A stretch of DNA of 64,000 nt, from contig CANJBZ010000011.1 of the NCBI GenBank assembly GCA_947473475.1, forward strand, positions 1 to 64,000, given 5' to 3'. Shown piece after piece: positions 1-64,000 of the stretch; position 1 is the stretch's first letter, and the number at the start of each line of letters is the position of its first letter. The translations under genes and the position numbers were made by a program. Origin of the DNA: Alphaproteobacteria bacterium. GTDB lineage: Bacteria > Pseudomonadota > Alphaproteobacteria > Micropepsales > Micropepsaceae. Under the pieces are notes generated by a model that had not been told where the DNA came from, did not search any database, and saw only the letters and a list, made by a program, of their open reading frames with translations.

Positions 1-21
1 ATAAAGTTCCACTGTGAACAT
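1..21 (-). CDS. istA: Start of an IstA-like transposase, cut by the window edge
   Basis: Only seven codons are visible (MFTVELY). A purine-rich stretch with GGAGG lies about nine bases upstream on the minus strand. In IS21 elements IstA is the DDE transposase, translated just inside the left end together with the ATPase IstB. The rest of the gene is outside the window, so the call depends on the seven residues and the terminal repeats beside it. Confidence 0.45.
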
Positions 22-142
22 CCTTCCAGCCCCTCCATGCCCTTCAAGACATAAAGACGGCCTAGCAGGACCGGTACACTTTGCCGCCGCCTTCCAGCAG
101 CCAAATCAAAGCCGGTTCAGTGGTACACTTTGCTCCCGCGAT
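1..142 (-). mobile_element. End of an IS21-family insertion element (partial)
   Basis: The first 142 bases carry two copies of GGTACACTTTG about 49 bases apart (near 72 and 122), the kind of repeated terminal motif typical of IS21-family ends. Reading the minus strand away from these repeats, an ATG at 19-21 opens a frame beginning MFTVELY, which resembles the usual start of IS21 IstA transposases. The element runs out of the window to the left. Its outer boundary lies close to 142, where the neighbouring gene frame stops. The family assignment rests on the short peptide and the repeats only. Confidence 0.6.
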
Positions 143-463
143 TTATAGGTACGAGAAGAGACCGCTATAGGTCAGCGACACATCCACACTGTCGGCGCTG
201 AATTCCGGCATCTCCCAACCGGCGCGGACATGGGCCACAAATCGCCCGCGCGTCAGCTCGTCGAATGTGAAGCTGGAATGGATGCCGTATTTCAGAAGAT
301 AGGCTTGGACCACGAAGGCTGCGATCGGCCTGCGCTCGATGAACGCCGCCGCGCCAAGCACGCAGACTAAGACAACAAACAACAATGCCGCCTTCCACCA
401 GCGAAAGCGCCGGCGGGGCGGAGGGGCTGCAAATTGGTCTGGATCGGCGCCCGCTTGGTTCAT
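143..463 (-). pseudogene. YdbH-like membrane-anchored protein, truncated by an insertion element
   Basis: The frame starts at an ATG at 461-463 and gives 106 residues: a proline/arginine-rich cytoplasmic tail, one membrane helix (about residues 22-41, WWKAALLFVVLVCVLG) and then RRPIAAFVVQAYLLKYGI, which resembles the start of large YdbH-type proteins (AsmA/TamB-like, probably involved in lipid transport between membranes). Those proteins are many hundreds of residues long. Here the frame ends at 143-145, exactly where IS21-like terminal sequence begins, so the gene appears disrupted. The remainder may lie beyond the element, to the left of the window. Confidence 0.6.
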
Positions 464-551
464 CACCCCAACATAACGCAAGACCGTGGCAAAAATGGTC
501 CCGCGCGGACGAGGCAAACCTCGGGCGCCGATATCAGTCTTCGAGCGGGAC

Positions 552-1115
552 TTACCGGCCGTACATGGCGGTAATGACCGCTTTGCCAACCGTATGGGCG
601 CCGACGTTGAAACCGACCAGAGCGCCCGACGCATCGTCCGGCACCGGCATTTTGTCGATGTCCAGCGCGGTCAGCGTGAAGATATAGCGGTGCGGCTTGC
701 CCGGAGGCGGGCAGGGGCCGCCATAGCCGGCCGTCCCGAAGTCCGTGCGGGTCTGGCGGGCGCCGCCGGCAATTTGTACGGTGCCGCTCTTACCGGCGCC
801 CTTGGGCAGCTCACGCGCCGTGGCCGGAATATCGACGACGACCCAGTGCCACCAGCCGCTGCCGGTCGGCGCGTCGGGATCGTATACCTGAAGGGCGAGG
901 CTCTTGGTGCCGGCGGGAGGAGCTGTCCACTTCAGAGCCGGTGAGACATTGCCGCCGGTGCAGCCAAATCCGTTCAGAATTTGCTCCACCGCCATGTTTT
1001 TGCCTTCGGCGACTTCGGCGCTCGTCAATGTAAAACGGCCCGCGTCAGCGGCAAACGCCAAAGCGGGGACAGCCGTCACAAAAGCCACAGCACCAAGGAA
1101 AGCAGTTCGGGTCAT
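552..1115 (-). CDS. Secreted YbhB/YbcL family PEBP protein
   Basis: A 187-residue protein with a signal peptide (about residues 1-22, cleaved near AFA-AD). It carries the phosphatidylethanolamine-binding (PEBP, Raf kinase inhibitor-like) fold: NVSPALKWTAPPAG, YDPDAP, WWHWVVVDIP and the late GPCPPPGKPHRYIF ligand-pocket motif are all visible. The ATG has GGAG eight bases upstream. Bacterial members are periplasmic and of poorly defined function. A second PEBP paralogue lies at 1914-2525, on the other side of a haloacid dehalogenase gene. Confidence 0.9.
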   Translation of the reverse strand: MTRTAFLGAVAFVTAVPALAFAADAGRFTLTSAEVAEGKNMAVEQILNGFGCTGGNVSPALKWTAPPAGTKSLALQVYDPDAPTGSGWWHWVVVDIPATARELPKGAGKSGTVQIAGGARQTRTDFGTAGYGGPCPPPGKPHRYIFTLTALDIDKMPVPDDASGALVGFNVGAHTVGKAVITAMYGR

Positions 1116-1167
1116 GATAGAATCTCCAATGTTTTGCGAATTCTAATTCTCAGCGGAGGATCGGACA

Positions 1168-1842
1168 ATGGAAACCCTCAAGGGGATTCGCGCCTGCGTT
1201 TTTGATGCCTACGGAACGCTGTTCGATTACGCCTCAGCGGCGGCCGCGCTTCGGGACGATCTGGGCGAGCAGTTCGCATCTCTGACATCGCTCTGGCGCG
1301 ACAAGCAATTGCAGTACACGTGGCTGCGCACCTGCCAGGGTTTACACGCCGATTTTTGGCAGGTCACAGGCGATGCGCTGGACTTCACGCTGGAAAGTCT
1401 CGGGCGCGCCGATCCGGTTTTGCGCGAACGCCTGATGAATTTGTATCTGCGCCTGGAAACGTTTCCCGAAGTCGTGGGCGTTCTGGAAGCGTTGCAGCCG
1501 CGCTATCGGTTGGCGATTTTGTCGAACGGCACGCCGCAGATGCTGGACGCCATTGTCACGCATGCCGGCATTGGCCGATTCTTCGAAGCCGTTCTTTCCG
1601 TGGAAGACGCGCACGCCTTCAAACCGGCTGCGGGCGTCTATGCTCTTGCGGAGCAGCGTCTCGGCATCTCGCGCGAGCAGATCTTATTTTGCTCATCGAA
1701 TGCGTGGGATGCTTACGCGGCGTCCGCCTTCGGCTTTCGCGTGGTCTGGTGCAATCGCTATGGCCAGAAGCCCGAACGGCTTCCCGGCGCACCCGATTGC
1801 GTCGTGCAGTCGCTAGCGGATTTACCGCCGCTGCTCGCATAG
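1168..1842 (+). CDS. (S)-2-haloacid dehalogenase (HAD type II)
   Basis: The 224-residue product matches L-2-haloacid dehalogenase, which displaces halide from 2-haloalkanoic acids through an aspartyl ester and inverts the configuration. Motif I is FDAYGTLFD (nucleophile Asp near residue 13), motif II LSNGTP, motif III Lys in AFKPAAGVY, and the SSNAWDA motif characteristic of dehalogenases rather than phosphatases is intact. GGAGG sits eight bases before the ATG. It is cytosolic and monocistronic, ending at a bidirectional terminator. The natural substrate could be a non-halogenated analogue. Confidence 0.9.
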   Translation: METLKGIRACVFDAYGTLFDYASAAAALRDDLGEQFASLTSLWRDKQLQYTWLRTCQGLHADFWQVTGDALDFTLESLGRADPVLRERLMNLYLRLETFPEVVGVLEALQPRYRLAILSNGTPQMLDAIVTHAGIGRFFEAVLSVEDAHAFKPAAGVYALAEQRLGISREQILFCSSNAWDAYAASAFGFRVVWCNRYGQKPERLPGAPDCVVQSLADLPPLLA

Positions 1843-1857
1843 ATGCCTAAAAAGCAA

Positions 1858-1886
1858 ATGGCGCGCGTGAAGCTCACGCGCGCCAT
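1858..1886. terminator. Bidirectional hairpin terminator
   Basis: A perfect 13-bp stem (ATGGCGCGCGTGA with its complement) closes a 3-base AGC loop between the convergent dehalogenase (ends 1842) and PEBP (ends 1914) genes. There is no strong T run on either side. Confidence 0.7.
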
Positions 1887-1913
1887 CCGGTATGCGAAAC
1901 GCTATTGCGCCGC

Positions 1914-2525
1914 TTACTTGCCGGTGTAGTTCACCGCAAGGTCGCCCTGCGCAACGACGTGGTTCTTCATCGCCGCGATGACGGCGTCGCGAGTGGCGTT
2001 CGCCGGCTCAAGGTCCAGCTTCGCGTTCAGCGCAAAGACCTGGAAGTGATAGGCGTGCGACTGACCGGCCGGCGGCTTCGGGCCGATATAGCCGGCGGCG
2101 CCACGGACGTTCTTGCCCTGCATGGCGCCGTTCTCGAGCGTTGCATCGCCCGGGACGTTCTGCGGCAGGCTATAGGTCGTGGACGGAATATTATAGATGA
2201 TCCAATGAACGATCGGATCCTTGCGGTTCACGCCTGCATCTTCCGCGAGAACGGCATAAGCCTGCGTGCCGGCCGGGCCCTTCGACCATGAAATCGGCGG
2301 AGACATGTTGTCGCCGTTCTGCGTGAACTTGTCGTCGAGATCGGTGCGCGACGTGAACGCGCTGGACGTCACGAGCAAACGCAAGGAACCGCCACGAGCG
2401 GGCGCCAGCTTGCTGGCAAGCACCGGAGGACCGTCGCCACCAGCGGGGGCTTGGGCGTAGGCGGACGCCGCGACAAAGGCAACGACAGCCAAACCACTTG
2501 CTGCCTTGGTAACGAACTTCATCAT
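1914..2525 (-). CDS. Secreted YbhB/YbcL family PEBP protein, second copy
   Basis: About 203 residues from MMKFVTKAAS; ATG codons at 2523-2525 and 2520-2522 are both possible. These put a normal signal peptide at the N-terminus (cleaved near AYA-QA), whereas the longer frame to 2615 would add an unlikely extension. PEBP signatures are NMSPPISWSKGPAGT, HWIIYNIPS, and GPKPPAGQSHAYHF. It is a divergent paralogue of the protein at 552-1115: DPDAP is replaced by AEDAGVNRKDP. Probably periplasmic; ligand unknown. Confidence 0.88.
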   Translation of the reverse strand: MMKFVTKAASGLAVVAFVAASAYAQAPAGGDGPPVLASKLAPARGGSLRLLVTSSAFTSRTDLDDKFTQNGDNMSPPISWSKGPAGTQAYAVLAEDAGVNRKDPIVHWIIYNIPSTTYSLPQNVPGDATLENGAMQGKNVRGAAGYIGPKPPAGQSHAYHFQVFALNAKLDLEPANATRDAVIAAMKNHVVAQGDLAVNYTGK

Positions 2526-2685
2526 GGGAAAGAGTCTCTGCATGGGGGTTGCGGTCGCGGTGTATAGCATGAGGGCGTAAAGCAACTGCCACCACAGATT
2601 GGCGATGACATTCAAAGTTTCGTGTGGCTTTACGTCGCGGTTAGGTCCGTCCGTAAACGAATTGATAACAAGAATCCCGATTGTG

Positions 2686-2709
2686 TGTCACAGCGCGCGC
2701 CCTGTGACA
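2686..2709. other. Inverted repeat in a promoter-size gap
   Basis: TGTCACAG and CTGTGACA are separated by eight bases and followed on the plus strand by TTTT. It lies between the 3' end of the crotonase gene (2731) and the promoter side of the PEBP gene (starts 2525). It could be a weak terminator for the crotonase operon or an operator (the halves resemble a TGTGA-type site). The rest of 2526-2730 shows nothing else recognisable. Confidence 0.35.
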
Positions 2710-2730
2710 GTTTTGGCAAACTTTGCCGCA

Positions 2731-3453
2731 TTATGGCCTCATTTCACTCGAGGAATTGATCACCGCGTGCAGGCTGCGTGCGTATTCGAAGGCGCCATGA
2801 ATCTCCATCGACGGCGCTACGCGCGCGAATTCCTTGATGGCGAGAACAGCCGGCAGCGGTGCTTTTAAAATTTGAGCGATCAGTCGCTGCGTTGCCGTCT
2901 CTAAATTTTGTGTAACCTCGCTCACCAATCCAAAACGTTCGGCGCGATCGGCGCTCAACTCCGCCGTCGAATAGGCGATGTACATGAGTTGCTTCGCCGT
3001 AACTTTTCCAAGCAGTGCGGACATGGCGATGGTGGGCATGATGTTTTCGCCAAATTCCGGCATTTGAAAAATCGAATTCGCCGCGGCGATTGTGATGTCC
3101 GCACAGGTTGCAATCGCGCAGCCGAAGCCGAGCGCACGGCCGTGTACCGCGGCGATGATCGGAATGGGCGACTCGCGAAACGCCGCGTAACAGTTGAAGA
3201 CGACCTCGCGGCCCCGCCGCATCTGCAACGCTTCGAGCTTGGGAGCCGACGTGCCGCGCGGCGAAATGCGTCCGACGCAAAAGTCGTCACCGGCGCCCTT
3301 CAGCAGCACAACCCGCGCACGCGCTGCAGCGCCCTGCAGCAGGGAGCCGAGTTGACCAATCGCCGCGTCGCTCAGGCCATTGCCGTGCTCGGGACGATTG
3401 AGCGTGATGGTGAGAAGATTGCCGTCGCAGTGATCGAGAATGTCTTCGCTCAC
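2731..3453 (-). CDS. Enoyl-CoA hydratase/isomerase family protein
   Basis: A 240-residue crotonase-fold protein. Visible are the N-terminal ITLNRPEHGNGLS strand-loop, the oxyanion-hole glycine region HGRALGFGCAIATCADI (about residues 104-120), and the second active-site region MPEFGENIMPT containing a Glu. In canonical hydratases the GGGxEL segment carries the first catalytic Glu; here that position is Ala (GFGCAIA), so the chemistry may be isomerase-like or another crotonase reaction. It overlaps the upstream MmgE/PrpD gene by 4 bases, so the two are translationally coupled. Cytosolic. Confidence 0.85.
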   Translation of the reverse strand: MSEDILDHCDGNLLTITLNRPEHGNGLSDAAIGQLGSLLQGAAARARVVLLKGAGDDFCVGRISPRGTSAPKLEALQMRRGREVVFNCYAAFRESPIPIIAAVHGRALGFGCAIATCADITIAAANSIFQMPEFGENIMPTIAMSALLGKVTAKQLMYIAYSTAELSADRAERFGLVSEVTQNLETATQRLIAQILKAPLPAVLAIKEFARVAPSMEIHGAFEYARSLHAVINSSSEMRP

Positions 3454-4931
3454 GATTGAAACCCTTCCATGGAGATTGAAGCGTCAAGTTCTGCCATCGA
3501 ATGCGCCTGTTGCAATGACAGGGTTGCAGTCACGATGCGTGTACGTGCGGACTCGCCGAGAATGGGAGCGGTCACGCGATGGAATTTTTCTATCACGGCC
3601 GCTTCATCCAAACCGCCTTGGGAGAAGCCCGGCGGGTAGGCGATCTCGGCGATGCGCTCCTGACCATCCCGCATCACGGCGCGCACGACGCAGGGAAAGC
3701 CACCGGGCGCGCGCGCGTTGAGTGTAGCGTCGCGGCGCATGACCATTTTTTCCATCAGTCCGACGATGCGCGGATCGCGCCAGCGTTCGTTTTCGAACTG
3801 AGCAAGGCCGAACGAACCGTCGATCAGAGACGCAGCAACGATGAAGGAAAAGCTATGATCGGCGGCTTCGCGCGATTGTGGGCGCTGGCGAACTTTGTCG
3901 CCTTGATGCCGTTTGACGACGGTATAATCGGCCATGATGACGTCCACTGACGCAAGCGCGTCCGTCTGCCCGTCGATCATCTTGTGCAATTGCAGAGCAG
4001 CGGCGGCCGCTCCTTGGCCCGTGTTGATGCAGGGATAGGCTTTGACATGCGCGCCCATGATGGCGCCCGCTGCCGGCATCGGCGCGGTAAGACGGCCTGA
4101 TTCATCATACGCAAATATTTCGCGAAGGCCCCGCGCGTGATCCAGAATGGGGAGCGGACCCTCAAGGCCGCTCTGCGCGAACAGCACGGCTTGCACGGCG
4201 GACTGCGCGACGAGTGCATTGGCGATGGATTTCGCCGATGAAATGTGGCCCGTACGGACGATAGCCGGTGTCGCCGCGCGTGCCGCGCCCAGCGCGATTG
4301 CATGGGCCAACGTCTCTTCCTTCAATCCCATCAACCGGCCCGCCATCGCTGGCGCAACCAAACCCGAAACCGTTACTGCGTCCCACGCATTGTCCCGGTC
4401 GGTCAGGTGCTGGAGGCGGGCGTAAAGTTCGTAGCCGATAACGATGGATGCCAGCACATCGGCTCCGGTGCATTTCCGTGCGCTGCCGGCGGCCAACGCG
4501 ACGGGAATGTTGTCGCTGGGATGACCGGCTGTCTCCGGTTCGCCATCGGACTCACCCACGAGATAGTCGTTCCAATCGAGAGCCCGCACGGCAACGCCGT
4601 TGGCAAGCACGGCGTTGAGCAGCGAGGTTTTTTCCGCGCGCCCGATGAGCGCGCATTGCGGAAGGGCGGCTTCGCGCAGCGCAATCCCCGTTACAGCCCG
4701 CGCCGTGGCATCCTGTGCGCCGGCGATGCCGCAAGCAACTGTGTCGAGCAGAAGCAACTGCGCTTGGCGCATAGCTTCGGGCGCGATGGCGTCGCCCGGC
4801 GTCAACGCAATTCTTGCAAGAGCGCGAACGGTCTCTGTACCGGATGCATGCATTTCGGAAGAGACCATCGGGCCCGCGCTTTTCGTTGGAAATGCAGAAG
4901 AGACGTTAAGACCGCTCTTTGCCACTTCCAT
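3450..4931 (-). CDS. MmgE/PrpD family protein (2-methylcitrate dehydratase-like)
   Basis: A product of up to 493 residues related to MmgE/PrpD, which includes 2-methylcitrate dehydratase and cis-aconitate decarboxylase. Family features: LLLDTVACGIAG near the N-terminus, HPSDNIPVALAAG, YPCINTGQGAAAAAL in the middle, and a C-terminal segment with HSFSFIVAASLIDGSF. The true start is uncertain; ATG codons at 4931, 4868 and 4853 are in frame and none has a strong ribosome site. No other methylcitrate-cycle gene is nearby; the coupled crotonase suggests breakdown of a CoA-linked or dicarboxylic acid. Confidence 0.85.
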   Translation of the reverse strand: MEVAKSGLNVSSAFPTKSAGPMVSSEMHASGTETVRALARIALTPGDAIAPEAMRQAQLLLLDTVACGIAGAQDATARAVTGIALREAALPQCALIGRAEKTSLLNAVLANGVAVRALDWNDYLVGESDGEPETAGHPSDNIPVALAAGSARKCTGADVLASIVIGYELYARLQHLTDRDNAWDAVTVSGLVAPAMAGRLMGLKEETLAHAIALGAARAATPAIVRTGHISSAKSIANALVAQSAVQAVLFAQSGLEGPLPILDHARGLREIFAYDESGRLTAPMPAAGAIMGAHVKAYPCINTGQGAAAAALQLHKMIDGQTDALASVDVIMADYTVVKRHQGDKVRQRPQSREAADHSFSFIVAASLIDGSFGLAQFENERWRDPRIVGLMEKMVMRRDATLNARAPGGFPCVVRAVMRDGQERIAEIAYPPGFSQGGLDEAAVIEKFHRVTAPILGESARTRIVTATLSLQQAHSMAELDASISMEGFQS

Positions 4932-4976
4932 GGCCTGCGGTAAACGTGTCCGTCATGCACAGCGAAAGGCCTTTTC

Positions 4977-6050
4977 GTGATCCTTCTAACCAATGAGGAC
5001 GTCGAACCGCTTCTGTCGATGCCCGAATGCATTGAGGCCATCGAAGCGGCGTTCCGGGATTTGGGAAACGAGGACGCCGCCGATATCCCACGGCAGGATG
5101 CCATCGTGCCGATTGCGCGCGAGGGCGCGGTCTACGATCTGAAGACCATGTCGGGAAGCTGGCCCCGGGCCGGCATTGGCGCCATCCGGTACAATTCGGA
5201 CATCGTGACGGGACCTATCGTCAACGGTAAACCGCGGCGCGTGAAGCTGCATCTTTCCGAACCGGGCGGCCGCTACAACGGTCAGGTCCTGCTGTTCTCG
5301 ACGGACACCGGCCAGCTCTTGGCGATGCTCAACGACGGCATCATGCAACGGACGCGTGTCGGTGCGTCCAGCGGGGTGGCAGCGAAGTATCTGGCGCGCA
5401 GCGACGCCAAGACGCTTGGTTTGCTTGGCACGGGCTTACAAGCGGGCGGTCAGCTCGAAGCGATTGCAGCGGTGCGTTCACTGGAACGCGTGACGGTTTT
5501 CAGCCCCACCATCGAAAACCTTCAGCGGTTCGTGGATCACTATCGCAAGAAGCTCGGTCTCGATATTCGCGCCGCGGCTTCCGCGGAGGAGGCTGTCGAC
5601 GGCGTCGATATTCTCGTCACGGCGACCAATTCCGTCAGCCCGACCGTCAATCCCGCGTGGCTCAAACCAGGCATGCATTTGTCGAGCATCAACCGGACAG
5701 AGCTTGCACCGGCGGTCTTCTCGAAAATCGGTAGACTGATTGTAAACGCACGTGACGGTGGCACGAGCTACACGGCGAGGAATTGCACGCCTATCGGCGG
5801 TTTCAATCAGAACGACCGGAATAGTCATTCGGGCATAGCGGCCGTCGATGCGATCCCTGAATTGAAGGACTTGGTTTCAGGCAAAGCGTCCGGCCGTGAG
5901 GCGGCGCAGGAGATCACCTGCTTCCACAACTACCAGGGTCTCGGTCTGCAATTCGCCGCCGTCGGCAGCATCGTTTACCGTGAAGCCGTAAAGCGCAAAA
6001 TCGGGCTCGTGCTGGACGACCGCTACTTCACCCAAGACGTCCATCCCTGA
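4977..6050 (+). CDS. Ornithine cyclodeaminase/mu-crystallin family protein
   Basis: A 357-residue protein with GTG start; AAAGG lies about eight bases upstream. The family binds NAD(P) and catalyses cyclodeamination or imine reduction. Visible are the N-terminal dimerisation half, the RTRVGASSGVAAKYLA segment, a Rossmann motif GLLGTGLQAGGQ (about residues 144-155), and VDILVTATNS. It is divergently transcribed from the MmgE/PrpD gene across a 45-base gap. Substrate cannot be read from sequence: alternatives are alanine dehydrogenase-type or ketimine reductase activity. Confidence 0.85.
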   Translation: MILLTNEDVEPLLSMPECIEAIEAAFRDLGNEDAADIPRQDAIVPIAREGAVYDLKTMSGSWPRAGIGAIRYNSDIVTGPIVNGKPRRVKLHLSEPGGRYNGQVLLFSTDTGQLLAMLNDGIMQRTRVGASSGVAAKYLARSDAKTLGLLGTGLQAGGQLEAIAAVRSLERVTVFSPTIENLQRFVDHYRKKLGLDIRAAASAEEAVDGVDILVTATNSVSPTVNPAWLKPGMHLSSINRTELAPAVFSKIGRLIVNARDGGTSYTARNCTPIGGFNQNDRNSHSGIAAVDAIPELKDLVSGKASGREAAQEITCFHNYQGLGLQFAAVGSIVYREAVKRKIGLVLDDRYFTQDVHP

Positions 6051-6080
6051 TTGATCCTCCCTGCGAAGCGCCGCCTTTTA

Positions 6081-6160
6081 TTCCCCCGTGGTTACGGGGG
6101 AAGCATGCCCCGCACTTGATGCGGGGTGGCGCGCGAAGCACGACGAAGGGGGCGAGGGCC
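6081..6160. repeat. Dispersed two-hairpin intergenic repeat, copy 1
   Basis: First hairpin: TTCCCCCGT, GGTT loop, complement (6081-6102). Second: CCCCGCA, CTTGA loop, complement (6108-6126). Then GTGGCGCGCGAAG and an AGGGGGCGAGG block. Related copies occur near 23281, 58988 and 59985, always between genes. It may also end transcription of the gene finishing at 6050. Confidence 0.75.
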
Positions 6161-6163
6161 GCA

Positions 6164-6385
6164 CTACCGCCGCTTCGGCTCCCGGTGCATCCAAGGCAGC
6201 ATCAGCCCTACGGGTACGACCCAGGCCGTGCCTGTGATCGCGTAATACAGAAACGTCAGCACCGATCCGGCATCGGGAAGCAGCGCCACACCCACGCGCA
6301 TGGCCAGCAAAGCGTAAACCGGCAGCCAGACCAGCAAAAACAAAACACCGATCAGCTTCTTCGTCCGAGGTTTGAGTGCGAGCAT
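6164..6385 (-). CDS. DUF2842 small membrane protein
   Basis: A 73-residue protein with two membrane helices (LIGVLFLLVWLPVYALLAM and FLYYAITGTAWVVPVGLML) and a basic C-terminus. The pattern (TRKLIG-type start, VYALLAMRV, YYAxxGxAWVxP) matches DUF2842, a short family confined to alphaproteobacteria. Function is unknown. Its 5' end faces the heme A synthase gene, a neighbour with which it may share a divergent promoter region. Confidence 0.85.
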   Translation of the reverse strand: MLALKPRTKKLIGVLFLLVWLPVYALLAMRVGVALLPDAGSVLTFLYYAITGTAWVVPVGLMLPWMHREPKRR

Positions 6386-6471
6386 GGATGCACCATGGCG
6401 TAGGGCCGCATAGACGGCAACGGGCCGCTGGGCTAGGGGTGAGCGAAATCAGCGGATCGTCCGGTGCAAGC

Positions 6472-7542
6472 ATGTCCGTAACCGCCATTTCCACCCTTTC
6501 GGCTCAGCCAGTTCGCATCGATCGCGGCGTTGGGGCCTGGCTGTTCGCCATCGCGGCCATGATCGGCATGATGGTCCTTGTCGGCGGCCTGACGCGGCTA
6601 ACTGGTTCGGGTCTTTCCATCACCGAATGGCAGCCGGTTACCGGAACCCTTCCCCCGTTGAGCGACGCCGCTTGGCTGGCAGAGTTCGCGAAATACCAGG
6701 GTACGCCGCAATATGAGCTGCTGAACCGCGGCATGGGTCTGGACGGTTTCAAATCAATCTATTGGTGGGAATGGACGCATCGCCTGCTGGGCCGCCTGCT
6801 GGGATTTGTTTTTCTGCTGCCGTTTCTCATCTTCCTGAAACAGCGTCGGATCGATCGGGGCATTGCGCTGCGGCTTGGCATGATTTTCCTTCTGGGCGCG
6901 GCGCAAGGCGCGCTCGGCTGGTGGATGGTCCAGTCGGGTCTTACAGGCGCGCGCGTTGCGGTGAGCCAATACAGGCTGGCGGCGCATCTTGGCCTGGCAA
7001 TGATCCTGTTCGGTTATGTGTTCTGGACGGCGCTGGAAATCGGCGGCGCGCGGCGCACGCGCAGTACCGAAGCGGCGGGGTTCAGGCCGTTTGCCGTCGC
7101 CTTGGTCGGGCTCGTTTTCGTTCAGATCATTCTTGGCGCGCTGATGGCGGGCCTTGACGCCGGGCTGGCGTTCTCAACGTGGCCCACATACGCGGGTAGT
7201 TGGGTTCCTAACGGGATGTTCGATCTGTCGCCGTGGTGGATCAATCATTTCGAGAACATCGTGCTGGTCCACTTCCAGCATCGCACCGCCGGGTATGTCG
7301 TGGCAGCGATGGTGCTGTGGCTTTACCTGACGCTGCGCCCAAGCGCCGATCGGCCGCTGAAACTTGCGGGCATCCACGCGGTGGTTCTCACCACCGCACA
7401 GGTGGCTCTCGGCGTCGTCACCGTTGTCAGCATGGTAGCGTTGCCGCTGGCTGCGCTGCACCAGCTTTGCGCTCTGGCCTTGTTCGGCTCGGCGTTGTGG
7501 TGGGCATTTACGCTGAATGCAAACGCCGCGCGCTCGTTCTGA
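6472..7542 (+). CDS. ctaA: Heme A synthase (COX15/CtaA)
   Basis: About 356 residues from ATG 6472; an in-frame GTG at 6439 is another candidate. It converts heme O to heme A for cytochrome aa3 oxidase. Eight membrane helices in two four-helix halves are predictable, with heme-ligand histidines in EWTHRLLGR, FQHRTAGY and LHQLCAL, and the family motif GGLTRLTGSGLSITEWQPV after helix 1. The product is longer than the Bacillus type and fits the alphaproteobacterial/mitochondrial COX15 form. No other cox genes are in the window. Confidence 0.95.
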   Translation: MSVTAISTLSAQPVRIDRGVGAWLFAIAAMIGMMVLVGGLTRLTGSGLSITEWQPVTGTLPPLSDAAWLAEFAKYQGTPQYELLNRGMGLDGFKSIYWWEWTHRLLGRLLGFVFLLPFLIFLKQRRIDRGIALRLGMIFLLGAAQGALGWWMVQSGLTGARVAVSQYRLAAHLGLAMILFGYVFWTALEIGGARRTRSTEAAGFRPFAVALVGLVFVQIILGALMAGLDAGLAFSTWPTYAGSWVPNGMFDLSPWWINHFENIVLVHFQHRTAGYVVAAMVLWLYLTLRPSADRPLKLAGIHAVVLTTAQVALGVVTVVSMVALPLAALHQLCALALFGSALWWAFTLNANAARSF

Positions 7543-7573
7543 GACACGCGGCGCCGCAATCGATCACGCTGAA

Positions 7574-8020
7574 TTATTCCGCCGGCATGGCTCGGTGCGA
7601 ACTTCCAATGAACGGGAATTTCGGCGAAGGCGCCAGCGCGTAAGCGCCATCGCCAATTCCGGCCTGCGCGAGAAGTGCGACCGTCCACAGAATCGGCATC
7701 TCCGCACCCGAAGCGGTGAAGAAGAAGCCTGTGCGCTGTAACCAGAACTGCGCCGCACCGATCATCAGCGGCATCGCGTACAGCGCAACCCAGCGCGTGT
7801 AGATGCCTGGAATAAGGCAAAGCGCGCCCGCGAATTCGCCGGACAGAACGTAGAGGATGACCCATGACGGATAACCGGCATTCGCAAGGCCGTTCCACCA
7901 GCCGTCAAACCCATCCGGGCGGACATAGAATTTCCAATAGAGATGCAGAATCGCGAGGACGCCCAGCGTCACCCGCAGAAGAAGCGCTGCGTAGGGCGCC
8001 GTGCGTTGGTCGATTGCCAT
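7574..8020 (-). CDS. DoxX family membrane protein
   Basis: A 148-residue protein with four membrane helices and the DoxX-like pattern ALLLRVTLGVLAILHLYWKF, LSGEFAGALCLIPGIYTRWVAL. GGGAGG lies six bases before the ATG. DoxX proteins are small membrane proteins linked to respiratory or redox functions, with no fixed role in this branch. It lies 52 bases downstream of the O-acetylhomoserine sulfhydrylase gene on the same strand and may be co-transcribed with it. Confidence 0.85.
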   Translation of the reverse strand: MAIDQRTAPYAALLLRVTLGVLAILHLYWKFYVRPDGFDGWWNGLANAGYPSWVILYVLSGEFAGALCLIPGIYTRWVALYAMPLMIGAAQFWLQRTGFFFTASGAEMPILWTVALLAQAGIGDGAYALAPSPKFPFIGSSHRAMPAE

Positions 8021-8072
8021 GGTTTTCCTCCCACCCAGGTCTAAGCAAGGATCGCAGCCTGCCTAAGGCCCG

Positions 8073-9347
8073 TCAATCGGCCATGGCCTGATCCAGATCG
8101 GCGATCAGGTCGGCGACGTCCTCGATGCCGATGGAGAGGCGCACGACTTCAGCTCCGGCGCCCGCTTTGACGCGGTCTTCGTCGGAAAGCTGCCGGTGCG
8201 TCGTGGAGGCCGGATGAATGACGAGGCTGCGCGTATCGCCGATATTGGCGAGGTGGCTGAAGATGCGGACGCTATTGACCATTTTCATGCCCGCCTCGTA
8301 GCCGCCCTTCAAACCAAAGGTGAAGACCGCGCCCGCTCCCTTGGGGCAATACTTCTTATGCGCCGCGTGCAGAGGGTGATCTTCGAGGCCCGAATAGTTC
8401 ACCCAGGCCACGCGCGGGTCGGCTTTCAGCCAGCGCGCCACGGCAAGCGCGTTGTCGCAGTGACGGCGCATGCGCAAGGGCAGGGTCTCGATTCCGGTGA
8501 GCACCAGAAACGCGTTCTGCGGCGCGAGGCAGGGCCCGAGATCGCGAAGCGCCAGCGTGCGTGCCGCAACGCAAAACGCGAAATCGCCGAACGTCTCGTA
8601 GAAGCGGATGCCATGATAGGAGACGTTCTCCTCGATCATGGTTGTGTACTTGCCGCTCTTGCTCCAATCGAAGGTGCCGCCTTCCACGATCACGCCCGCC
8701 AGCGAATTGCCGTGGCCGCCGAGGAATTTCGTCGCCGAATGCACGATGATATTGGCGCCCCATTCAAAGGGCCGGATAAGGTACGGCGTTGCCAGTGTGT
8801 TATCGACGATCAGCGGAACGCCGGCATCCTCGGCAACGCGCGCAATACCTTCAAGGTCGCTGATGACGCCGCCCGGATTAGCGATGCTTTCGCAGAAGAT
8901 GGCGCGCGTTTTGTCGGTGACTTGACGCTTGAAGCTGTCGGGATCGGTCGCATCGGCCCAGCGCGCGTGCCAATCGTATTTCTTAAACGATTGGTTGAAC
9001 TGGTTCACCGAGCCGCCATAAAGCTGACGCGCCGCAATGAATTCCGCGCCCGGCTCCATGATGGTGTGAAACACCAGATGCTGCGCGGCGTGTCCCGATG
9101 ACGCCGCCAATCCGGCCGTGCCGCCTTCGAGCGCCGCCACGCGCTCTTCGAGCACGGCGACAGTCGGATTCATCAGGCGCGAATAAATGTTGCCGAAGAC
9201 CTGAAGATTGAACAGCGCGGCCGCTTGATCGGCATCTTCAAACACAAACGCGGATGTCTGATAAATCGGCGTGGTACGCGCGCCTGTTGCCGGATCGGGC
9301 TGCGCGCCGGCGTGGACAGCCAAAGTGTGGAAACCATAATCGGCCAT
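8073..9347 (-). CDS. metY: O-acetylhomoserine aminocarboxypropyltransferase / sulfhydrylase
   Basis: A 424-residue Cys/Met-metabolism PLP enzyme. The family uses O-acetylhomoserine plus sulfide or methanethiol to make homocysteine or methionine. Motifs: GFHTLAVHAGAQPDP at the N-terminus, YSRLMNPTVAVLEERVAAL, VDNTLATPYLIRPFEWGA, and the PLP lysine in HSATKFLGGHG (about residue 208). The length (over 420) and the FEWGANI segment favour MetY over MetC/MetZ. GGAGGGG precedes the ATG. It follows a CoA-binding gene by 25 bases, in one operon with an enoyl-CoA hydratase. Confidence 0.93.
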   Translation of the reverse strand: MADYGFHTLAVHAGAQPDPATGARTTPIYQTSAFVFEDADQAAALFNLQVFGNIYSRLMNPTVAVLEERVAALEGGTAGLAASSGHAAQHLVFHTIMEPGAEFIAARQLYGGSVNQFNQSFKKYDWHARWADATDPDSFKRQVTDKTRAIFCESIANPGGVISDLEGIARVAEDAGVPLIVDNTLATPYLIRPFEWGANIIVHSATKFLGGHGNSLAGVIVEGGTFDWSKSGKYTTMIEENVSYHGIRFYETFGDFAFCVAARTLALRDLGPCLAPQNAFLVLTGIETLPLRMRRHCDNALAVARWLKADPRVAWVNYSGLEDHPLHAAHKKYCPKGAGAVFTFGLKGGYEAGMKMVNSVRIFSHLANIGDTRSLVIHPASTTHRQLSDEDRVKAGAGAEVVRLSIGIEDVADLIADLDQAMAD

Positions 9348-9372
9348 CAGGCCCCTCCAGAATTGGCTGTGT

Positions 9373-9894
9373 TCAGCCCCGAGCCAACGAGCCGCCCTTG
9401 TTGAAAGCGGCGTGCTTGCGATTGTCGATCACGCGGCGATTGACGCCATACCAGCCGATTTCGCCCGACAACCTGCCATACTCGATCTTCGGGCAGCGGT
9501 TCATGATGACGGTCAACCCCGCCGCGTCGGCGCGCTTGGCGGCGTCTTCGTTGATGACGCTAAGCTGCATCCAAAGCACTTTCACGCCCAGGCGATCCTT
9601 GTTGGCGATGACCTCATCGGTGATTGCGCCGGCGGCTTCGGAATTGCGGAAGATGTCCACCATATCGACCGGCGCCTGTAAATCGCTGACGCGCGCGTAA
9701 GCCCTTTGCCCCAGGATTTCGCCGCCGGCCTGTCCGGGATTGACGGGAATGATCTTGAAGCCCTTATCGAGCAGATACTTCATCGCGAAATAAGACGGGC
9801 GGGATTCGTTCGGCGAGGCGCCGACCATCGCGATGGTTTTCACGCCGCGCAGAACGCGGGCGATAAGTGCGTCGGGATAATTGGGATAGGGCAT
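9373..9894 (-). CDS. CoA-binding domain protein (YccU family)
   Basis: A 173-residue Rossmann-like protein with the short CoA-binding domain: KTIAMVGASPNESRPSYFAM at the N-terminus, IIPVNPG, VDMVDIFRNSEAAGAITDE, and LWMQLSVINEDAAKRADAAGLTVIMNRCPKIEY with the late MNRCPKIE motif of the YccU group. Cytosolic; precise function unknown. Its start codon overlaps the stop of the enoyl-CoA hydratase gene. The pairing with MetY is common in alphaproteobacteria and hints at a link to sulfur or acyl-CoA metabolism. Confidence 0.88.
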   Translation of the reverse strand: MPYPNYPDALIARVLRGVKTIAMVGASPNESRPSYFAMKYLLDKGFKIIPVNPGQAGGEILGQRAYARVSDLQAPVDMVDIFRNSEAAGAITDEVIANKDRLGVKVLWMQLSVINEDAAKRADAAGLTVIMNRCPKIEYGRLSGEIGWYGVNRRVIDNRKHAAFNKGGSLARG

Positions 9895-10700
9895 CAGTTT
9901 TCAGGCCATTTGGGTACACGCTTGTCCAGAAACGCGCCCACGCCTTCGATGGCTTCGGCATGCATCATGTTCTGCACCATCACTTCGCTGACGTAATCAT
10001 ACGCGTTGGACAGCGACAGTTCGAGCTGATGCTGAAATGCCTGCTTGCCCCATTTCAGGCTGCGAGTCGGCTTGGAAGCAATGAAGCGGGCCAGAGCCTG
10101 CGTTTCGGCTTCAAGATCGGCGGGCGCCACCACGCGGTTGATCAGACCAAGGCGCTTGGCTTCCTCGGCGGACACCGCCTCGCCCGTAAGCAGCATTTCC
10201 ATCGCCACCTTTCGCGGCACTGCCCGCGACAGCGCCACCATGGGCGTAGAGCAAAACAGGCCGATGTTGACACCCGGCGTCGCGAATTTCGCCTCGCTGG
10301 ACGCGACCGCTAGATCGCATGAGGCGACAAGCTGGCATCCCGCGGCGGTCGCCACCGCGTGTACCTGCGCGATCACCGGCTTGGGGTGGTTCACGATCGT
10401 CTGCATCAGGCGGCTGCATTGCGCGAAGACCTGCCGGTAATAGGCAAGACCCCGGTCGGGATCGGCGCGATGAGACGCCATCTCTTTTAGATCGTGCCCT
10501 GAGCTGAAGGCCGGACCTTTCGCGGCAAGGACAATCACTTTGACGGCCGCATCGTCGACCGCTTCATCCAAGGTGAGTTGCAGCGCGCGCATCAGCGTTT
10601 CGGACAGGGCGTTGCGTGCTTCGGGCCGGTTGAGCGTAATCGTCAGCACGCCATTGGCGCGGGCCGGAAGCAGGGGCGGGAGGGAGCTTGTCGAGGTCAT
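9894..10700 (-). CDS. Enoyl-CoA hydratase (ECHDC3-like)
   Basis: 268 residues from the ATG at 10698-10700, chosen because AAGGA lies five bases upstream and because a longer frame to 10772 would run through a palindromic operator-like site. Crotonase features: LTITLNRPEARNALSE, AFSSGHDLKEM (oxyanion hole), AVATAAGCQLVASCDLAVAS, FATPGVNIGLFCSTPMVAL. The GLFCSTPM segment replaces the usual second catalytic Glu region and is typical of ECHDC3-like members. First gene of an operon with the CoA-binding protein and MetY. Confidence 0.9.
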   Translation of the reverse strand: MTSTSSLPPLLPARANGVLTITLNRPEARNALSETLMRALQLTLDEAVDDAAVKVIVLAAKGPAFSSGHDLKEMASHRADPDRGLAYYRQVFAQCSRLMQTIVNHPKPVIAQVHAVATAAGCQLVASCDLAVASSEAKFATPGVNIGLFCSTPMVALSRAVPRKVAMEMLLTGEAVSAEEAKRLGLINRVVAPADLEAETQALARFIASKPTRSLKWGKQAFQHQLELSLSNAYDYVSEVMVQNMMHAEAIEGVGAFLDKRVPKWPEN

Positions 10701-10750
10701 GGCGTCCTTACATATCGCCGTTTCCGTCGTTGTCGCAAGCAACTGGGATG

Positions 10751-10776
10751 TTATGTGGTATTTAGATACCACATAA
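10751..10776. promoter_or_regulatory. Perfect 26-bp palindrome, probable operator
   Basis: TTATGTGGTAT and its exact complement ATACCACATAA flank the 4-base spacer TTAG. It sits 51 bases upstream of the enoyl-CoA hydratase start and 116 bases upstream of rplM, in a divergent promoter region. AT-rich arms without a T run argue against a terminator. The TGGTAT/ATACCA core recalls sites bound by GntR-type dimers, but no such regulator gene is adjacent. Confidence 0.6.
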
Positions 10777-10815
10777 CAAATTTGCCCTGTTTCCCAGCTT
10801 TTCGGTGCATTTTGC

Positions 10816-10844
10816 TTGACGTGTCGCGCACGGGCCGGTACATG
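10816..10844 (+). promoter_or_regulatory. Probable promoter of rplM-rpsI
   Basis: TTGACG (10816-10821) and TACATG (10839-10844) are 17 bases apart, a good match to the housekeeping sigma factor pattern, and would start transcription about 40 bases before the rplM ATG. Confidence 0.5.
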
Positions 10845-10891
10845 CGCACCTTCCGCTCAATGAGCATCCCGCTCGAAACCGGGAGTTACGC

Positions 10892-11371
10892 ATGCACACT
10901 TATTCGGCCAAAGCGTCCGAAATCCAGAAGAAGTGGATACTGATCGACGCCGAAGGTCTCGTTGTCGGCCGTCTCGCGGCAATCGTCGCGACTCGCCTTC
11001 GGGGCAAACATAAGCCCATGTACACGCCGCATATGGACTGCGGCGATAACATCATTATCATCAACGCCGACAAGATCCTGCTGACTGGGTCCAAGCTGAC
11101 CGACAAGGTCTATTATTGGCACACCGGCTATATCGGCGGCATCAAGGAACGCACCCCCGGTGAGTTCCTTGGTGGCAAGTCGCCGGAACGCGTGGTGGAA
11201 AAGGCCGTGAAGCGCATGCTGCCGCGCGGTCCGCTGGGCAAACGGCAATTCTCCAATTTGCGCGTCTATGCCGGGCCCGAGCATCCGCATGAGGCACAGC
11301 AGCCCGAAAAGCTGGATATCGTCGCCATGAACCCGAAGAACAACAATTACCGCACAGCGAAGGCAGGCTGA
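10892..11371 (+). CDS. rplM: 50S ribosomal protein L13
   Basis: 159 residues. [17 protein letters not shown] at the start, [38 protein letters not shown] and the [31 protein letters not shown] segment are diagnostic of bacterial L13, an early-assembly protein of the large subunit. It is two bases upstream of rpsI, the universal bacterial pairing. Confidence 0.98.
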
Positions 11372-11373
11372 AC

Positions 11374-11868
11374 ATGGCCGAGGGAGTTCGCGATTTTTCT
11401 GATTTGAAGACCACGCTCATCAAGGCAAAGGTGCCGGAGGCGCCGCAAGCGGTCGCCGAAGGCCGCCCCAAGCTCGACCGTCAAGGCCGTGCTTACGCCA
11501 CCGGTAAGCGTAAGAACGCGGTCGCGCGCGTCTGGTTGAAGCCTGGCCCTGGCCGGATCATCATCAACGGCAAAGAAGAGACAACCTATTTTGCCCGCCC
11601 GGTGCTGCGCATGATTTTGCGCCAGCCCTTGGTCGCCGCCGCGCGTGACGGTCAGTTCGACGTCATCTGCACGGTGGTGGGTGGCGGCTTGTCGGGACAG
11701 GCCGGCGCTGTGCGTCACGGTATCTCCAAGGCCCTGATTGCCTATGAACCGAACCTGCGTCCGGTGCTGAAGCAGGGTGGCTTCCTCACGCGTGACCCGC
11801 GTGTTGTCGAACGCAAGAAGTACGGCCGTCCAAAAGCCCGCCGCAGCTTCCAGTTCTCGAAGCGCTAA
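11374..11868 (+). CDS. rpsI: 30S ribosomal protein S9
   Basis: 164 residues, with an alphaproteobacterial N-terminal extension of about 35 residues before the conserved core [18 protein letters not shown]. The C-terminus [17 protein letters not shown] ends with the basic tail whose last Arg contacts P-site tRNA in the ribosome. Second gene of the rplM-rpsI operon; a strong terminator follows. Confidence 0.98.
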
Positions 11869-11890
11869 ACCAGCATCCGCAGCATTCTTC

Positions 11891-11926
11891 AAAACAGCAG
11901 CATGGGGCAACCCGTGCTGCTGTTTT
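11891..11926 (+). terminator. Terminator of the rplM-rpsI operon
   Basis: A 16-bp stem with one G-T pair (AAAACAGCAGCATGGG with CCCGTGCTGCTGTTTT) around a GCAA tetraloop, 22 bases after the rpsI stop. The T-rich end of the right arm supports factor-independent termination. Confidence 0.85.
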
Positions 11927-12029
11927 GCTGTTCGCCAGCCGCTGCTGTTGCTTATGCCTGGAAAGTCGTTGGGTGCTGCGATCGCGCGCAGGTATGCCGC
12001 CGGCCAGAATTTTCCGGAAAACCGCCCGT

Positions 12030-12233
12030 TCAGTGAGCCGTTTCGTCGGCGCGTCGCCCTTGGGTGCAGAAGTCGTCCAAGGCTCGCTTTACCCGAATCC
12101 ACAAAACCGAGCGCGCTCCCTCGCCGGCACATAGAGCTTGGTCGATTAAATCGCCGGCAATGCCGCGTGCCTCGCGCCGCCCATAGGTGCGAATGAGCAA
12201 ATCGGCAGTTCTCCAAGTGCTGACATGCCGCAT
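12030..12233 (-). CDS. Small conserved-looking protein of unknown function
   Basis: 67 residues beginning MRHVSTWRTADLLIRTYG, with a helical, charged middle and a tail ending in RRADETAH. AAGGAG lies ten bases upstream of the ATG, the main reason to accept it. The WRTADLLIRTYGxxA pattern resembles short alphaproteobacterial proteins (about 60-70 residues) annotated as hypothetical. It is convergent with rpsI. The flanking stretches 11927-12029 and 12234-12430 show nothing else recognisable. Confidence 0.55.
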   Translation of the reverse strand: MRHVSTWRTADLLIRTYGRREARGIAGDLIDQALCAGEGARSVLWIRVKRALDDFCTQGRRADETAH

Positions 12234-12430
12234 CTGAAATGCGCTCCTTCGATTGGGAGGGGCCTACCAAGGGGATGCCTCGTAACGCATCGTGGAAAAA
12301 ATACTGTTAGGCGAGGTACTACACTGCGTGGGCGTTTTGCCGCTTGGCGAGGGCGTCCACGGGTATGACAGCCAAACTGACACCCAGCCGGCAAGCCGCT
12401 ATAAAGCGCAGCAACAGGAGAGGGTGCATC

Positions 12431-13192
12431 ATGGCTCTGTCGCGGCGGCAATCCCTAAAGGCTTTGGCAGCAGCCAGTTTGCTCCCGGCGGCATCCGTTA
12501 AGGCAGCGGAAAAGACCCGCCCCATCCGGCTGGTCGTTTTCGACGTCGGCGGAACGCTGATTGAAGACCACGGCGAAGTTCCCAATGCCATGCATGACGC
12601 ATTCGTCCATCAGGGGCTCGAGGTCACGTTCGACGAAATCGGTACATGGCGCGGCGCTTCCAAGCGCGGGATGGTCCGCCATTTCGTGGAACTGCGGGCC
12701 AAGCCCGGCACGGATCGTGAGAAACTCGCCGGCGCGATCTACGCCGATTTCAGCGATGCGGTGGACAAGGCCTATCGCGGGGTGAAAGCCATTCCCGGCG
12801 CGGTGGACGCGGTGAAGTCCTTGCAGGCACGCGGTCTCCTGGTTGCCACCTCGACCGGCTTTGATCGTCAGCAATGCGATATGATTTTCGGACGGTTGAA
12901 TTGGCGCGGCCTCTTCACCGCCAGCATTACCAGCGACGAGGTTGTGGACGGCCGGCCTTCGCCGTTCATGCTGTTTCACGCTATGGAAGCCGCGCATGTC
13001 GATGGTGTGGATGAAGTGGTCGCCGTGGGCGATACGCCTCTCGACCTTCAGGCCGCCACCAATGCGGGCCTACGCGGGGTGATCGGCGTAACGACGGGCG
13101 CGGCCACGGAAGAGCGCCTGCGCAAGGAGCGGCATACGCATATTCTGCCCAGCGTCGCGGCTGTCCCGGCGCTGCTTAAGGCGGAATTCTAG
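12431..13192 (+). CDS. Exported HAD hydrolase, phosphonatase-like
   Basis: 253 residues from ATG 12431, chosen because AGGAG is suitably upstream and the start exposes a twin-arginine signal (SRRQSLKALAAA, then cleavage near VKA-AE). The body is a HAD hydrolase: FDVGGTLIED (motif I, second Asp replaced by Gly as in phosphonatases), ATSTGFD (motif II), and VAVGDTPLDLQAATNAG (motif IV). It resembles the phosphonatase-like group, which is normally cytosolic, so Tat export of this enzyme is unusual. Substrate unknown. No phosphonate genes are nearby. Confidence 0.8.
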   Translation: MALSRRQSLKALAAASLLPAASVKAAEKTRPIRLVVFDVGGTLIEDHGEVPNAMHDAFVHQGLEVTFDEIGTWRGASKRGMVRHFVELRAKPGTDREKLAGAIYADFSDAVDKAYRGVKAIPGAVDAVKSLQARGLLVATSTGFDRQQCDMIFGRLNWRGLFTASITSDEVVDGRPSPFMLFHAMEAAHVDGVDEVVAVGDTPLDLQAATNAGLRGVIGVTTGAATEERLRKERHTHILPSVAAVPALLKAEF

Positions 13193-13291
13193 CGTCCGGC
13201 CCAGAACAGCCTTGAATTTCCGAACCGGTTGTTCCACGTCGCTGTCTGTTCCTATTGGCGGAACGATCCTTTTGCGTGAGTAAGCACGGTC

Positions 13292-14242
13292 ATGACGGTC
13301 AAGGTTTTCATCGATGGCGCGGCTGGCACCACCGGCCTGGAAATTCGCGAGCGGCTGCAAGGGCGCCGCGAAGTCGAACTCGTCGTGCTGGATGAGCAGC
13401 GCCGCAAGGACCCCAGCGCTCGTCGCGATGCGTTGAACGGCGCCGATGTGGTGATCCTTTGCCTGCCGGACGATGCGGCGCGCGAAGCCGTCAGTCTCAT
13501 CAGCAATCCCGCCGTTCGCGTGATCGATCCGAGCACCGCCCATCGCGTGAGCGATGGCTGGGTGTTCGGCTTTCCCGAACTGCAAAAGGATCGCCGCGAT
13601 GCGTTGCGCCGTGCGACGCGGGTCAGCAATCCGGGCTGCTATCCCACAGGCTTTCTGGCTCTTGTGAGGCCGCTGGTGCGTGCGGGCATGCTGCCGCCTG
13701 ACAGCCCCATCACCTGCAACGCGGTGTCCGGTTATTCCGGCGGTGGGCGCGCCATGATTACCGAATTCGAAGACAAGGCCGCAGCCAGTTTCACGCAGGA
13801 AGTCGTCCGCACCTATGCTTTGACCCTGGAGCACAAGCATGTCGATGAAATGCGTGTGCATGCCGGGCTGACAGGGCGGCCATTGTTTGCGCCCACGGTC
13901 GGTCGGTTCTATCGCGGGATGACGGTCGAAGTGCCGCTGCAATTGTGGGCGCTGCCGGGGAATGTTTCGGTCGCCGATGTGCATGCGGCGATTGCCGATT
14001 CCTACCGCGGTGAACCGCTCATCGAAGTCGCGAGCTTGCAGGAAAGCGCCGGCAAGAAAACGCTGGATGCCGAAGAGCTGAAGGATACCAACCGGCTGAA
14101 GCTTTACGTGTTCGGCAATGACGCCAGACGTCAGGCGCGGCTGATTGCGGTGCTGGACAATCTCGGCAAGGGTGCATCGGGGGCGTGCGTGCAAAATCTG
14201 AACGTCATGATGGGCTGGTCTGAAACGGCGGGGCTTGTGTAA
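13292..14242 (+). CDS. argC: N-acetyl-gamma-glutamyl-phosphate reductase, short (type 2) form
   Basis: 316 residues. Reduces N-acetylglutamyl phosphate to the semialdehyde in arginine synthesis. N-terminal NADP motif [17 protein letters not shown], catalytic Cys in [15 protein letters not shown] (about residue 117), [13 protein letters not shown] and the conserved His region [13 protein letters not shown]. The short type-2 form lacks the longer insert of the E. coli enzyme and is common in alphaproteobacteria. The stop overlaps the next start by one base. Confidence 0.95.
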
Positions 14243-15282
14243 TGGCAGGCCCGATCGATCTTCGCTCCGATACGGTCACGCGGCCTTCCGCCCCCATGCG
14301 CCGCGCCATGGCGGAAGCGCCTGTTGGCGATGATCAGTATGGAGACGATCCCACCGTCAACCTGCTGCAGGAACGGATTGCCTCGTTGCTCGGCAAGGAA
14401 ATGGCGCTGTTCGTGCCGAGCGGCACCATGGCGAACCAGATCGCGCTGAAGGTGTTGGCGCACCCCGGCGACGATGTCGTGCTGGGCCATGAAACCCACA
14501 TGGTGTGGCATGAATCCGGCGCGGGCGCGGCCTTTGGCGGTGTGCAATTCACGCCGATTGGACATGAAGGGCTATTTACGGCGGCCGATTTCCGCACCCA
14601 TCTAAAACCGGCGGGACACATGATGTTTCCCGCAACGACCATGGTTGCCATCGAGAACACGCACAATCGCTGCGGCGGCCTTCTCTTTCCGCAAGACGAC
14701 GCCATAGCGATTTGCGAAGTGGCTCGCGCCCTGAACATACGCACCTATTTGGACGGCGCCCGTCTGTTCAACGCTGCCATTGCTCAGAACAAGACGGTCG
14801 CTGAGTTGGCGGCCCCGTTCGATGCGGTGTCGGTTGCCCTATCCAAAGGGCTCGGCTGTCCCGTGGGAAGCGTTATCGCGGGCTCCAAAGCCGATATGAC
14901 TCGCGCGCTTCGTTTCCGGCGCATGTTTGGTGGTGCGTTGCGGCAGGCGGGAATTCTTGCCGCTGCGGGTCTTTATGCGCTCGACAACAATATCCCCCGT
15001 CTTGTGGAGGATCATGCCAACGCGCGCATTCTTGCGGCGATTCTGACCAATCTGCGTGGCGTGCGGTTGGACGTGGCAACGGTCCAAAGCAACATCGTCA
15101 TCTTCCACATGGAAGAGGGCGCGCCCGATGCCGCCACGATTGCGGCGCGCGCGAAAGAAGCGGGCGTGCTTGTGTCCGTCTTCGGTGTACGCAAGGTGCG
15201 CGCCGTCACGCATCTGGACGTGACACGCGATGACTGTGTACGCGCCGCCGAAATTCTCGCGCGGGTCATCGAAGCCGCTTAA
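14242..15282 (+). CDS. ltaE: Low-specificity L-threonine aldolase
   Basis: 346 residues. A PLP enzyme cleaving threonine/allo-threonine to glycine and acetaldehyde. Motifs: [55 protein letters not shown], the Asp in [11 protein letters not shown], and the PLP lysine in [15 protein letters not shown] (about residue 203). Translationally coupled to argC by a one-base overlap, which is unusual functionally but implies a common transcript. Confidence 0.95.
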
Positions 15283-15309
15283 GGCGCACATCAGTAAATC
15301 CATTCACCG

Positions 15310-15387
15310 TGGCCGGGCTTGACCCGGCCATCCAGCAGGCGAGCGTCTGCGCGCCTATGACTCCATTGGCGCGGCAGGCGCCGCGCC
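15310..15387. repeat. Palindromic intergenic repeat with CTTGA loop
   Basis: TGGCCGGG, CTTGA loop, complement (15310-15330), followed by a second stem GGCGCGG/CCGCGCC (15368-15387). The CTTGA-loop hairpin is the same type as at 6108-6126. It lies between the convergent ltaE and phaC genes and could serve as a terminator for both. Confidence 0.65.
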
Positions 15388-15438
15388 GCTGGGTGGCTCG
15401 GAGGCCGCCCATGGTGAGTTGGTAGGAATGAGCGTGCT

Positions 15439-17424
15439 TTACGCGCCCTTCTTCTTGCCCTTATTCAGGCTGCCCGCTTTCACCAGCACATAGGTTCCCG
15501 GCGCATCGCCGATGGGCTTCAATTCGCCATCGCCCGGTTTGGGCGCGGGGATCTTTTCGCCGGCGCGCGTCGACAGCCACGTGTCCCAGGTGGGCCACCA
15601 AGAGCCGGGATGCTCGATGGAGCCTGCCTGCCATTCATCGAAAGACGCCGGCAACGCATCGTTGGTCCAATGCTGGTATTTGTTCGCCGCCGGCGGATTG
15701 ATGACGCCCGCAATATGTCCCGACCCTGACAGCATGTAAGTGACAGGACCGCCAAAAAGCTTTGCGCCCTTGTAGACGGACACGGCGGGGGCGATGTGAT
15801 CCTCTCTCGCGGCCTGAAAGAACACCGGCGTTTTGATCGTCGACAGATTTAGCCGCTCGCCTGCCAAAACCATTTCGGCGCGCGCCAGCGCATTGTCGCG
15901 ATAGCACTGCCTGAGATAGGCGAGGTGCAGCTTCAACGGCATGCGCGTGGTGTCCGAATTCCAATACAGCAGATCGAACGGCACGGGCTCTTTGCCGAGC
16001 AGATAATTGTTCACCACGAACGACCAGATCAGATCGTTGGCCCGCAGCATGTTGAAGGTCATCGCCATCTTGGAGCCTTCAAGCACACCGCCTGCGGCGC
16101 GCATCTGCTTCTCCATGGCTTCAAGCTGCTCGTTGTCGACAAACACCTTCAAGTCGCCGGCTTCTGTGAAATCGGTCTGGGCGGCCAGGAACGTCACGGA
16201 TTTGATCCGGTCCTGATATTTTCCGCTGGCAGCGATGTAGGCCAACGTCGCCGACAGCAGTGTCCCGGCGATGCAATAGCCGATGGCGTTTACTTGCTTC
16301 TGTCCCGTGGCCTTTTCTACCGCGTCCAGCGCCGCGAACACGCCGTCGCGCATATAATCTTCGAAATCCCTCTCCGCGAGCGCGGTGTTGGGATTTACCC
16401 AGGAAACGACGAAGACCGTATAACCGCGCTCTACCGCCCATTTGACGAAGGAATTCTTGGGCTGAAGGTCCAGGATGTAAAACTTGTTGATCCAGGGCGG
16501 AAAAATCAGCAATGGCGTTTCGTAAGCCGTCTCGGTCGTCGGCGTGTATTGCAACAGCTCGAACAGCTCGTTGCGGAACATGACCTTGCCCGGCGTCGTG
16601 GCGATGTCGCGGCCGACGAGGAAATTGTCCGTGGTCTGACGGATGGAAAGCTCGCCTTGGCCGCGTTCCAGATCCGACAAAAGATTGTCGAGGCCGCGGA
16701 CCAGATTGTCGCCGTTGCTGCGCAGCGTCTCGCGCAGCACTTCGGGATTGGTCAGCACGAAATTGGAAGGCGCAATCGCGTCGGCAAATTGCTTAGCATA
16801 GAACAGAGCGCGAGCCTGCTCGCGCTCATCCATGCCTTCGATGCCGCCCACCGTCTTCTGCACCCAATTGGTCGTCAGCAGATAGGACTGCTTGATGAAA
16901 TCGAAGACCTGGTTTTCCTGCCAGTCCTTGTCGCGGAAACGCCGGTCGCCCGCTGCCGGCGCCACGAACGGCTCAACCGAACGGCCCATGGCGCGCTCGG
17001 TCGTCCGCTGCAGCAGATTGAGATAGTCGCGCCAGAGCGCGATTTGCGCGGTGAAGAGTTGGCCTGGATTGGCCGCCATATGCTTCAGCAAACTGTAGAA
17101 CGCGCCCGACATGTTCAGCGGGTCGATCGGGTCCTGGCCGGCGCGCTCCGCCTGGCGGCGCATAAAGTCGGACAGCAAATGCTGGCTCTTCATCGCCACG
17201 CGCGCCATGTTCTGGCCGAACGCATTGGGATCGGTCACGCGGTAGGCAGCGTCCGTGGCCGTGGCCTTCTCCGGTTGCGGTGGTGGTGGAGGAGGAGGAG
17301 GAGGAGGAGGGGGCGGCGGAGCGGCCTCAGCTTTCACATCAGGCGTTTCAACCTTTTCAGCCTGCTTCGCCTTGCTGGTCTTGCTGGCGGCACGTTTGGC
17401 TTTAAGGGGAGATGATTTTGCCAT
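15439..17424 (-). CDS. phaC: Class I poly(3-hydroxyalkanoate) synthase
   Basis: 661 residues from the ATG at 17422-17424 (no strong ribosome site). It polymerises 3-hydroxyacyl-CoA into PHA granules. Lipase-like box GYCIAG with nucleophile Cys near residue 384 (family usual GYCxGG), Asp in REDHIAP and His in SGSGHIAGVINPP complete the triad; the N-terminal PhaC domain (ALWRDYLNLLQRTTERAMG) precedes it. Odd: an N-terminal extension rich in Lys/Ala with 14 consecutive prolines (codons 17278-17319, seven of them identical CCT). No phaA, phaB or phasin gene is adjacent. Confidence 0.95.
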   Translation of the reverse strand: MAKSSPLKAKRAASKTSKAKQAEKVETPDVKAEAAPPPPPPPPPPPPPPQPEKATATDAAYRVTDPNAFGQNMARVAMKSQHLLSDFMRRQAERAGQDPIDPLNMSGAFYSLLKHMAANPGQLFTAQIALWRDYLNLLQRTTERAMGRSVEPFVAPAAGDRRFRDKDWQENQVFDFIKQSYLLTTNWVQKTVGGIEGMDEREQARALFYAKQFADAIAPSNFVLTNPEVLRETLRSNGDNLVRGLDNLLSDLERGQGELSIRQTTDNFLVGRDIATTPGKVMFRNELFELLQYTPTTETAYETPLLIFPPWINKFYILDLQPKNSFVKWAVERGYTVFVVSWVNPNTALAERDFEDYMRDGVFAALDAVEKATGQKQVNAIGYCIAGTLLSATLAYIAASGKYQDRIKSVTFLAAQTDFTEAGDLKVFVDNEQLEAMEKQMRAAGGVLEGSKMAMTFNMLRANDLIWSFVVNNYLLGKEPVPFDLLYWNSDTTRMPLKLHLAYLRQCYRDNALARAEMVLAGERLNLSTIKTPVFFQAAREDHIAPAVSVYKGAKLFGGPVTYMLSGSGHIAGVINPPAANKYQHWTNDALPASFDEWQAGSIEHPGSWWPTWDTWLSTRAGEKIPAPKPGDGELKPIGDAPGTYVLVKAGSLNKGKKKGA

Positions 17425-17605
17425 TGCGATGTCCGAATCCCGGTCTAGGAGCAAATTGCTGCACTTGCGAAATATGGGCTGGAGTGCGCCCGAACAAAAG
17501 GGCAAATCTCTCTTTCAAGACCCTTAACCGTGTTGGAAGGACAAGCGCACGCCGGTATATGCTGCTCTGACCGGGGCAATGAGGCTGATTCGGAAGGCTT
17601 TTGCG

Positions 17606-17923
17606 GTGAATAGGGTGCGGAACAGCAGCGAGACAGGCTTCGGGGCGCGATTTTTTGCCCCGCTGATCCTGCTTGCGCTTGCCGCCTGTTCGAGTCTGCC
17701 GGCCATCGGCGGCTCGCCGCTGCCGCCAGACCCCGACTCCGCGGGGCCGGTCTACCGCGATCTGGCCGACATACCCGATCCACCGGCGATAACGGCGCAT
17801 TCGGCCAACGAAACGACCATCGGAACCCTGACTGACGATCGAGCTAAAACGGCGCAGGCCGCCCAGGACCTGCGCCGTCAAACCTTTATGCAGCCCGATT
17901 CGAACACGCAGCCAGGATTTTAG
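17606..17923 (+). CDS. Small lipoprotein of unknown function
   Basis: 105 residues from a GTG at 17606 with GGAAGG eight bases upstream; an ATG at 17579 would lengthen the N-terminus without a ribosome site. A hydrophobic segment ends in the lipobox LAAC, predicting an acylated Cys. The mature part is short, Pro/Asp/Ala-rich and probably disordered. No family recognised. It is 3 bases upstream of the aminotransferase gene and probably in the same transcript. Confidence 0.7.
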   Translation: MNRVRNSSETGFGARFFAPLILLALAACSSLPAIGGSPLPPDPDSAGPVYRDLADIPDPPAITAHSANETTIGTLTDDRAKTAQAAQDLRRQTFMQPDSNTQPGF

Positions 17924-17926
17924 GTC

Positions 17927-19141
17927 ATGAAAACCGAATTTCACCGTATCAGCCGCCTGCCGCCTTACGTCTTCGAGCAGGTCAACAAGCTCAAAGCCGA
18001 AGCCCGCGCCCGCGGTGAGGACATCATCGATTTCGGCATGGGCAATCCCGATATGCCGACCCCCCAGCATATCGTCGAAAAGCTGATCGAGACTGCCCGC
18101 GATCCGCGATCCAACCGCTACTCGGCCTCACGCGGCATCAAGGGCTTACGCCGCGCCATGGCCGGCTATTACCAGCGCCGCTTCGGGGTCGAGCTGGACC
18201 CGGACAGCGAAGTCATAGCCACCTTGGGCTCGAAGGAGGGCTTCGCCAATCTGGCGCAGGCCATCACCGCGCCCGGCGATGTGGTGCTGGTGCCCAATCC
18301 CGCCTATCCGATCCATGCCTTTGGCTTCATTCTGGCCGGTGCTGCGATACGGCACGTGCCCGCCCCGACGCCCGAGGAGTTCCTGAGCCGGGCCGCGGCT
18401 GCCGTGCATTTGTCGCAGCCATCGCCGTTGGCCCTGGTGGTGAATTATCCGTCCAACCCGACGGCTCAGATGGTCGAACTCGACTTCTATAAAGAGGTCG
18501 TGGCGCTGGCCAAAAAGCACAGCATGTGGGTGCTGTCGGACTGCGCCTATGCCGACACCTATTTTGACGATGCGATCAAGCCGCCGTCTATTCTTCAGGT
18601 GGAAGGGGCCAAGGATATCGCCATCGAATTCCAGTCGCTGTCCAAGACCTATGCCATGCCCGGCTGGCGCATGGGCTTTGCAGCCGGAAACAAGACGCTG
18701 ATTGCGGCGTTGGGGCGGATCAAATCCTATTTGGATTATGGCGCCTACACGCCGATTCAGGTGGCGGCGACGGCTGCGCTCAACGGTCCGCAGGATTGCG
18801 CCGACGAAATCCGCGCCATCTATCGCTCGCGCCGTGATGTTCTGGTCGAAAGCATGGCGCGCGCTGGTTGGGACATACCAAGCCCGGCTGCGACCATGTT
18901 TGCCTGGGCGCCGATTCCCGAACAGTTCCGTCAGGCCGGGTCGATGGAATTCGCCAAACAGATGCTCATCGAAGCCAAGGTCGCGGTGTCGCCGGGAATC
19001 GGCTTTGGCGAATATGGCGAAGGCTATGTCCGTATCGCTCTGGTCGAAAACGAGCAGCGCATCCGGCAGGCTGCCCGCAATGTGCGCCGTTTCCTGGGCG
19101 ATGTGGGACGCAACTCCAAAGGGATGGAAGCGGCGAAATGA
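17927..19141 (+). CDS. Class I/II aminotransferase (LL-DAP aminotransferase/AlaC-like)
   Basis: 404 residues. PLP-dependent fold type I: IIDFGMGNPDMPTP, RYSASRGIKGLRRAM, VVNYPSNPTAQM, and the PLP lysine in FQSLSKTYAMPGWRMGFAAG (about residue 239). Closest in pattern to the AlaC/YfdZ and LL-diaminopimelate aminotransferase group. The position directly before hom, with a 4-base overlap, is typical in alphaproteobacteria and suggests an amino acid of the aspartate family or glutamate-pyruvate transamination. Confidence 0.92.
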   Translation: MKTEFHRISRLPPYVFEQVNKLKAEARARGEDIIDFGMGNPDMPTPQHIVEKLIETARDPRSNRYSASRGIKGLRRAMAGYYQRRFGVELDPDSEVIATLGSKEGFANLAQAITAPGDVVLVPNPAYPIHAFGFILAGAAIRHVPAPTPEEFLSRAAAAVHLSQPSPLALVVNYPSNPTAQMVELDFYKEVVALAKKHSMWVLSDCAYADTYFDDAIKPPSILQVEGAKDIAIEFQSLSKTYAMPGWRMGFAAGNKTLIAALGRIKSYLDYGAYTPIQVAATAALNGPQDCADEIRAIYRSRRDVLVESMARAGWDIPSPAATMFAWAPIPEQFRQAGSMEFAKQMLIEAKVAVSPGIGFGEYGEGYVRIALVENEQRIRQAARNVRRFLGDVGRNSKGMEAAK

Positions 19142-20430
19142 CGGGTGAGCTGCGAGTGGGCCTTGCGGGTCTTGGAACCGTCGGAGCGGGCGTGGCGAAG
19201 GTGCTGTTTGGCAACGCCCAAAACCTCGAATGGCGCGCCGGGCGCGGCATTGCCCTGACGGCGGTGTCTGCGCGCGAACGGAAAAAGGACCGGGGCGTCG
19301 ATCTCTCAGCGATTCCGTTCGAGAACAATCCACTCGCGATTGCCGAACGGCCCGATGTGGACGTGGTCGTCGAATTGATCGGCGGCGAGGAAGGCGTGGC
19401 CCGTGCCCTCGTGGAAAGCGCGTTGCGAGCCAAGAAGCACGTTGTCACCGCCAACAAAGCTCTTCTGGCGCGTCATGGCGCTGTCTTGGCGGGGCTGGCC
19501 GAGCGCAACGGCGTGTCTCTAAAATTCGAGGCCGCCATCTGCGGTGGCATTCCCATCGTCAAAGCGCTGCGCGAGGGCTTGATCGCCTACGAGATTTCGG
19601 CGATCCGCGGCATTTTGAATGGCACCTGCAACTTCATCCTGACCCAAATGGAGGCAACGGGGCGGCCCTTCGCCGAGGTACTGGCTGAAGCGCAACGGCT
19701 TGGCTATGCGGAAGCGGACCCCACCCTGGACATTGGCGGCGGCGACACCGCGCACAAGTTGACGCTGCTCGCCAGCCTTGCCTTCGGGACAGTGCCCGAT
19801 TTGGACGGGGTGGCGATGACGGGTATCGACAAGGTCAGCCCGGCCGACATCGCCTTCGCCGGTGAGTTTGGTTACCGCATCAAACTGCTGGGCGTCGCGC
19901 GGCGGACTGCGAACGGCATCGAGCAAGTGGTTCACCCCGCCATGGTGCCGGCGCGCACGCCGCTGGCGGACGTGGAATCCAGTTTCAACGCGGTTTCGGC
20001 CGATGCCGGGGAAGCCGGCAGGTTTTTCTTCCAGGGGTGTGGGGCCGGACAGGGGCCGACCGCTTCCGCCGTCCTCTCGGATATCGCGGATGTGGCGCGG
20101 GGCGCCTTCGGCCCGGCATTCGGCCGCCCGGCAGAAGAATTGGAGCGTGGTAAACGCGAGCCCGCCGAGGCGCGGAAGAGCGCCTATTACATGCGCTTCC
20201 AGGTGCTCGATGTGCCTGGCGTTATGGCGGAAATTTCCCGGCATTTGGCCAACGAAATGGTTTCCATCGAGAGCATGATCCAGCGCGGCCGGGCGCCGGG
20301 CGAGCCGGTCGCGATCGTCATGATCACCCATGAAGCGCAGCATGTTGCTGTCGTTCGCGCCTTGCAGGCCATTGCGGCGTCGGACAAAGTTTGCGAAACG
20401 CCGTGCATGATTCCCATGGAAGCCGCGTAA
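19138..20430 (+). CDS. hom: Homoserine dehydrogenase
   Basis: 430 residues from ATG 19138, which overlaps the aminotransferase stop. Reduces aspartate semialdehyde to homoserine for Met, Thr and Ile. N-terminal NAD(P) motif GLAGLGTVGAGVAKVL, HVVTANKALLA (catalytic Lys region), ICGGIPIVKALREGL, GILNGTCNFILT and GYAEADPTLDIGGGDTAHKL are all present. The C-terminal ACT domain (about residues 350-430, MRFQVLDVPGVMAEIS) indicates feedback control, usually by threonine. Confidence 0.96.
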   Translation: MTGELRVGLAGLGTVGAGVAKVLFGNAQNLEWRAGRGIALTAVSARERKKDRGVDLSAIPFENNPLAIAERPDVDVVVELIGGEEGVARALVESALRAKKHVVTANKALLARHGAVLAGLAERNGVSLKFEAAICGGIPIVKALREGLIAYEISAIRGILNGTCNFILTQMEATGRPFAEVLAEAQRLGYAEADPTLDIGGGDTAHKLTLLASLAFGTVPDLDGVAMTGIDKVSPADIAFAGEFGYRIKLLGVARRTANGIEQVVHPAMVPARTPLADVESSFNAVSADAGEAGRFFFQGCGAGQGPTASAVLSDIADVARGAFGPAFGRPAEELERGKREPAEARKSAYYMRFQVLDVPGVMAEISRHLANEMVSIESMIQRGRAPGEPVAIVMITHEAQHVAVVRALQAIAASDKVCETPCMIPMEAA

Positions 20431-20483
20431 TGCTGGCGTCGCGGATAAAGCGATAAGCTCGGCGGCAATTAGGAGCGAGTCGT

Positions 20484-21446
20484 ATGTCCCGTCCTTTAGA
20501 TCGTATTCTGGCGCTGGAAGCAGTGCGCGTCACGGAAGCTGCCGCCATACGGGCTTTCAAGCTGGCCGGACGCGGTGACGAACATGCCGCCGACCAAGCC
20601 GCCGTCGAAGGTATGCGCTGGGCGTTCAACCTGCTGCCCATCGATGGAACCGTGGTAATCGGCGAAGGCGAGCGCGACGAAGCGCCGATGCTGTTCATCG
20701 GTGAGAAAGTCGGCGCGGGCGGTCTGAAGGTGGACATCGCCCTCGACCCGCTGGAGGGCACCACGCTCTGCGCCAAGGCGCTGCCCAACGCGATTGCCGT
20801 TATGGCCATGGCCGAAGCCGGAACGCTGCTGAACGCGCCGGATGTGTACATGGATAAGATCGCCATCGGTCCGGGTTTTCCCGAAGGCCTCATCGATCTG
20901 GATGCCGAGCCGGCGGACAACATCATAGCCCTGGCCAAGGCCAAGGGTATTAAGCCCGAGCTTATCCACGCGCTCATTTTGGATCGGCCCCGGCATGAGA
21001 AGATCATCGCCAGCGTCCGCAAGGTCGGCGCGTCCGTACACTTGATCCCCGACGGCGACGTTGCCGGCGTCATCGCCACCACGGAGCCGGAAACCACCGG
21101 AATCGACATTTACATCGGCCAGGGCGGTGCGCCGGAAGGCGTGCTGGCGGCAGCGGCCCTTCGCTGCGTCGGCGGCCAGCTTCAGACGCGCCTGGTGTTC
21201 CGCAATGACAACGAACGCGGCCGCGCCGAGCGTTTGGGCATCCGTGATCTGAACCGTAAGTATCTCCTGACCGACCTCGCCTCGGGCGACGTGGTCTTCT
21301 CGGCGACGGGCGTGACCAACGGTTCGATGCTGGAAGGCGTGCGCATTTTCCCGACCTATGTCACCACGCATTCGGTTGTGATGCGCTCGGCGACCAAGAC
21401 GGTGCGCTGGATCAAGATGCGCCACCCCATAGAAAATCTTGGTTGA
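20484..21446 (+). CDS. glpX: Class II fructose-1,6-bisphosphatase
   Basis: 320 residues. Gluconeogenic phosphatase of the GlpX family, metal-dependent. Motifs: RVTEAAAIRAFKLAGRGDE, INLLPIDGTVVIGEGERDEAPM-type metal site, DIALDPLEGTTLCAKALPN, YIGQGGAPEGVLAAAAL. TAGGAG lies upstream of the ATG. It is 53 bases after hom and overlaps recJ by 8 bases, the standard alphaproteobacterial arrangement. Confidence 0.96.
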   Translation: MSRPLDRILALEAVRVTEAAAIRAFKLAGRGDEHAADQAAVEGMRWAFNLLPIDGTVVIGEGERDEAPMLFIGEKVGAGGLKVDIALDPLEGTTLCAKALPNAIAVMAMAEAGTLLNAPDVYMDKIAIGPGFPEGLIDLDAEPADNIIALAKAKGIKPELIHALILDRPRHEKIIASVRKVGASVHLIPDGDVAGVIATTEPETTGIDIYIGQGGAPEGVLAAAALRCVGGQLQTRLVFRNDNERGRAERLGIRDLNRKYLLTDLASGDVVFSATGVTNGSMLEGVRIFPTYVTTHSVVMRSATKTVRWIKMRHPIENLG

Positions 21447-23280
21447 AGCACGCGCACAGGTTTTTGCTCCGGCCTTGGCGCCGGACCTGGTGAATGAAGC
21501 TGCCGCGCCCCTTGCGCTGGGCGTGGCGTCATCGTTTTCCGGTCGTCCCTGGCGTTTTCGTCCCTTTGACGAAGAGATTGCGCGCGGGTTGGAGCTTTCC
21601 GGACTAAGCGCAGGTCTGGCGCAGCTTCTGGCATCGCGTGGCGTGACCTCCGAAACGGTCGCCGCCTTTCTTGACCCACGGCTGAAGACACAGCTGCCCG
21701 ATCCGCATCTGTTGGCGCATATGGAACGGGCAAGCGCGCGTTTCGCCGACGCCATCGCGAGCGGCGAGACCATCGCGGTGCTCGGCGATTACGATGTGGA
21801 TGGCGCCTGCGCGGCGGCCGTGCTGCTGCGCTATTTGCGCGGGCTCGGGCGCGCACCATTGCTGTACGTGCCGGACCGCATGCGCGAGGGGTATGGGCCG
21901 TCTGCCGCGGCGGCACGGTCGCTGCGAGCGCAAGGGGCAACGCTGCTCGTCACGGTGGATTGTGGCGCAGCGTCCCATGACGCGATGGCGGCGGCGAGCG
22001 CCTGCGGCCTCGATGCGATCGTACTCGATCATCACGCGGTCGAAACCAATCCGCCGGCATACGCGCACGTGAATCCCAACGGGCCGGACGATGTATCCGG
22101 TGTCGGCTACGTCTGTGCGGCGGGTTTGGCGTTTCTGTTTCTCATCGCCGTGCAGCGTCATTTACGCAACCGTGGCTGGTTCGCCGCGCAAGGCATCGCC
22201 GAATCCGATCTGCTGAATTTGCTCGATATTGTGGCCCTTGCGACCATCGCCGATGTGGTGCCGCTGGTGGGCGTTAACCGCGCCCTGGTGCGGCAGGGTC
22301 TGAAGATGTTGCAGCGGCTGGAGCGTCCCGGCCTCGCCGCGCTGGCACGGCTGGCCTCGGCACAGCCGCCTTTTACGGCCTACCATCTGGGCTTTTTGTT
22401 CGGGCCGCGCATCAATGCCGGGGGGCGTGTCGGGCGCTGCGATCTGGGTGCGCGCTTGCTTGCCAGCGACGATCCGGCGGAAGCCGACGTGCTGGCGCTG
22501 GAACTCGACAACCACAATCGCGAACGCCAAGCCCTGGAGGCGATGATCCTTGAATCGGCGCATGCCATGGCCCTGTCGCAAGCCGACAACCCCTTCGTGC
22601 TGGTGCATGGCGACGGCTGGCACGCGGGTGTGGTGGGTATCGTGGCGGGCCGCTTGAAGGACCGCCACGCCAAGCCGGCCCTGGTCGCTGGATTTGAGGA
22701 CAACGCGCCGGATGGGATTGCGCGCGGTTCGGGGCGTTCGGTGCCGGGTGTCGATCTGGGCGCCATCATTCGCAGGGCGCACTCCGAAGGGCTGTTGGAA
22801 ACCGGCGGTGGCCACGCCATGGCGGCCGGTTTTTCTGTCCGTCGCAGCCGGATGGCGGCGTTCAGGGAATACTTGGCAGGCTCAATGGAGCCTCAGAGCG
22901 GGGCGATTGCCTTGGCCAGAGAACTGATGGCTGACGGGCTTGTGTCGGCGGCCGGCGCTACGTTCAAATTGATGGAAGAATTGGACCGGGCAGGGCCGTA
23001 CGGCTCCGGTCACCCCGAGCCGGTCTTTGTGATTCCGGACGTCCTGCTGGTCTATGCGGGCGTCGTGGGCGCCAACCATTTGCGTCTGAGGGTGGTCGGC
23101 CGAGACGGGCAGGGGATTGGGGCTATCGCGTTCCGGGCGGCCAATACCCCGCTTGGACAGCGCCTGTTGAAAGCCCGAGGTTCCCGGGTACATCTGGCCG
23201 GCAGGCTGAAGCAGGACGAATACGAGGGAAACAGCAAAATCGAGCTGCACCTCGAAGACGCCGCCCCCGCCGAGATGTGA
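21439..23280 (+). CDS. recJ: Single-stranded-DNA-specific exonuclease RecJ
   Basis: Up to 613 residues. The start is unsettled: TTG at 21439 (overlapping glpX) or GTG at 21490. A 5'-3' exonuclease of the DHH family acting in recombination and mismatch repair. DHH motifs: VLGDYDVDGACAAAVLLRYL, VTVDCGAAS, LDHHAVETNPP, GPRINAGGRVGRCDLG, and the C-terminal DHHA1 element GGGHAMAAGFS. The N-terminal RecJ extension and C-terminal OB-like domain are present, so the gene is full length. Confidence 0.95.
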   Translation: MVEARAQVFAPALAPDLVNEAAAPLALGVASSFSGRPWRFRPFDEEIARGLELSGLSAGLAQLLASRGVTSETVAAFLDPRLKTQLPDPHLLAHMERASARFADAIASGETIAVLGDYDVDGACAAAVLLRYLRGLGRAPLLYVPDRMREGYGPSAAAARSLRAQGATLLVTVDCGAASHDAMAAASACGLDAIVLDHHAVETNPPAYAHVNPNGPDDVSGVGYVCAAGLAFLFLIAVQRHLRNRGWFAAQGIAESDLLNLLDIVALATIADVVPLVGVNRALVRQGLKMLQRLERPGLAALARLASAQPPFTAYHLGFLFGPRINAGGRVGRCDLGARLLASDDPAEADVLALELDNHNRERQALEAMILESAHAMALSQADNPFVLVHGDGWHAGVVGIVAGRLKDRHAKPALVAGFEDNAPDGIARGSGRSVPGVDLGAIIRRAHSEGLLETGGGHAMAAGFSVRRSRMAAFREYLAGSMEPQSGAIALARELMADGLVSAAGATFKLMEELDRAGPYGSGHPEPVFVIPDVLLVYAGVVGANHLRLRVVGRDGQGIGAIAFRAANTPLGQRLLKARGSRVHLAGRLKQDEYEGNSKIELHLEDAAPAEM

Positions 23281-23345
23281 TCCTCCCCTGCGGAGCAAAG
23301 CGCAGCGGGGGAGGGGGACCACGAAGTGGTGGAGGGGGCGACCAC
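23281..23345. repeat. Dispersed two-hairpin intergenic repeat, copy 2
   Basis: Starts at the recJ stop. CCTCCCCTGCG pairs imperfectly with CGCAGCGGGGGAGG, followed by CCAC-GAA-GTGG and a GGAGGGGGCGA block shared with the copies near 6081, 58988 and 59985. Confidence 0.7.
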
Positions 23346-23388
23346 CGCTCTGCCTTCCGCATGGGCCGGTGCCGCGCGATAACGCCGC

Positions 23389-23417
23389 TTGCCTTCGCGA
23401 GGTCCCGCCTTTAAGAC
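23389..23417 (+). promoter_or_regulatory. Possible tRNA-Glu promoter
   Basis: TTGCCT (23389-23394) and TAAGAC (23412-23417) with a 17-base spacer; the tRNA begins 23 bases downstream. Confidence 0.4.
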
Positions 23418-23439
23418 GCGGTCCTCCGACGTTGGACCA

Positions 23440-23514
23440 GCGCCCTTCGTCTATCGGTTAGGACTCAAGATTTTCAATCTTGCAAGAGGGGTTCGACTCC
23501 CCTAGGGCGCGCCA
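23440..23514 (+). tRNA. tRNA-Glu (anticodon TTC)
   Basis: 75 bases including an encoded CCA. Acceptor stem GCGCCCT pairs with AGGGCGC; anticodon stem CAAGA/TCTTG holds the loop TTTTCAA with anticodon TTC; T arm is GAGGGG-TTCGACT-CCCCT-like. It follows a promoter-like sequence and precedes gene remnants by 11 bases. Confidence 0.96.
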
Positions 23515-23524
23515 CTGCCAATTC

Positions 23525-23701
23525 TCACGCAGCTTGGATCGAACCGATAAATTCGCTGAATTCGGCGCCGACGACAGAGGCGTCCTTGGCGAGATTGTCG
23601 GCTGCGGTGAGGACGCTGGCGGCGGCATCGTTCGCCGCTGCTGCCGCCGGTTCCAGTCCCGCGATATTGCCTGTCACAGCCTGCGTTCCCGCCGCGGCGT
23701 C
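23525..23701 (-). pseudogene. Remnant of a methyl-accepting chemotaxis protein C-terminus
   Basis: The minus-strand frame reads AAAGTQAVTGNIAGLEPAA and ends in EFSEFIGSIQAA before a TGA at 23525-23527. This matches the extreme C-terminus of MCP signalling domains (GTQEVxxNIxGV, then a short linker and a final amphipathic tail). Only about 58 residues remain; the hairpin tip and sensory domain are missing and upstream sequence in this frame is unrelated. It cannot function as a receptor. Confidence 0.65.
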
Positions 23702-23718
23702 GCGCTGAAGCGGTCCAG

Positions 23719-23877
23719 TTACTGGGACCGCTGCGGACGTTTCAAGTCGTACTCAATCTGATCGGCGAGAATGCGCCATTGCTCGGCGATGGCCATGTAG
23801 GCATCGCGTAAGCTTGCGTCTTCTCAGGGCTCAGCGAGGTGCATCGCGTCCAACGCGCCCTGACGGTATAAATCCAT
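23719..23877 (-). pseudogene. Short gene with an in-frame stop
   Basis: A 53-codon frame from an ATG at 23875-23877 to TAA at 23719-23721 is broken by TGA at codon 18. The halves read MDLYRQGALDAMHLAEP and EDASLRDAYMAIAEQW-RILADQIEYDL. The second half resembles the helical core of small alphaproteobacterial proteins annotated as hypothetical. A single base change (for example CGA to TGA) would explain the break. Adjacent to the MCP remnant, in the same orientation. Confidence 0.5.
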
Positions 23878-24001
23878 TTGTTTGGGTGTACAGAAGGCGG
23901 ATTGCGTTCTCATGGTCCACCACAACACCAGAGCTGTCAGTGGAGCCTAACACACGTTGCGCCCGGTCAGGCAAGCTTAGCCCTATAGTGGACGGCGCCT
24001 G

Positions 24002-24226
24002 CTAATGCCGTGTGGCGACGGGCAGGCTGAGCTTGACCGCGATCTGGCTGGCTCTGACGCGCATGTCCCGCGCTTTCTTGCGCAAGGAGTGGGAAAGTTT
24101 CAGGTCGACGGAATTGGCAACCCGCACCTCGTTGGCCAGGGCATCGCGTTCATAGAAGGAGGCAACCTGACGTCTCGTACGTTTGATGCCATCTATCTTA
24201 TGCGCGTTCATGAGGGGGGACGCCAC
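24002..24226 (-). CDS. Doubtful small basic protein
   Basis: A 74-residue frame, Lys/Arg-rich and helical in its middle (VDLKLSHSLRKKARDMRVRA), no recognised family and no ribosome site before the start. It lies just downstream of the OmpA-like lipoprotein gene in the same orientation. It may be a remnant or not coding at all; 23880-24001 holds nothing recognisable. Confidence 0.25.
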   Translation of the reverse strand: MASPLMNAHKIDGIKRTRRQVASFYERDALANEVRVANSVDLKLSHSLRKKARDMRVRASQIAVKLSLPVATRH

Positions 24227-24244
24227 GCGTATGTGAGGAGGACA

Positions 24245-24655
24245 CTACGGAACCAGTCGTATCTCCGCGCGGTCGTTTGCTCCGGGAACGCCGGCCGCCG
24301 CACCGGCCAGGGGCGCGCGCGAAAACAGCATAGGACTGATTCTCGATGCGGAGAGAATGTTCTGAATTGAGGTGAAGCGGCCCTCCCGTAGTGCAGCGCC
24401 TCCAGGTGCATCGGCCGGGACCGACACTTCGATTTTCGCCGTCTTGCTCATCGAAGCGATGGAGGCCACCTGCCGGACGATTTGTTCGGCCTCGGGCGCC
24501 AGACGGACCGTACCTGGAACAAAAAAGACAACAAAATAGCTCTGTCTGGGCGGCGCCGGCATGCTCATACAGCCCGCGAGCACGCCCAAAATCATCACCA
24601 AAACAATACCCTGCCGCACGCTTTTCCTCCTGGCCGGAACCGCCGGCATCATCAC
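24245..24655 (-). CDS. OmpA-like lipoprotein, divergent
   Basis: 136 residues. A basic start and a hydrophobic stretch lead to the lipobox LAGC (Cys near residue 29). The mature part starts FVVFFVPGTVRLAPEAEQIV, resembling the first strand and helix of OmpA-like peptidoglycan-binding domains (YFxxgsxxLxpea), and ends NDRAEIRLVP, like the final RRVEIxL strand. The central peptidoglycan-contact Asp/Arg motif is not clear, so binding is uncertain. Divergent from the serine-hydrolase-like gene at 24756. Confidence 0.6.
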   Translation of the reverse strand: MMMPAVPARRKSVRQGIVLVMILGVLAGCMSMPAPPRQSYFVVFFVPGTVRLAPEAEQIVRQVASIASMSKTAKIEVSVPADAPGGAALREGRFTSIQNILSASRISPMLFSRAPLAGAAAGVPGANDRAEIRLVP

Positions 24656-24755
24656 AACGCAAGCACCCGCCGTCCAGATGCGCCATGCCGCTTCGCGTTG
24701 CCCGGCTCACAGTCACCTTGTAGGTTCGTTGCAGCAGCCACAACCCAAATGACAC

Positions 24756-26174
24756 GTGCATCGCGTTCGCGCTTTCCTGATTGTTGCAATTCTCTTGAGT
24801 GTCTCGTCTGGCGGCAGGCATGCGCTGGCGCAAACCGAGCTTGCGCCGGAACTGCGCGATCGCCCCCCGGTCGCCGCTCCGACTTCCAAAATCGACGTGG
24901 GTTCCATACCCCTGGTGCTCTCGGAAAGTCAGGAGGCGGATAATTTCGCCTCCGGCCTGATTCGCGGGCTGATGACGGCAACCCATGTCAAAGGCGTGGT
25001 CGTGGTCGCCGTTAAAGACGACCACGTCATGATGCAGCAGGCGTTCGGGACAATGACTCCTGACACGTCGATCGCTCTCGGCCGCCTGTCCGGCGTGTTT
25101 GAAACCGTCGGCGCGATGCAGCAGATCGAACACGGGAAATTAGCGCCCGGCGCCGACATCGCCCAGGCGCTGGGCGAGACCGGCAACCGGGGCATGACCC
25201 TGGCCCAGGTTCTGTCGTTTAGGGCCGGCGATCCGTCGCTTGTTCGCCGCGCTTTGGAGAAAGCGGCCGGGGCTCCCTCGGACGATTACGTCGCCAAGGA
25301 GGTACTCCTGCCGCTGGGGATGCGGTCGTCGCGCAGCCAAAATGGCGTCATTCAAACTACGCCATTGGATATGTCCCATCTGGCGATTGCGCTGGTGCAT
25401 GATGGCGCTTTCGAAAACGGCCGGATTTTGCAACCGGCCAGCATCGAGCGCATGCAGGCGAGCGTTCCGGCGGCTCATCCCGCGCTGCCCGGCGATGGAT
25501 TTGGTTTCACCGGAATGCGCCGGCATGGCTGGCGCGGTTTGCAGCACGACGGCGATGCGGCGGGCGTCGAGACCAGACTGGTTATCGTTCCCGAGGCGAA
25601 GCTGGCCTATTTCATCGCAGTTACTGGTAGGCCGAACGCCGCGTTCTGGCACACGTTCGACGATGGATTGTTCGACAAACTTCTGCCGCCGAGAAAACCG
25701 GACCAAACAGCTTTCGGCGATGCGGCTGCGCCGGGTCCGGCTGAAGCGGGGCGCGTTGCGGGATTCTATGAACCTGCGCGCGACAGTGTGGGCGGCGTCG
25801 CGCCTCTCAAGCGTGCGGGGATGCTGCGGGTGCGCGCAATGGCTGAGGGAACGCTTGTTCTCACCGGCGATGAAGACGCGACGCTTTCACCTAAACCAGG
25901 CGGCTACTGGGAAAGCGCGGATGCCAACATCGTGGCGGTCGCACGCGATGGCCAATTGATGCTGAGCACCGGGGCTTATGGTCCGCTTGCCATTTATAAG
26001 CGGTCGGGATTTTATGCGCTTCTTGCCCTGCTGGCTGCGATCGGCACGGGTGTTATCCTTTGGCGCGAGCAGCGAGGCGCGGCGCCAAACTCTGCGGTAC
26101 TGGGCGCCGCTGGCGTCTGTATCGGCTTTCTGCTGCTGTCGGTTTTCGTCTGGCTTTTTTCCCCTATCGTCTGA
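24756..26174 (+). CDS. Beta-lactamase-fold protein lacking the SxxK nucleophile
   Basis: 472 residues: signal peptide (about 1-25), a class C beta-lactamase/esterase-like body, and two C-terminal membrane helices (about residues 410-430 and 446-470). The body aligns with serine hydrolases around SIALGRLSGVFETVGAMQQ and EHGKL, but the expected S-x-x-K (GSVSK) reads GRLSG: the nucleophile Ser is Arg110 and the Lys is Gly113. The YxN region is also absent. H-x-G is kept as HDG (His264). PLDMSHLAIALV and GRILQPASIERMQ support homology. Probably a membrane-anchored periplasmic non-enzyme; function unknown. Two bases separate it from the sirtuin gene. Confidence 0.75.
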   Translation: MHRVRAFLIVAILLSVSSGGRHALAQTELAPELRDRPPVAAPTSKIDVGSIPLVLSESQEADNFASGLIRGLMTATHVKGVVVVAVKDDHVMMQQAFGTMTPDTSIALGRLSGVFETVGAMQQIEHGKLAPGADIAQALGETGNRGMTLAQVLSFRAGDPSLVRRALEKAAGAPSDDYVAKEVLLPLGMRSSRSQNGVIQTTPLDMSHLAIALVHDGAFENGRILQPASIERMQASVPAAHPALPGDGFGFTGMRRHGWRGLQHDGDAAGVETRLVIVPEAKLAYFIAVTGRPNAAFWHTFDDGLFDKLLPPRKPDQTAFGDAAAPGPAEAGRVAGFYEPARDSVGGVAPLKRAGMLRVRAMAEGTLVLTGDEDATLSPKPGGYWESADANIVAVARDGQLMLSTGAYGPLAIYKRSGFYALLALLAAIGTGVILWREQRGAAPNSAVLGAAGVCIGFLLLSVFVWLFSPIV

Positions 26175-26176
26175 GC

Positions 26177-26929
26177 ATGACCGATTCATCCGGCCCTTTA
26201 CACTTGGCGTCGCTGCTTGCGGAGGCGCGCAACGCGGTGGTTTTCACCGGGGCAGGGATTTCGACTGAGTCCGGCATACCCGATTTCCGTAGTCCAGGCG
26301 GGGTGTGGGACACGTTGAAGCCAATCGAATTCGACGACTTTTTACGTTCCGCTGGGATGCGGCGCGAAGCATGGCGCCGCCGCTTTGCCATGGAGGATAT
26401 GTTCGCCGGCGCAGAGCCTAATGCGGGCCATAAGGCGGTCGCCGAACTCGTGCAGTGGGGCAAGGCGCAATGCGTGCTGACGCAAAATATCGACAATCTG
26501 CACCAGGACTCGGGCGTAGCCTCCGAGAAGGTTATCGAGCTTCGCGGCAATACCACCTATGCCACCTGCCTCGACTGCGAGAAGCGATACGAGCTGCCGC
26601 TCCTGCGCGACTTCTTTGAGATGGACGGCGATGTGCCGGATTGCCCGTGCGGCGGCCATATCAAAACCGCGACCATTTCCTTCGGCCAGCCCATGCCCGT
26701 CGAAGCCATGCAGCGCGCTACCGATGCTGCCCGGAATTGCGATCTTTTCCTGGTCCTCGGCTCCTCGCTGGTCGTCTATCCCGCGGCTGGGCTTCCTCTT
26801 TTGGCCAAGCAGAACGGCGAAAAACTGGTAATTCTTAACCGTTCCCCAACCGGCCAGGACGATTATGCCGACCTGGTCCTTCACGAAGGCATCGGAGCTA
26901 CGCTTTCGCGTACTCTTGCCGAACTTTGA
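26177..26929 (+). CDS. Sirtuin (NAD-dependent deacylase family) with altered catalytic His
   Basis: 250 residues from ATG 26177, two bases after the upstream stop. Sirtuin motifs: VVFTGAGISTESGIPDFRSP (NAD), CVLTQNIDNLHQDSG, and CDLFLVLGSSLVVYPAAGLP. Zinc cysteines are CLDC (131, 134) and a shortened CPC (156, 158). The catalytic histidine, normally in ELHG, is Arg123 here (ELRGN, codon CGC at 26543-26545). His is the general base in deacylation, so ordinary activity is doubtful; NAD and zinc binding may remain. It could be a repurposed or decaying enzyme. Confidence 0.85.
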   Translation: MTDSSGPLHLASLLAEARNAVVFTGAGISTESGIPDFRSPGGVWDTLKPIEFDDFLRSAGMRREAWRRRFAMEDMFAGAEPNAGHKAVAELVQWGKAQCVLTQNIDNLHQDSGVASEKVIELRGNTTYATCLDCEKRYELPLLRDFFEMDGDVPDCPCGGHIKTATISFGQPMPVEAMQRATDAARNCDLFLVLGSSLVVYPAAGLPLLAKQNGEKLVILNRSPTGQDDYADLVLHEGIGATLSRTLAEL

Positions 26930-26987
26930 TGCCGTTCTTACCTCCGCTACACTGGTTTATTCCACCTGCCTCCTAGGACACCGAAAA

Positions 26988-27614
26988 ATGACAAAGATTT
27001 GGCCTGCGCACATGGACGATCCGGACGAAGAGAAAGAAAGAAGAGACAACGAGGGCATGAAGCCTGAGCAGCCGATGGCGCCCGTGCAGATGGCGCTGTT
27101 CAAAGCGCGCACGGTGCTGATCTTCGGCGAGATCGACATGAAAGTTGCGGAACGGGTCTGCGGGCAATTGCTGGCCTACGCAGCCGATGGCTCGGCCGAC
27201 ATTCGCATCATCATCAATTCCCCCGGCGGCCACGTCGAATCGGGCGACACCATCCACGACATGATTCGCTTCTGCGGACCGCGCGTGAAGATCATCGGCA
27301 CGGGCTGGGTGGCCAGCGCCGGGGCGCATATTTTCCTGGGCGCCGAAAAAGAGAATCGCTTCTGCCTGCCCAACACACGCTTTCTTTTGCACCAGCCCTT
27401 GGGTGGCGTGACGGGACAAGCCTCCGACATCACCATCGAAGCCGAAGAAATCATCAAGATGCGCGAGCGCATCAACCGCATTATCGCGCGCGAAACCGGC
27501 CAGACCTACGACAAGGTCGTTGAAGACACGGACCGCAACTTCTGGATCGGTGCTCAGGACGCGGTGGCCTACGGTCTTATCTCCCGCGTCGTGGCGCGCG
27601 CCGACGAGGTCTAA
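26988..27614 (+). CDS. ClpP-like ATP-dependent protease proteolytic subunit
   Basis: 208 residues from ATG 26988 (AGGA nine bases upstream). ClpP/crotonase fold: IRIIINSPGGHVESGDTIHD, nucleophile Ser in GTGWVASAGAHIFLGA, His in TRFLLHQPLGG, and an Asp in DTDRNFWIGAQDAVAYGLI. The ASAG and FLLHQP segments depart from classical ClpP (CxGxASSMA, MIHQP), matching the divergent second ClpP-type protein found in alphaproteobacteria. Its ATPase partner is not encoded here. Confidence 0.88.
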   Translation: MTKIWPAHMDDPDEEKERRDNEGMKPEQPMAPVQMALFKARTVLIFGEIDMKVAERVCGQLLAYAADGSADIRIIINSPGGHVESGDTIHDMIRFCGPRVKIIGTGWVASAGAHIFLGAEKENRFCLPNTRFLLHQPLGGVTGQASDITIEAEEIIKMRERINRIIARETGQTYDKVVEDTDRNFWIGAQDAVAYGLISRVVARADEV

Positions 27615-27619
27615 GTTCC

Positions 27620-27634
27620 CGGTGCTTAGCACCG
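27620..27634 (+). terminator. Hairpin after the ClpP-like gene
   Basis: CGGTGC, TTA loop, GCACCG, six bases after the stop; a T-rich stretch (TATTTTTTAAG) follows about 13 bases further on. Confidence 0.5.
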
Positions 27635-27812
27635 TGTAATCGCGATATTTTTTAAGCTTTGTCATAGAGCCGTCACTGGCCCTCACTAGGTTGCGCCAAC
27701 AGCAATTTTGGTGGGGAGCCAGGCTGACGGCTGCTCCGGAGCGCGCTTTGCGCGCGGCCGGGCCCGTTGGCGTGCGTGTCTCCGCAAACATCTAACGACG
27801 GAGACTGCACCC

Positions 27813-30800
27813 ATGGCGCTCGGACCTGGCTCAATTGCGTTTGTTGGCTTCAACGGCGACGGTACGGACAATCTTGCTTTCGTTGCCCTGGCCGATCTGG
27901 CCAATGGCGCCCAGATATTCTTCACCGACAATGAGTGGGACGGTTCGGCATTCAACACCGGGGAAACCAAGTTCACCTGGACCGCGACAAGTGACATCGC
28001 CGCAGGAACGATCGTTACGTTGAACAGTCTGTCTGCCGCGGGCGGTACGAGCAATCTCGGAAGCATCGTCTACACAGAGACGGCAAATTTCGGCATCGGC
28101 AACAATGACGAGACAATCTACGCTTATGTAGGCACCACGGCGTCCCCCATCTTTCTCGCGGCCGTCGCGAATGGCGGTTTCGCAGCAGCTAATGGTGTCC
28201 TGACCAACACAGGTCTTACGCAAGGCACCCATGCCATCAACATCGGGGATATCGACGATGACGCGGACATAGGCGCGTTCACGGGTACCCGAGCCGGACA
28301 GGGGGATTTCTCCAACTACCTGTCCGCCATCAACAACACCGCGAACTGGATCGTGCAGGATGCGGCAGGGGACCAAAGCATCGACACCATTGCGCCGGAT
28401 GTGCCGTTCTCGACGACGGCATTCTCTATCAACGGAGCGCAAACGGCCGGCTTCGCGGCGGCTTCCGTCAGCGTTTCGCACGCCGAAGGCAACACGGGCA
28501 CGACCGATTTCACCTTTACGATCCAGCGCACAGGCGGAACGGTCGGTCAGGTCGATTTCTCCGGTACCATATCGGCGGGCACGACCGATGCAGCGGATTT
28601 CGGCGGCGCGCTGCCGGCGAATTTCAGCGGCTCGATTGCAGACGGCGCCTCCTCGGCAAGTTTCACCATTCATGTCAGCGGCGACGTTGCCTTGGAGCTG
28701 GATGAAAGCTTTGGCCTGACGCTCACGAATGCCACGAATGCCAGCGCGACGGTGACCCTCGGGACGACCGCGGCCAACGGCATCATCCAGGACGACGACA
28801 CGTTTCATGGCGTCGATCTATCGACCTATGTCCGCATCGGCCGCTATGACCTGCCCGAGCCGACGCGCACCGCGCACCCTGTCAACAGCCTGCTGGCGCA
28901 AGAGGCTTCGGGCGTTGCCTATGATTGGGACACGGACACGCTGTTCATCGTGGGAGACGGCGGCACATCGGTCACCCAGGTCACCAAGACGGGGCAACTG
29001 ATCGATTCGATGACCTTGGCCCTGGGCGGCAGTCCGCAGGGCACCGAATTTTACGACACGGAAGGCATCACCTATATCGGCGGTGGCCAGTTCGTAATGA
29101 CCGAAGAACGGGATCGCCAAGCGGTTCAGTTCACTTATGCGGCCGGCACCACGCTGACGCGCGACCTGACGCACACTGTCAAGCTCGGCACGACAGTCGG
29201 CAATATCGGTCTCGAAGGACTCACTTATGACCCGCTCTCTGGCGGCTATATTTTCGTCAAGGAAACCGGCCCGCTATCGATCTTCCAGACCGATATCGAT
29301 TTTGTGGCCGGCACGGCCACCAACGGTTCGCCCACGACGGTCAACTCCACAAATCTGTTTGACCCCGCTCTTGCAGGAACGACCGATTTCTCCGACGTCT
29401 ATTCATTGGCCAACATTCCTTTGCTGAATGGCCAGCCCGACGGCAGTCATCTCATCATTATCAGCCAGGAGTCGGGCAAGATCGTCGAGGTCGATCGTTC
29501 GGGCAATGTTTACAGCGCACTGACCATCACCGCCGATCCCGGCAACCCGTTGTCGGTTCCCGATCAGACGCATGAAGGCGTCACCATGGACCGCGCCGGC
29601 AATCTCTACGTCGTTAGCGAAAACGGCGGCGGCGATTCCGACCATCCGCAGCTCTGGGTTTACGCGCGTTCGACCGCCACCAATCTCGCGCCGACAGCGC
29701 TGGTGTTGAGCAATCAGGTCAATTCCCTTCCCGAAAACAGCAGCACGGCTGCACGCATCAAAGTCGCCGACGTTTCGGTGACGGATGACGGGCTTGGGAC
29801 GAACAATCTGAGCCTGACCGGTGCCGATGCGAACTTTTTTCAGGTCGACAGCACGGGCTTGTACATCAAGGCGGGAACGGTTCTCGATTTCGAAACCAAA
29901 GCGAGCTACGCGGTCACGGTCAACGTCGACGATCTGTCCGTGGGCGCAACCCCGGATGCGTCCACCAGCTTCAGTCTGAATCTGACGGATGTCGTCAATG
30001 AAACACCCGGCCAACCGGTTGTCTTCATCTCCGAAGTCTCGCCCTGGTCGAGCGGCAACAGCGTCACCCTTAAAGCCGATTGGTTCGAAGTTACGAACTC
30101 CGGGAACGCCGCGCTCAACATCACGGGCTGGAAGGTGGATGACAATTCCAATTCCTTCGGCTCATCGGTCGCATTGAGCGGAATAACCAGCATCGCCCCT
30201 GGAGAATCGGTGATCTTCATCGAGACGGGGAACAGTCAAACCGCAGCGGGTAACGCAGCGGCATTTGTCAGTGAATGGTTTCACGGGTCTGCTCCGGCAG
30301 GGCTGCAAATTGGAAGCTACGGCGGCTCGGGAATTGGGTTGAGCACGGGCGGTGACGCCGTGAATTTGTTCACGTCCGGCGGCGCGCTGGTCGCCAATGT
30401 GACGTTCGGGATTTCGCCAGGGGCCAGCCCGTTCGCAACCTTCGACAATAGCGCCGGTCTGGATAGCGCTGCGATCACCCTGTTGAGCGCTGCCGGCCAG
30501 AACAATGCGTTTTCCGTTACGAATAGCGCGACGACGGAAATCGGTTCGCCCGGAACGGTCGGGAAGCTCTTCATTTCCGAGGTGGCGCCCTGGTCGAGCG
30601 GGAACAGCCCGATAGCCGCCGATTGGTTCGAGGTCACTAACACCACGACGTCCGCTGTAAATATCAGCGGTTGGAAGGTGGACGACAGTTCCAATTCCTT
30701 CGGCTCCTCGGTGGCGCTGAACGGAATTACCAGCATCGGGGCCGGCGAATCCGTCATCTTCATCGAAACAAGCGGCAGCCAAACAGCGGCGGGGAACGCG

Positions 30801-32606
30801 GCAGCTTTCGTAAATACGTGGTTCGGAGGGCACGCTCCCGCAGGCTTGCAGATCGGCAGCTATGGCGGGTCCGGTATCGGCCTGAGCACGGGCGGCGACG
30901 CGCTGAACCTCTACAATTCCGCCGGCGTGTTGCAGGCGAATGTGGTGTTTGGAGCGAATGCCGGCAGTCTCGGTTCGCCACCGACCGTGCTGCAAGCGTT
31001 TGACAACGCGGCTGGTCTGAACAACACCACCATCTCAAATCTCAGCACGGCCGGTCACAATGCCGCCTATGGAATCACGCATGGCGGCGCGACGGAGACC
31101 GGTTCGCCGGGTGAAATCACGCCGGTAAACGACGCTCCCATTGCCGCCGACGACAGCCTTTCCAGCATCGCCGAAGACTCCGGCGTCCGCTCCATCAGCT
31201 TTGCCAACCTCACCGGTAACGACCTCGCCGGACCGCCTGGCGACAGCGGTCAAACGCTCACAATTGTCAGCGTGGGCAACGCGGTGGGCGGCGCGGTAAG
31301 CATCGTTGGCAGCAACGTGCAATTCGCGCCGGCACTGAATTACAACGGTCCCGCCAGCTTCGATTACACGGTTCAGGACAACGGCACGGCCTATGGTGTG
31401 AACCACTTCCTGGCGGATGTGGGTTCGGTCAGCTTTGCTATTACGCCAGTCAATGATCCGCCTTCCTTTACGTCGTTCGGCATTTTCTCCATTGCCGAAA
31501 ATCATACGGCGATCGGCCAGGTGACGGCGCAGGATCCCGAAAGCGACTCTTTCGCCTTCTCAATCACAGGCGGCGCAGACCAAGGTCTGTTCACGATCAA
31601 CCCAAACACGGGCGCGCTTGCTTTCTTGGCCTCTCCCGATTTCGAAACGCCCTTGGACGCCAATCCCGACAATGTCTACCTGCTGGACGTGACGGCGACG
31701 GATCAATTCGGCGCCGCTTCAACCCAGAACATCCAGGTGACGGTAACCGATCTTGTCGAACCGGGTGTCATCGTCAACGGTACAATTCGCAATGACGTGC
31801 TGACGGGAAGTACTGGCGCCGACACGCTGAATGCCAGCGTCGGAAACGACCGGATTTCCGGCGGCGATGGGAACGACAGCATCCTGGGCGGAACCGGAAA
31901 CGATACAGTGGACGGCGGAAACGGTAACGATAGCCTCAGCGGCGGAAGCGGCAACGACTCCATCGGCGGTGGGCTGGGCGATGATTCAGTCAACGGCGGA
32001 GGCAACAACGATCATATCGATGCCGGCAGCGGCGACAATGTCGTCTTGGGCGAGGGTGGAAACGATACCGTTTTTGCCGGCGACGGTAACGACTCCATCG
32101 ACGGCGGTGCCGGCTACGACGTTTTGACAGCGGGCAATGGCAACAACACCGTCGTGGGTGACGATGGAAACGACACTCTCGCCGCGGGAAGCGGCAACGA
32201 TCTGGTGTTGGGCGGTGACGGCGCCGACAGGTTGAGCAGTGGCGATGGCGACGACACGTTGGTTGGTGGTAACGGCAAGGATGTGTTAACCGGAGGAACC
32301 GGCGCGGACGTCTTCCTATTCGGACCTGCAAACGCGGCCAACGCCGACACAATTATCGGCTTTGAAGTTGGCGTGGATACGCTGCAGTTCGCCGCCAGCG
32401 ATTTTGGCTTAGCAATCGGTGTTCTGGATGCAGCCAATTTCGTATTCGGAACAAATGCCGTCGATCACCACGCCGAGTTCGTGTATGGCGCAGCGCAGAG
32501 AAAGTTGATGTGGGATGCGGACGGTGTCGGCGGAGTTTCCGCAATCACCGTAGCAACCTTCGATACTGCGATCGCACTCACGCATGCAGACTTGATATTT
32601 GTGTAG
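27813..32606 (+). CDS. Large secreted RTX multidomain protein
   Basis: 1,597 residues from ATG 27813 (CGGAG about ten bases upstream); no N-terminal signal. Domains in order: an N-terminal beta domain (1-215), Calx-beta (about 218-330, ending DDD), an SdiA-regulated/esterase-like-phytase-type propeller (332-627, with EASGVAYD, GLEGLTYD, HEGVTMD), a cadherin-like repeat (630-730), two near-identical lamin-tail domains (733-914, 915-1100), a tandem Ig/VCBS-like domain (NDAPIAADD), a cadherin repeat (from 1212), RTX calcium nonapeptides GGxGND (1323-1500) and a C-terminal GADVFLFG type I secretion domain. Probably exported by a type I system and Ca-folded outside the cell; no transporter gene is nearby. 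Confidence 0.9.
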   Translation: MALGPGSIAFVGFNGDGTDNLAFVALADLANGAQIFFTDNEWDGSAFNTGETKFTWTATSDIAAGTIVTLNSLSAAGGTSNLGSIVYTETANFGIGNNDETIYAYVGTTASPIFLAAVANGGFAAANGVLTNTGLTQGTHAINIGDIDDDADIGAFTGTRAGQGDFSNYLSAINNTANWIVQDAAGDQSIDTIAPDVPFSTTAFSINGAQTAGFAAASVSVSHAEGNTGTTDFTFTIQRTGGTVGQVDFSGTISAGTTDAADFGGALPANFSGSIADGASSASFTIHVSGDVALELDESFGLTLTNATNASATVTLGTTAANGIIQDDDTFHGVDLSTYVRIGRYDLPEPTRTAHPVNSLLAQEASGVAYDWDTDTLFIVGDGGTSVTQVTKTGQLIDSMTLALGGSPQGTEFYDTEGITYIGGGQFVMTEERDRQAVQFTYAAGTTLTRDLTHTVKLGTTVGNIGLEGLTYDPLSGGYIFVKETGPLSIFQTDIDFVAGTATNGSPTTVNSTNLFDPALAGTTDFSDVYSLANIPLLNGQPDGSHLIIISQESGKIVEVDRSGNVYSALTITADPGNPLSVPDQTHEGVTMDRAGNLYVVSENGGGDSDHPQLWVYARSTATNLAPTALVLSNQVNSLPENSSTAARIKVADVSVTDDGLGTNNLSLTGADANFFQVDSTGLYIKAGTVLDFETKASYAVTVNVDDLSVGATPDASTSFSLNLTDVVNETPGQPVVFISEVSPWSSGNSVTLKADWFEVTNSGNAALNITGWKVDDNSNSFGSSVALSGITSIAPGESVIFIETGNSQTAAGNAAAFVSEWFHGSAPAGLQIGSYGGSGIGLSTGGDAVNLFTSGGALVANVTFGISPGASPFATFDNSAGLDSAAITLLSAAGQNNAFSVTNSATTEIGSPGTVGKLFISEVAPWSSGNSPIAADWFEVTNTTTSAVNISGWKVDDSSNSFGSSVALNGITSIGAGESVIFIETSGSQTAAGNAAAFVNTWFGGHAPAGLQIGSYGGSGIGLSTGGDALNLYNSAGVLQANVVFGANAGSLGSPPTVLQAFDNAAGLNNTTISNLSTAGHNAAYGITHGGATETGSPGEITPVNDAPIAADDSLSSIAEDSGVRSISFANLTGNDLAGPPGDSGQTLTIVSVGNAVGGAVSIVGSNVQFAPALNYNGPASFDYTVQDNGTAYGVNHFLADVGSVSFAITPVNDPPSFTSFGIFSIAENHTAIGQVTAQDPESDSFAFSITGGADQGLFTINPNTGALAFLASPDFETPLDANPDNVYLLDVTATDQFGAASTQNIQVTVTDLVEPGVIVNGTIRNDVLTGSTGADTLNASVGNDRISGGDGNDSILGGTGNDTVDGGNGNDSLSGGSGNDSIGGGLGDDSVNGGGNNDHIDAGSGDNVVLGEGGNDTVFAGDGNDSIDGGAGYDVLTAGNGNNTVVGDDGNDTLAAGSGNDLVLGGDGADRLSSGDGDDTLVGGNGKDVLTGGTGADVFLFGPANAANADTIIGFEVGVDTLQFAASDFGLAIGVLDAANFVFGTNAVDHHAEFVYGAAQRKLMWDADGVGGVSAITVATFDTAIALTHADLIFV
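30009..31113 (+). repeat. Tandem duplication of a lamin-tail domain within the RTX gene
   Basis: Two units of about 546-558 bases (30009-30555 and 30556-31113) encode copies sharing FISEVSPWSSGNS / FISEVAPWSSGNS, WKVDD-SNSFGSSVAL, GESVIFIET, and GLQIGSYGGSGIGLSTGGDA. Similarity is visible at the DNA level, indicating an in-gene duplication. Confidence 0.85.
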
Positions 32607-32644
32607 TGGATTAAGTTTGCTGGTTCCGGCAGGCAGCTGTCTTG

Positions 32645-33118
32645 TCATGATGAAGCGCATGATCCGGCAACCGGATCATGCGCTTTTCTTTCATCCGGCA
32701 CGCCATCCCGGAACGCGTTCAGCACCGCATCGATGGGGAGCAGCACGCAAGTGTGGCGGTTGCGATAGACCGCGGCGCCTTTCAGCACTTCGTAGTCGCT
32801 GAAAGGCGAGGGGGGCGGTGTACCCTCGCGCAGCATCGCCGCAACGTCCGCTCGTAACGTTTCGACCGCTTCTTTGCCGGCGCCGGCAAGATTGGCGCCG
32901 AGGATGGACGCAGATGCTTGCGACAGAACACAGGCCTGCGTTTCGTGCGCCATCTCGATGATGCGGCCCGCCTCGTCGAAGTTCAGCGTCACCGAAACGC
33001 GGTCGCCGCAGGTGGGATTGTGGGCATGGCCTTCTGCGTCGGTTGGGTCCAGCCGGCCAGCACCGGCTGCGTTTGCCGCCAGACGCAGCAACGGTTTTGC
33101 GTAAAGAGGATCGCTCAT
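32645..33118 (-). CDS. SufU/IscU-like iron-sulfur scaffold protein
   Basis: 157 residues from the ATG at 33116-33118, overlapping the MoeA/MobA fusion gene by 4 bases. NifU-N fold with three conserved cysteines: NPTCGDRVSV, ETQACVLSQASAS and RHTCVLLPIDAVL, plus EGTPPPSPFSDYEVL-type middle. The location beside molybdenum hydroxylase genes suggests supply of [2Fe-2S] clusters for that enzyme class. The last residues (KAHDPVAGSCASS) are encoded by the strong hairpin that terminates the opposite RTX gene, so the native tail may have been replaced. Confidence 0.85.
   Translation of the reverse strand: MSDPLYAKPLLRLAANAAGAGRLDPTDAEGHAHNPTCGDRVSVTLNFDEAGRIIEMAHETQACVLSQASASILGANLAGAGKEAVETLRADVAAMLREGTPPPSPFSDYEVLKGAAVYRNRHTCVLLPIDAVLNAFRDGVPDERKAHDPVAGSCASS
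32653..32687 (+). terminator. Terminator of the RTX gene, overlapping the SufU-like coding end
   Basis: A perfect 15-bp stem (AAGCGCATGATCCGG with its complement), CAA loop, followed by TTTT, 47 bases after the RTX stop. It lies inside the 3' end of the minus-strand SufU-like gene. Confidence 0.88.
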
Positions 33119-34731
33119 GCCGGGGCTTTGTCTTCGGCCCGCAACGCCGCGAGCGCCTCTGGCGTATCGATGTCGCGGAGCACGGCGCTGCCCGCTTCGA
33201 CCTCGCACAGCATGTCTTCGTGCCGCGCGAAGAGCCGCTTGGCCCCTTCATCGCCGCTGAGCGTTTCGATTTCCGGGAAAAAGCTTCGCGCCCACAGAAC
33301 CGGGTTGCCGCGCTTGTTGCCGTGGATTGCGACGCAAATGGACCGACCGTCCGGCGGTGAAAAGGCTGCGACCATGCGGTTGATCAGCGTTGCGTCGACT
33401 TCCGGCATATCGCCCAACAGCACAAGTGCGCCATCTGCGGATTCCGGGACCGCTTCAATGCCCGCTTTAAGAGACGCGCTGAGTCCCTCACGGTAATTCG
33501 GATTGTGCACAAAGCTCACATCAATGCCTTTCAGCGCCGCTTCCACGCGCGAGGCATCGTTGCCGATGACCACGATGACCGGCTGAGCGTCGCCTTCTAT
33601 CGCCGCTTCGACAGTCCAGCGGAGCAGGGGCTTGCCGCGCCATTCCTGCAACAGCTTGTTGGTACCCATGCGCGAGGAGAGACCTGCCGCCAGCACGACG
33701 GCGGCGATCCGTGGGGCGCGAAGGGGCGTGCGCTCCACATCGCGCGGTTGCGGCCGGGAGGAGATTTCCTGCAGCAGGCCGCCCACACCCATGCGCATGA
33801 TTTCCGTAGCCTTCACCGGCAATCCGGCGCACAGGCGCTGCAATACAAAATCAAACCCGTTCACCTTGGGCGAGCGCGCGCAACTCGGAAGACCAATCAC
33901 CGGACGGCCGTTTAACTCGCCCAGCAGGAGAAGATTGCCGGGGTCGACCGGCATACCGAAATGAATGATTTTGCCGCCGGCGGCGACTATTCCGGCAGGG
34001 ATGACATCGCGCCGGTCCGTGATCGCGGAAGCCCCGAAAACAAACAGCAAGTCCGGATTTTCTTTTGCCGCGTCCCGCAGAGCGCCCGCGACCGCATCGG
34101 GCGCGTGCGGCGTGCGGCGTTCAAACACCAGCGTGCCGCCAAGCGGGGCAAGCCGCGCCTCCAATGCCGAACGGTTCTTGTCCAGGAGCGATGGCTTTTG
34201 CCCCGGCAGTTGCGTCGAGACGAGCGCCACGCGTTTGGCTGTGAATGGCGCAACCCGAATGGGCTGTTGCCGCGCGGCTTTGGCCGCAGCATCCACCGCC
34301 GCTTCCGGCGCGGCGAACGGAATGATTTTGATCGTCGCCAGCATCTCGCCCGGTGACACGGAGGTGTACGGCGCCAATGTCGCGAGTGTCACGGATTCAT
34401 CGAGGCTGTTGACGGCGTCCACAACGGTCGAGTCCACCACAACCAAGCCCGATTGCGCCGCGTAGACGTTGGTCCGCCCCGTAAAGGCCGCGCTGAGCCG
34501 CGTGCCAGGACCGGCAAATGCGTGCGCGACCCGATTGGCGGCGACGTCCTCAGGCACGTCCCCGGGTTCCAACCGGGCTGCGGTGAGAGCCTCCACCCCG
34601 GCTGCGGCCAGTGCATTCAGATCGGCCTGAGAGAGAACGCGGCCCTTTTTGAACAGGCGGCCGTCCACACGCACCCCGTGTACGAGAATGGCGCCCTCGG
34701 CCGTGCCAAGCGGAATAGTCCCGAACTGCAT
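33115..34731 (-). CDS. MoeA-like/MobA-like fusion for molybdenum cofactor maturation
   Basis: 538 residues with two halves. Residues about 1-335 are a MoaB/MoeA-like molybdopterin-binding domain (LLFVFGASAITDRRDVIPAGI, HFGMPVDPGNLLLLGEL, IGLPSCARSPKVNG). Residues about 340-535 are a MobA/MocA-type nucleotidyltransferase (AAVVLAAGLSSRMGTNKLL, LLGDMPEVDATLINRM, GNKRGNPVLW). Such fusions make the cytidylylated cofactor used by xanthine dehydrogenase-type enzymes. Overlaps the SufU-like gene; 10 bases from the sensor kinase gene upstream. Confidence 0.92.
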   Translation of the reverse strand: MQFGTIPLGTAEGAILVHGVRVDGRLFKKGRVLSQADLNALAAAGVEALTAARLEPGDVPEDVAANRVAHAFAGPGTRLSAAFTGRTNVYAAQSGLVVVDSTVVDAVNSLDESVTLATLAPYTSVSPGEMLATIKIIPFAAPEAAVDAAAKAARQQPIRVAPFTAKRVALVSTQLPGQKPSLLDKNRSALEARLAPLGGTLVFERRTPHAPDAVAGALRDAAKENPDLLFVFGASAITDRRDVIPAGIVAAGGKIIHFGMPVDPGNLLLLGELNGRPVIGLPSCARSPKVNGFDFVLQRLCAGLPVKATEIMRMGVGGLLQEISSRPQPRDVERTPLRAPRIAAVVLAAGLSSRMGTNKLLQEWRGKPLLRWTVEAAIEGDAQPVIVVIGNDASRVEAALKGIDVSFVHNPNYREGLSASLKAGIEAVPESADGALVLLGDMPEVDATLINRMVAAFSPPDGRSICVAIHGNKRGNPVLWARSFFPEIETLSGDEGAKRLFARHEDMLCEVEAGSAVLRDIDTPEALAALRAEDKAPA

Positions 34732-34740
34732 GGCTGCAAG

Positions 34741-36138
34741 TTAGGGGGCTGCAGGCTCCGGGGCAACCACGCCCGCCGGTACGTCGCCGCGACGTGCCCC
34801 CGTCTTATCCCGTGGGAGCCGCAGCGAAGCGCGCAGTCCGGCAATCCGGCCACCGCTCTTACGGTTTTCCAGCACCACGTCGCCCCCGTGCTCACGCGCG
34901 ATGGAGCGGGTAAGCGTGAGCCCCAAACCCGAGCCGCCGGTGGCGCTGTTGCGCGATGCCTCCAGCCGGGTGAAGGGCTCGAACACCTCCTCCAGTTTGT
35001 CCTCGGGAATGCCCGGACCGTCATCGTCAATGATAGCGACGAAGACGTCAGGCTCCGCTTTCAGCGTTACCCGGGCGCCACGGCCATAGCGGACGGCGTT
35101 CTCGATCAAATTGCGGACGGCGCGGCGGATTTCGTTCGGGCGGCAGCTGCACGGCGCCACGCCTTCGATCTGCACCGTCACGGGCTGATCCAACTCGATA
35201 AGATCGTCGCACACGCTTTCGATCAGGGTTGCCAGATCGACCCGCCGCTGCTCTTCGCCGGGGCCGGCGCGGGCGGCGGACAACACAGCCTCTGTCATGG
35301 ACTGCAACTCATCGAGATTGCGCGTCAGCCGGTCGCGCGTTTCCAGGTCGTCCACGAACTCCGCCGTGATCCGCATCGCCGCGATCGGCGTGCGCAAATC
35401 GTGTCCCACCGCCGACAGAAGCTGGCGCTGGCTTTCCAACGTGCGCGTGACGCGATCGCTCATCTGGTTGAAGGCGTCGGTCGCGCGGCGAATATCTTCC
35501 GGCCCCTTGGCGGGCAGCTGCGGCGCTTTGCGTCCGCGCGCCACCGCATCGGCGGCGATAGCGAGCGCGGATAGCGGGCGCGACACGCGTCCGGCGAGCC
35601 AACCCGCGGCGGCCCCTGTCAGGATGGTGCCAAGGGCGGCAGCGATCAGAATCGGCGGTTCGGGCGAGGGCGTGGGCGGACGTGCAAACTGCACCGTCAG
35701 CCAGCCATCGCCATTCGGGAAAGGCTGAGCAATCTCAAACGCCTCACCATCATTGTTCAGAGCCGTTCTGCTCGGTTCCAGCAGACGCACGCGCGCGGGA
35801 CCGACGCGGGGCAGCTTCTCTTCCGCGATCAGCTCTGCCGCCATCGCTTGCTCTTCCTCACTCATGGTGCGCTCGCCGAAAGGAGGCGAGGTCATGATGG
35901 AATAATGGAAGAGGTTGCCGCTCAACGTGGCCACCGCCGAGTCGCGCTGCGATTCGGGAATGGTCATCAGATAACGGAACACCGCGCCGACACGGTCCAC
36001 GGCGGCATTGATGCGGGCGTTCTGCAGTTCGCCTTCGCGGCCGATTTCCAAAATGGCGACGACCGCAAGATTGGACAGAATTACCGCGGTGGCAACCACC
36101 GCCACGAATTGAGACCTGAGAGTTGTAAAGGCCCGCAT
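34741..36138 (-). CDS. Sensor histidine kinase (EnvZ-like, HAMP)
   Basis: 465 residues from the ATG at 36136-36138, overlapping the regulator stop. One N-terminal membrane helix (about 14-32), a periplasmic region of about 130 residues, a second helix (ILIAAALGTILTGAAAGWL), HAMP, then HisKA with SAVGHDLRTPIAAMR (phospho-His) and HATPase with NLIENAVRYG (N box), DDDGPGIP (G1) and GGSGLGLTL (G2). Together with the response regulator it forms a two-component system; the stimulus cannot be inferred. Confidence 0.93.
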   Translation of the reverse strand: MRAFTTLRSQFVAVVATAVILSNLAVVAILEIGREGELQNARINAAVDRVGAVFRYLMTIPESQRDSAVATLSGNLFHYSIMTSPPFGERTMSEEEQAMAAELIAEEKLPRVGPARVRLLEPSRTALNNDGEAFEIAQPFPNGDGWLTVQFARPPTPSPEPPILIAAALGTILTGAAAGWLAGRVSRPLSALAIAADAVARGRKAPQLPAKGPEDIRRATDAFNQMSDRVTRTLESQRQLLSAVGHDLRTPIAAMRITAEFVDDLETRDRLTRNLDELQSMTEAVLSAARAGPGEEQRRVDLATLIESVCDDLIELDQPVTVQIEGVAPCSCRPNEIRRAVRNLIENAVRYGRGARVTLKAEPDVFVAIIDDDGPGIPEDKLEEVFEPFTRLEASRNSATGGSGLGLTLTRSIAREHGGDVVLENRKSGGRIAGLRASLRLPRDKTGARRGDVPAGVVAPEPAAP

Positions 36139-36899
36139 CAGAGGATCTCCACATCCGAGGTGAACATGTAGCCGCCTCCCCACACCGTCTTAATATAGCG
36201 CGGATTCTTTGCATCCTGCTCGATCTTGCGGCGCAGACGGCTGACCTGGTTGTCGATGGAACGGTCGAAGACCTCCGCATCGCGCCCCTTGGTCAGATCC
36301 AGAAGCTGCTCGCGCGACAACGCCACTTTGGGCCGCTCCAGAAAGGCCATCAGCAATTTGAACTCGCCGCTGGAAAGGGGCAAAGCGAGGCCCTCGGGCC
36401 CGACAATTTCGCGCTGCGCGGCGTTGAACGTCCACTCGCCGAAACGATAGCGCTCCGCCGTCGCTCCACGCAGCCGGGGCGGGAGCGTATTGGTCCGGCG
36501 CAGGACAGCGCCAACGCGGGCAAGCAATTCGCGGGGATTGAAGGGCTTGGCGACATAGTCGTCCGCGCCCACTTCCAGGCCGACAATGCGGTCAAGCTCG
36601 TCGCCGCGCGCCGTCAGCATAATGACGGGAATGCCGGAGTTTTCGCGGATCGAACGGCAGAGAGAAAGCCCATCTTCGCCGGGCATCATGATGTCGAGAA
36701 TGACGAGATCGATCCCCGAGGTTCGCATAAGCCGGCGTGCGGCTTGGGCTCCGTCGGCCGCGGAGGCGCGATAGCCACTTTCCTTGAGGTAGCGAACGAG
36801 CGGTTCCCGAATATCCCGCGCGTCATCCACCACCAGGATATGCGGCTGCACGCCGCTCTCGGGCACGGGCTTTGTCCTGTTTACGCCGTCGCTTAACAC
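36138..36899 (-). CDS. OmpR-family response regulator
   Basis: 253 residues. Receiver domain with acidic pair in ILVVDDARDIRE, phospho-Asp in LVILDIMMPGEDG, Thr in IMLTARGDE and Lys in DYVAKPF; then a winged-helix DNA-binding domain (FGEWTFNAAQREIVGPEG, LSSGEFKLLMAFLE, DRSIDNQVSRLRRKIE). A purifying context: start of the two-gene operon with the kinase. It lies amid the molybdenum hydroxylase genes and may regulate them, an inference from location only. Confidence 0.94.
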   Translation of the reverse strand: MLSDGVNRTKPVPESGVQPHILVVDDARDIREPLVRYLKESGYRASAADGAQAARRLMRTSGIDLVILDIMMPGEDGLSLCRSIRENSGIPVIMLTARGDELDRIVGLEVGADDYVAKPFNPRELLARVGAVLRRTNTLPPRLRGATAERYRFGEWTFNAAQREIVGPEGLALPLSSGEFKLLMAFLERPKVALSREQLLDLTKGRDAEVFDRSIDNQVSRLRRKIEQDAKNPRYIKTVWGGGYMFTSDVEIL

Positions 36900-36984
36900 G
36901 TCAACCGCTCAGACGCCGCAAGGGTGAACCTGTCGCAAACTATGTCATTCCCGGCGAAACGGCAAAGAGAGATGCGCTTTCGCG

Positions 36985-37101
36985 CCTTTTCGTGAAAGCT
37001 GTGGGACGAGATTGCGGTTTGCTGGCGTAATTAAGGACACGAATCTTCGCGCGTGAACCTTATAGCCGGGCAGCCCCTATCCCATCTGCCCGGCTTCTTT
37101 T
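36985..37101 (+). ncRNA. Candidate small RNA ending in an orphan terminator
   Basis: A 10-bp perfect stem (AGCCGGGCAG/CTGCCCGGCT, 37064-37095) followed by TCTTTTT is a strong plus-strand terminator, yet no plus-strand gene precedes it: the regulator gene starts at 36899 and xdhC ends at 37114, both on the minus strand. The 5' end given here is a guess. No T run exists on the minus side, so it serves xdhC poorly. It matches no RNA family I can name. Confidence 0.4.
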
Positions 37102-37113
37102 TCTGTCGGGAAC

Positions 37114-38142
37114 TTAATCTTTCCGTAAAGTCGCGGTCATCTCGCCGAGAATGGCGATGGCAATTTCCGCCGGCGAACGCGCGCCAATGTTCAACCCAAT
37201 AGGGCCGTGAATGCGGGCGAGTTCCGCATCCGTGAAACCTTGCGCTTTCAGGCGTTCCAGCCGCTTGGCATGCGTGCTGCGGGAACCCAAGGCGCCGATG
37301 TAGAAGACGGGCGACTTGAGCGCGGCAGCGAGTGCCGGATCGTCCAGCTTCGGATCGTGCGTCAGCGCAACGATCGCGCTGCGGCTGGTGAGCGGCGCGG
37401 CGGCGAGCGCCTCATCGGGCCATGCGTGCGAGAGCTTCACGCCGGGAAAGCGTTCGCTCGTGGCAAAGGACGTACGCGGATCAATCACGCGCACCGCATA
37501 ATCGGCAAGCGTCGCAATGCGCGCCAAGGGCTGCGCGATATGGACGGCGCCGATGATCGCCAGATCGAGCGGCGGATTGAAAACCGTAAGGAACCAGCCT
37601 TTGCCGTCGGCTTCGACGCTGCCGCTTTCGTCCCGCCGCGCCTGTACACGCGCGGCAATGGTGAGAGCGTCCGCACCGTCCCCATTCGGAAACACGTTGC
37701 GGCTTTCGCCGGTGGCGAGGTCCGTGGCCAAAACAACTGCGCGTCCCGCATCGCGCGCGCGCTCCAGCTCCAACAGGGTTTCGCGCTGCAGCGGCAACAG
37801 AATTGGCGCGACGTTGATTTCGACGGTGCCGCCGCAGGCAAGGCCCACAGCCCAGGCATCCTCATTGCTGATGCCGAATTTCAGATTGCGTACCTTGCCG
37901 TCGGCGAGCGCCGCCTGCGCTTCGCCAATGACGGAGCCTTCGACGCAGCCGCCGGAAACCGAGCCCGTAAAGGCGCCGTCCGCGCGCACCGCCATCTGGC
38001 TACCGGCCGGACGCGGCGCGGAGCCCCAGGTGCGCGTGACCGTCGCTATCGCGACGGTCTGCTGCGCGTTCATCCATGATGTCGCCGCCGCCAACGGATC
38101 GGCAGCGGTATCGCCTGAAGTGGGGGAGGAGATGTTTGTCAT
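37114..38142 (-). CDS. xdhC: XdhC family molybdenum hydroxylase maturation protein
   Basis: 342 residues. XdhC proteins bind the molybdenum cofactor and insert it, sulfurated, into xanthine dehydrogenase-type enzymes. N-terminal XdhC_CoxI segment (VTRTWGSAPRPAGSQMAV, TGSVSGGCVEGSV), then a Rossmann-like C-terminal half (DLAIIGAVHIAQPLARIA, VRVIDPRTSFATSERFPG, ALTHDPKLDDPALAAAL, YIGALGSRSTHAKRLERL). Seven bases downstream of the FAD-subunit gene, same strand, so probably the same operon. Confidence 0.93.
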   Translation of the reverse strand: MTNISSPTSGDTAADPLAAATSWMNAQQTVAIATVTRTWGSAPRPAGSQMAVRADGAFTGSVSGGCVEGSVIGEAQAALADGKVRNLKFGISNEDAWAVGLACGGTVEINVAPILLPLQRETLLELERARDAGRAVVLATDLATGESRNVFPNGDGADALTIAARVQARRDESGSVEADGKGWFLTVFNPPLDLAIIGAVHIAQPLARIATLADYAVRVIDPRTSFATSERFPGVKLSHAWPDEALAAAPLTSRSAIVALTHDPKLDDPALAAALKSPVFYIGALGSRSTHAKRLERLKAQGFTDAELARIHGPIGLNIGARSPAEIAIAILGEMTATLRKD

Positions 38143-38149
38143 GGAGCCA

Positions 38150-38953
38150 TTATAGCATCGCCGCGCTCACCGCGCGCTTGGCCAGGACAGACACCAGATT
38201 GGCGCGGTATTCCGCGGAACCGAACAGGTCCCCGTTCAGGTCATCGGGTGACACCGCAATTCCCGCGATCGCCTCCGGCGCAAACTGGCGAGCGAGCGCG
38301 GTTTCCATCTCCGTCATGCGAAACACGCACGGCCCCGCGCCCGTAACGGCAACGCGGACCGCATTGCCGAAATCGGCGACGAAAACGCCTGCCATGGCAT
38401 AGCGCGAGGCGGGGTTGGGAAACTTCGCGTAGCCAGCACGGCGGGGCAGGGGGAACGACACCTCGGTGATGATTTCACCGGCTTCCAATGCCGTCTCGAA
38501 AAGCCCTTTGAAAAAGGCATCGGCTGGGATCGTGCGCCGGGTCGTTTTCACAGACGCGCCCAAACCGAGCACCGCAGCTGGATAATCCGCAGCCGGATCA
38601 TTGTTGGCGATAGAGCCGCCAATCGTTCCCTTATGCCGAACCGCGGGATCGCCGATTTCGCCCGCCAGAACGGCCAGAGCCGGGATCGCGCTTTCAACCT
38701 CGGCCGAGGCGGCAACGGTGGCGTGGGGAGTCGCCGCTCCAATCACCAGCGCGCTTGCTTCGCGGCGAATGAACGAAAGATCGCCAATGCGCGCGATGTC
38801 GATAAGGTCGGCCGGCGCTGCCAACCGCTGCTTCATCGTGGGAATAAGCGTCTGACCGCCCGCGAGATAGCGCGCGTCGGGAGAATGGCTGAACATATCT
38901 TCGGCTTCTTTGACCGATGCCGCGCGCCTGTATTGGAATGGAGCGGTGTACAT
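38150..38953 (-). CDS. FAD-binding (medium) subunit of a molybdenum hydroxylase
   Basis: 267 residues of the CO dehydrogenase/xanthine dehydrogenase medium-subunit family. FAD motifs: ARYLAGGQTLIPTMKQRLA near the N-terminus and HKGTIGGSIANNDPAADYPAAV in the middle; the CO_deh_flav_C domain follows (RAGYAKFPNPASRYAMAGVF). In the complex it passes electrons from the [2Fe-2S] subunit to the acceptor. It begins one base after the small-subunit stop. The large molybdopterin subunit that should complete the enzyme is not in this region. Confidence 0.93.
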   Translation of the reverse strand: MYTAPFQYRRAASVKEAEDMFSHSPDARYLAGGQTLIPTMKQRLAAPADLIDIARIGDLSFIRREASALVIGAATPHATVAASAEVESAIPALAVLAGEIGDPAVRHKGTIGGSIANNDPAADYPAAVLGLGASVKTTRRTIPADAFFKGLFETALEAGEIITEVSFPLPRRAGYAKFPNPASRYAMAGVFVADFGNAVRVAVTGAGPCVFRMTEMETALARQFAPEAIAGIAVSPDDLNGDLFGSAEYRANLVSVLAKRAVSAAML

Positions 38954-39415
38954 TCAGCGCGCCTCCGCCACGGAACGAATGGCTTTGATAATGTTCAGGT
39001 AGCCGGTGCAGCGGCAGATGTTGCCCTCAAGCTCGCGCCGTATCGTAGCATCGTCGAGCTGCTCATGCCGCGCCAGCATGTCCACCGCCGTCATGATCAT
39101 GCCGGGCGTGCAGAAACCGCATTGCAGTCCGTGATGCTCCTGAAACGCCGCCTGCACCGGATGCAGCGCGCCGTCTTTCGCCAAACTCTCGATGGTCTCG
39201 ATGTTATCGCCATCCACCTGCACGGCGAACAGCGTGCAGGACTTCATCGCGCGTCCGTTCACATGCACCACGCACGACCCGCATTGGCTGGTATCGCAGC
39301 CGACATGCGTTCCCGTCAGATGCAGGTGATCGCGGAGGAAATGCACAAGCAATGTGCGATCCTCGACATCCGCGTTCACGGATTGGCCGTTTACGGTGAG
39401 TGACAACGCCGCCAT
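38954..39415 (-). CDS. [2Fe-2S] (small) subunit of a molybdenum hydroxylase
   Basis: 153 residues. Plant-type ferredoxin cluster in [21 protein letters not shown] (four Cys) and a second cluster in CGFCTPGMI and CRCTGYLNI, the standard arrangement for CoxS/XdhA small subunits. AGGAA lies nine bases upstream of the ATG. First gene of an apparent operon with the FAD subunit and xdhC; hairpin repeats lie directly upstream, where a large subunit often sits. Confidence 0.95.
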
Positions 39416-39449
39416 ATTTTTCGGTTCCTGATTGCAATCGATGACTAGA

Positions 39450-39550
39450 GCGCAATCCGACGAAGTGGACGCCGGTTCGTCGTTAGATTGCGCGCCAAAC
39501 TAAGGAATCTAGAGCACGATCCGATTCATTTTGAATCGGATCATGCTCTA
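39450..39550. repeat. Two tandem hairpin repeats
   Basis: Stem one pairs GCGCAATC-CGACGAA with TTCGTCG-TTA-GATTGCGC (39450-39493). Stem two is a 19-bp arm TAGAGCACGATCCGATTCA with its near-complement around TTT (39510-39550, one G-T pair). Hairpins containing GATCCGATTC and AGAGCATGATC are frequent dispersed repeats in rhizobial-type genomes. Confidence 0.75.
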
Positions 39551-39570
39551 GGACGCGGGGCTACGCGCGT

Positions 39571-40158
39571 CTAGAGGACAATGGAAAACACGATCAGCAA
39601 AATGATGATGACGCCGATCAATCCCGCCACCCAGATTTGCGGCGCCAAGCCTTCTTCGCCGGGCTGACGTTGGCCGGACGGCGCCGCGGGGGCGCTTGCA
39701 ACGGCTTGCGCCTGCATCAAGGCCACAAACCTGGCGAAGAACTCATCGGCCAGCGATTTTGCCGCGCCGTCGATCAGCCTCTGCCCGACCTGCGCCAGCC
39801 GTCCGCCGATGGCTGCTTTGGCCGTGTACTCGAGTACTGACCCGGCGCCGTCCGGTGAGATGTGAACCTCGGACTCGCCGCGGGCAAAACCGGCCGCACC
39901 GCCCTGGCCCTCACCTTTCAGCAGTACCGCGCGTGCGATTCCGGGTGGCGGGGGGATTTCCTGCAATTGGACGCGGCCCTCGAACCGGGCTTTCACCGGG
40001 CCGATTTTCAGCGTGGTTCGCGCCCGGTAATCCGTGTCCGAAGTCCGCTCGACGCCTTTGCAGCCGGGGATGGCCGCAGCCAGTATCTCGGGCTCATGCA
40101 ACGCCGCCCAAACTTTCTCGGGAGCGGCTGGAATGTTGTATTTGCCTTTAAAATCCAT
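39571..40158 (-). CDS. CoxG-like SRPBCC protein with C-terminal membrane anchor
   Basis: 195 residues. SRPBCC fold of the CO dehydrogenase subunit G family: FKGKYNIPAAPEKVWAALHEPE, IPGCKGVERT, ARFEGRVQLQEI, YTAKAAIGGRLAQVGQRLIDGAAK. A single C-terminal helix (IWVAGLIGVIIILLIVFSIVL) anchors it to the inner membrane. CoxG recruits the CO dehydrogenase to the membrane in Oligotropha; its presence beside the subunit genes suggests similar membrane attachment of the encoded hydroxylase. Confidence 0.9.
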   Translation of the reverse strand: MDFKGKYNIPAAPEKVWAALHEPEILAAAIPGCKGVERTSDTDYRARTTLKIGPVKARFEGRVQLQEIPPPPGIARAVLLKGEGQGGAAGFARGESEVHISPDGAGSVLEYTAKAAIGGRLAQVGQRLIDGAAKSLADEFFARFVALMQAQAVASAPAAPSGQRQPGEEGLAPQIWVAGLIGVIIILLIVFSIVL

Positions 40159-40268
40159 CGTTTAACTCAGTTGCAGCCGATTTTACGACGGGTTGTAACG
40201 GCATCTTCTAAGACATTCACGATTGTGTTAACTTTGTAACAACTATCTGGGGGGGATGGGGCAAAACA

Positions 40269-40805
40269 GTGGGTGCGGAGGCAAATCTATCGCCTTCACC
40301 AACCGACGGTGAAGCGATTGTACAAATATCGGGACGAATCAAATGGTTCGATTCCGTCAAAGGGTACGGATTCATCAAACCGGCAACAGGCGTCGAAGGG
40401 GACGTTCTGCTGCATCAGTCCTGCGTGAGGCAGTCCGGATTCAAATTGGCTCAGGAAGGCGCGCACGTGGTGTGCGAAGCCGTGCAGCGTCCAAAGGGGT
40501 TTCAGGCGATACGAGTCCTGGAGTTGGACAACAGCACGGCGACGCCAATCACGGAGATCAATCGGGAACGCTATACGGCCGAACCCGACGGGCCCGCCTT
40601 CGAAGCGACGGTGAAATGGTTCAACCGTGGCAAGGGCTATGGGTTCGTGTCGCGTGACGCCGATTCACCGGATGTCTTCGTACACATGGAGATATTGCGC
40701 CGTTCCGGGATTCGGGAACTGGTGCCGGGCCAACGTGTAAAGGTGCGCGCCGGCGACGGCCCGAAGGGACAGCTTGCCGCCGAGATTATTGTTCTCGACG
40801 CGTAA
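40269..40805 (+). CDS. Tandem cold-shock-domain protein
   Basis: 178 residues from a GTG start. Two cold-shock domains: [17 protein letters not shown] (about residues 20-85) and [16 protein letters not shown] with DVFVHMEIL (about 112-177), separated by an acidic linker. Both RNP1-like aromatic patches (KGYGFI / KGYGFV) are present; domain one has DVLLHQS instead of DVFVHxS. A nucleic-acid chaperone of the double-CSD type common in alphaproteobacteria. Confidence 0.93.
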
Positions 40806-40842
40806 GATCGCCCCGCCGCAGCCTTAGTCCGAAAAATCCGAA

Positions 40843-40865
40843 CCGATCCAATTTCATTGGATCGG
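40843..40865 (+). terminator. Hairpin after the cold-shock gene
   Basis: CCGATCCAAT, TTC loop, ATTGGATCGG: a perfect 10-bp stem 38 bases after the stop, no T run. Confidence 0.45.
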
Positions 40866-40887
40866 ACCATGGTTTAGTGTCCGGCAC

Positions 40888-41697
40888 ATGGCACACACCG
40901 CTTCGCTTCGAATCGTATTCGCCCTGGCCGGTCTGCTTGCATCCTGCGATGCGGCCCTTGCCCAGAGCTGTCCGCAACCCAAGCGGATGAACTTCCGTGT
41001 CGAGAGCGAGATTCGCAGGGACGTTCGCGGTTTCACGCAAGGTTTGGAAGTTCACGACGGCAAGCTGTTCGAAAGCACCGGCAAATTGGCCGGCGGAACG
41101 CGCCTGACCACCATCGATCCGAAGACGGGCAAAGTTACGGTGCTGGCCAATTTCGGTGCGAGCTTCTTTGGCGAAGGGCTGACGATTCTCCACGATCAGA
41201 TTTATCAGCTGAGCTGGCAGGAGCACGCGGCGTTCGTCTACGACCTGAACGGCAAGATCGTCCGCCGGATGGAGAATCCGCGCGACGGCTGGGGCCTAAC
41301 GAATGACGGCGCCAATCTGATCGCGACCGACGGCGGCGACCGACTCTATTTCGTGAACCCGGCAAATTTTATGACGACACGCGCGGTTCGGGTGCTGGCA
41401 GGCAAAGAACCTGTCGCTGCCCTCAATGAACTCGAAAATGTCGATGGCAAAATTTACGCGAACATTTTCACGACGTGGGAAATTATCCGCGTGGATCCCA
41501 AAACCGGATGCGTCGAAGCCAGCGCGGACTTGCAGCCGCTATGGAATCGCATGAGCGCGGACGAGCACACCTATCTCGACAGCGATTCGAATTACGTGCT
41601 GAACGGCATCGCCTACGACGCCAAAACCAAGCTGTTCTACATAACCGGCAAAAGCTGGCGCTACATCTTCACCGGGCGCTTCGTCGACGCGAATTAG
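40888..41697 (+). CDS. Glutaminyl-peptide cyclotransferase, beta-propeller type
   Basis: 269 residues with a signal peptide (about 1-26, cleaved near ALA-QS). Plant/bacterial-type glutamine cyclotransferase: RGFTQGLEVHDGKLFESTG, FFGEGLTILHDQIYQLSWQE, RDGWGLTNDGANLIATDGGD, NELENVDGKIYANIFTTWEI, YVLNGIAYDAKTKLFYITGK. It forms N-terminal pyroglutamate on exported proteins in the periplasm. Monocistronic, between a hairpin and an intergenic repeat. Confidence 0.93.
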   Translation: MAHTASLRIVFALAGLLASCDAALAQSCPQPKRMNFRVESEIRRDVRGFTQGLEVHDGKLFESTGKLAGGTRLTTIDPKTGKVTVLANFGASFFGEGLTILHDQIYQLSWQEHAAFVYDLNGKIVRRMENPRDGWGLTNDGANLIATDGGDRLYFVNPANFMTTRAVRVLAGKEPVAALNELENVDGKIYANIFTTWEIIRVDPKTGCVEASADLQPLWNRMSADEHTYLDSDSNYVLNGIAYDAKTKLFYITGKSWRYIFTGRFVDAN

Positions 41698-41713
41698 GTT
41701 CGGTTTCTAAGTG

Positions 41714-41852
41714 TGTCATCCCCGGCGAGCATCGCGGGTTCGCGATTCTCGGGAAGGGGATCCATTTGGTGAAATTCGGGCGTAATCGGCGACAAATAGA
41801 TTCTTTTCCCGTTGTGACGCTGAGCGCGCCACGACGCGGGAATGACATCAGG
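41714..41852. repeat. Dispersed intergenic repeat of the TCATCCCCGGC type
   Basis: TCATCCCCGGCGAGC ... GGGAAGGGGATCCA (41716-41765) and a second, inverted half with CCCGTTGTGACGC ... GCGCCACGACGCGGGAATGACATC up to 41852. Such paired blocks are widespread between alphaproteobacterial genes. 41853-41960 has nothing further recognisable. Confidence 0.55.
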
Positions 41853-41960
41853 GTGGGGGGAATAAAGCGTCAGAGGCCCAGGCCCCGGGCGGGGATAGGC
41901 CGAGGGCGCGCGGTTCTCCTTGCTGGGCAACGGCCGAATGTGTATCTGCTTTCATTGGGC

Positions 41961-42037
41961 CGGGGCGTGGCGCAGCCTGGTAGCGCATCTGCTTTGGGAG
42001 CAGAGGGTCGCGTGTTCGAATCACGCCGCCCCGACCA
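41961..42037 (+). tRNA. tRNA-Pro (anticodon TGG)
   Basis: 77 bases including CCA. Acceptor CGGGGCG pairs with CGCCCCG; anticodon arm TCTGC-TTTGGGA-GCAGA gives TGG; T loop TTCGAAT. Confidence 0.97.
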
Positions 42038-42119
42038 GCTTGCCGCGCCGAAGCCGTAAGGCGAAGGCGGGCCGAGCGGGTACAGCCGCAGCCTATCGTT
42101 GGCTTGATGGAGTTTACGA

Positions 42120-42425
42120 ATGCTTGCGCGGATTTATCAGCCTTCGCGGAATGCCACCCAGTCGGGCAAGGCTCGCACCACGAAATGGGTGTTGGAATTT
42201 GAGCCTGAGCGCGCACGGCAGATCGAGCCGTTGATGGGCTGGACGGCCAGCTCCGATATGCGCCAGCAGGTCACCCTGGACTTCGACACCAAGGAAGAGG
42301 CCGTCGCCTACGCCGAAAAGAACGCCATTCCGTTCCAGGTGTTCGAGCCTCACAAGGCGGTGCCGAAAACCAAATCCTATTCCGACAATTTCCGCTTCGA
42401 CCGGAAGACGCCCTGGACGCACTAA
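42120..42425 (+). CDS. NADH dehydrogenase accessory subunit, NDUFS4-like
   Basis: 101 residues of the ETC complex I subunit family (NDUFS4/AQDQ). [61 protein letters not shown], and the C-terminal [12 protein letters not shown] are diagnostic. The protein binds the peripheral arm of complex I near the NADH site in mitochondria and alphaproteobacteria. It sits between tRNA-Pro and tRNA-Arg. Confidence 0.95.
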
Positions 42426-42501
42426 GCGGTCCAGCCTACGGCGGGCAGGGTGCGTGACCCGCGCATTTCTGGTACCTGATAGGCGCTTTCCGTTCCGGCA
42501 C

Positions 42502-42577
42502 GACCCCGTAGCTCAGCGGATAGAGCAATTGCCTTCTAAGCAATGGGTCGCAGGTTCAAGTCCTGCCGGGGTCGCCA
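42502..42577 (+). tRNA. tRNA-Arg (anticodon TCT)
   Basis: 76 bases including CCA. Acceptor GACCCCG pairs with CGGGGTC; anticodon arm ATTGC-CTTCTAA-GCAAT gives TCT; T loop TTCAAGT. Confidence 0.96.
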
Positions 42578-42602
42578 CTTCCAAAATGTCCGGCCGGCCG
42601 CC

Positions 42603-43469
42603 TCAGTGGAAGAGAAACACGGGCAGGGAGGCGTCCTGTAGAACGGCGCGTGTGAAGCCGCCCAGGATAGTTTCGCTCAAACGGCTGCGGCCATAGCCGC
42701 CCATCACGAGCAAATCGGCCCCTAGCGCGCGCGCCGCCTCCAATGTGGCGTGCGCGGGCTCTCTGTCGCCGGGGTTAACGCGCTGAACTTGCGCGTTGAG
42801 ACCGTGCCATTTCAACTGCGCCTCGACGCCCTCGTAGTTCGACGCGCGCCCATCCTCTTCTGCCCCCACCAGATAGACGGTCTGAGCTTTTTCGAGCAGC
42901 GGCATGGCGGCGGTAACGGCACGCGCGGCTTCGGGCGTGTCCTTCCACGCGACCACAATCGTCTGAGCGGGTTTGGCGGGCGCATCGGGCGCCAGCAGGA
43001 TGGGCTTGCCGGTCGTAGTAACCAGCCGGCCCAAATCGCCGGTGGAAAGACCGCCTGAACTTTCGCCACCGCCTTTCACGACAACAAGATCGTAATACCG
43101 GCCTTGTCCCATGAGTTCCTCGACCTCCACGCCAAGCGATTCACGGAACGCGGCGTTCGGACCGCCCGGTCCCGGTGGAAATTCCGCGCGGACAATCTGC
43201 TCGTCGCGGCAGAACGAATCGTAGGTGTCGGATGCCTGCTGAGCGAGGCGGGCGGCCTGTTCCTGCATCGCGTCCACCATGTCGGCCAGGGCGATCGTAT
43301 CCCCCTCGGAGCCGGACATACTTGCCCGCGCCATCAGCGTTTCGATGTCCGGGCGTATGTGCAGCGCCTCAAGGTGCGGCGTAAACGGGCGAGTCAAAGC
43401 GTACGCGGCAGCCAATGAGGATTTGTCACCGCTTGTGCCCTTCAGATGAACGAGGATCGTTTTGAACAT
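42603..43469 (-). CDS. Universal stress protein, tandem Usp domains
   Basis: 288 residues. Two Usp halves: the first (FKTILVHLKGTSGDKSSLAAA) lacks a clear ATP loop; the second (about 150-288, TIVVAWKDTPEAARAVTAA) ends with LLVMGGYGRSRLSETILGGFTRAVL, the G-x2-G-x9-G(S/T) nucleotide-binding pattern. GGGAG precedes the ATG by seven bases. Cytosolic stress-response protein; exact role unknown. Confidence 0.9.
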   Translation of the reverse strand: MFKTILVHLKGTSGDKSSLAAAYALTRPFTPHLEALHIRPDIETLMARASMSGSEGDTIALADMVDAMQEQAARLAQQASDTYDSFCRDEQIVRAEFPPGPGGPNAAFRESLGVEVEELMGQGRYYDLVVVKGGGESSGGLSTGDLGRLVTTTGKPILLAPDAPAKPAQTIVVAWKDTPEAARAVTAAMPLLEKAQTVYLVGAEEDGRASNYEGVEAQLKWHGLNAQVQRVNPGDREPAHATLEAARALGADLLVMGGYGRSRLSETILGGFTRAVLQDASLPVFLFH

Positions 43470-43646
43470 ATCGCGGCTCCCAGCTTGCTGCGTAGAGTAT
43501 ACGCGCCGTGGATCGGATCGGGTTGATTTGCATCACGCGCCGCCGCGTTTGCTTTTGAACGCGCTCACTTGATCCGGATCAAACATGATTTTGCCTGACG
43601 GGGCATAGTGTCTGCGATTGGCCGGGCGAGGCCGCCGAGGATGGAC

Positions 43647-44078
43647 ATGAGCACAACGGGTCTCGAAACCTTCGACAAGACATTGCGCGAAACCAACCAT
43701 TGGCTGCGCATTGTCATGGACGAGTTGCATATGGAAAGCAGCAAGCATGCGTTTGCCGCGCTGAGAGCGGCTCTGCTCGCGCTGCGGGACCGCATCGGTC
43801 CGGCAGCCGCCCTTCAATTGGGCGCGCAACTGCCGATGTTGCTGCGGGGCGCCTATTACGAGAATTGGCGGCTCGCCGGCACGCCCATCGAAGAGCGCGA
43901 TGTTGATGGTTTCATCGCGGATGTCGCCGGCAATCTTCCGGCAGCTTTGCGTATCGATCCCGAGGAAGCCGTGCGGGCGAGTTTCGTTGCGCTTACCGAA
44001 TCCCTCGCCCCCAACGAAAGCGCAAAGATCGCGCGTCTCTTGCCCCCGGATATCAGGTCGCTGCTGCCCGGCGCATGA
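43647..44078 (+). CDS. DUF2267 protein
   Basis: 143 residues from ATG 43647 (GAGG six bases upstream; ATG 43641 also possible). All-helical, with FDKTLRETNHWLRIVMDELH, AFAALRAALLALRDRIGPAAALQLGAQLPMLLRGAYYENW, and DPEEAVRASFVALTESL, matching DUF2267, a stress-linked family often beside Usp proteins, as here (divergent from the Usp gene). Function unknown. Confidence 0.85.
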   Translation: MSTTGLETFDKTLRETNHWLRIVMDELHMESSKHAFAALRAALLALRDRIGPAAALQLGAQLPMLLRGAYYENWRLAGTPIEERDVDGFIADVAGNLPAALRIDPEEAVRASFVALTESLAPNESAKIARLLPPDIRSLLPGA

Positions 44079-44157
44079 ATCACAAGGGCCGGTGACGTAT
44101 CGCCACTGGCCCTTGGAAACCCCTCGGCATCCCTGCGGATGCTTCAAAGCCGGCGAA

Positions 44158-44412
44158 TTAGGTTTGCTCACTCTTTGCTTCGGGCAACGGCCAGAACACG
44201 TGCTTGGGACCTGCCGCGACAAACGGAAAACTCGCTCCGGCACGGAAGGAATAGGACGCGCCGCATCCGGCGCATCGATGTGCCGTATCGAAATGCGCTG
44301 CGACCTCGCGTTGCAGCGATATCTGCATGCGCGCCAAGGTACCGCGCGTCAGGCGCTCCTGACGCTGGCCAGCTCCGCAACGCGGGCATTGGGGTTGTGT
44401 CGTGGAACTCAT
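44158..44412 (-). CDS. Small zinc-ribbon-like protein
   Basis: 84 residues from ATG 44410-44412. Two CxxC knuckles, QPQCPRCGAG and AHRCAGCGAS, 34 residues apart, could bind one zinc ion. The tail (FPFVAAGPKHVFWPLPEA) is not recognised. No clear ribosome site. Perhaps a regulatory or metal-carrying small protein. Confidence 0.55.
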   Translation of the reverse strand: MSSTTQPQCPRCGAGQRQERLTRGTLARMQISLQREVAAHFDTAHRCAGCGASYSFRAGASFPFVAAGPKHVFWPLPEAKSEQT

Positions 44413-44541
44413 GGGCACTGTTTTCGACCGCTTTAGAACGCAACCGCAGCATAGTCCGTATCGGTATGGGACACTGTGACCTTGGGTACAGTCGGTACGT
44501 TTCGGTTTTATGACCTAATTCGTCCGTACACGGCTGTGCCG

Positions 44542-45321
44542 TTACATCTGGGCTATGTGTTCCAAGCGCCGGCTTGACAATATCGTGTAGTGGCTGTTGA
44601 CGCGGGCAAGCAGGCCTTCACGCATCCACTTGTTGACGATCCGGCTCGCATGCTCGCGCGAAATCCCGGCGAGACTGCCGATTTCCGCCTGCGAGAGTTT
44701 GAGGCGGATGACGAGGCCGTTGCCGTCGCTGCTGTTGCCGAACTCCTGCGCGAGCTGCAGAAAAGCCCAAGCGAGGCGTCCTTCATTGGACAGGAACGCA
44801 CCTGCGGCGATGGAATTGTCGGTGTGGCGCACCATGCCTGCGAGCAGTCGTGTGAGGTGCTCGTAAACGGTCGGAACCTCTGCCGCAAAACGCTGAAATT
44901 CGGCGCGCGTGATATATTTCAGGCGGCAATTGGTGAGCGCGGTCACGGTGGCCGAACGTGGCCGTCCGTCGAGCATGGACAACTCGCCGATCATCGAATT
45001 TGTGCCCACGATCGAAAGCGTGCGTTCGGTCCCGTTCTTGGAAATGACGCTGACCTTCAGAGAGCCCTTTTCGACCCGGTAGCATTCATCGCCCGGCGTT
45101 CCGGCGGCGAAAAGCTCCTGCTTCGCCGGCAAATCCAGGTTCTTGGCTTTGGCAAAAAGCCGCCCCAGCAATTCCTCCGGCAGGTGCGCGAACAGGGCCA
45201 TAGAGTGTGGCATACCATTGCCTTGTGCGGACGTGGGCTCCGACAGCCCGGTATTGGCTTTGTTCATATCGCTCCCACTTACGGGGTCCGTCGCCAACAT
45301 ATCACTCGAGCCTTTGTCCAT
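44542..45321 (-). CDS. Crp/Fnr family transcriptional regulator
   Basis: 259 residues from the ATG at 45319-45321, chosen for AAAGGA seven bases upstream. A long unstructured N-terminus (about 35 residues) precedes the cyclic-nucleotide-binding-like fold (FAHLPEELLGRLFAKAKNLDL, GDECYRVEKGSLKVSV, MIGELSMLDGRPRSATVTAL) and a winged helix (KLSQAEIGSLAGISREHASRIVNKW). No FNR-type Cys cluster is present; whether it binds cAMP is unclear from sequence, although the GELSMLDGRPRSATV segment approximates the cAMP pocket. Confidence 0.92.
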   Translation of the reverse strand: MDKGSSDMLATDPVSGSDMNKANTGLSEPTSAQGNGMPHSMALFAHLPEELLGRLFAKAKNLDLPAKQELFAAGTPGDECYRVEKGSLKVSVISKNGTERTLSIVGTNSMIGELSMLDGRPRSATVTALTNCRLKYITRAEFQRFAAEVPTVYEHLTRLLAGMVRHTDNSIAAGAFLSNEGRLAWAFLQLAQEFGNSSDGNGLVIRLKLSQAEIGSLAGISREHASRIVNKWMREGLLARVNSHYTILSSRRLEHIAQM

Positions 45322-45800
45322 GATCGTCCTTTCGCTTACCCGCAAGTGCCAGCCAAGGCCGCACGTGCTGTCGCAAGCGTGGCCTTACGGCCGACGGCAA
45401 GGCGCACAGGCACACCCGGCAATGAATCAGCCCATAGCGGCGCTGCTGCCGAGAAATTCAATCCGAAGTGCGGAAGCGCAGCATTGTCAAGGACCGCGCT
45501 AGCCCAACCCCTGGAATGGCAATAGTCGCTAAAGGCTGAACGTGAGCTGAACAATTGCGAGAAATGTCCTGCCGGCACGAACGCCGCGCGGCAGAGCTTG
45601 TTAACCATGCTTGGCGTCGCAACCGGCACGCTTCGAGAGCGTCTGGGTTTACGCAACATGGAGGGGGAGCACTCCTGTCAGCTAACAGCAGCAACGCCAA
45701 GCAACATGAGTGATAGGACTCAGGGGCTCAAGGCGCTGTGACAGGGGGCACAATGTCATCGAATTGTCCCAGGCGGCCTTGCGGAACGTTCCGCGCTGGC
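45322..45800. other. Non-coding gap of about 480 bases
   Basis: Short frames here have no ribosome sites or recognisable families. It holds the promoter of the Crp/Fnr-type gene and the 3' flank of the SurA-like gene. No convincing repeats or hairpins seen. Confidence 0.6.
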
Positions 45801-47138
45801 CTAGCGCCCGAGAGCGTATACGGCGGCGGCACGGCGCAGATCGCGCAAATAGCCTTTGGCAAATAGGGCCATCTGCTGCTGGAAAAGCTGCTGCTGCAAT
45901 TCGTTGCGGGTTGGCAGGACGGCCACGCCCGCACGTGGCGGGACGCCATCGCAGCGCATAATCAGCTCCACCCCCGCGGCCGACACGAATGGTTCGATGG
46001 CTTCACCGGGTCCGCTCTTTGCCAAGCCGTCACGCAGGTCGCCTGCGAGGTCCCTTGGGCTGACGGCGCCCAGCTTGGAATAAACCATCCCTTGAACCTG
46101 CCCGGACGCATTGGCCAGGTCCGCACAACTCCGCAGCTGGCGTTTGATGTTGCTCGCCAGCGCAATCGCGCGGGTTTTCAGGGCTTGATCGGCGTTGGCG
46201 GGGAGGGGGATCAGCAGCCTTTCGAGCGGCACGGGCGCGTTGGGATCGGGCGCCGGCGCGGCTGGGACTTCTGCCAACTGGGTGTTTGCAGGCTCGCGCC
46301 GGTCACGCAGAAAAATCAGGTAATAGCCGCCTTCGGCACGAACGGGGCCGGCGACCTGCCCAGGCTTCAGGTCGGTAAGCAGATGATCGAGTTCCTCTGG
46401 TAATTGCCCCTGGGTGACCCATCCCATGTCGCCGCCATCCGCGGCGCTGGGGGACTGGCTGAATTGTCCGGCCATGGTCTGAAAGGGCGCACCGGCCGCG
46501 ATCTGTTGCGCAAGCTGGTCCGCGCCGGCCCGGACGGTCGTTTCGTCCTCCGGGCGGTCCACGCCCATATAAATTTCCGAGACCAGGAATTGCGGCTTGT
46601 CGGCGCCCTGTTTCAGACGCGCCATCGCTTCGTCCAGCTGTTGCTCGGTCACCGATATGTCGGCTGCGAAACGCGCCGACACGAGCTTTTGCCAAACGAT
46701 CTGCGCTGTTACTTGCTGCCGGAAGGTGGCGGCGGTGACCCCAGCCTGCGCAAGACGCGCGAGCAGCTGGTCGACGGTGAATTTGTTGTCTTCCGCGATG
46801 CTTTGAACGGCGCGTTCGACTTCGGCGCGGGTGGCGCTGACTTTGCGCTTGTTGGCCTCCTGAAGTTCGACAACTTCGTCCTGAAGCGAACGCAGAACCT
46901 GCGCGCGAATTTGAGGCTGGTTCTCCTTGGTCACGGTGAGTCCCGACGTCGCGACGAATAAGGCCGTACGCTGATCGACATCGTAATTGGAGATGACGAA
47001 CTCATTGACGATGGCGGCCACGCCGGACGAGCTTTGCGGCGCCGGAGCCTCCACGTTTTGTCCCGACGCTTCCGACGCCATAAGTGATAGCGCCACCAAG
47101 CTTAAGGCTCGCAAAATCGCGCGTTGGGACAAGGGCAC
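45801..47138 (-). CDS. SurA-like periplasmic peptidyl-prolyl isomerase
   Basis: 445 residues from a GTG (47136-47138); a TTG six bases downstream fits the GGAGG site equally well. Signal peptide to about residue 26 (ASG-QN), SurA N-terminal chaperone region (IVNEFVISNYDVDQRTAL, then long helices), one parvulin domain (FLVSEIYMGVDRPED, QFSQSPSAADGGDMGWVTQGQLPEEL, AEGGYYLIFLRDRR) and a C-terminal chaperone segment. Helps outer-membrane proteins fold. An insertion element lies 69 bases upstream of its start, in the promoter area. Confidence 0.9.
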   Translation of the reverse strand: MPLSQRAILRALSLVALSLMASEASGQNVEAPAPQSSSGVAAIVNEFVISNYDVDQRTALFVATSGLTVTKENQPQIRAQVLRSLQDEVVELQEANKRKVSATRAEVERAVQSIAEDNKFTVDQLLARLAQAGVTAATFRQQVTAQIVWQKLVSARFAADISVTEQQLDEAMARLKQGADKPQFLVSEIYMGVDRPEDETTVRAGADQLAQQIAAGAPFQTMAGQFSQSPSAADGGDMGWVTQGQLPEELDHLLTDLKPGQVAGPVRAEGGYYLIFLRDRREPANTQLAEVPAAPAPDPNAPVPLERLLIPLPANADQALKTRAIALASNIKRQLRSCADLANASGQVQGMVYSKLGAVSPRDLAGDLRDGLAKSGPGEAIEPFVSAAGVELIMRCDGVPPRAGVAVLPTRNELQQQLFQQQMALFAKGYLRDLRRAAAVYALGR

Positions 47139-47210
47139 CGCCTCCGGAATTATGGCAAACAGAGCAGGAATTGCAGGCTTCGTCCACTGAGACGGATCGC
47201 GGGTGGTGTC

Positions 47211-47591
47211 TCAGTTTGAATTTAGCACAGCGGGGCCGCCCGCCGACTCTTCCGCGCGGCGTTGAGCAATCCAACTCCGCTCCCTTGCGGCTATCACTCC
47301 AGCATCGCAGTTTTCCAGGATGACGACGGCAACAGGCAGGCTCTCGTCGAAGGCCCGCCTAAGCGAGTGGTGAATAGTGCGATAGTCTTTCATCGCATTT
47401 CCATGCCACGGGAGGCCTATGAGCATCCGGCGCACGTTATTGGGATAAGCTCTGATCCGGCGGCGGAGTTTGAGGGCCTTTCCGACATACACGCCGATCC
47501 CGGTGAGCCGCCATTCGTAGATGCCGGGCGAATCGAGGCTAAGCTGATCGTCACAGATTACTGCATACCAGTCGCTTTTAGCTTGCTGCAT
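47211..47591 (-). CDS. GIY-YIG nuclease-like protein carried by the insertion element
   Basis: 126 residues. The GIY-YIG core reads GIYEWRLTGIGVYVGKALKLRRRIRAY-like, with conserved Arg after the YVG strand and an NNVRRMLIG segment; ENCDAGVIAARERSWIAQ supplies a possible metal-binding Glu near the end of the fold. The ATG (47589-47591) overlaps the transposase remnant, and the stop is within the terminal repeat, so the gene is an integral part of the element. Could be a homing-type or resolvase-like nuclease; activity unproven. Confidence 0.75.
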   Translation of the reverse strand: MQQAKSDWYAVICDDQLSLDSPGIYEWRLTGIGVYVGKALKLRRRIRAYPNNVRRMLIGLPWHGNAMKDYRTIHHSLRRAFDESLPVAVVILENCDAGVIAARERSWIAQRRAEESAGGPAVLNSN

Positions 47592-47720
47592 CGTTCATCC
47601 GCTTTTTGTAAGGTCGGCGCCTCGCTGATTTAACAGTCCGCGCTTCGATCCACTCCGCAATATCCTCTAGCGACCACAGCCGATCCGACACGCCAGCCGC
47701 CATGGCCGGGGACATGCCGA
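47578..47720 (-). pseudogene. C-terminal remnant of a DDE-type transposase
   Basis: About 47 residues containing MSPAMAAGVSDRLWSLEDI and a basic RRRPYKKR tail. This phrase (K-x-xPAMAAGVxDxLWxxxDIV ... GPYKK) is the usual C-terminus of a transposase group found in rhizobial-type insertion elements. The catalytic core is deleted; the upstream residues in this frame are not transposase-like. Confidence 0.65.
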
Positions 47721-47905
47721 GCGGCTTATGCGTCTTCGGACTTCTGTTCTGGACTAAGTTTTGCCGCACGCCCCGCGCCACCAGCTATTGGTGGCAGTCC
47801 GCCATGCCTGTCAACGGCGGCCAAATTCAAACTGAGACACTATCGGATCGCGAGGCCCCGCCGGCGATCGCGGTTGCGGCCCGCGAGGCTGACCGCCATT
47901 TTGCA

Positions 47906-47940
47906 CAAAAAAACCCGGGAGGACGGATGTCCTTCCCGGG
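47906..47940 (-). terminator. Terminator of the cupin gene
   Basis: CCCGGGAAGGAC and its near-complement form a stem (47914-47940, GGAT loop), followed on the minus strand by a run of eight U-coding bases (47906-47913). Confidence 0.88.
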
Positions 47941-47962
47941 CTTTCGTTTTTCTCTTGATGGC

Positions 47963-48466
47963 TTACTTCGGCCAATCGGTCGGACGCGGCACATGCATCG
48001 TGATCACCACGATGGGCGCGCCGCCGCCGGGCATGATCTGGTGCGGGGTCTTTTCCGGAACAATGACCATGGCGCCCGGAGACAGGGCTTGCGACGTGCC
48101 GCCCTCGATGCCGGTACCGCCGAGATTGTTGGCGTTGTTGCGCTTTTCGTTGATCAGCTTGCCGCCCGTCACGATGGTGCCGGTGCCCTGATAAACATAC
48201 ATCAGTTCCGCGTCGGTCTCGTGAACCGCCGCAGGCGACGTGCCCGGCCGGTATTCGAGCTGAGCGCGATACGGGGCAAGCGACAGAATCGGTTCGGCCA
48301 CCAGGGGGGCGTTGTCCTTGCGGTCGGCCTTCGCCTTATCGATCAAACTCATAACTTCCGCCGACGACATGAACGTCTTTATCGGGGGGGCGGCAGGCGC
48401 CTGAGCAAAAGCGGCGGGGCCGGTAACGGCAACGAGAAATGTCAAAGCAAGAAGCTGCGCGCGCAA
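47963..48466 (-). CDS. Secreted single-domain cupin protein
   Basis: 167 residues from a TTG start with AGGAGG five bases upstream. Signal peptide to about residue 21 (AFA-QA). Cupin motif 1 is weak (HETDAELMYVYQGTGTIVTGG); motif 2 is SPGAMVIVPEKTPHQIMPG with His. Probably a periplasmic metal-binding protein of unknown role. Ends at a strong terminator. Confidence 0.82.
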   Translation of the reverse strand: MRAQLLALTFLVAVTGPAAFAQAPAAPPIKTFMSSAEVMSLIDKAKADRKDNAPLVAEPILSLAPYRAQLEYRPGTSPAAVHETDAELMYVYQGTGTIVTGGKLINEKRNNANNLGGTGIEGGTSQALSPGAMVIVPEKTPHQIMPGGGAPIVVITMHVPRPTDWPK

Positions 48467-48707
48467 GGTTCCCTCCTGTTCGTCGCGGACCGTTTCCCCT
48501 TAGAGCTTTTCCCGCGACAACTGAAGCTGAAAAATGCCCCGTCTCCGGTGCGTGATGCCGGGTTATACGTCCGGGCGGTTCTCCCGTCTTGTGACAGAGC
48601 AGAAAAAGCAAGCGGGGGCTTGCGTGGCCAGGGCACGGTCTAAATATCGGGTGTAGACGTCTGCTGTTAACCGCCGCTTCGCTTCGAACCGGCGAAACGG
48701 CGGTTTT
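48467..48707 (+). ncRNA. Gap with an orphan plus-strand terminator; candidate small RNA
   Basis: AACCGCCG (48669-48676) pairs with CGGCGGTT (48698-48705), followed by TTCATTT. No plus-strand gene precedes it. A promoter-like TTGCGT ... CTAAAT pair lies near 48623-48650, which would give an RNA of about 55-60 bases. The rest of the 48467-48830 gap holds the cupin promoter on the minus strand and nothing else recognisable. Confidence 0.3.
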
Positions 48708-48830
48708 CATTTGGAGATTTGATCGGCTTAAGAGTTGCGAAATGTAAACGAAGGGATTTGGTTTTGAAGGACATGGGGCGGCGCTACACCTGCTCGCGAA
48801 ACACAGAAAAAACGGGCGATGGAGGCGCAC

Positions 48831-49025
48831 ATGCGAAGATACTTGGAAGCCTCCCTCCGAATGCATGCGTTCCTCTATCGCTTTTTCGCCTGTGACAGCG
48901 GCGCGACGACAATCGAATATGCCTTAATGGTTGGCGGCATCGGAGCGACATTGGCGCTCTCGATCGGGAATTGGGCGAGCGCCGTCGAAGCGCAATTCGT
49001 CCGCGCCCGGAACATTCTTCCCTAG
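48831..49025 (+). CDS. Flp/Fap-type pilin, orphan
   Basis: 64 residues from ATG 48831 (48819 also possible). Class IVb Flp pilin features: a basic leader ending in a Gly (DSG), prepilin-type cleavage before ATTIEYALMV with Glu at +5, and a hydrophobic helix VGGIGATLALSIG. The usual tad/cpa assembly genes are not in the window, so it either uses a system elsewhere or is a remnant. Confidence 0.75.
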   Translation: MRRYLEASLRMHAFLYRFFACDSGATTIEYALMVGGIGATLALSIGNWASAVEAQFVRARNILP

Positions 49026-49031
49026 AACCGC

Positions 49032-50402
49032 CTAGTCTTTGGGCTGCGGCAGATCGGTCAGCCGGAGTGCGCTGACCGCCGCGCCGGCAAACGAGAAAAT
49101 CGCACCGACCCAGATGGCGGCCGCCGCCCCCGGCATGAAGCGCGCCAATGCAAAGGCGGTCAGCGCCGCTCCGACCGTTTGCCCAAGCAGCCGGGCCATG
49201 GCCTGCATTCCGCTTGCTCCACCGCTGCGTGAGCGTGGCGCGGCGGCCTGAATGGTCCGGTTGTTGGGCGACTGGTACAGCCCGAAGCCCGCCCCTGCCA
49301 GCGCCATGCGCCAGACGATGTCGAGCGTGCTCGTCTGCTCCGAGAGCATCGCCAGGGCGGCAAGACCAAGCCCGAACGCCACCAGCCCCAGCAGGCCAAG
49401 CAGGCCCGCGGGATAGCGGTCGGACAGCTTGCCCGCAATCGGAGCAAACACCGCCGTCGCGAGAGGCCATGGCGTCATCAGGAGCCCGGTGTGAACGGGT
49501 GAGTACCCAAGCTGTTCAAGATGAAACGGCAGCGCAATCAGCGCCATCGTCTGCGCCACGAACGAGCAGATCGACGTTCCAACGGACAGGCTGAACATCG
49601 GCAGGCGAAGCAGATCGATGGGTAGTAGCGGAAGCGGCATCCGCATCTGCCGCCGGAACAAGACAAAGCCGGCAAGCAGCGTGAACGCCAATTCGGCGGC
49701 CGCCACGACGATGGGTGTCGGACGGCTCAACGCATCCAAGAATATGATCAATGTGCCGAAGGTGACGGCGCTTAGAATTGCGCTCGTGACGTCGAAAGGA
49801 TGGGTGGTTCGCGGCGTTTCGGGCAGTGCATAGATACCGATCGCAACCGCCACGATTGTGATGGGGACTTTGACGGCGAACAGCCATGGCCATGGTGCGA
49901 CAGCAAGAACGGAGCTTGCGATGGTCGGTCCCGCCGCGGCTGAGACCGCGATAACCACCGCGTTGATGCCGATCCCATAACCCAGCCGGTTGATGGGATG
50001 GATGAAGCGAACCAGCGCCATGTTGACGCTCATGACCCCGGCAGCGCCCAAACCCTGTATGACGCGCATCAATGTCAGGACGGTCAGCGATGGCGCCAGC
50101 GCGCAGCCTAAAGAGGCACATCCGAACAGGACCAGGCCGCCGAGATAGACTCGCTTGTAGCCGAGAATGTCGCCGGCCGAGGCGAGCGGCAGAAGCGAGA
50201 GCATGATCGCCATCTGATAGGCGTTGACGATCCACACCGAAGACGAAGCGTCGATGTTCAGATCGGCGCCGATCGTCGGCAGCGCCACATTGACGATGGT
50301 CTGATCGATGACCGTGATGAAGATCGCCAGTCCGATGGTCAAAATAGCCCAGCGGCGCTGGCCTATCGGCAGCCCATCGAGATTGGCTTGAGGCGCTTTC
50401 AA
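49032..50402 (-). CDS. MFS transporter, DHA2 (14-helix) family
   Basis: 456 residues from a TTG start without a strong ribosome site. Motif D/1 region ITVIDQTIVNVALPTIGADL, motif A (ASAGDILGYKRVYLGG), RVIQGLGAAGVMSVNMALV, and motif A-like repeat (GKLSDRYPAGLLG) fit EmrB/QacA drug:proton antiporters with 14 predicted helices. An inner-membrane efflux pump; substrate unknown. Convergent with the pilin gene. Confidence 0.88.
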   Translation of the reverse strand: MKAPQANLDGLPIGQRRWAILTIGLAIFITVIDQTIVNVALPTIGADLNIDASSSVWIVNAYQMAIMLSLLPLASAGDILGYKRVYLGGLVLFGCASLGCALAPSLTVLTLMRVIQGLGAAGVMSVNMALVRFIHPINRLGYGIGINAVVIAVSAAAGPTIASSVLAVAPWPWLFAVKVPITIVAVAIGIYALPETPRTTHPFDVTSAILSAVTFGTLIIFLDALSRPTPIVVAAAELAFTLLAGFVLFRRQMRMPLPLLPIDLLRLPMFSLSVGTSICSFVAQTMALIALPFHLEQLGYSPVHTGLLMTPWPLATAVFAPIAGKLSDRYPAGLLGLLGLVAFGLGLAALAMLSEQTSTLDIVWRMALAGAGFGLYQSPNNRTIQAAAPRSRSGGASGMQAMARLLGQTVGAALTAFALARFMPGAAAAIWVGAIFSFAGAAVSALRLTDLPQPKD

Positions 50403-50495
50403 TGACGGCGTCCAAATAGCATGTGACGCGGAATTACGGGAAAGCAGGCGTTCCGTCTATGGGATGCTGGTGAAGATAGAGCGCGAACCGATCCC

Positions 50496-50852
50496 TCAAG
50501 TCTGAAGTTTACGGAAAAAGCAGGTCGGCGCGCCCGTGTGACAGGCGGGCCCGATCTGCTCCACTTTGAAGACCAGCGTGTCGCCATCGCAGTCCACGTA
50601 CGCTGCAACAAGCCGCTGCGTGTGACCGCTGGTTTCGCCTTTACGCCACAGCTTGGACCGGGAGCGCGACCAATAGGTGACCTCGCCGGTTTCCAGCGTG
50701 ATGCGCAGCGCTTCGGCGTTCATCCAGGCCATCATCAGGACGTCGCCGTTCTTCGCGTCCTGGGCGATTGCCGGCACCAAGCCATTGGCGTCGAATGAGA
50801 CGGCGGCGAGAAATTCGTCCCGCGAAATTGTTCCCGTCACCGAAATGCCCAA
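50496..50852 (-). CDS. hisI: Phosphoribosyl-AMP cyclohydrolase
   Basis: About 118 residues from TTG, or 114 from an in-frame GTG four codons in. Third step of histidine synthesis. [66 protein letters not shown] with the zinc ligands (Asp-rich segment, Cys in ACHTG and the upstream Cys) are intact. Monofunctional, as usual in alphaproteobacteria. It follows the small protein gene by two bases. Confidence 0.95.
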
Positions 50853-50854
50853 GG

Positions 50855-51154
50855 TTACACCCGCACTCCGGAAAACGACTGCGTGCCGAACATCCCGAGC
50901 TTGACCGTGCCGTTGATGTTGTCGCCGCTGACCGTCCCGTTAAATTCCAAGGTGATGGCCATCGGCTTCGTGACCGAAGCCTTCCATCGCACATTGTCGC
51001 CACTGACGGTCACGTCGTCGACTTTCCTGGGATCGCTTCCTGCCGCGCTTTGGGTGGCGGTCGCCGTGCCTCCGGCGGTCGAAACGACAAGCGTGCTCTC
51101 CTGCGCGCCCATCGGCGTATTCACCGACAATTTCCAAGTGCCATCGACTGCCAT
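50855..51154 (-). CDS. Small beta-rich protein of unknown function
   Basis: 99 residues, starting [20 protein letters not shown], with alternating strands and ending [11 protein letters not shown]. The pattern (GTWxLxxxTPMGxQ ... [19 protein letters not shown]) recurs in alphaproteobacterial hypothetical proteins and could form a small beta-barrel. No signal peptide. Directly upstream of hisI. Confidence 0.75.
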
Positions 51155-51186
51155 GGGCTTCTCCTTCGTTTGATTGTGTTACCGGT

Positions 51187-52335
51187 CTATCCGGCTTGTT
51201 GCAGGCGTTCGAAGCCGTGCGTCAGATCCGTCTTGAGATCTTCAACGTCTTCCAAGCCAATATGGAGGCGCAGCATCGGACCTTCCAGCTTCGGCGGAAA
51301 CGAGCGCGGCATGTGGCCGGGCACAACCAGGCTTTCAAAGCCGCCCCAGGAATAGCCAAGACCGAAATGCTCGAAGCCGTCACACATCGCGTCCACTGCC
51401 TTTTCGGAAGCCGGCTTCAGGATGACGCTGAACAGGCCGGAGGCTCCGGTGAAATCGCGTTTCCACAGCACGTGCCCGGAATCGTCATGCATCGGCGGAT
51501 AGAGCACGCGGGCGACTTCCGGGCGGGACTTCAGCCAGGCCGCGATTTCGATCGCGCTCTCCTGATGGCGGCGCAAACGCACGCCCAGCGTCCGCAAGCC
51601 CCGCATGGCGAGATACGCATCATCGCCCGATGAGCAGAGGCCCAGCGTGCCGTGTGTCTCGACCAGCCGGTCCTTCCACGCCTCGTTGGCCGTGATGGCT
51701 CCCATCATCACGTCAGCATGGCCGCTGATATATTTTGTCGCCGCTTGCACCGACAGATCGACGCCATGGCCGAGCGCGTTGAAATACAGCGGCGTTGCCC
51801 AGGTGTTGTCCAGGATGACAGCCGCGCCGCGCTCATGGGCGACACGCGCGATGGCCGGAACGTCCTGCACCTCGAAGCTGAACGAGCCGGGGCTTTCCAC
51901 AAACACAGCCTTGGTTTCGGGCCGGAACTGCTGCGCGATATCCGCGCCGACATGCGGTTCGAAATAGGTCGTGGAGATGCCGTACCGTTTGGCGATCTTC
52001 TGACAGAAGACGCGTGTCGGGCCATAGACGGAATCCGTCACCAGAATGTGGTCCCCGGCGGAGCACGTGGTCAGAATTGCAAGTGTGCACGCCGAAAGGC
52101 CCGATGGCGTAAGCACCGTCCGCGCGCCGCCTTCCAGCTCACACAGGGCTTGCTCCAGCCCCCGCGTCGTCGGCGTTCCCCGGCGGCCATAGGTATAGGG
52201 CTGCGCTTCGGTGCGCATGGTCTCGACGTCGGGAAAAAGGATGGTGGAGGCGCGGTAGACGGGTGTGTTCACGGCGCCCGCGTGCTGCGCCGGGTCGCGT
52301 CCCAATTCCACTAGCCTCGTGTCTTTGCGCCGCAT
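51187..52335 (-). CDS. metC: Cystathionine beta-lyase
   Basis: 382 residues from the second ATG (52333-52335), which has AAAGGA six bases upstream; an ATG six bases earlier is possible. PLP enzyme cleaving cystathionine to homocysteine. YTYGRRGTPTTRGLEQALCELEGG, ILVTDSVYGPTR, VILDNTWATPLYFNALGHGVD, and the PLP lysine in SVQAATKYISGHADVMMG. The HADVMMG and WGGFESLV segments fit MetC rather than MetB/Y. Confidence 0.93.
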   Translation of the reverse strand: MRRKDTRLVELGRDPAQHAGAVNTPVYRASTILFPDVETMRTEAQPYTYGRRGTPTTRGLEQALCELEGGARTVLTPSGLSACTLAILTTCSAGDHILVTDSVYGPTRVFCQKIAKRYGISTTYFEPHVGADIAQQFRPETKAVFVESPGSFSFEVQDVPAIARVAHERGAAVILDNTWATPLYFNALGHGVDLSVQAATKYISGHADVMMGAITANEAWKDRLVETHGTLGLCSSGDDAYLAMRGLRTLGVRLRRHQESAIEIAAWLKSRPEVARVLYPPMHDDSGHVLWKRDFTGASGLFSVILKPASEKAVDAMCDGFEHFGLGYSWGGFESLVVPGHMPRSFPPKLEGPMLRLHIGLEDVEDLKTDLTHGFERLQQAG

Positions 52336-52470
52336 ATTCATTCCTTTAGGATCGGCCGGAGCGGCCAGTCAAAAGCCCATACGACCAGTCCGGCGAGTCC
52401 CGCAAGGGCCGCGATCAATGATGATCGCCTGTCGCCGCGCGCTGTTGGCCGGCCGGCGCGGCGATGCTGC

Positions 52471-54447
52471 TCATTCTGTCCGGGCCGCGCGACGGACCAT
52501 CCAACCGTAGAGCAGGACGATTGCGGTCACAAAGGCGACGGCCCCCATAACATCCGCCGCCTCAAAATTCGCCGGCGCCAGCGCCAACGGCGCGTCGCTG
52601 TTTAGTCCAACGATCAGCGCCGCCAGCAGTACGCCGAACAAACTCTCGCCCACGATCATTCCAGAGGCGACCAGCACACCCAAATGCCGTCCGCGTTCGG
52701 GGTCGGCGGTGCGCGCTACCCGTCGATTGTACCACCAGCCGATCAGGGTGCCGATCATCACCGGCAATGTCGCGGCCATGGGCAGGTAGATTCCCATGCC
52801 CACCGCGAGCGGCGGCAAGCGCATCCATTTGCGCGAGGCGAAAAAAGAATCCAGCGCGACGACGACCGCGCCGAGCAGCATGCCGATGCCGATCATATTC
52901 CAATCGAGCTTGCCGCCGATAACACCCAAAGCCAGCGTGGAAATCAGACTGGCTTGCGGAGCGGGCAGGGGCTTTGCCGAAATGCCCGAGACGTTGGGCG
53001 CGCCTGCAAAACCATAGGCCTGCGCCAGCAGGTTCAAAATCGGCGGGATCACGAGCGACCCCGCGATAATCCCGATAATGAGCGCGATCTGCTGCCGCCA
53101 CGGCGCGGCGCCGACCAATTGCCCGGTTTTTAGATCTTGAAGGTTGTCGTTTGAGGTAACCGCCACGCCGAAGATGATCGCCACCGTGAACAGGGCGAAT
53201 GCCACCAGCGCGGGCGCCGTCTCGGTGCTGACCGGCGCAATCAGCAGGAGAATGGCCGAGCACGACACGATGGCAAGAATGCCGACGCCTGAAACGGGGC
53301 TGTTTGAGGAGCCGATCAGACCGGCCATGTAGCCGCAGATCGCCGCCACAAAGAAACCGGCAATCACCACGAACGGAAGCGCCACCAGTGTGAGGGGCAA
53401 GGCCGATCCGGCAATCGCGGTACCGCGCGTGAAATTCCACAGCAGCGCCGCGATCAGAATTAAACAAGCGATGCTCAAACCGATGATGGTCCGCCCGGAA
53501 AGGTCGCGATCCGTTTGATCGCCGGACGTCGCAACGGCGGACCGCGCAGCGGCAACCGTTTGCACAAAGCCGGATACCAGGGGGTGCGCCAGCCGCCCCA
53601 ACGTCCACAGGGCGGCGACCGCCATTGCCCCTGCGCCCAGAAAGCGTACCTGCGTCGTCCAGATATGCATCACATGCGCACCAAGCGCGAGATTGGGTTC
53701 CGGAGTCGCGGCGGTCAGTATCGGTACCGCGACCGCCCATGCGATCAACAGGCCGGTAAACATCGCAACGCCGACGGTGATGCCGACGAGATGGCCCGCG
53801 CCGAGAAGCGCCAGCGAAAAGGTGAGATTGTAGCCGGTAGCGGAATCGGGTCCGAGGCGGAAGAAGCCGGACAGCTCGGCGGCGGCAAGCCGGGTCGCAG
53901 CGAACACGGCAAGACCCGCCGAGGCGACGGCGCCCAGCACAATCGCCAGCAAGCCTTCACGCGCCGCTTTCGCACCCGCACCGCTATCGTGCAAATGGGA
54001 GCCGACCTTCAAAACTTCGGCGGCGGCAACACCTTCCGGGTACGGAAGATCGGAATTGGTCACCAAGGCCCGCCGCAAGGGAATCGTAAACAGCACGCCG
54101 AGCGTCCCGCCCGAGGCGCAGACCAGAAAGGATTCCCAAAACGGAAATCCGGCCCACCAGCCGACAATCACCAAACCGGGCAGCACGAAAATGATCGAGG
54201 CAATGGCGCCCGCCGCGGATGCGACCGTCTGGACGATATTGTTTTCGCGGATGTTCGAGCCGGGGAAGACACTCAGCACCGCCATGGAAATCACGGCCGC
54301 CGGAATCGACGAGGCGATGGTGAGCCCCACCTTGAGGCCGAGATAGACATTGGCTGCCGTAAACACGAGGGTAATCGCGCAGCCGAGCAGGACTCCGCGG
54401 ACCGTCAATTCCGCGCCCTGCCGGTAAGCTGTATCCGCAGCCTTCAT
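52471..54447 (-). CDS. OPT family oligopeptide transporter
   Basis: 658 residues from ATG 54445-54447 (AAGGGG five bases upstream). About 15 membrane helices; family signatures ELTVRGVLLGCAITLVFTAANVYLGLKVGLT, SIPAAVISMAVLSVF, NIVQTVASAAGA and SNDNLQDLKTGQLVGA. Inner-membrane importers of peptides or metal-chelates; substrate unknown. Eighteen bases downstream of the GNAT gene in an apparent sseA-GNAT-opt operon. Confidence 0.93.
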   Translation of the reverse strand: MKAADTAYRQGAELTVRGVLLGCAITLVFTAANVYLGLKVGLTIASSIPAAVISMAVLSVFPGSNIRENNIVQTVASAAGAIASIIFVLPGLVIVGWWAGFPFWESFLVCASGGTLGVLFTIPLRRALVTNSDLPYPEGVAAAEVLKVGSHLHDSGAGAKAAREGLLAIVLGAVASAGLAVFAATRLAAAELSGFFRLGPDSATGYNLTFSLALLGAGHLVGITVGVAMFTGLLIAWAVAVPILTAATPEPNLALGAHVMHIWTTQVRFLGAGAMAVAALWTLGRLAHPLVSGFVQTVAAARSAVATSGDQTDRDLSGRTIIGLSIACLILIAALLWNFTRGTAIAGSALPLTLVALPFVVIAGFFVAAICGYMAGLIGSSNSPVSGVGILAIVSCSAILLLIAPVSTETAPALVAFALFTVAIIFGVAVTSNDNLQDLKTGQLVGAAPWRQQIALIIGIIAGSLVIPPILNLLAQAYGFAGAPNVSGISAKPLPAPQASLISTLALGVIGGKLDWNMIGIGMLLGAVVVALDSFFASRKWMRLPPLAVGMGIYLPMAATLPVMIGTLIGWWYNRRVARTADPERGRHLGVLVASGMIVGESLFGVLLAALIVGLNSDAPLALAPANFEAADVMGAVAFVTAIVLLYGWMVRRAARTE

Positions 54448-54465
54448 TGCGCCCCTTTCGGCCAA

Positions 54466-55020
54466 TTAAAGGCCGGGAAAATCCGGCGGAACGAGCACCA
54501 CTCGATCCGCGCGGGCATGGGGCACAAAACCTGCCCGCTGATAGGTAACAAGCGCCTTCTTGTGATCGAGCGTGCAGGTATTGACCAGCAGCCGCTTGAT
54601 CGGCTCGTCCCAGCACAGCTCGATGACCTGGTGCAAAAACCAGGGGCCGATGCGCCGGCCGGTGAATTCCGGCATCAATCCGAAATAAGCGATGTTGGCG
54701 ATTCCAGGCTCAAGAAAATCCAGTTCGGCCATGCCGCCGGGCACGCCGCCGAGATACAGCGTGTAAAGCGCGAGTTTGGGATCGGCCAGATGCGTCTTCA
54801 GCCTGTCATCGGACCATTGCCGCCGCTCTACCCAGAAATAGGGCTGGCCGATGGTGGCGTAGAGGTAGCGATAGAAATGCACGGGGGGATTGTCGCTGCG
54901 CAGGAGCGCGGTCTTCATGAGCGGGGCCGGAGGCGGAGCATGGACCGGCCGGTACTCCATCGCCAGATAGGTCACGGTCGCCGAGAGTGCTCGCGGTTCT
55001 CTGTCCTTCGCGCGCTTCAT
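54466..55020 (-). CDS. GNAT family N-acetyltransferase
   Basis: 184 residues from the ATG at 55018-55020, overlapping sseA by 4 bases. GNAT elements: GGMAELDFLEPGIANIAYFGLMPEFTGRRIGPWFLHQVIELCW with the acetyl-CoA pyrophosphate loop (TGRRIGPW in place of Q/RxxGxG/A) and NTCTLDHKKALVTYQRAGFVP. Acceptor substrate unknown; the coupling to sulfurtransferase and peptide transporter suggests an amino acid or peptide derivative. Confidence 0.9.
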   Translation of the reverse strand: MKRAKDREPRALSATVTYLAMEYRPVHAPPPAPLMKTALLRSDNPPVHFYRYLYATIGQPYFWVERRQWSDDRLKTHLADPKLALYTLYLGGVPGGMAELDFLEPGIANIAYFGLMPEFTGRRIGPWFLHQVIELCWDEPIKRLLVNTCTLDHKKALVTYQRAGFVPHARADRVVLVPPDFPGL

Positions 55021-55868
55021 CGCAGGTTTGTCTCCACGGGTGCGTCTTGGCGGGCCCCCCATTCCGACCATGAGCCGTCGTAGAGGGCAGTCCTCTCTGC
55101 ACCGGCAAGCTCAAGAGCGAGGGACAGAATGGCGGCGGTGACGCCCGAGCCGCAAGAGGTCACGACCGGCCGGGCGAGATCGACGCCGCGCTCGGCAAAA
55201 AGCTGTTTCAATTCGGTGGCGGAACGCATCGTGCCTTCCGCTGCCAGCACGTCTGCGTAGTAGACGTTCACCGAGCCGGGGATGTGACCCGGCCGCACGC
55301 CGGGACGCGGCTCCTGCTCCTCACCGCGAAAGCGGGAGGGGCTGCGTGCATCGGCGACCTGCTCGTTGCGGCTTTCGACGTTGCTTCGCATGGCCGCGAA
55401 ATCGCGGATCATTTGCGGCTGCACGCGTGGGGTAAAATGGCTGCGGGCAGCTGTGGTGACCGATGTGCTCTCGACGGTGCGGCCCTCTTTACGCCATTTG
55501 GGAAAACCGCCGTCGAGCACGGCGGTGTTCGCGTGGCCCATGGCGCGCATCATCCACAGCGCCCGCGGCGCAGAATAAATGCCTGCGCCGTCATAGAAGA
55601 CCACCATGTCCTGATCGCCGATGCCCAGTTTGCGCACGCTGCTCGCAAACGCGATTGGGTCGGGCAGCATATGCGGTAGCTCGGTCGTCTGATCGGAAAT
55701 GGCGTCGATGTCGAAGAAGACGGCGCCGGGAATGTGACTGGTCTGATATTCGCTGCGCGCGTTACGTCCTGCTTGCGGCAGGTACCACGACGCATCGGCG
55801 ACGACGACGTCAGGCCGGTACAGATTCTGCGCCAGCCATTCGGTCGAAACGAGGGAAGACTGAATCAT
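55017..55868 (-). CDS. sseA: 3-mercaptopyruvate sulfurtransferase
   Basis: 283 residues from ATG 55866-55868. Two rhodanese domains; catalytic loop CGSGVTAAI (Cys in VTSCGSGVTA) is the 3-mercaptopyruvate-type loop, not the thiosulfate type CRKGVT. Domain one has VVVADASWYLPQAGRNAR and IPGAVFFDIDAISD. Transfers sulfur from mercaptopyruvate to thiols, feeding sulfur relay. Next to cysK upstream on the same strand. Confidence 0.94.
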   Translation of the reverse strand: MIQSSLVSTEWLAQNLYRPDVVVADASWYLPQAGRNARSEYQTSHIPGAVFFDIDAISDQTTELPHMLPDPIAFASSVRKLGIGDQDMVVFYDGAGIYSAPRALWMMRAMGHANTAVLDGGFPKWRKEGRTVESTSVTTAARSHFTPRVQPQMIRDFAAMRSNVESRNEQVADARSPSRFRGEEQEPRPGVRPGHIPGSVNVYYADVLAAEGTMRSATELKQLFAERGVDLARPVVTSCGSGVTAAILSLALELAGAERTALYDGSWSEWGARQDAPVETNLR

Positions 55869-55895
55869 CTTGGAAGCTTTCAAGCTGAAATAAAC

Positions 55896-56939
55896 TTACT
55901 CAAATGGGATTGGCGGCAAGGGCAGTGGCGAGGCCAGCCACTCCGGGACCGGCAAATTCTTGGAACGCAAAAATTCGGGATTGAAAAGTTTGCTCTGATA
56001 GCGGGTGCCGTAATCGCACAAGATCGTCACGATGGTGTGTCCAGGACCCATTTGCTGAGCCAGCCGGATCGCTCCCGCGATGTTGATGCCGCTGGAACCG
56101 CCCAGACACAGGCCCTCATCCCGCATGAGATCGAAAATGATCGGCAGGGCTTCTTCATCCGGAATTTGAAAAGCATCGTCGATCGGCGCATCTTCCAGAT
56201 TGCCGGTCACGCGGCCCTGACCAATACCTTCGGTAATGGACGTGCCTTCCGCGTGCAGCTCACCGGTTTTGATCCAGGAATAAATCGCCGCCCCCATCGG
56301 ATCGGCGACGGCGGTCACGATTTTCGGATTGCGCAGCTTCAGCGCCATCGAAACGCCCGCAAGCGTTCCACCCGTTCCAACCGAGCAGATGAAGCCATCC
56401 ACCTTGCCGTCGGTCTGACGCCAAATCTCGGGGCCGGTGGTTTCGACATGCGCTTCGCGGTTGGCGATATTGTCGAATTGGTTCGCCCAGATCGCGCCGC
56501 GCGGTTCGGACTTTGCGAGCTGCTCGGCCAGACGTTGCGAGAGCTTCACGTAATTGTTCGGGTCCTTATAGGGGACGGCCGGCACTTCGATGACCTGCGC
56601 GCCGAGCAGACGCAGCGCGTCCTTCTTTTCTTGGCTCTGGGTATCGGGAATGACGATCACCGATTTCAGGCCAAGCGCATTGCCGACCACGGCGATACCG
56701 ATGCCGGTATTGCCGGCGGTCCCTTCGACCACCGTGCCGCCAGGCTCCAGAAGGCCGTCGGCAATCGCGTTCTTGATGATGAAGAGGGCGGCACGATCCT
56801 TGACCGACTGCCCGGGATTCATGAACTCCGCCTTGCCCAAAATCTCGCAGCCCGTAAGTTCGGAAGGCCCCTTCAGCCGGATGAGAGGCGTGTCGCCGAT
56901 AGCGGCTAGTACGTCTTCTTTGATGTGAATTGAGGACAT
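55896..56939 (-). CDS. cysK: Cysteine synthase A (O-acetylserine sulfhydrylase)
   Basis: 347 residues. PLP lysine in EFMNPGQSVKDRAALFI, the EGTAGNTGIG loop, VGTGGTLAGVSMAL (phosphate-binding), and LGGSSGINIAGAI. The EGTAGNTG loop and the long C-terminus (SKLFNPEFLRSKNLPVPEWL) mark the alphaproteobacterial CysK subgroup, slightly longer than the E. coli enzyme. Makes cysteine from O-acetylserine and sulfide. Heads the cysK-sseA-GNAT-opt group. Confidence 0.93.
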   Translation of the reverse strand: MSSIHIKEDVLAAIGDTPLIRLKGPSELTGCEILGKAEFMNPGQSVKDRAALFIIKNAIADGLLEPGGTVVEGTAGNTGIGIAVVGNALGLKSVIVIPDTQSQEKKDALRLLGAQVIEVPAVPYKDPNNYVKLSQRLAEQLAKSEPRGAIWANQFDNIANREAHVETTGPEIWRQTDGKVDGFICSVGTGGTLAGVSMALKLRNPKIVTAVADPMGAAIYSWIKTGELHAEGTSITEGIGQGRVTGNLEDAPIDDAFQIPDEEALPIIFDLMRDEGLCLGGSSGINIAGAIRLAQQMGPGHTIVTILCDYGTRYQSKLFNPEFLRSKNLPVPEWLASPLPLPPIPFE

Positions 56940-57069
56940 AAGGGGCTCAGCGAGGTTAAGGAGCGAACCTAATGAGGCAGACGCGGCGCTTCAAGGACGC
57001 TTACGCGCCTGGAACCGCGGCCACCGGTAGCCTAAACTGGCTCAAACAATGACATCCGGAGGGGATCCC

Positions 57070-58968
57070 GTGAAAAGACTGTTCTTTGCAGGTTGCTTTG
57101 CGTCCGTTCTCGCCGTGCTCGCAACGGGAATTGTTGGCCCCATTGGCGCCCAGGCACAACAGCCAACCGTCGTAATTCAGGGCGGCACGCTGATTGACGG
57201 CAATGGCGGCGCGCCGGTCCCCAATTCGGTTGTGGTGATCCAGGGGAACCGGATTACGGCAGTGGGGCGTGCGGGCCAAGTACAGGTTCCCGCCGGCGCC
57301 CAGGTCATCAATGTCACTGGCAAATGGGTGCTGCCCGGCCTGATCGACGCCAAGTCGAACTGGAACTGGCCCTATGGCGAAGGTTATCTGCGCTGGGGCG
57401 TCACCTCGGCGATGGTGACCGGCACCCGGAACGACACCGGCATTGCAGACCGGGATGCCGTCAATCACGGCGTCTATCCAGCGCCGCGCCTGTATCAAGG
57501 CGTTTTGAACCTGCAAGGCCCGGGAGCGGATGGAAAAAAGCCTGACAATTACCGCCCCGGCGCGGGCGCCCGTATCGTCAAGAGCCCGCAGGATGCGCGC
57601 GAGAAGGTGCGCATGAACATCGATGGCGGGGCCGATTTCATCGGCGTCGCCGACGGCGATGGCCAGCCGGAAATCTTCGATGCCATTGTCGACGAAGCAC
57701 ACAAGGCGGGCGTGGCGGCGATCCTGCGCTGCGTCGGTCCGGTCACGCGCGGCAAGCGCTGCATCGAAGCGGGCCCGGACGTCATCATCCACACCGGCGA
57801 AATCGGCGTGGACATGAATAAGGACTATGAGAAGTACAAGGACTACGTCGCATTGCCGCCGGATGCCTATTGCGAAATGGACCCGGCCAAGGAAGCGGAG
57901 ATGGTCAAGTTCATCGCCGCGCACAACACCGCGCTCGAACCCGACATGATGGCGACCGGCCGCGGCTTTCCTTCGATGTGGGAGCGCGTGATTAAAGAAG
58001 ATGAAGAATTCTTCGCCGATCCTGTGCTGCGCACCTACTACCCGGAATACATGATCGCGCACACGATGGAGAATGTGACGCCAGCCCATGAACGCCTGAC
58101 GGACGAGCAGTATGAACACCGCATGTGCGGTTACAAAAACCACGTCAAATTCCTGCACGACGTGGTGGAAGCGGGCGGGCATGTCGTTGCCGCCTCGGAC
58201 ATCTATCAGTCGCCGCCGGGGCTTGGCCTGCATCAGGAGATGACGGTCTATCAGGACGACGTGAAGATGCCGCGGATGAAGATCATCCAGTCGGCGACTA
58301 AGTGGGTGGCCGACCATTTTAGGATGAAGGACATCGGCACTATCGAGAACGGCAAACTAGCCGATGTGCTGATCGTCAATGCCGATCCGCTTGCCGACAT
58401 CATGAACCTGCGCAAGATCGACACGGTGATAAAGGATGGGAAGGTCCAGGATCGCGAATATCACCCCTGGTACAAGGGCTGGATTTTCGCCAATGCGCGT
58501 GACGATGAAGGCGGACCGGTGGTCGAAAACCCGGCATGGGTAGCGGCGCTGAAGCAGGCGACGTGGCGCCCGAATGCGGGTCCGACGCTGCTCAATATTC
58601 AGGGACCGGCACGGCCCTATGCGACGGTTCCGGACATTTGGGCCTCGCCGACTCCGGCCATTGAATCCATGGACCCGCACACGATCATTCAGGGCAGTCC
58701 GACGCAGGAGCTCGACATCAAGGGCTTCAATTTTGTGAAAGGCTCGCTCGTGTATGTCGACGGCGTTGTGGTGCCGACACAGGTCGTGAGCCGCACCGAA
58801 ATCAAAGCGACGGTCGATACCAACATTCTCACCAATGCCGGAAACAAAGCGGTCGAAGTGAAAAATCCGACACCGCTCGACCCGAACGCCTGGGGCGACA
58901 CCTCGAACAAAGCCCACATCCTGGTGCCATTTTCCTTCACCACCAAATGGTCGCATAACAAATACTAA
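57070..58968 (+). CDS. Exported amidohydrolase-fold protein without the HxH metal site, with C-terminal TIG domain
   Basis: 632 residues from a GTG at 57070 with GGAGGGG upstream. Signal peptide to about residue 29 (AQA-QQ). Amidohydrolase fold: VVIQGGTLIDGNGGAPVP, GKWVLPGLIDAKSNWNW, GVTSAMVTGTRN. The expected HxH (IDAHxH) is KSN (95-97) and the strand-5 His is replaced by RCV (220-222); His241 (IIHTG) and Asp377 (ASD) remain. An IPT/TIG-like domain follows (about 531-604, PHTIIQGSPTQELDIKGFNF). Unlikely to hydrolyse by the usual two-metal route; role unknown. Confidence 0.82.
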   Translation: MKRLFFAGCFASVLAVLATGIVGPIGAQAQQPTVVIQGGTLIDGNGGAPVPNSVVVIQGNRITAVGRAGQVQVPAGAQVINVTGKWVLPGLIDAKSNWNWPYGEGYLRWGVTSAMVTGTRNDTGIADRDAVNHGVYPAPRLYQGVLNLQGPGADGKKPDNYRPGAGARIVKSPQDAREKVRMNIDGGADFIGVADGDGQPEIFDAIVDEAHKAGVAAILRCVGPVTRGKRCIEAGPDVIIHTGEIGVDMNKDYEKYKDYVALPPDAYCEMDPAKEAEMVKFIAAHNTALEPDMMATGRGFPSMWERVIKEDEEFFADPVLRTYYPEYMIAHTMENVTPAHERLTDEQYEHRMCGYKNHVKFLHDVVEAGGHVVAASDIYQSPPGLGLHQEMTVYQDDVKMPRMKIIQSATKWVADHFRMKDIGTIENGKLADVLIVNADPLADIMNLRKIDTVIKDGKVQDREYHPWYKGWIFANARDDEGGPVVENPAWVAALKQATWRPNAGPTLLNIQGPARPYATVPDIWASPTPAIESMDPHTIIQGSPTQELDIKGFNFVKGSLVYVDGVVVPTQVVSRTEIKATVDTNILTNAGNKAVEVKNPTPLDPNAWGDTSNKAHILVPFSFTTKWSHNKY

Positions 58969-58987
58969 GAGTGTCTGGCCTCAGTGA

Positions 58988-59060
58988 TCCTCCCCCGCTT
59001 CAGCGGGGGAGGGGGTCCCTGCGTAGGGCAGCGAAGCAGGGTGGAGGGGGCGAGGACCGC
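58988..59060. repeat. Dispersed two-hairpin intergenic repeat, copy 3
   Basis: CTCCCCCGCT, TC loop, complement (58990-59011), then CCCTGC ... GCAGGG and GTGGAGGGGGCGAGGACC. Lies between the amidohydrolase-like and binding-protein-like genes. Confidence 0.75.
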
Positions 59061-59094
59061 GCCATTGTAACAGGCAAAACAGAGAAGGGACGCC

Positions 59095-59973
59095 ATGTCC
59101 AAATTCATCATCGAACCACATTTTCGCCTGCAGGAATGGGTCGCCGAGGAAAAGGGCTACTTTAGAGCCGAAGGGCTCGATTACGAATTCCTGGAACTGG
59201 TGCAATCCACAGACGGCCAGCATCACGCCACCGCCAACAAGAGCGGCGCCTATCACCTGATCGAAAACGGTCGCAAATCCGACGTTTCCTGTGCCTGTCA
59301 CTGGACGGTCAATGTGGCGGCATCATCGGGCCACGCCCGTCTGTATGCGGATGTTTACTCTGTCTCACCGGCAGGCGTTTTCGTGCCTGCGGATTCGCCG
59401 GTGAAAACGCCGGCCGACCTTGCGGGCGTGCCGATCTCGGTGGGTTTCAAGTCGGGGAGCCATTACTCGACCATTCAGGCGCTCGAGCAATATCTGAAGC
59501 CCGGCGAGATCAATTTGTCCTTCGCCGATGGCTTGCTGTTCCGGCGGATGGAATTGCTGGTGGACGGTAAAGTGCCGGCGGCGGCGCTGTTCAGCGGGCC
59601 GTATTATTTCGCGGAACAATTGGGTTTCCGCAAAATCATCGACTCCACCTTCATGATTGCCCATCTCGTCAACGGCAATCCCGATCCCGAAGACTTGCGC
59701 AAATATTATCGCGCGCTGAAACGGGCGCAGCGGGACATCGATCTCAGGCCCGAGCTGTACACGCATTACTACAAGAACGAATTCCCCAAACGCTTCCACG
59801 ATATGATGGACACACGCCGCTGGGGGCCGGGCGAGCGCATTGTGTTCGAGCCCTACGGCCGCGAACAATTCGATGACGCCCGCGCCTGGATCTCCGAACA
59901 CGGCATCTTCGAAGACGGCAATCTGGGCCTCAAGCCCTACGAAGAAGCTACTCTGACGCTAGCGGCGGACTAG
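59095..59973 (+). CDS. Substrate-binding-fold protein (NMT1/Thi5-like) without signal peptide
   Basis: 292 residues. Begins straight into the first strand (KFIIEPHFRLQEWVAEEKGYFRAEGLDYEF), the periplasmic binding protein type 2 core of the NMT1/SsuA group, with PADSPVKTPADLAGVPISVGFKSGSH and LLVDGKVPAAALFSG. No signal peptide or lipobox exists, so it is probably cytosolic, like Thi5-type enzymes or binding-fold decarboxylases, rather than part of an ABC importer. No permease or ATPase gene is adjacent. It follows the amidohydrolase-like gene by 126 bases. Confidence 0.8.
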   Translation: MSKFIIEPHFRLQEWVAEEKGYFRAEGLDYEFLELVQSTDGQHHATANKSGAYHLIENGRKSDVSCACHWTVNVAASSGHARLYADVYSVSPAGVFVPADSPVKTPADLAGVPISVGFKSGSHYSTIQALEQYLKPGEINLSFADGLLFRRMELLVDGKVPAAALFSGPYYFAEQLGFRKIIDSTFMIAHLVNGNPDPEDLRKYYRALKRAQRDIDLRPELYTHYYKNEFPKRFHDMMDTRRWGPGERIVFEPYGREQFDDARAWISEHGIFEDGNLGLKPYEEATLTLAAD

Positions 59974-59984
59974 CGTGCGCGTTT

Positions 59985-60040
59985 TCCTCCCCCGTTGTTA
60001 CGGTGGAGGTGGCGCGCGAAGCGCGACGGAGGGGGCGCAG
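59985..60040. repeat. Dispersed two-hairpin intergenic repeat, copy 4
   Basis: CCTCCCCCGT, TGTT, ACGGTGGAGG (one mismatch), then TGGCGCGCGAAGCGCGACGG and AGGGGGCG, closely matching the copy at 6081-6160. Confidence 0.75.
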
Positions 60041-60051
60041 GCGTCAGAAAC

Positions 60052-60603
60052 TTAATTTACGCCCGCCGCCTTCAGCGCGTCCGGGCAGGGGCCGGGAGTT
60101 TTTTCCGCCATCGGGCCATAGCACTCATGGCGGGTGCCGGGGCCTTCGCCGAAGATCATCACGATGGCTTCCCCCTGGCCCGAGCGGGCGCCGTCGTAAT
60201 GGACTTCCTTGCCCTTATGCACGGCGAAACCGCCGGCCTTGATCGGCACGGTGATGTGTTCGGCGTCGTCTTTGCCGCCGGTCGCCGCCCACCACGTGCC
60301 GGAGAGCACCATGATGTAGCGATCATTCACATGATAGTGCGGATGGCTGAAATAGCCGGGATGGAAGCGGTTCAGGACCACGTAGAAGCCGGGCTTCGCG
60401 GGATCGCCAACGAGTGTGTACGAGTCCGTGCCTTCCAAACCCGCGGCCGGACCCCATTTGATTTTATCCAAGTCCGGGATGACGAGATTCATCGCCTTGG
60501 CGTTCAGCGTCGAGACATCGGGAAAATTGTTCGCCGCACCTGCCGCGTATCCGATGCCCGCCGACGCCGCCAAAGCCACCGCCGCGATTACGATCTTCTT
60601 CAT
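60052..60603 (-). CDS. Exported cupin protein with intact metal motif
   Basis: 183 residues, signal peptide to about residue 22 (GYA-AG), GGAGG six bases before the ATG. Cupin motif 1 FSHPHYHVNDRYIMVLSGTWW has the His ligands; motif 2 is GGFAVHKGKEVHYDGA. The tail contains two Cys (HECYGP, GPCPDA) that could form a disulfide in the periplasm. Last gene of a four-gene minus-strand set with the HbpS-like and two NHL proteins. Confidence 0.87.
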   Translation of the reverse strand: MKKIVIAAVALAASAGIGYAAGAANNFPDVSTLNAKAMNLVIPDLDKIKWGPAAGLEGTDSYTLVGDPAKPGFYVVLNRFHPGYFSHPHYHVNDRYIMVLSGTWWAATGGKDDAEHITVPIKAGGFAVHKGKEVHYDGARSGQGEAIVMIFGEGPGTRHECYGPMAEKTPGPCPDALKAAGVN

Positions 60604-60668
60604 GTCCGTCCTCCGGATTATTTACGCCAGTTTCACGGGCAACTGCCGCGAAGTCCAGTACCCTCGCT

Positions 60669-61628
60669 TCAGGGCTTTTGCGCCACCGAGGCCATCGGGA
60701 AGACCGCTTTGATGGCTGCTTGAGCGCACTCGTCGTCTTGATTGCCCTCCGCGCCACCGGCGCCGATTGCGCCAATCATGTCTTTGCCGACGAAAATGGG
60801 AAAGCCGCCGGGCTGTGCGAAATCGCCAATGAATTCCGGCGCGCGATTAACCTGTTTGTTGACGCGATCCCACAATTCGGCGGTCGGACGCTGCCAGCGT
60901 GCCGCCGTCTGGGCTTTCAATTGCGACGTATCCAGCGCGGTTTTCAAGGCGCCTTCCGTGCTCTGGAAAGCCAACAGCGTCGCGTCGGCATCGACCACCG
61001 TAATGCCGAGCGCCCTAAACTTCTTCTGGTCGGCATAAGCGACGCACGCATCTGCGAGCTTACGCGCGCCAAATGGTGTGATGACTTTTCGCGTCACGAG
61101 AAGAGGCTGTGGGCTTGCCGGAGGCGCGGCTTTGCCATCGCCAAAGACAGACTTGATTGCCGATTGAACGCAGTCCTCATCCTTGCCACCGGAAAGACCC
61201 GCGGATCCGGCGCCCATCGCGCCGACGACTTCGCCTTGGACGACAATCGGAAAGCCGCCAGGTATGGGGAAGTAGCCCATCCATTCCGGCGCGCGATTCA
61301 CCTGCTTGTTCACGCGGTCATACAACGAGCCGGTATCGCGGCGGAACACGGCCGCAGTCCTCGCCTTTAATTGCGCGGTTAGCCCTGTGTGCGTCATCGG
61401 CCCGTCCGTCTGCTGATAGGCGATGAGATTGCCCGCCGAATCCGCAACAGCCAGTGCGATCGGGAAATGCTCCCGCGCGGCTTGCGCGAAGCACGCATCC
61501 ATGATCTTGCGCGCGCCGTAGGGCGTGACGTCCCTTTTGTCCATCAGCAGCGACTGAGCTTGCGCCTGCGCGATGCCCGAAAATCCGACACACATGGCCA
61601 GCAGTGTGGCCAGCGAACGATGCAGCAT
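60669..61628 (-). CDS. Exported HbpS/GlcG family protein, two domains
   Basis: 319 residues with a signal peptide (AQA-QS near residue 25). Two GlcG/HbpS-like domains in tandem: domain 1 (about 32-165, VTPYGARKIMDACFAQA ... GGFPIVVQGEVVGAMGAGSA) and domain 2 (about 180-315, ITPFGARKLADACVAYA ... GGFPIFVGKDMIGAIGAGGA). HbpS binds haem in Streptomyces and GlcG is of unknown function. Strong ribosome site (AGGAAG). Second-last gene in the exported-protein set. Confidence 0.9.
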   Translation of the reverse strand: MLHRSLATLLAMCVGFSGIAQAQAQSLLMDKRDVTPYGARKIMDACFAQAAREHFPIALAVADSAGNLIAYQQTDGPMTHTGLTAQLKARTAAVFRRDTGSLYDRVNKQVNRAPEWMGYFPIPGGFPIVVQGEVVGAMGAGSAGLSGGKDEDCVQSAIKSVFGDGKAAPPASPQPLLVTRKVITPFGARKLADACVAYADQKKFRALGITVVDADATLLAFQSTEGALKTALDTSQLKAQTAARWQRPTAELWDRVNKQVNRAPEFIGDFAQPGGFPIFVGKDMIGAIGAGGAEGNQDDECAQAAIKAVFPMASVAQKP

Positions 61629-61660
61629 TTGAGGCTTCCTCTCGAATTCGGCTTGAAGGC

Positions 61661-62677
61661 TTATTTCAGCACATACTTCATCAGCGTGCGCGGGCCGACT
61701 TCGGCGCCGTAGAGGACGCCGTCCTTGTCGACGGCGCAGCCTTCCGCCGCGCTGGTTGTGTCGCTGACGTCGATGGGATCGGGGATGAAGTACTTCACCG
61801 AGCCGTCCTTGGCGCTGCCAATGCGCATGCCGCGCTTCCAGCCATCGTGGTTCTTCGACACCGATTCCGATTCGGAATCGCAGACATAGATCGTGTCGTC
61901 GGCAGCAATATGAATTCCGCTCGGCCGCGAGAATTGCGCCCAGGACGTCAGGAATTCTCCGTCCTGATCGAAAATGTCGATGCGGTTGTTGTTGCGGTTA
62001 CCGACGAACAGCCGCCCTTGCGAATCCATCGCCAGCGCGTGCGGAATATCAAACTGACCGGGCGCGGTGCCTTTCACGCCCCATTCTTTGATGTACTTGC
62101 CGGTCTTGTCGAATTTCACGATGCGGTTGTTCGACGTGCCGCCATGTCCGTCAGCAATGAAGATGTCGCCATTGGGCGCGATCAGAACATCGGACGGCAT
62201 ATTGAACGTGTCGTGGCCGTTGCCCGCGACGCCGGCTTTGCCCAGCCGCATCAGTTCCTTGCCGTCGGACGAGAACTTGATGACCTGATGGCCCATGCCG
62301 TCTTTGCCCTGGCCATCGGTGACCCAGACATTGCCTTCGCGATCGACTGCGATGCCGTGCGGAAACACAAACATCCCGCCGCCGAAGCTTTTGATCAACT
62401 TGCCGGATGCATCGAATTTCAGGATGGGATCGACCTTCGACCCGGCGCAGGAATTCTGTCCGCAGCGGTCCAGTGCCCACACGCTCTTGCCGTCCGGATC
62501 GATATCCACGCCGGCTGATGCGCCCCAGAAGCGACCCTGAGGCATCTTCGCCCAATTGGCGATGCGCTTGTACGGATCGGGCAGATTGTTCGTGGGCGCA
62601 TTGGATTGCGCGGACGCCATTGTGCCGAGCATCATCAACGCCGCGGCGCATGCCAGCGTTCTCGTTGCAACCTTCAT
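61661..62677 (-). CDS. Exported NHL-repeat beta-propeller protein, paralogue 1
   Basis: 338 residues from ATG 62675-62677 (GGAGGG five bases upstream). Signal peptide to about residue 23 (ASA-QS). Repeating blades carry FPHGIAVDREGNVWVTDGQG, NMPSDVLIAPNGDIFIADGHG, IPHALAMDSQGRLFVGNRNNNRIDIFDQDG, TSAAEGCAVDKDGVLYGAEVG: a six-bladed NHL propeller related to peptidylglycine alpha-amidating lyase-like proteins. RCGQNSCAG may hold a disulfide. Function in bacteria is unknown. Tandem with a paralogue upstream. Confidence 0.88.
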   Translation of the reverse strand: MKVATRTLACAAALMMLGTMASAQSNAPTNNLPDPYKRIANWAKMPQGRFWGASAGVDIDPDGKSVWALDRCGQNSCAGSKVDPILKFDASGKLIKSFGGGMFVFPHGIAVDREGNVWVTDGQGKDGMGHQVIKFSSDGKELMRLGKAGVAGNGHDTFNMPSDVLIAPNGDIFIADGHGGTSNNRIVKFDKTGKYIKEWGVKGTAPGQFDIPHALAMDSQGRLFVGNRNNNRIDIFDQDGEFLTSWAQFSRPSGIHIAADDTIYVCDSESESVSKNHDGWKRGMRIGSAKDGSVKYFIPDPIDVSDTTSAAEGCAVDKDGVLYGAEVGPRTLMKYVLK

Positions 62678-62696
62678 GTCACCCTCCGGCTTGAGA

Positions 62697-62818
62697 AAAG
62701 AGGAACCACAAAGTTCACAAAGGAGACACAAAGATCACAAAGGTGATTGACGCGCGCGAAGCGCGCAAACTTCCTCTTCGTGTCCTTTGTGCCTCCTTCG
62801 TGTCCTTCGTGGTTTCCC
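62697..62818. repeat. Imperfect inverted CACAAAG repeat tract
   Basis: Short direct repeats of AACCACAAAG / GGAGACACAAAG on one arm are matched by complementary CTTTGTGCCTCCTTCGTG units and GTGGTTTCCC on the other (62777-62818), around GCGCGCGAAGCGCGC at the centre. It fills the gap between the two NHL genes. Confidence 0.7.
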
Positions 62819-62824
62819 TGCTTC

Positions 62825-63874
62825 TTATTTTTTAACGTACCGCATCATCCGCTGCGGACCGACTTCGGCGCCATAGACCACGCCGTCCTTGTCGATGGCG
62901 CAGCCTTCCGCCGCGCTGGTGCCCTTGGGATTCTTGTCGGGGTCTGGGATCAGGTACTGCACTTTGCCGTCGGCGACGGTGCCGACGCGTATGCCGCGCG
63001 TCCAATCCTGATGCGTCTCCGATACCCCACCGGATTCGGAATCGCACACCACGATCTGACCGGCCGAGTTAAAGCCGATGCCGGCCGGACGGGAGAACTG
63101 CTCCCACGACTCCAGCATCTTTCCGTCCTGATCGAAAATATCGATGCGGTTGTTGTCGCGATTGGCGACGAAGACGCGGCCGCGCGAGTCAATCTCGATC
63201 CCGTGCGTGGTCGAAAAGGCGCCAGGGCCGCTGCCGGGGTGGCCCCATTCCTTGATGAACTTGCCGGTCTTGTCGAACTTGACGATCCGCTCATTGGTGC
63301 CGTTGGCATGTCCATCGGCGACGAAGATGTCGCCATTGGGCGCAATCGCGACATCGGAGGGCGCGTTGAAGTGCGTCGCGTCTTTGCCTGACACGCCCGG
63401 TGTGCCGAGCGTCAACAGCACCTTTCCGGTCTTGTCGAATTTACGGACAATCTGCCCCAGGCCCTTGGCCAGAGCGCCGGCCCCACGTTCCCCGGCCAGC
63501 ACGGAATCGGTCACCCAGACGTTCTCGTCCTTATCGACATGGATGCCGTGGGGAAATGCAAACTGGCCAGCCCCGAATTGCGCGACGAGGTTGCCGTTGG
63601 CATCAAATTTCATGATCGGGTTCAGCTTGGAATCGACACAGCCATTGCCGCCGCAGCGGTCGACAGCCCACACGCTCTTGCCGTCCGGCGCGATGTCGAC
63701 CCCGGCTGTCGAGCCCCATTTGCGCCCGTCGGGCAGCTTGAACCAGTTGGCGTTCGCCTCATAGGGATTGGGAAGGCCGTTCACCGGCGCCATCGGCAAA
63801 GCGCCCAGCGCCGCGCCCGAAAGAAGCGCGGCCATCACGCTGCCTGCGGCCCATTTTGTCCAAGATTGCGGCAC
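62825..63874 (-). CDS. Exported NHL-repeat beta-propeller protein, paralogue 2
   Basis: About 349 residues from a GTG at 63872-63874 with GGAGG five bases upstream; an ATG four codons earlier lacks such a site. Signal peptide (KWAAGSVMAALLSGAALGA). Blades correspond one-to-one to the neighbour: FPHGIHVDKDENVWVTDSV, NAPSDVAIAPNGDIFVADGHA, TTHGIEIDSRGRVFVANRDNNRID, GTSAAEGCAIDKDGVVYGAEVG. First gene of the four-gene exported set; the remaining 63875-64000 shows no gene. Confidence 0.87.
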   Translation of the reverse strand: MPQSWTKWAAGSVMAALLSGAALGALPMAPVNGLPNPYEANANWFKLPDGRKWGSTAGVDIAPDGKSVWAVDRCGGNGCVDSKLNPIMKFDANGNLVAQFGAGQFAFPHGIHVDKDENVWVTDSVLAGERGAGALAKGLGQIVRKFDKTGKVLLTLGTPGVSGKDATHFNAPSDVAIAPNGDIFVADGHANGTNERIVKFDKTGKFIKEWGHPGSGPGAFSTTHGIEIDSRGRVFVANRDNNRIDIFDQDGKMLESWEQFSRPAGIGFNSAGQIVVCDSESGGVSETHQDWTRGIRVGTVADGKVQYLIPDPDKNPKGTSAAEGCAIDKDGVVYGAEVGPQRMMRYVKK

Positions 63875-64000
63875 TTTCCCCTCCATTGTCGGTATGATCT
63901 GCGCCCTTTTACACCGGCAAGGCGCTCCGCCGCCAGCGTAGCGCGAAGCCCCAACAATTCGCCCTCTCGATAACTTGAACCCAGCCTTCAGGCACCTAAA

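Follow-up and report, generated by a model that had tools for sequence, protein, structure and literature searches.

A 643-bp element with IS1-like ends and a GIY-YIG nuclease-like gene in front of a SurA-like gene of an alphaproteobacterium

What is a GIY-YIG nuclease-like gene doing between two perfect inverted repeats in an alphaproteobacterial genome? The locus lies within a 64,000-nucleotide stretch of a Micropepsaceae genome (hereafter the window), and a sequence-only reading had described it as an element that lost its own transposase and kept a nuclease, possibly with a homing-like or self-maintaining role.

The perfect 17-bp inverted ends on which this description was based are both present: TGTCTCAGTTTGAATTT occurs twice in the window, each time exactly (47207-47223 on the plus strand, 47823-47839 on the minus strand). 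This is not a chance occurrence, as 0.08 matches are expected in the window even when up to three mismatches are allowed; among shuffled sequences, 8 of 2000 contained a 17-bp inverted pair, probably overlapping palindromes, which the count did not exclude. A whole-genome search returned one extra copy, with one mismatch (C51:633-649). Comparison with related ends located the true termini, and terminal identity runs 5 bp beyond the 17-bp repeats to give 22-bp inverted repeats (IRs; GGTGGTGTCTCAGTTTGAATTT and GATAGTGTCTCAGTTTGAATTT, identical at 20 of 22 positions). Because a perfect 8-bp direct repeat immediately adjoins these wider ends, the element extends from 47202 to 47844, and the earlier limits (47207-47839) are 5 bp short on each side while the repeats themselves stand. 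The direct repeat, GGATCGCG, had been overlooked in the first reading; an 8-bp duplication is the expected footprint of a DDE transposase. The features are as follows, with the element read on the minus strand from its transposase-side end to its cargo-side end:

47202..47844, minus strand: whole element (probable mobile insertion cassette), 643 bp, with IRs, 8-bp repeat and ends known from many phyla
47194..47201, no strand: target-site duplication copy 1, GGATCGCG, direct repeat at the element edge
47845..47852, no strand: target-site duplication copy 2, GGATCGCG, direct repeat at the element edge
47202..47223, plus strand: IR of the cargo side (right end, IRR), GGTGGTGTCTCAGTTTGAATTT, in agreement with the family consensus
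47823..47844, minus strand: IR of the transposase side (left end, IRL), GATAGTGTCTCAGTTTGAATTT, in agreement with the family consensus
47809..47814, minus strand: TTGACA, a -35-like box at element position 31, where family left ends have TTGAC
47593..47760, minus strand: IS1-like transposase remnant, C-terminal ~56 codons, from HMM and alignment (open ORF 47578-47781)
47211..47591, minus strand: GIY-YIG nuclease-like ORF, 126 aa, from UvrC N-domain matches (relatives P0001, L167 and L168)

An HMM of related transposases placed the remnant at model positions 237-292 of 294 (E 4.6e-18), confirming that the element contains a transposase C-terminus as previously suggested. With this tail, tblastn matched eight alphaproteobacterial plasmid records, three of them annotated as IS1 family transposase, and in several of these records the IR recurs at a variable distance downstream from the transposase; no plasmid DNA similar to the element itself was found. 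The full-length relatives resemble the IS1 and IS1595 families in part: their ends begin with GGT, they make an 8-bp duplication, and their transposases match Pfam DDE_Tnp_IS1 (32.3 bits in L012 and 24.4 in L030, above the cut-off of 24.1). Unlike in these families, the transposase is encoded by a single continuous ORF (about 295 codons, with an N-terminal HTH), and it scores below the NCBI cut-offs for both IS1 and IS1595 (NCBIfam transpos_IS1, E 9e-18, 64.9 and 71.5 bits against a cut-off of 100). IS1 itself has an InsA/InsB' frameshift organisation, which is absent from the relatives' transposases; given their single uninterrupted ORF, we refer to them as IS1-like and not as IS1 proper.

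The element belongs to a family that is found across phyla. An exact 18-mer search of one-genome-per-species contigs for the ends GGTRRTGTCTCAGTTTGAAWTT recovered at least 118 stretches from many phyla, a sample picked by end sequence and not a census; together with 26 viral-contig loci, these yielded 65 inverted pairs. Among the matches listed, the 8-bp duplication was perfect in 38 of the 65 pairs and had at most one mismatch in 47, and these 47 comprised 18 elements with a full transposase, 5 with a fragment and 24 with none. Full-length members among the matches listed measure about 1.3-3.9 kb, and the duplications differ in sequence between family copies. Within the same bacterial family, two elements (G069, 2879 bp; G033, 4171 bp) have perfect 8-bp duplications and intact transposases. 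The existence of transposase-bearing relatives with the same ends, together with the duplication, supports the initial view of an element that is without most of its transposase and has kept its nuclease gene.

Besides the window element, five short members combine a duplication, a transposase piece and other ORFs: L083, L173, L176 and L187 retain the transposase C-terminus, and L174 an N-terminal piece plus a short tail. Across the bacterial family, 46 transposase remnants are C-terminal versus 4 N-terminal. We considered this excess as a sign of cargo selection and rejected it: with the transposase adjoining the right end, C-terminal remnants are expected to prevail if neither end can be lost in a deletion. 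The left ends of L030, L041, L054, L093 and others hold a recurrent ~80-aa gene (M-P-K-G-P...K-R-P-x-D-V-I-G...A-A-x-x-R-W), the start of which has been fused to the transposase tail by deletion in L173 and L176. Among the papers searched, none contains the end sequence or mentions ISMhu11, and the two that name ISNwi1 are genome reports, unrelated judging by their titles.

The left end of the window element also carries the TTGACA box. Among the matches listed, TTGAC stands at position 31 in 8 of 159 ends away from the transposase (at any other position, in at most 2) and in none of the 53 transposase-side ends. A promoter scan of the element detected no full consensus promoter, and no consensus -10 follows the TTGACA.

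The distance from transposase to IR varies. Among the matches listed, the transposase ends within ~45 bases of the outer IR edge, usually inside the IR, at 22 of 53 transposase-side ends, and 106-1633 bp separate transposase and IR at the other 31. At 10 of these 31 ends, an ORF of at least 56 codons with a start codon stops at the IR's TGA (...N-S-N-stop); the same test in the two other frames gave 1 and 2. Identified cargo between transposase and right IR includes MazE/MazF-type proteins (L041) and a type II/III-like DNA methyltransferase (L035). A SocA/Panacea protein (L054), a HEC-06 candidate (L121) and a HEC-04 candidate (L112) are encoded on the other side of the transposase, towards the left end; of the cassettes devoid of transposase, L116 holds a glyoxalase-fold protein and L124 a RibD_C protein. 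Loci L017-L134 and L169-L194 (e.g., L030, L041, L112, L121) represent a cross-phylum family of IS1-like transposons in which the ends GGTRRTGTCTCAGTTTGAAWTT and 8-bp duplications go together with cargo of toxin-antitoxin or defence type.

Cargo start and transposase stop overlap in the window element (-14), L173 (-11), L007, L058, L083 and L187 (-4 each), L035 (-1) and, less certainly, L127 (-20); in many other cargo-bearing members, the cargo starts further downstream. This overlap is a recurrent arrangement, not a rule. In several members the transposase tail reads AAGAAGCGGGAGG..., a ribosome-binding-site-like stretch directly before the cargo start, and the window element and L173 have the junction sequence GATGCAG in common. 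The position of the junction points to translational coupling, the evidence for which is purely positional.

The GIY-YIG ORF of the window element fits this pattern, and its boundaries were correctly read from the start: its first 14 bases, from the ATG on, overlap the transposase stop, and its TGA stop falls within the IR, as IRR encodes N124-S125-N126 and the stop. The protein carries GIY (23-25), YVG (35-37), E104 and N124, and its probable assignment to the GIY-YIG group relies on matches to the UvrC N-domain (PDB 1yd5, E 4e-4, the best match among solved structures; NCBIfam UvrC, E 7e-4), the Pfam GIY-YIG match being below its curated cut-off (E 0.011, 16.4 bits against 22.6). Single-sequence fold prediction was poor (pLDDT 43). 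The C-terminus is Leu-Asn-Ser-Asn, with N124 within the IR, and two of three relatives finish Leu-Asn-Gly; the IR may thereby provide a structural or catalytic Asn of the predicted nuclease.

Could this ORF be a functionless, decaying hitch-hiker in a plain short deletion derivative similar to a MITE? Many family elements of 78-500 bp among the matches listed have no clear gene, the Pfam score is under cut-off, an ORF of similar length exists on the opposite strand, and the third-position GC of the ORF is lower than in four neighbouring genes (0.65 vs. 0.73-0.77). The last feature fits a recent import, and leaves function unproven. Against such decay, the frame is intact over 126 codons, with GIY, YVG, Y49, the late Glu and the final Asn common to its homologues, and it begins at the transposase stop, as does the cargo of other members. 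We consequently regard a mere hitch-hiker as improbable.

Still less probable is an element driven by its nuclease, in which the GIY-YIG protein would cut the target or the ends and be integral to movement. GIY-YIG domains are known in homing endonucleases, a PADLOC homing endonuclease model matches weakly (E 0.007), and the gene is the sole intact ORF left in the element. However, the IS1-like transposase accounts for ends and duplication, and the gene is missing from relatives that match the element in ends and duplication length. The expectation that full-length relatives would share it failed, as the at least 18 transposase-bearing elements and the intact elements of the same bacterial family carry other genes. 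Nor did an HMM of the GIY-YIG group find a second copy in any other element retrieved, where homing would have the nuclease in all mobile copies and a fixed target; the 8-bp duplications, too, vary from copy to copy. The homing-like or self-maintaining role is therefore unsupported, and unlikely because family membership does not depend on the nuclease. Moreover, as a single compact domain of 126 aa, the protein has no space for a separate DNA-recognition module; with family ends and duplication explained without it, the nuclease is most simply cargo.

Relatives of the protein lie elsewhere. A Burkholderia plasmid protein is 35% identical over 83 residues, and a two-sequence profile retrieved two GIY-YIG relatives from a phylum sample. 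Searches returned none in one-genome-per-species contigs, in 60 related genomes (E <= 0.001) or in viral contigs; within the order there was one weak match, in the class sample UvrC only, and in phages short, weak matches. None of the relatives' loci L167, L168 and L015 has element ends of the window type, which also argues against a nuclease-driven element. At L168, the distant relative (1477-1818, opposite strand) sits between ribosomal-protein/EF-Tu-like genes.

In the genome, the element is inserted between a cupin-like gene and the SurA-like gene, 63 bp upstream of the latter, so that the position first assigned to it holds. A DNA search of this genome (99% complete, 66 contigs) found no further full copy, i.e., the element is single-copy, and an HMM search for an intact transposase of the IS1-like group found two remnants only. 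The second remnant (C9:56375-56560, L136) is a decayed tail with three stops, followed, as judged by eye, by an apparent open frame of ~79 codons and degraded IR-like sequence. The genome has two SurA-like genes (window 45801-47138 and C19:26089-27303) that are 64% identical, and homologues in the bacterial family, own genome excluded, reach at most 58% identity; the window copy may lie outside the usual lptD-surA-pdxA setting. Solo IRs do exist, such as the lone copy on C51 (L003), which adjoins a 59-aa ORF, but a chance bracketing of a resident GIY-YIG gene by two independent IRs, with no single transposition event, is hardly credible, being contradicted by the perfect 8-bp duplication that spans the whole unit and by a transposase remnant fused in family order (left end, tail, cargo, right end).

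We therefore favour, with a probability of roughly 0.86, a non-autonomous, internally deleted mobile insertion cassette (MIC) derived from a passenger-carrying IS1-like transposon. In the parent, the left end would have comprised IR and -35 box, and an IS1-like transposase gene would have lain close to the right end, separated from the right IR by a passenger gene. Loss of the segment between about position 80, counted from the left end, and transposase codon ~236 would have spared both ends, the final ~56 transposase codons and the passenger gene, which encodes a small protein with a predicted GIY-YIG domain of UvrC type and stops at the IR's TGA. The resulting copy presumably reached its site between the cupin-like and SurA-like genes through DDE transposition, generating the GGATCGCG duplication, with transposase supplied in trans. 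Such a source is plausible because intact elements with perfect 8-bp duplications occur in the same bacterial family. The passenger, if expressed, is probably translated by coupling from the ATG inside the last transposase codons. Two observations weigh against a deleted MIC: a full-length parent with the same GIY-YIG gene is absent from the elements retrieved, and the element's own genome has neither a second copy nor an intact transposase of the group. As for function, we can only guess, by analogy with the defence and toxin-antitoxin cargo of relatives, that the predicted nuclease perhaps acts against foreign DNA, a role that is doubtful.

It is tempting to speculate further that the IS1-like family constitutes a gene-capture and expression slot, a broad reading that we hold to be rather unlikely. 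The transposase 3' end would offer a Shine-Dalgarno-like stretch and, at its stop, a start codon; the right IR would supply the stop codon (...N-S-N-stop), so that any captured gene becomes translated cargo. Internal deletions would then produce small cassettes that lack a transposase and carry genes for toxin-antitoxin systems, defence and nucleases from phylum to phylum. If the slot is real, it is a route by which single genes of these kinds could mobilise without integrons, large transposons or prophages, and it would help the annotation of such cassettes, usually labelled hypothetical ORFs. In any case, one family offers autonomous, cargo-bearing and stripped copies for side-by-side comparison.

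MICs and passenger-carrying IS are both known kinds of element, and what is noteworthy here is the shared cargo-slot layout. Like a MIC (term as in PMC3129680; e.g., MIC231 of Bacillus cereus, Chen et al. 1999, as cited in PMC6542083), the window element has paired IS-family IRs around a passenger, a duplication of family size and no functional transposase, and should be mobile if a cognate transposase is provided in trans; it differs in having IS1-like ends, a GIY-YIG passenger and a retained transposase tail that overlaps the passenger start. Its long relatives resemble transporter IS (tIS; PMC3129680, PMC7986276) in that unrelated genes sit between the IS ends, in many cases past the transposase. 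At least 18 elements have a full transposase, with MazEF, SocA, methyltransferase, HEC-06 and HEC-04 among the cargo. Their IS1-like transposase and end sequence are their own, however, and the window copy has lost the transposase. Finally, the passenger shares with the UvrC N-terminal GIY-YIG domain the GIY...YVG core and the next Arg/Tyr as in 1yd5, in an alignment that covers the first half of the protein only; it is, however, a stand-alone protein of 126 aa and not the UvrC repair enzyme, and its last conserved Asn comes from the IR.
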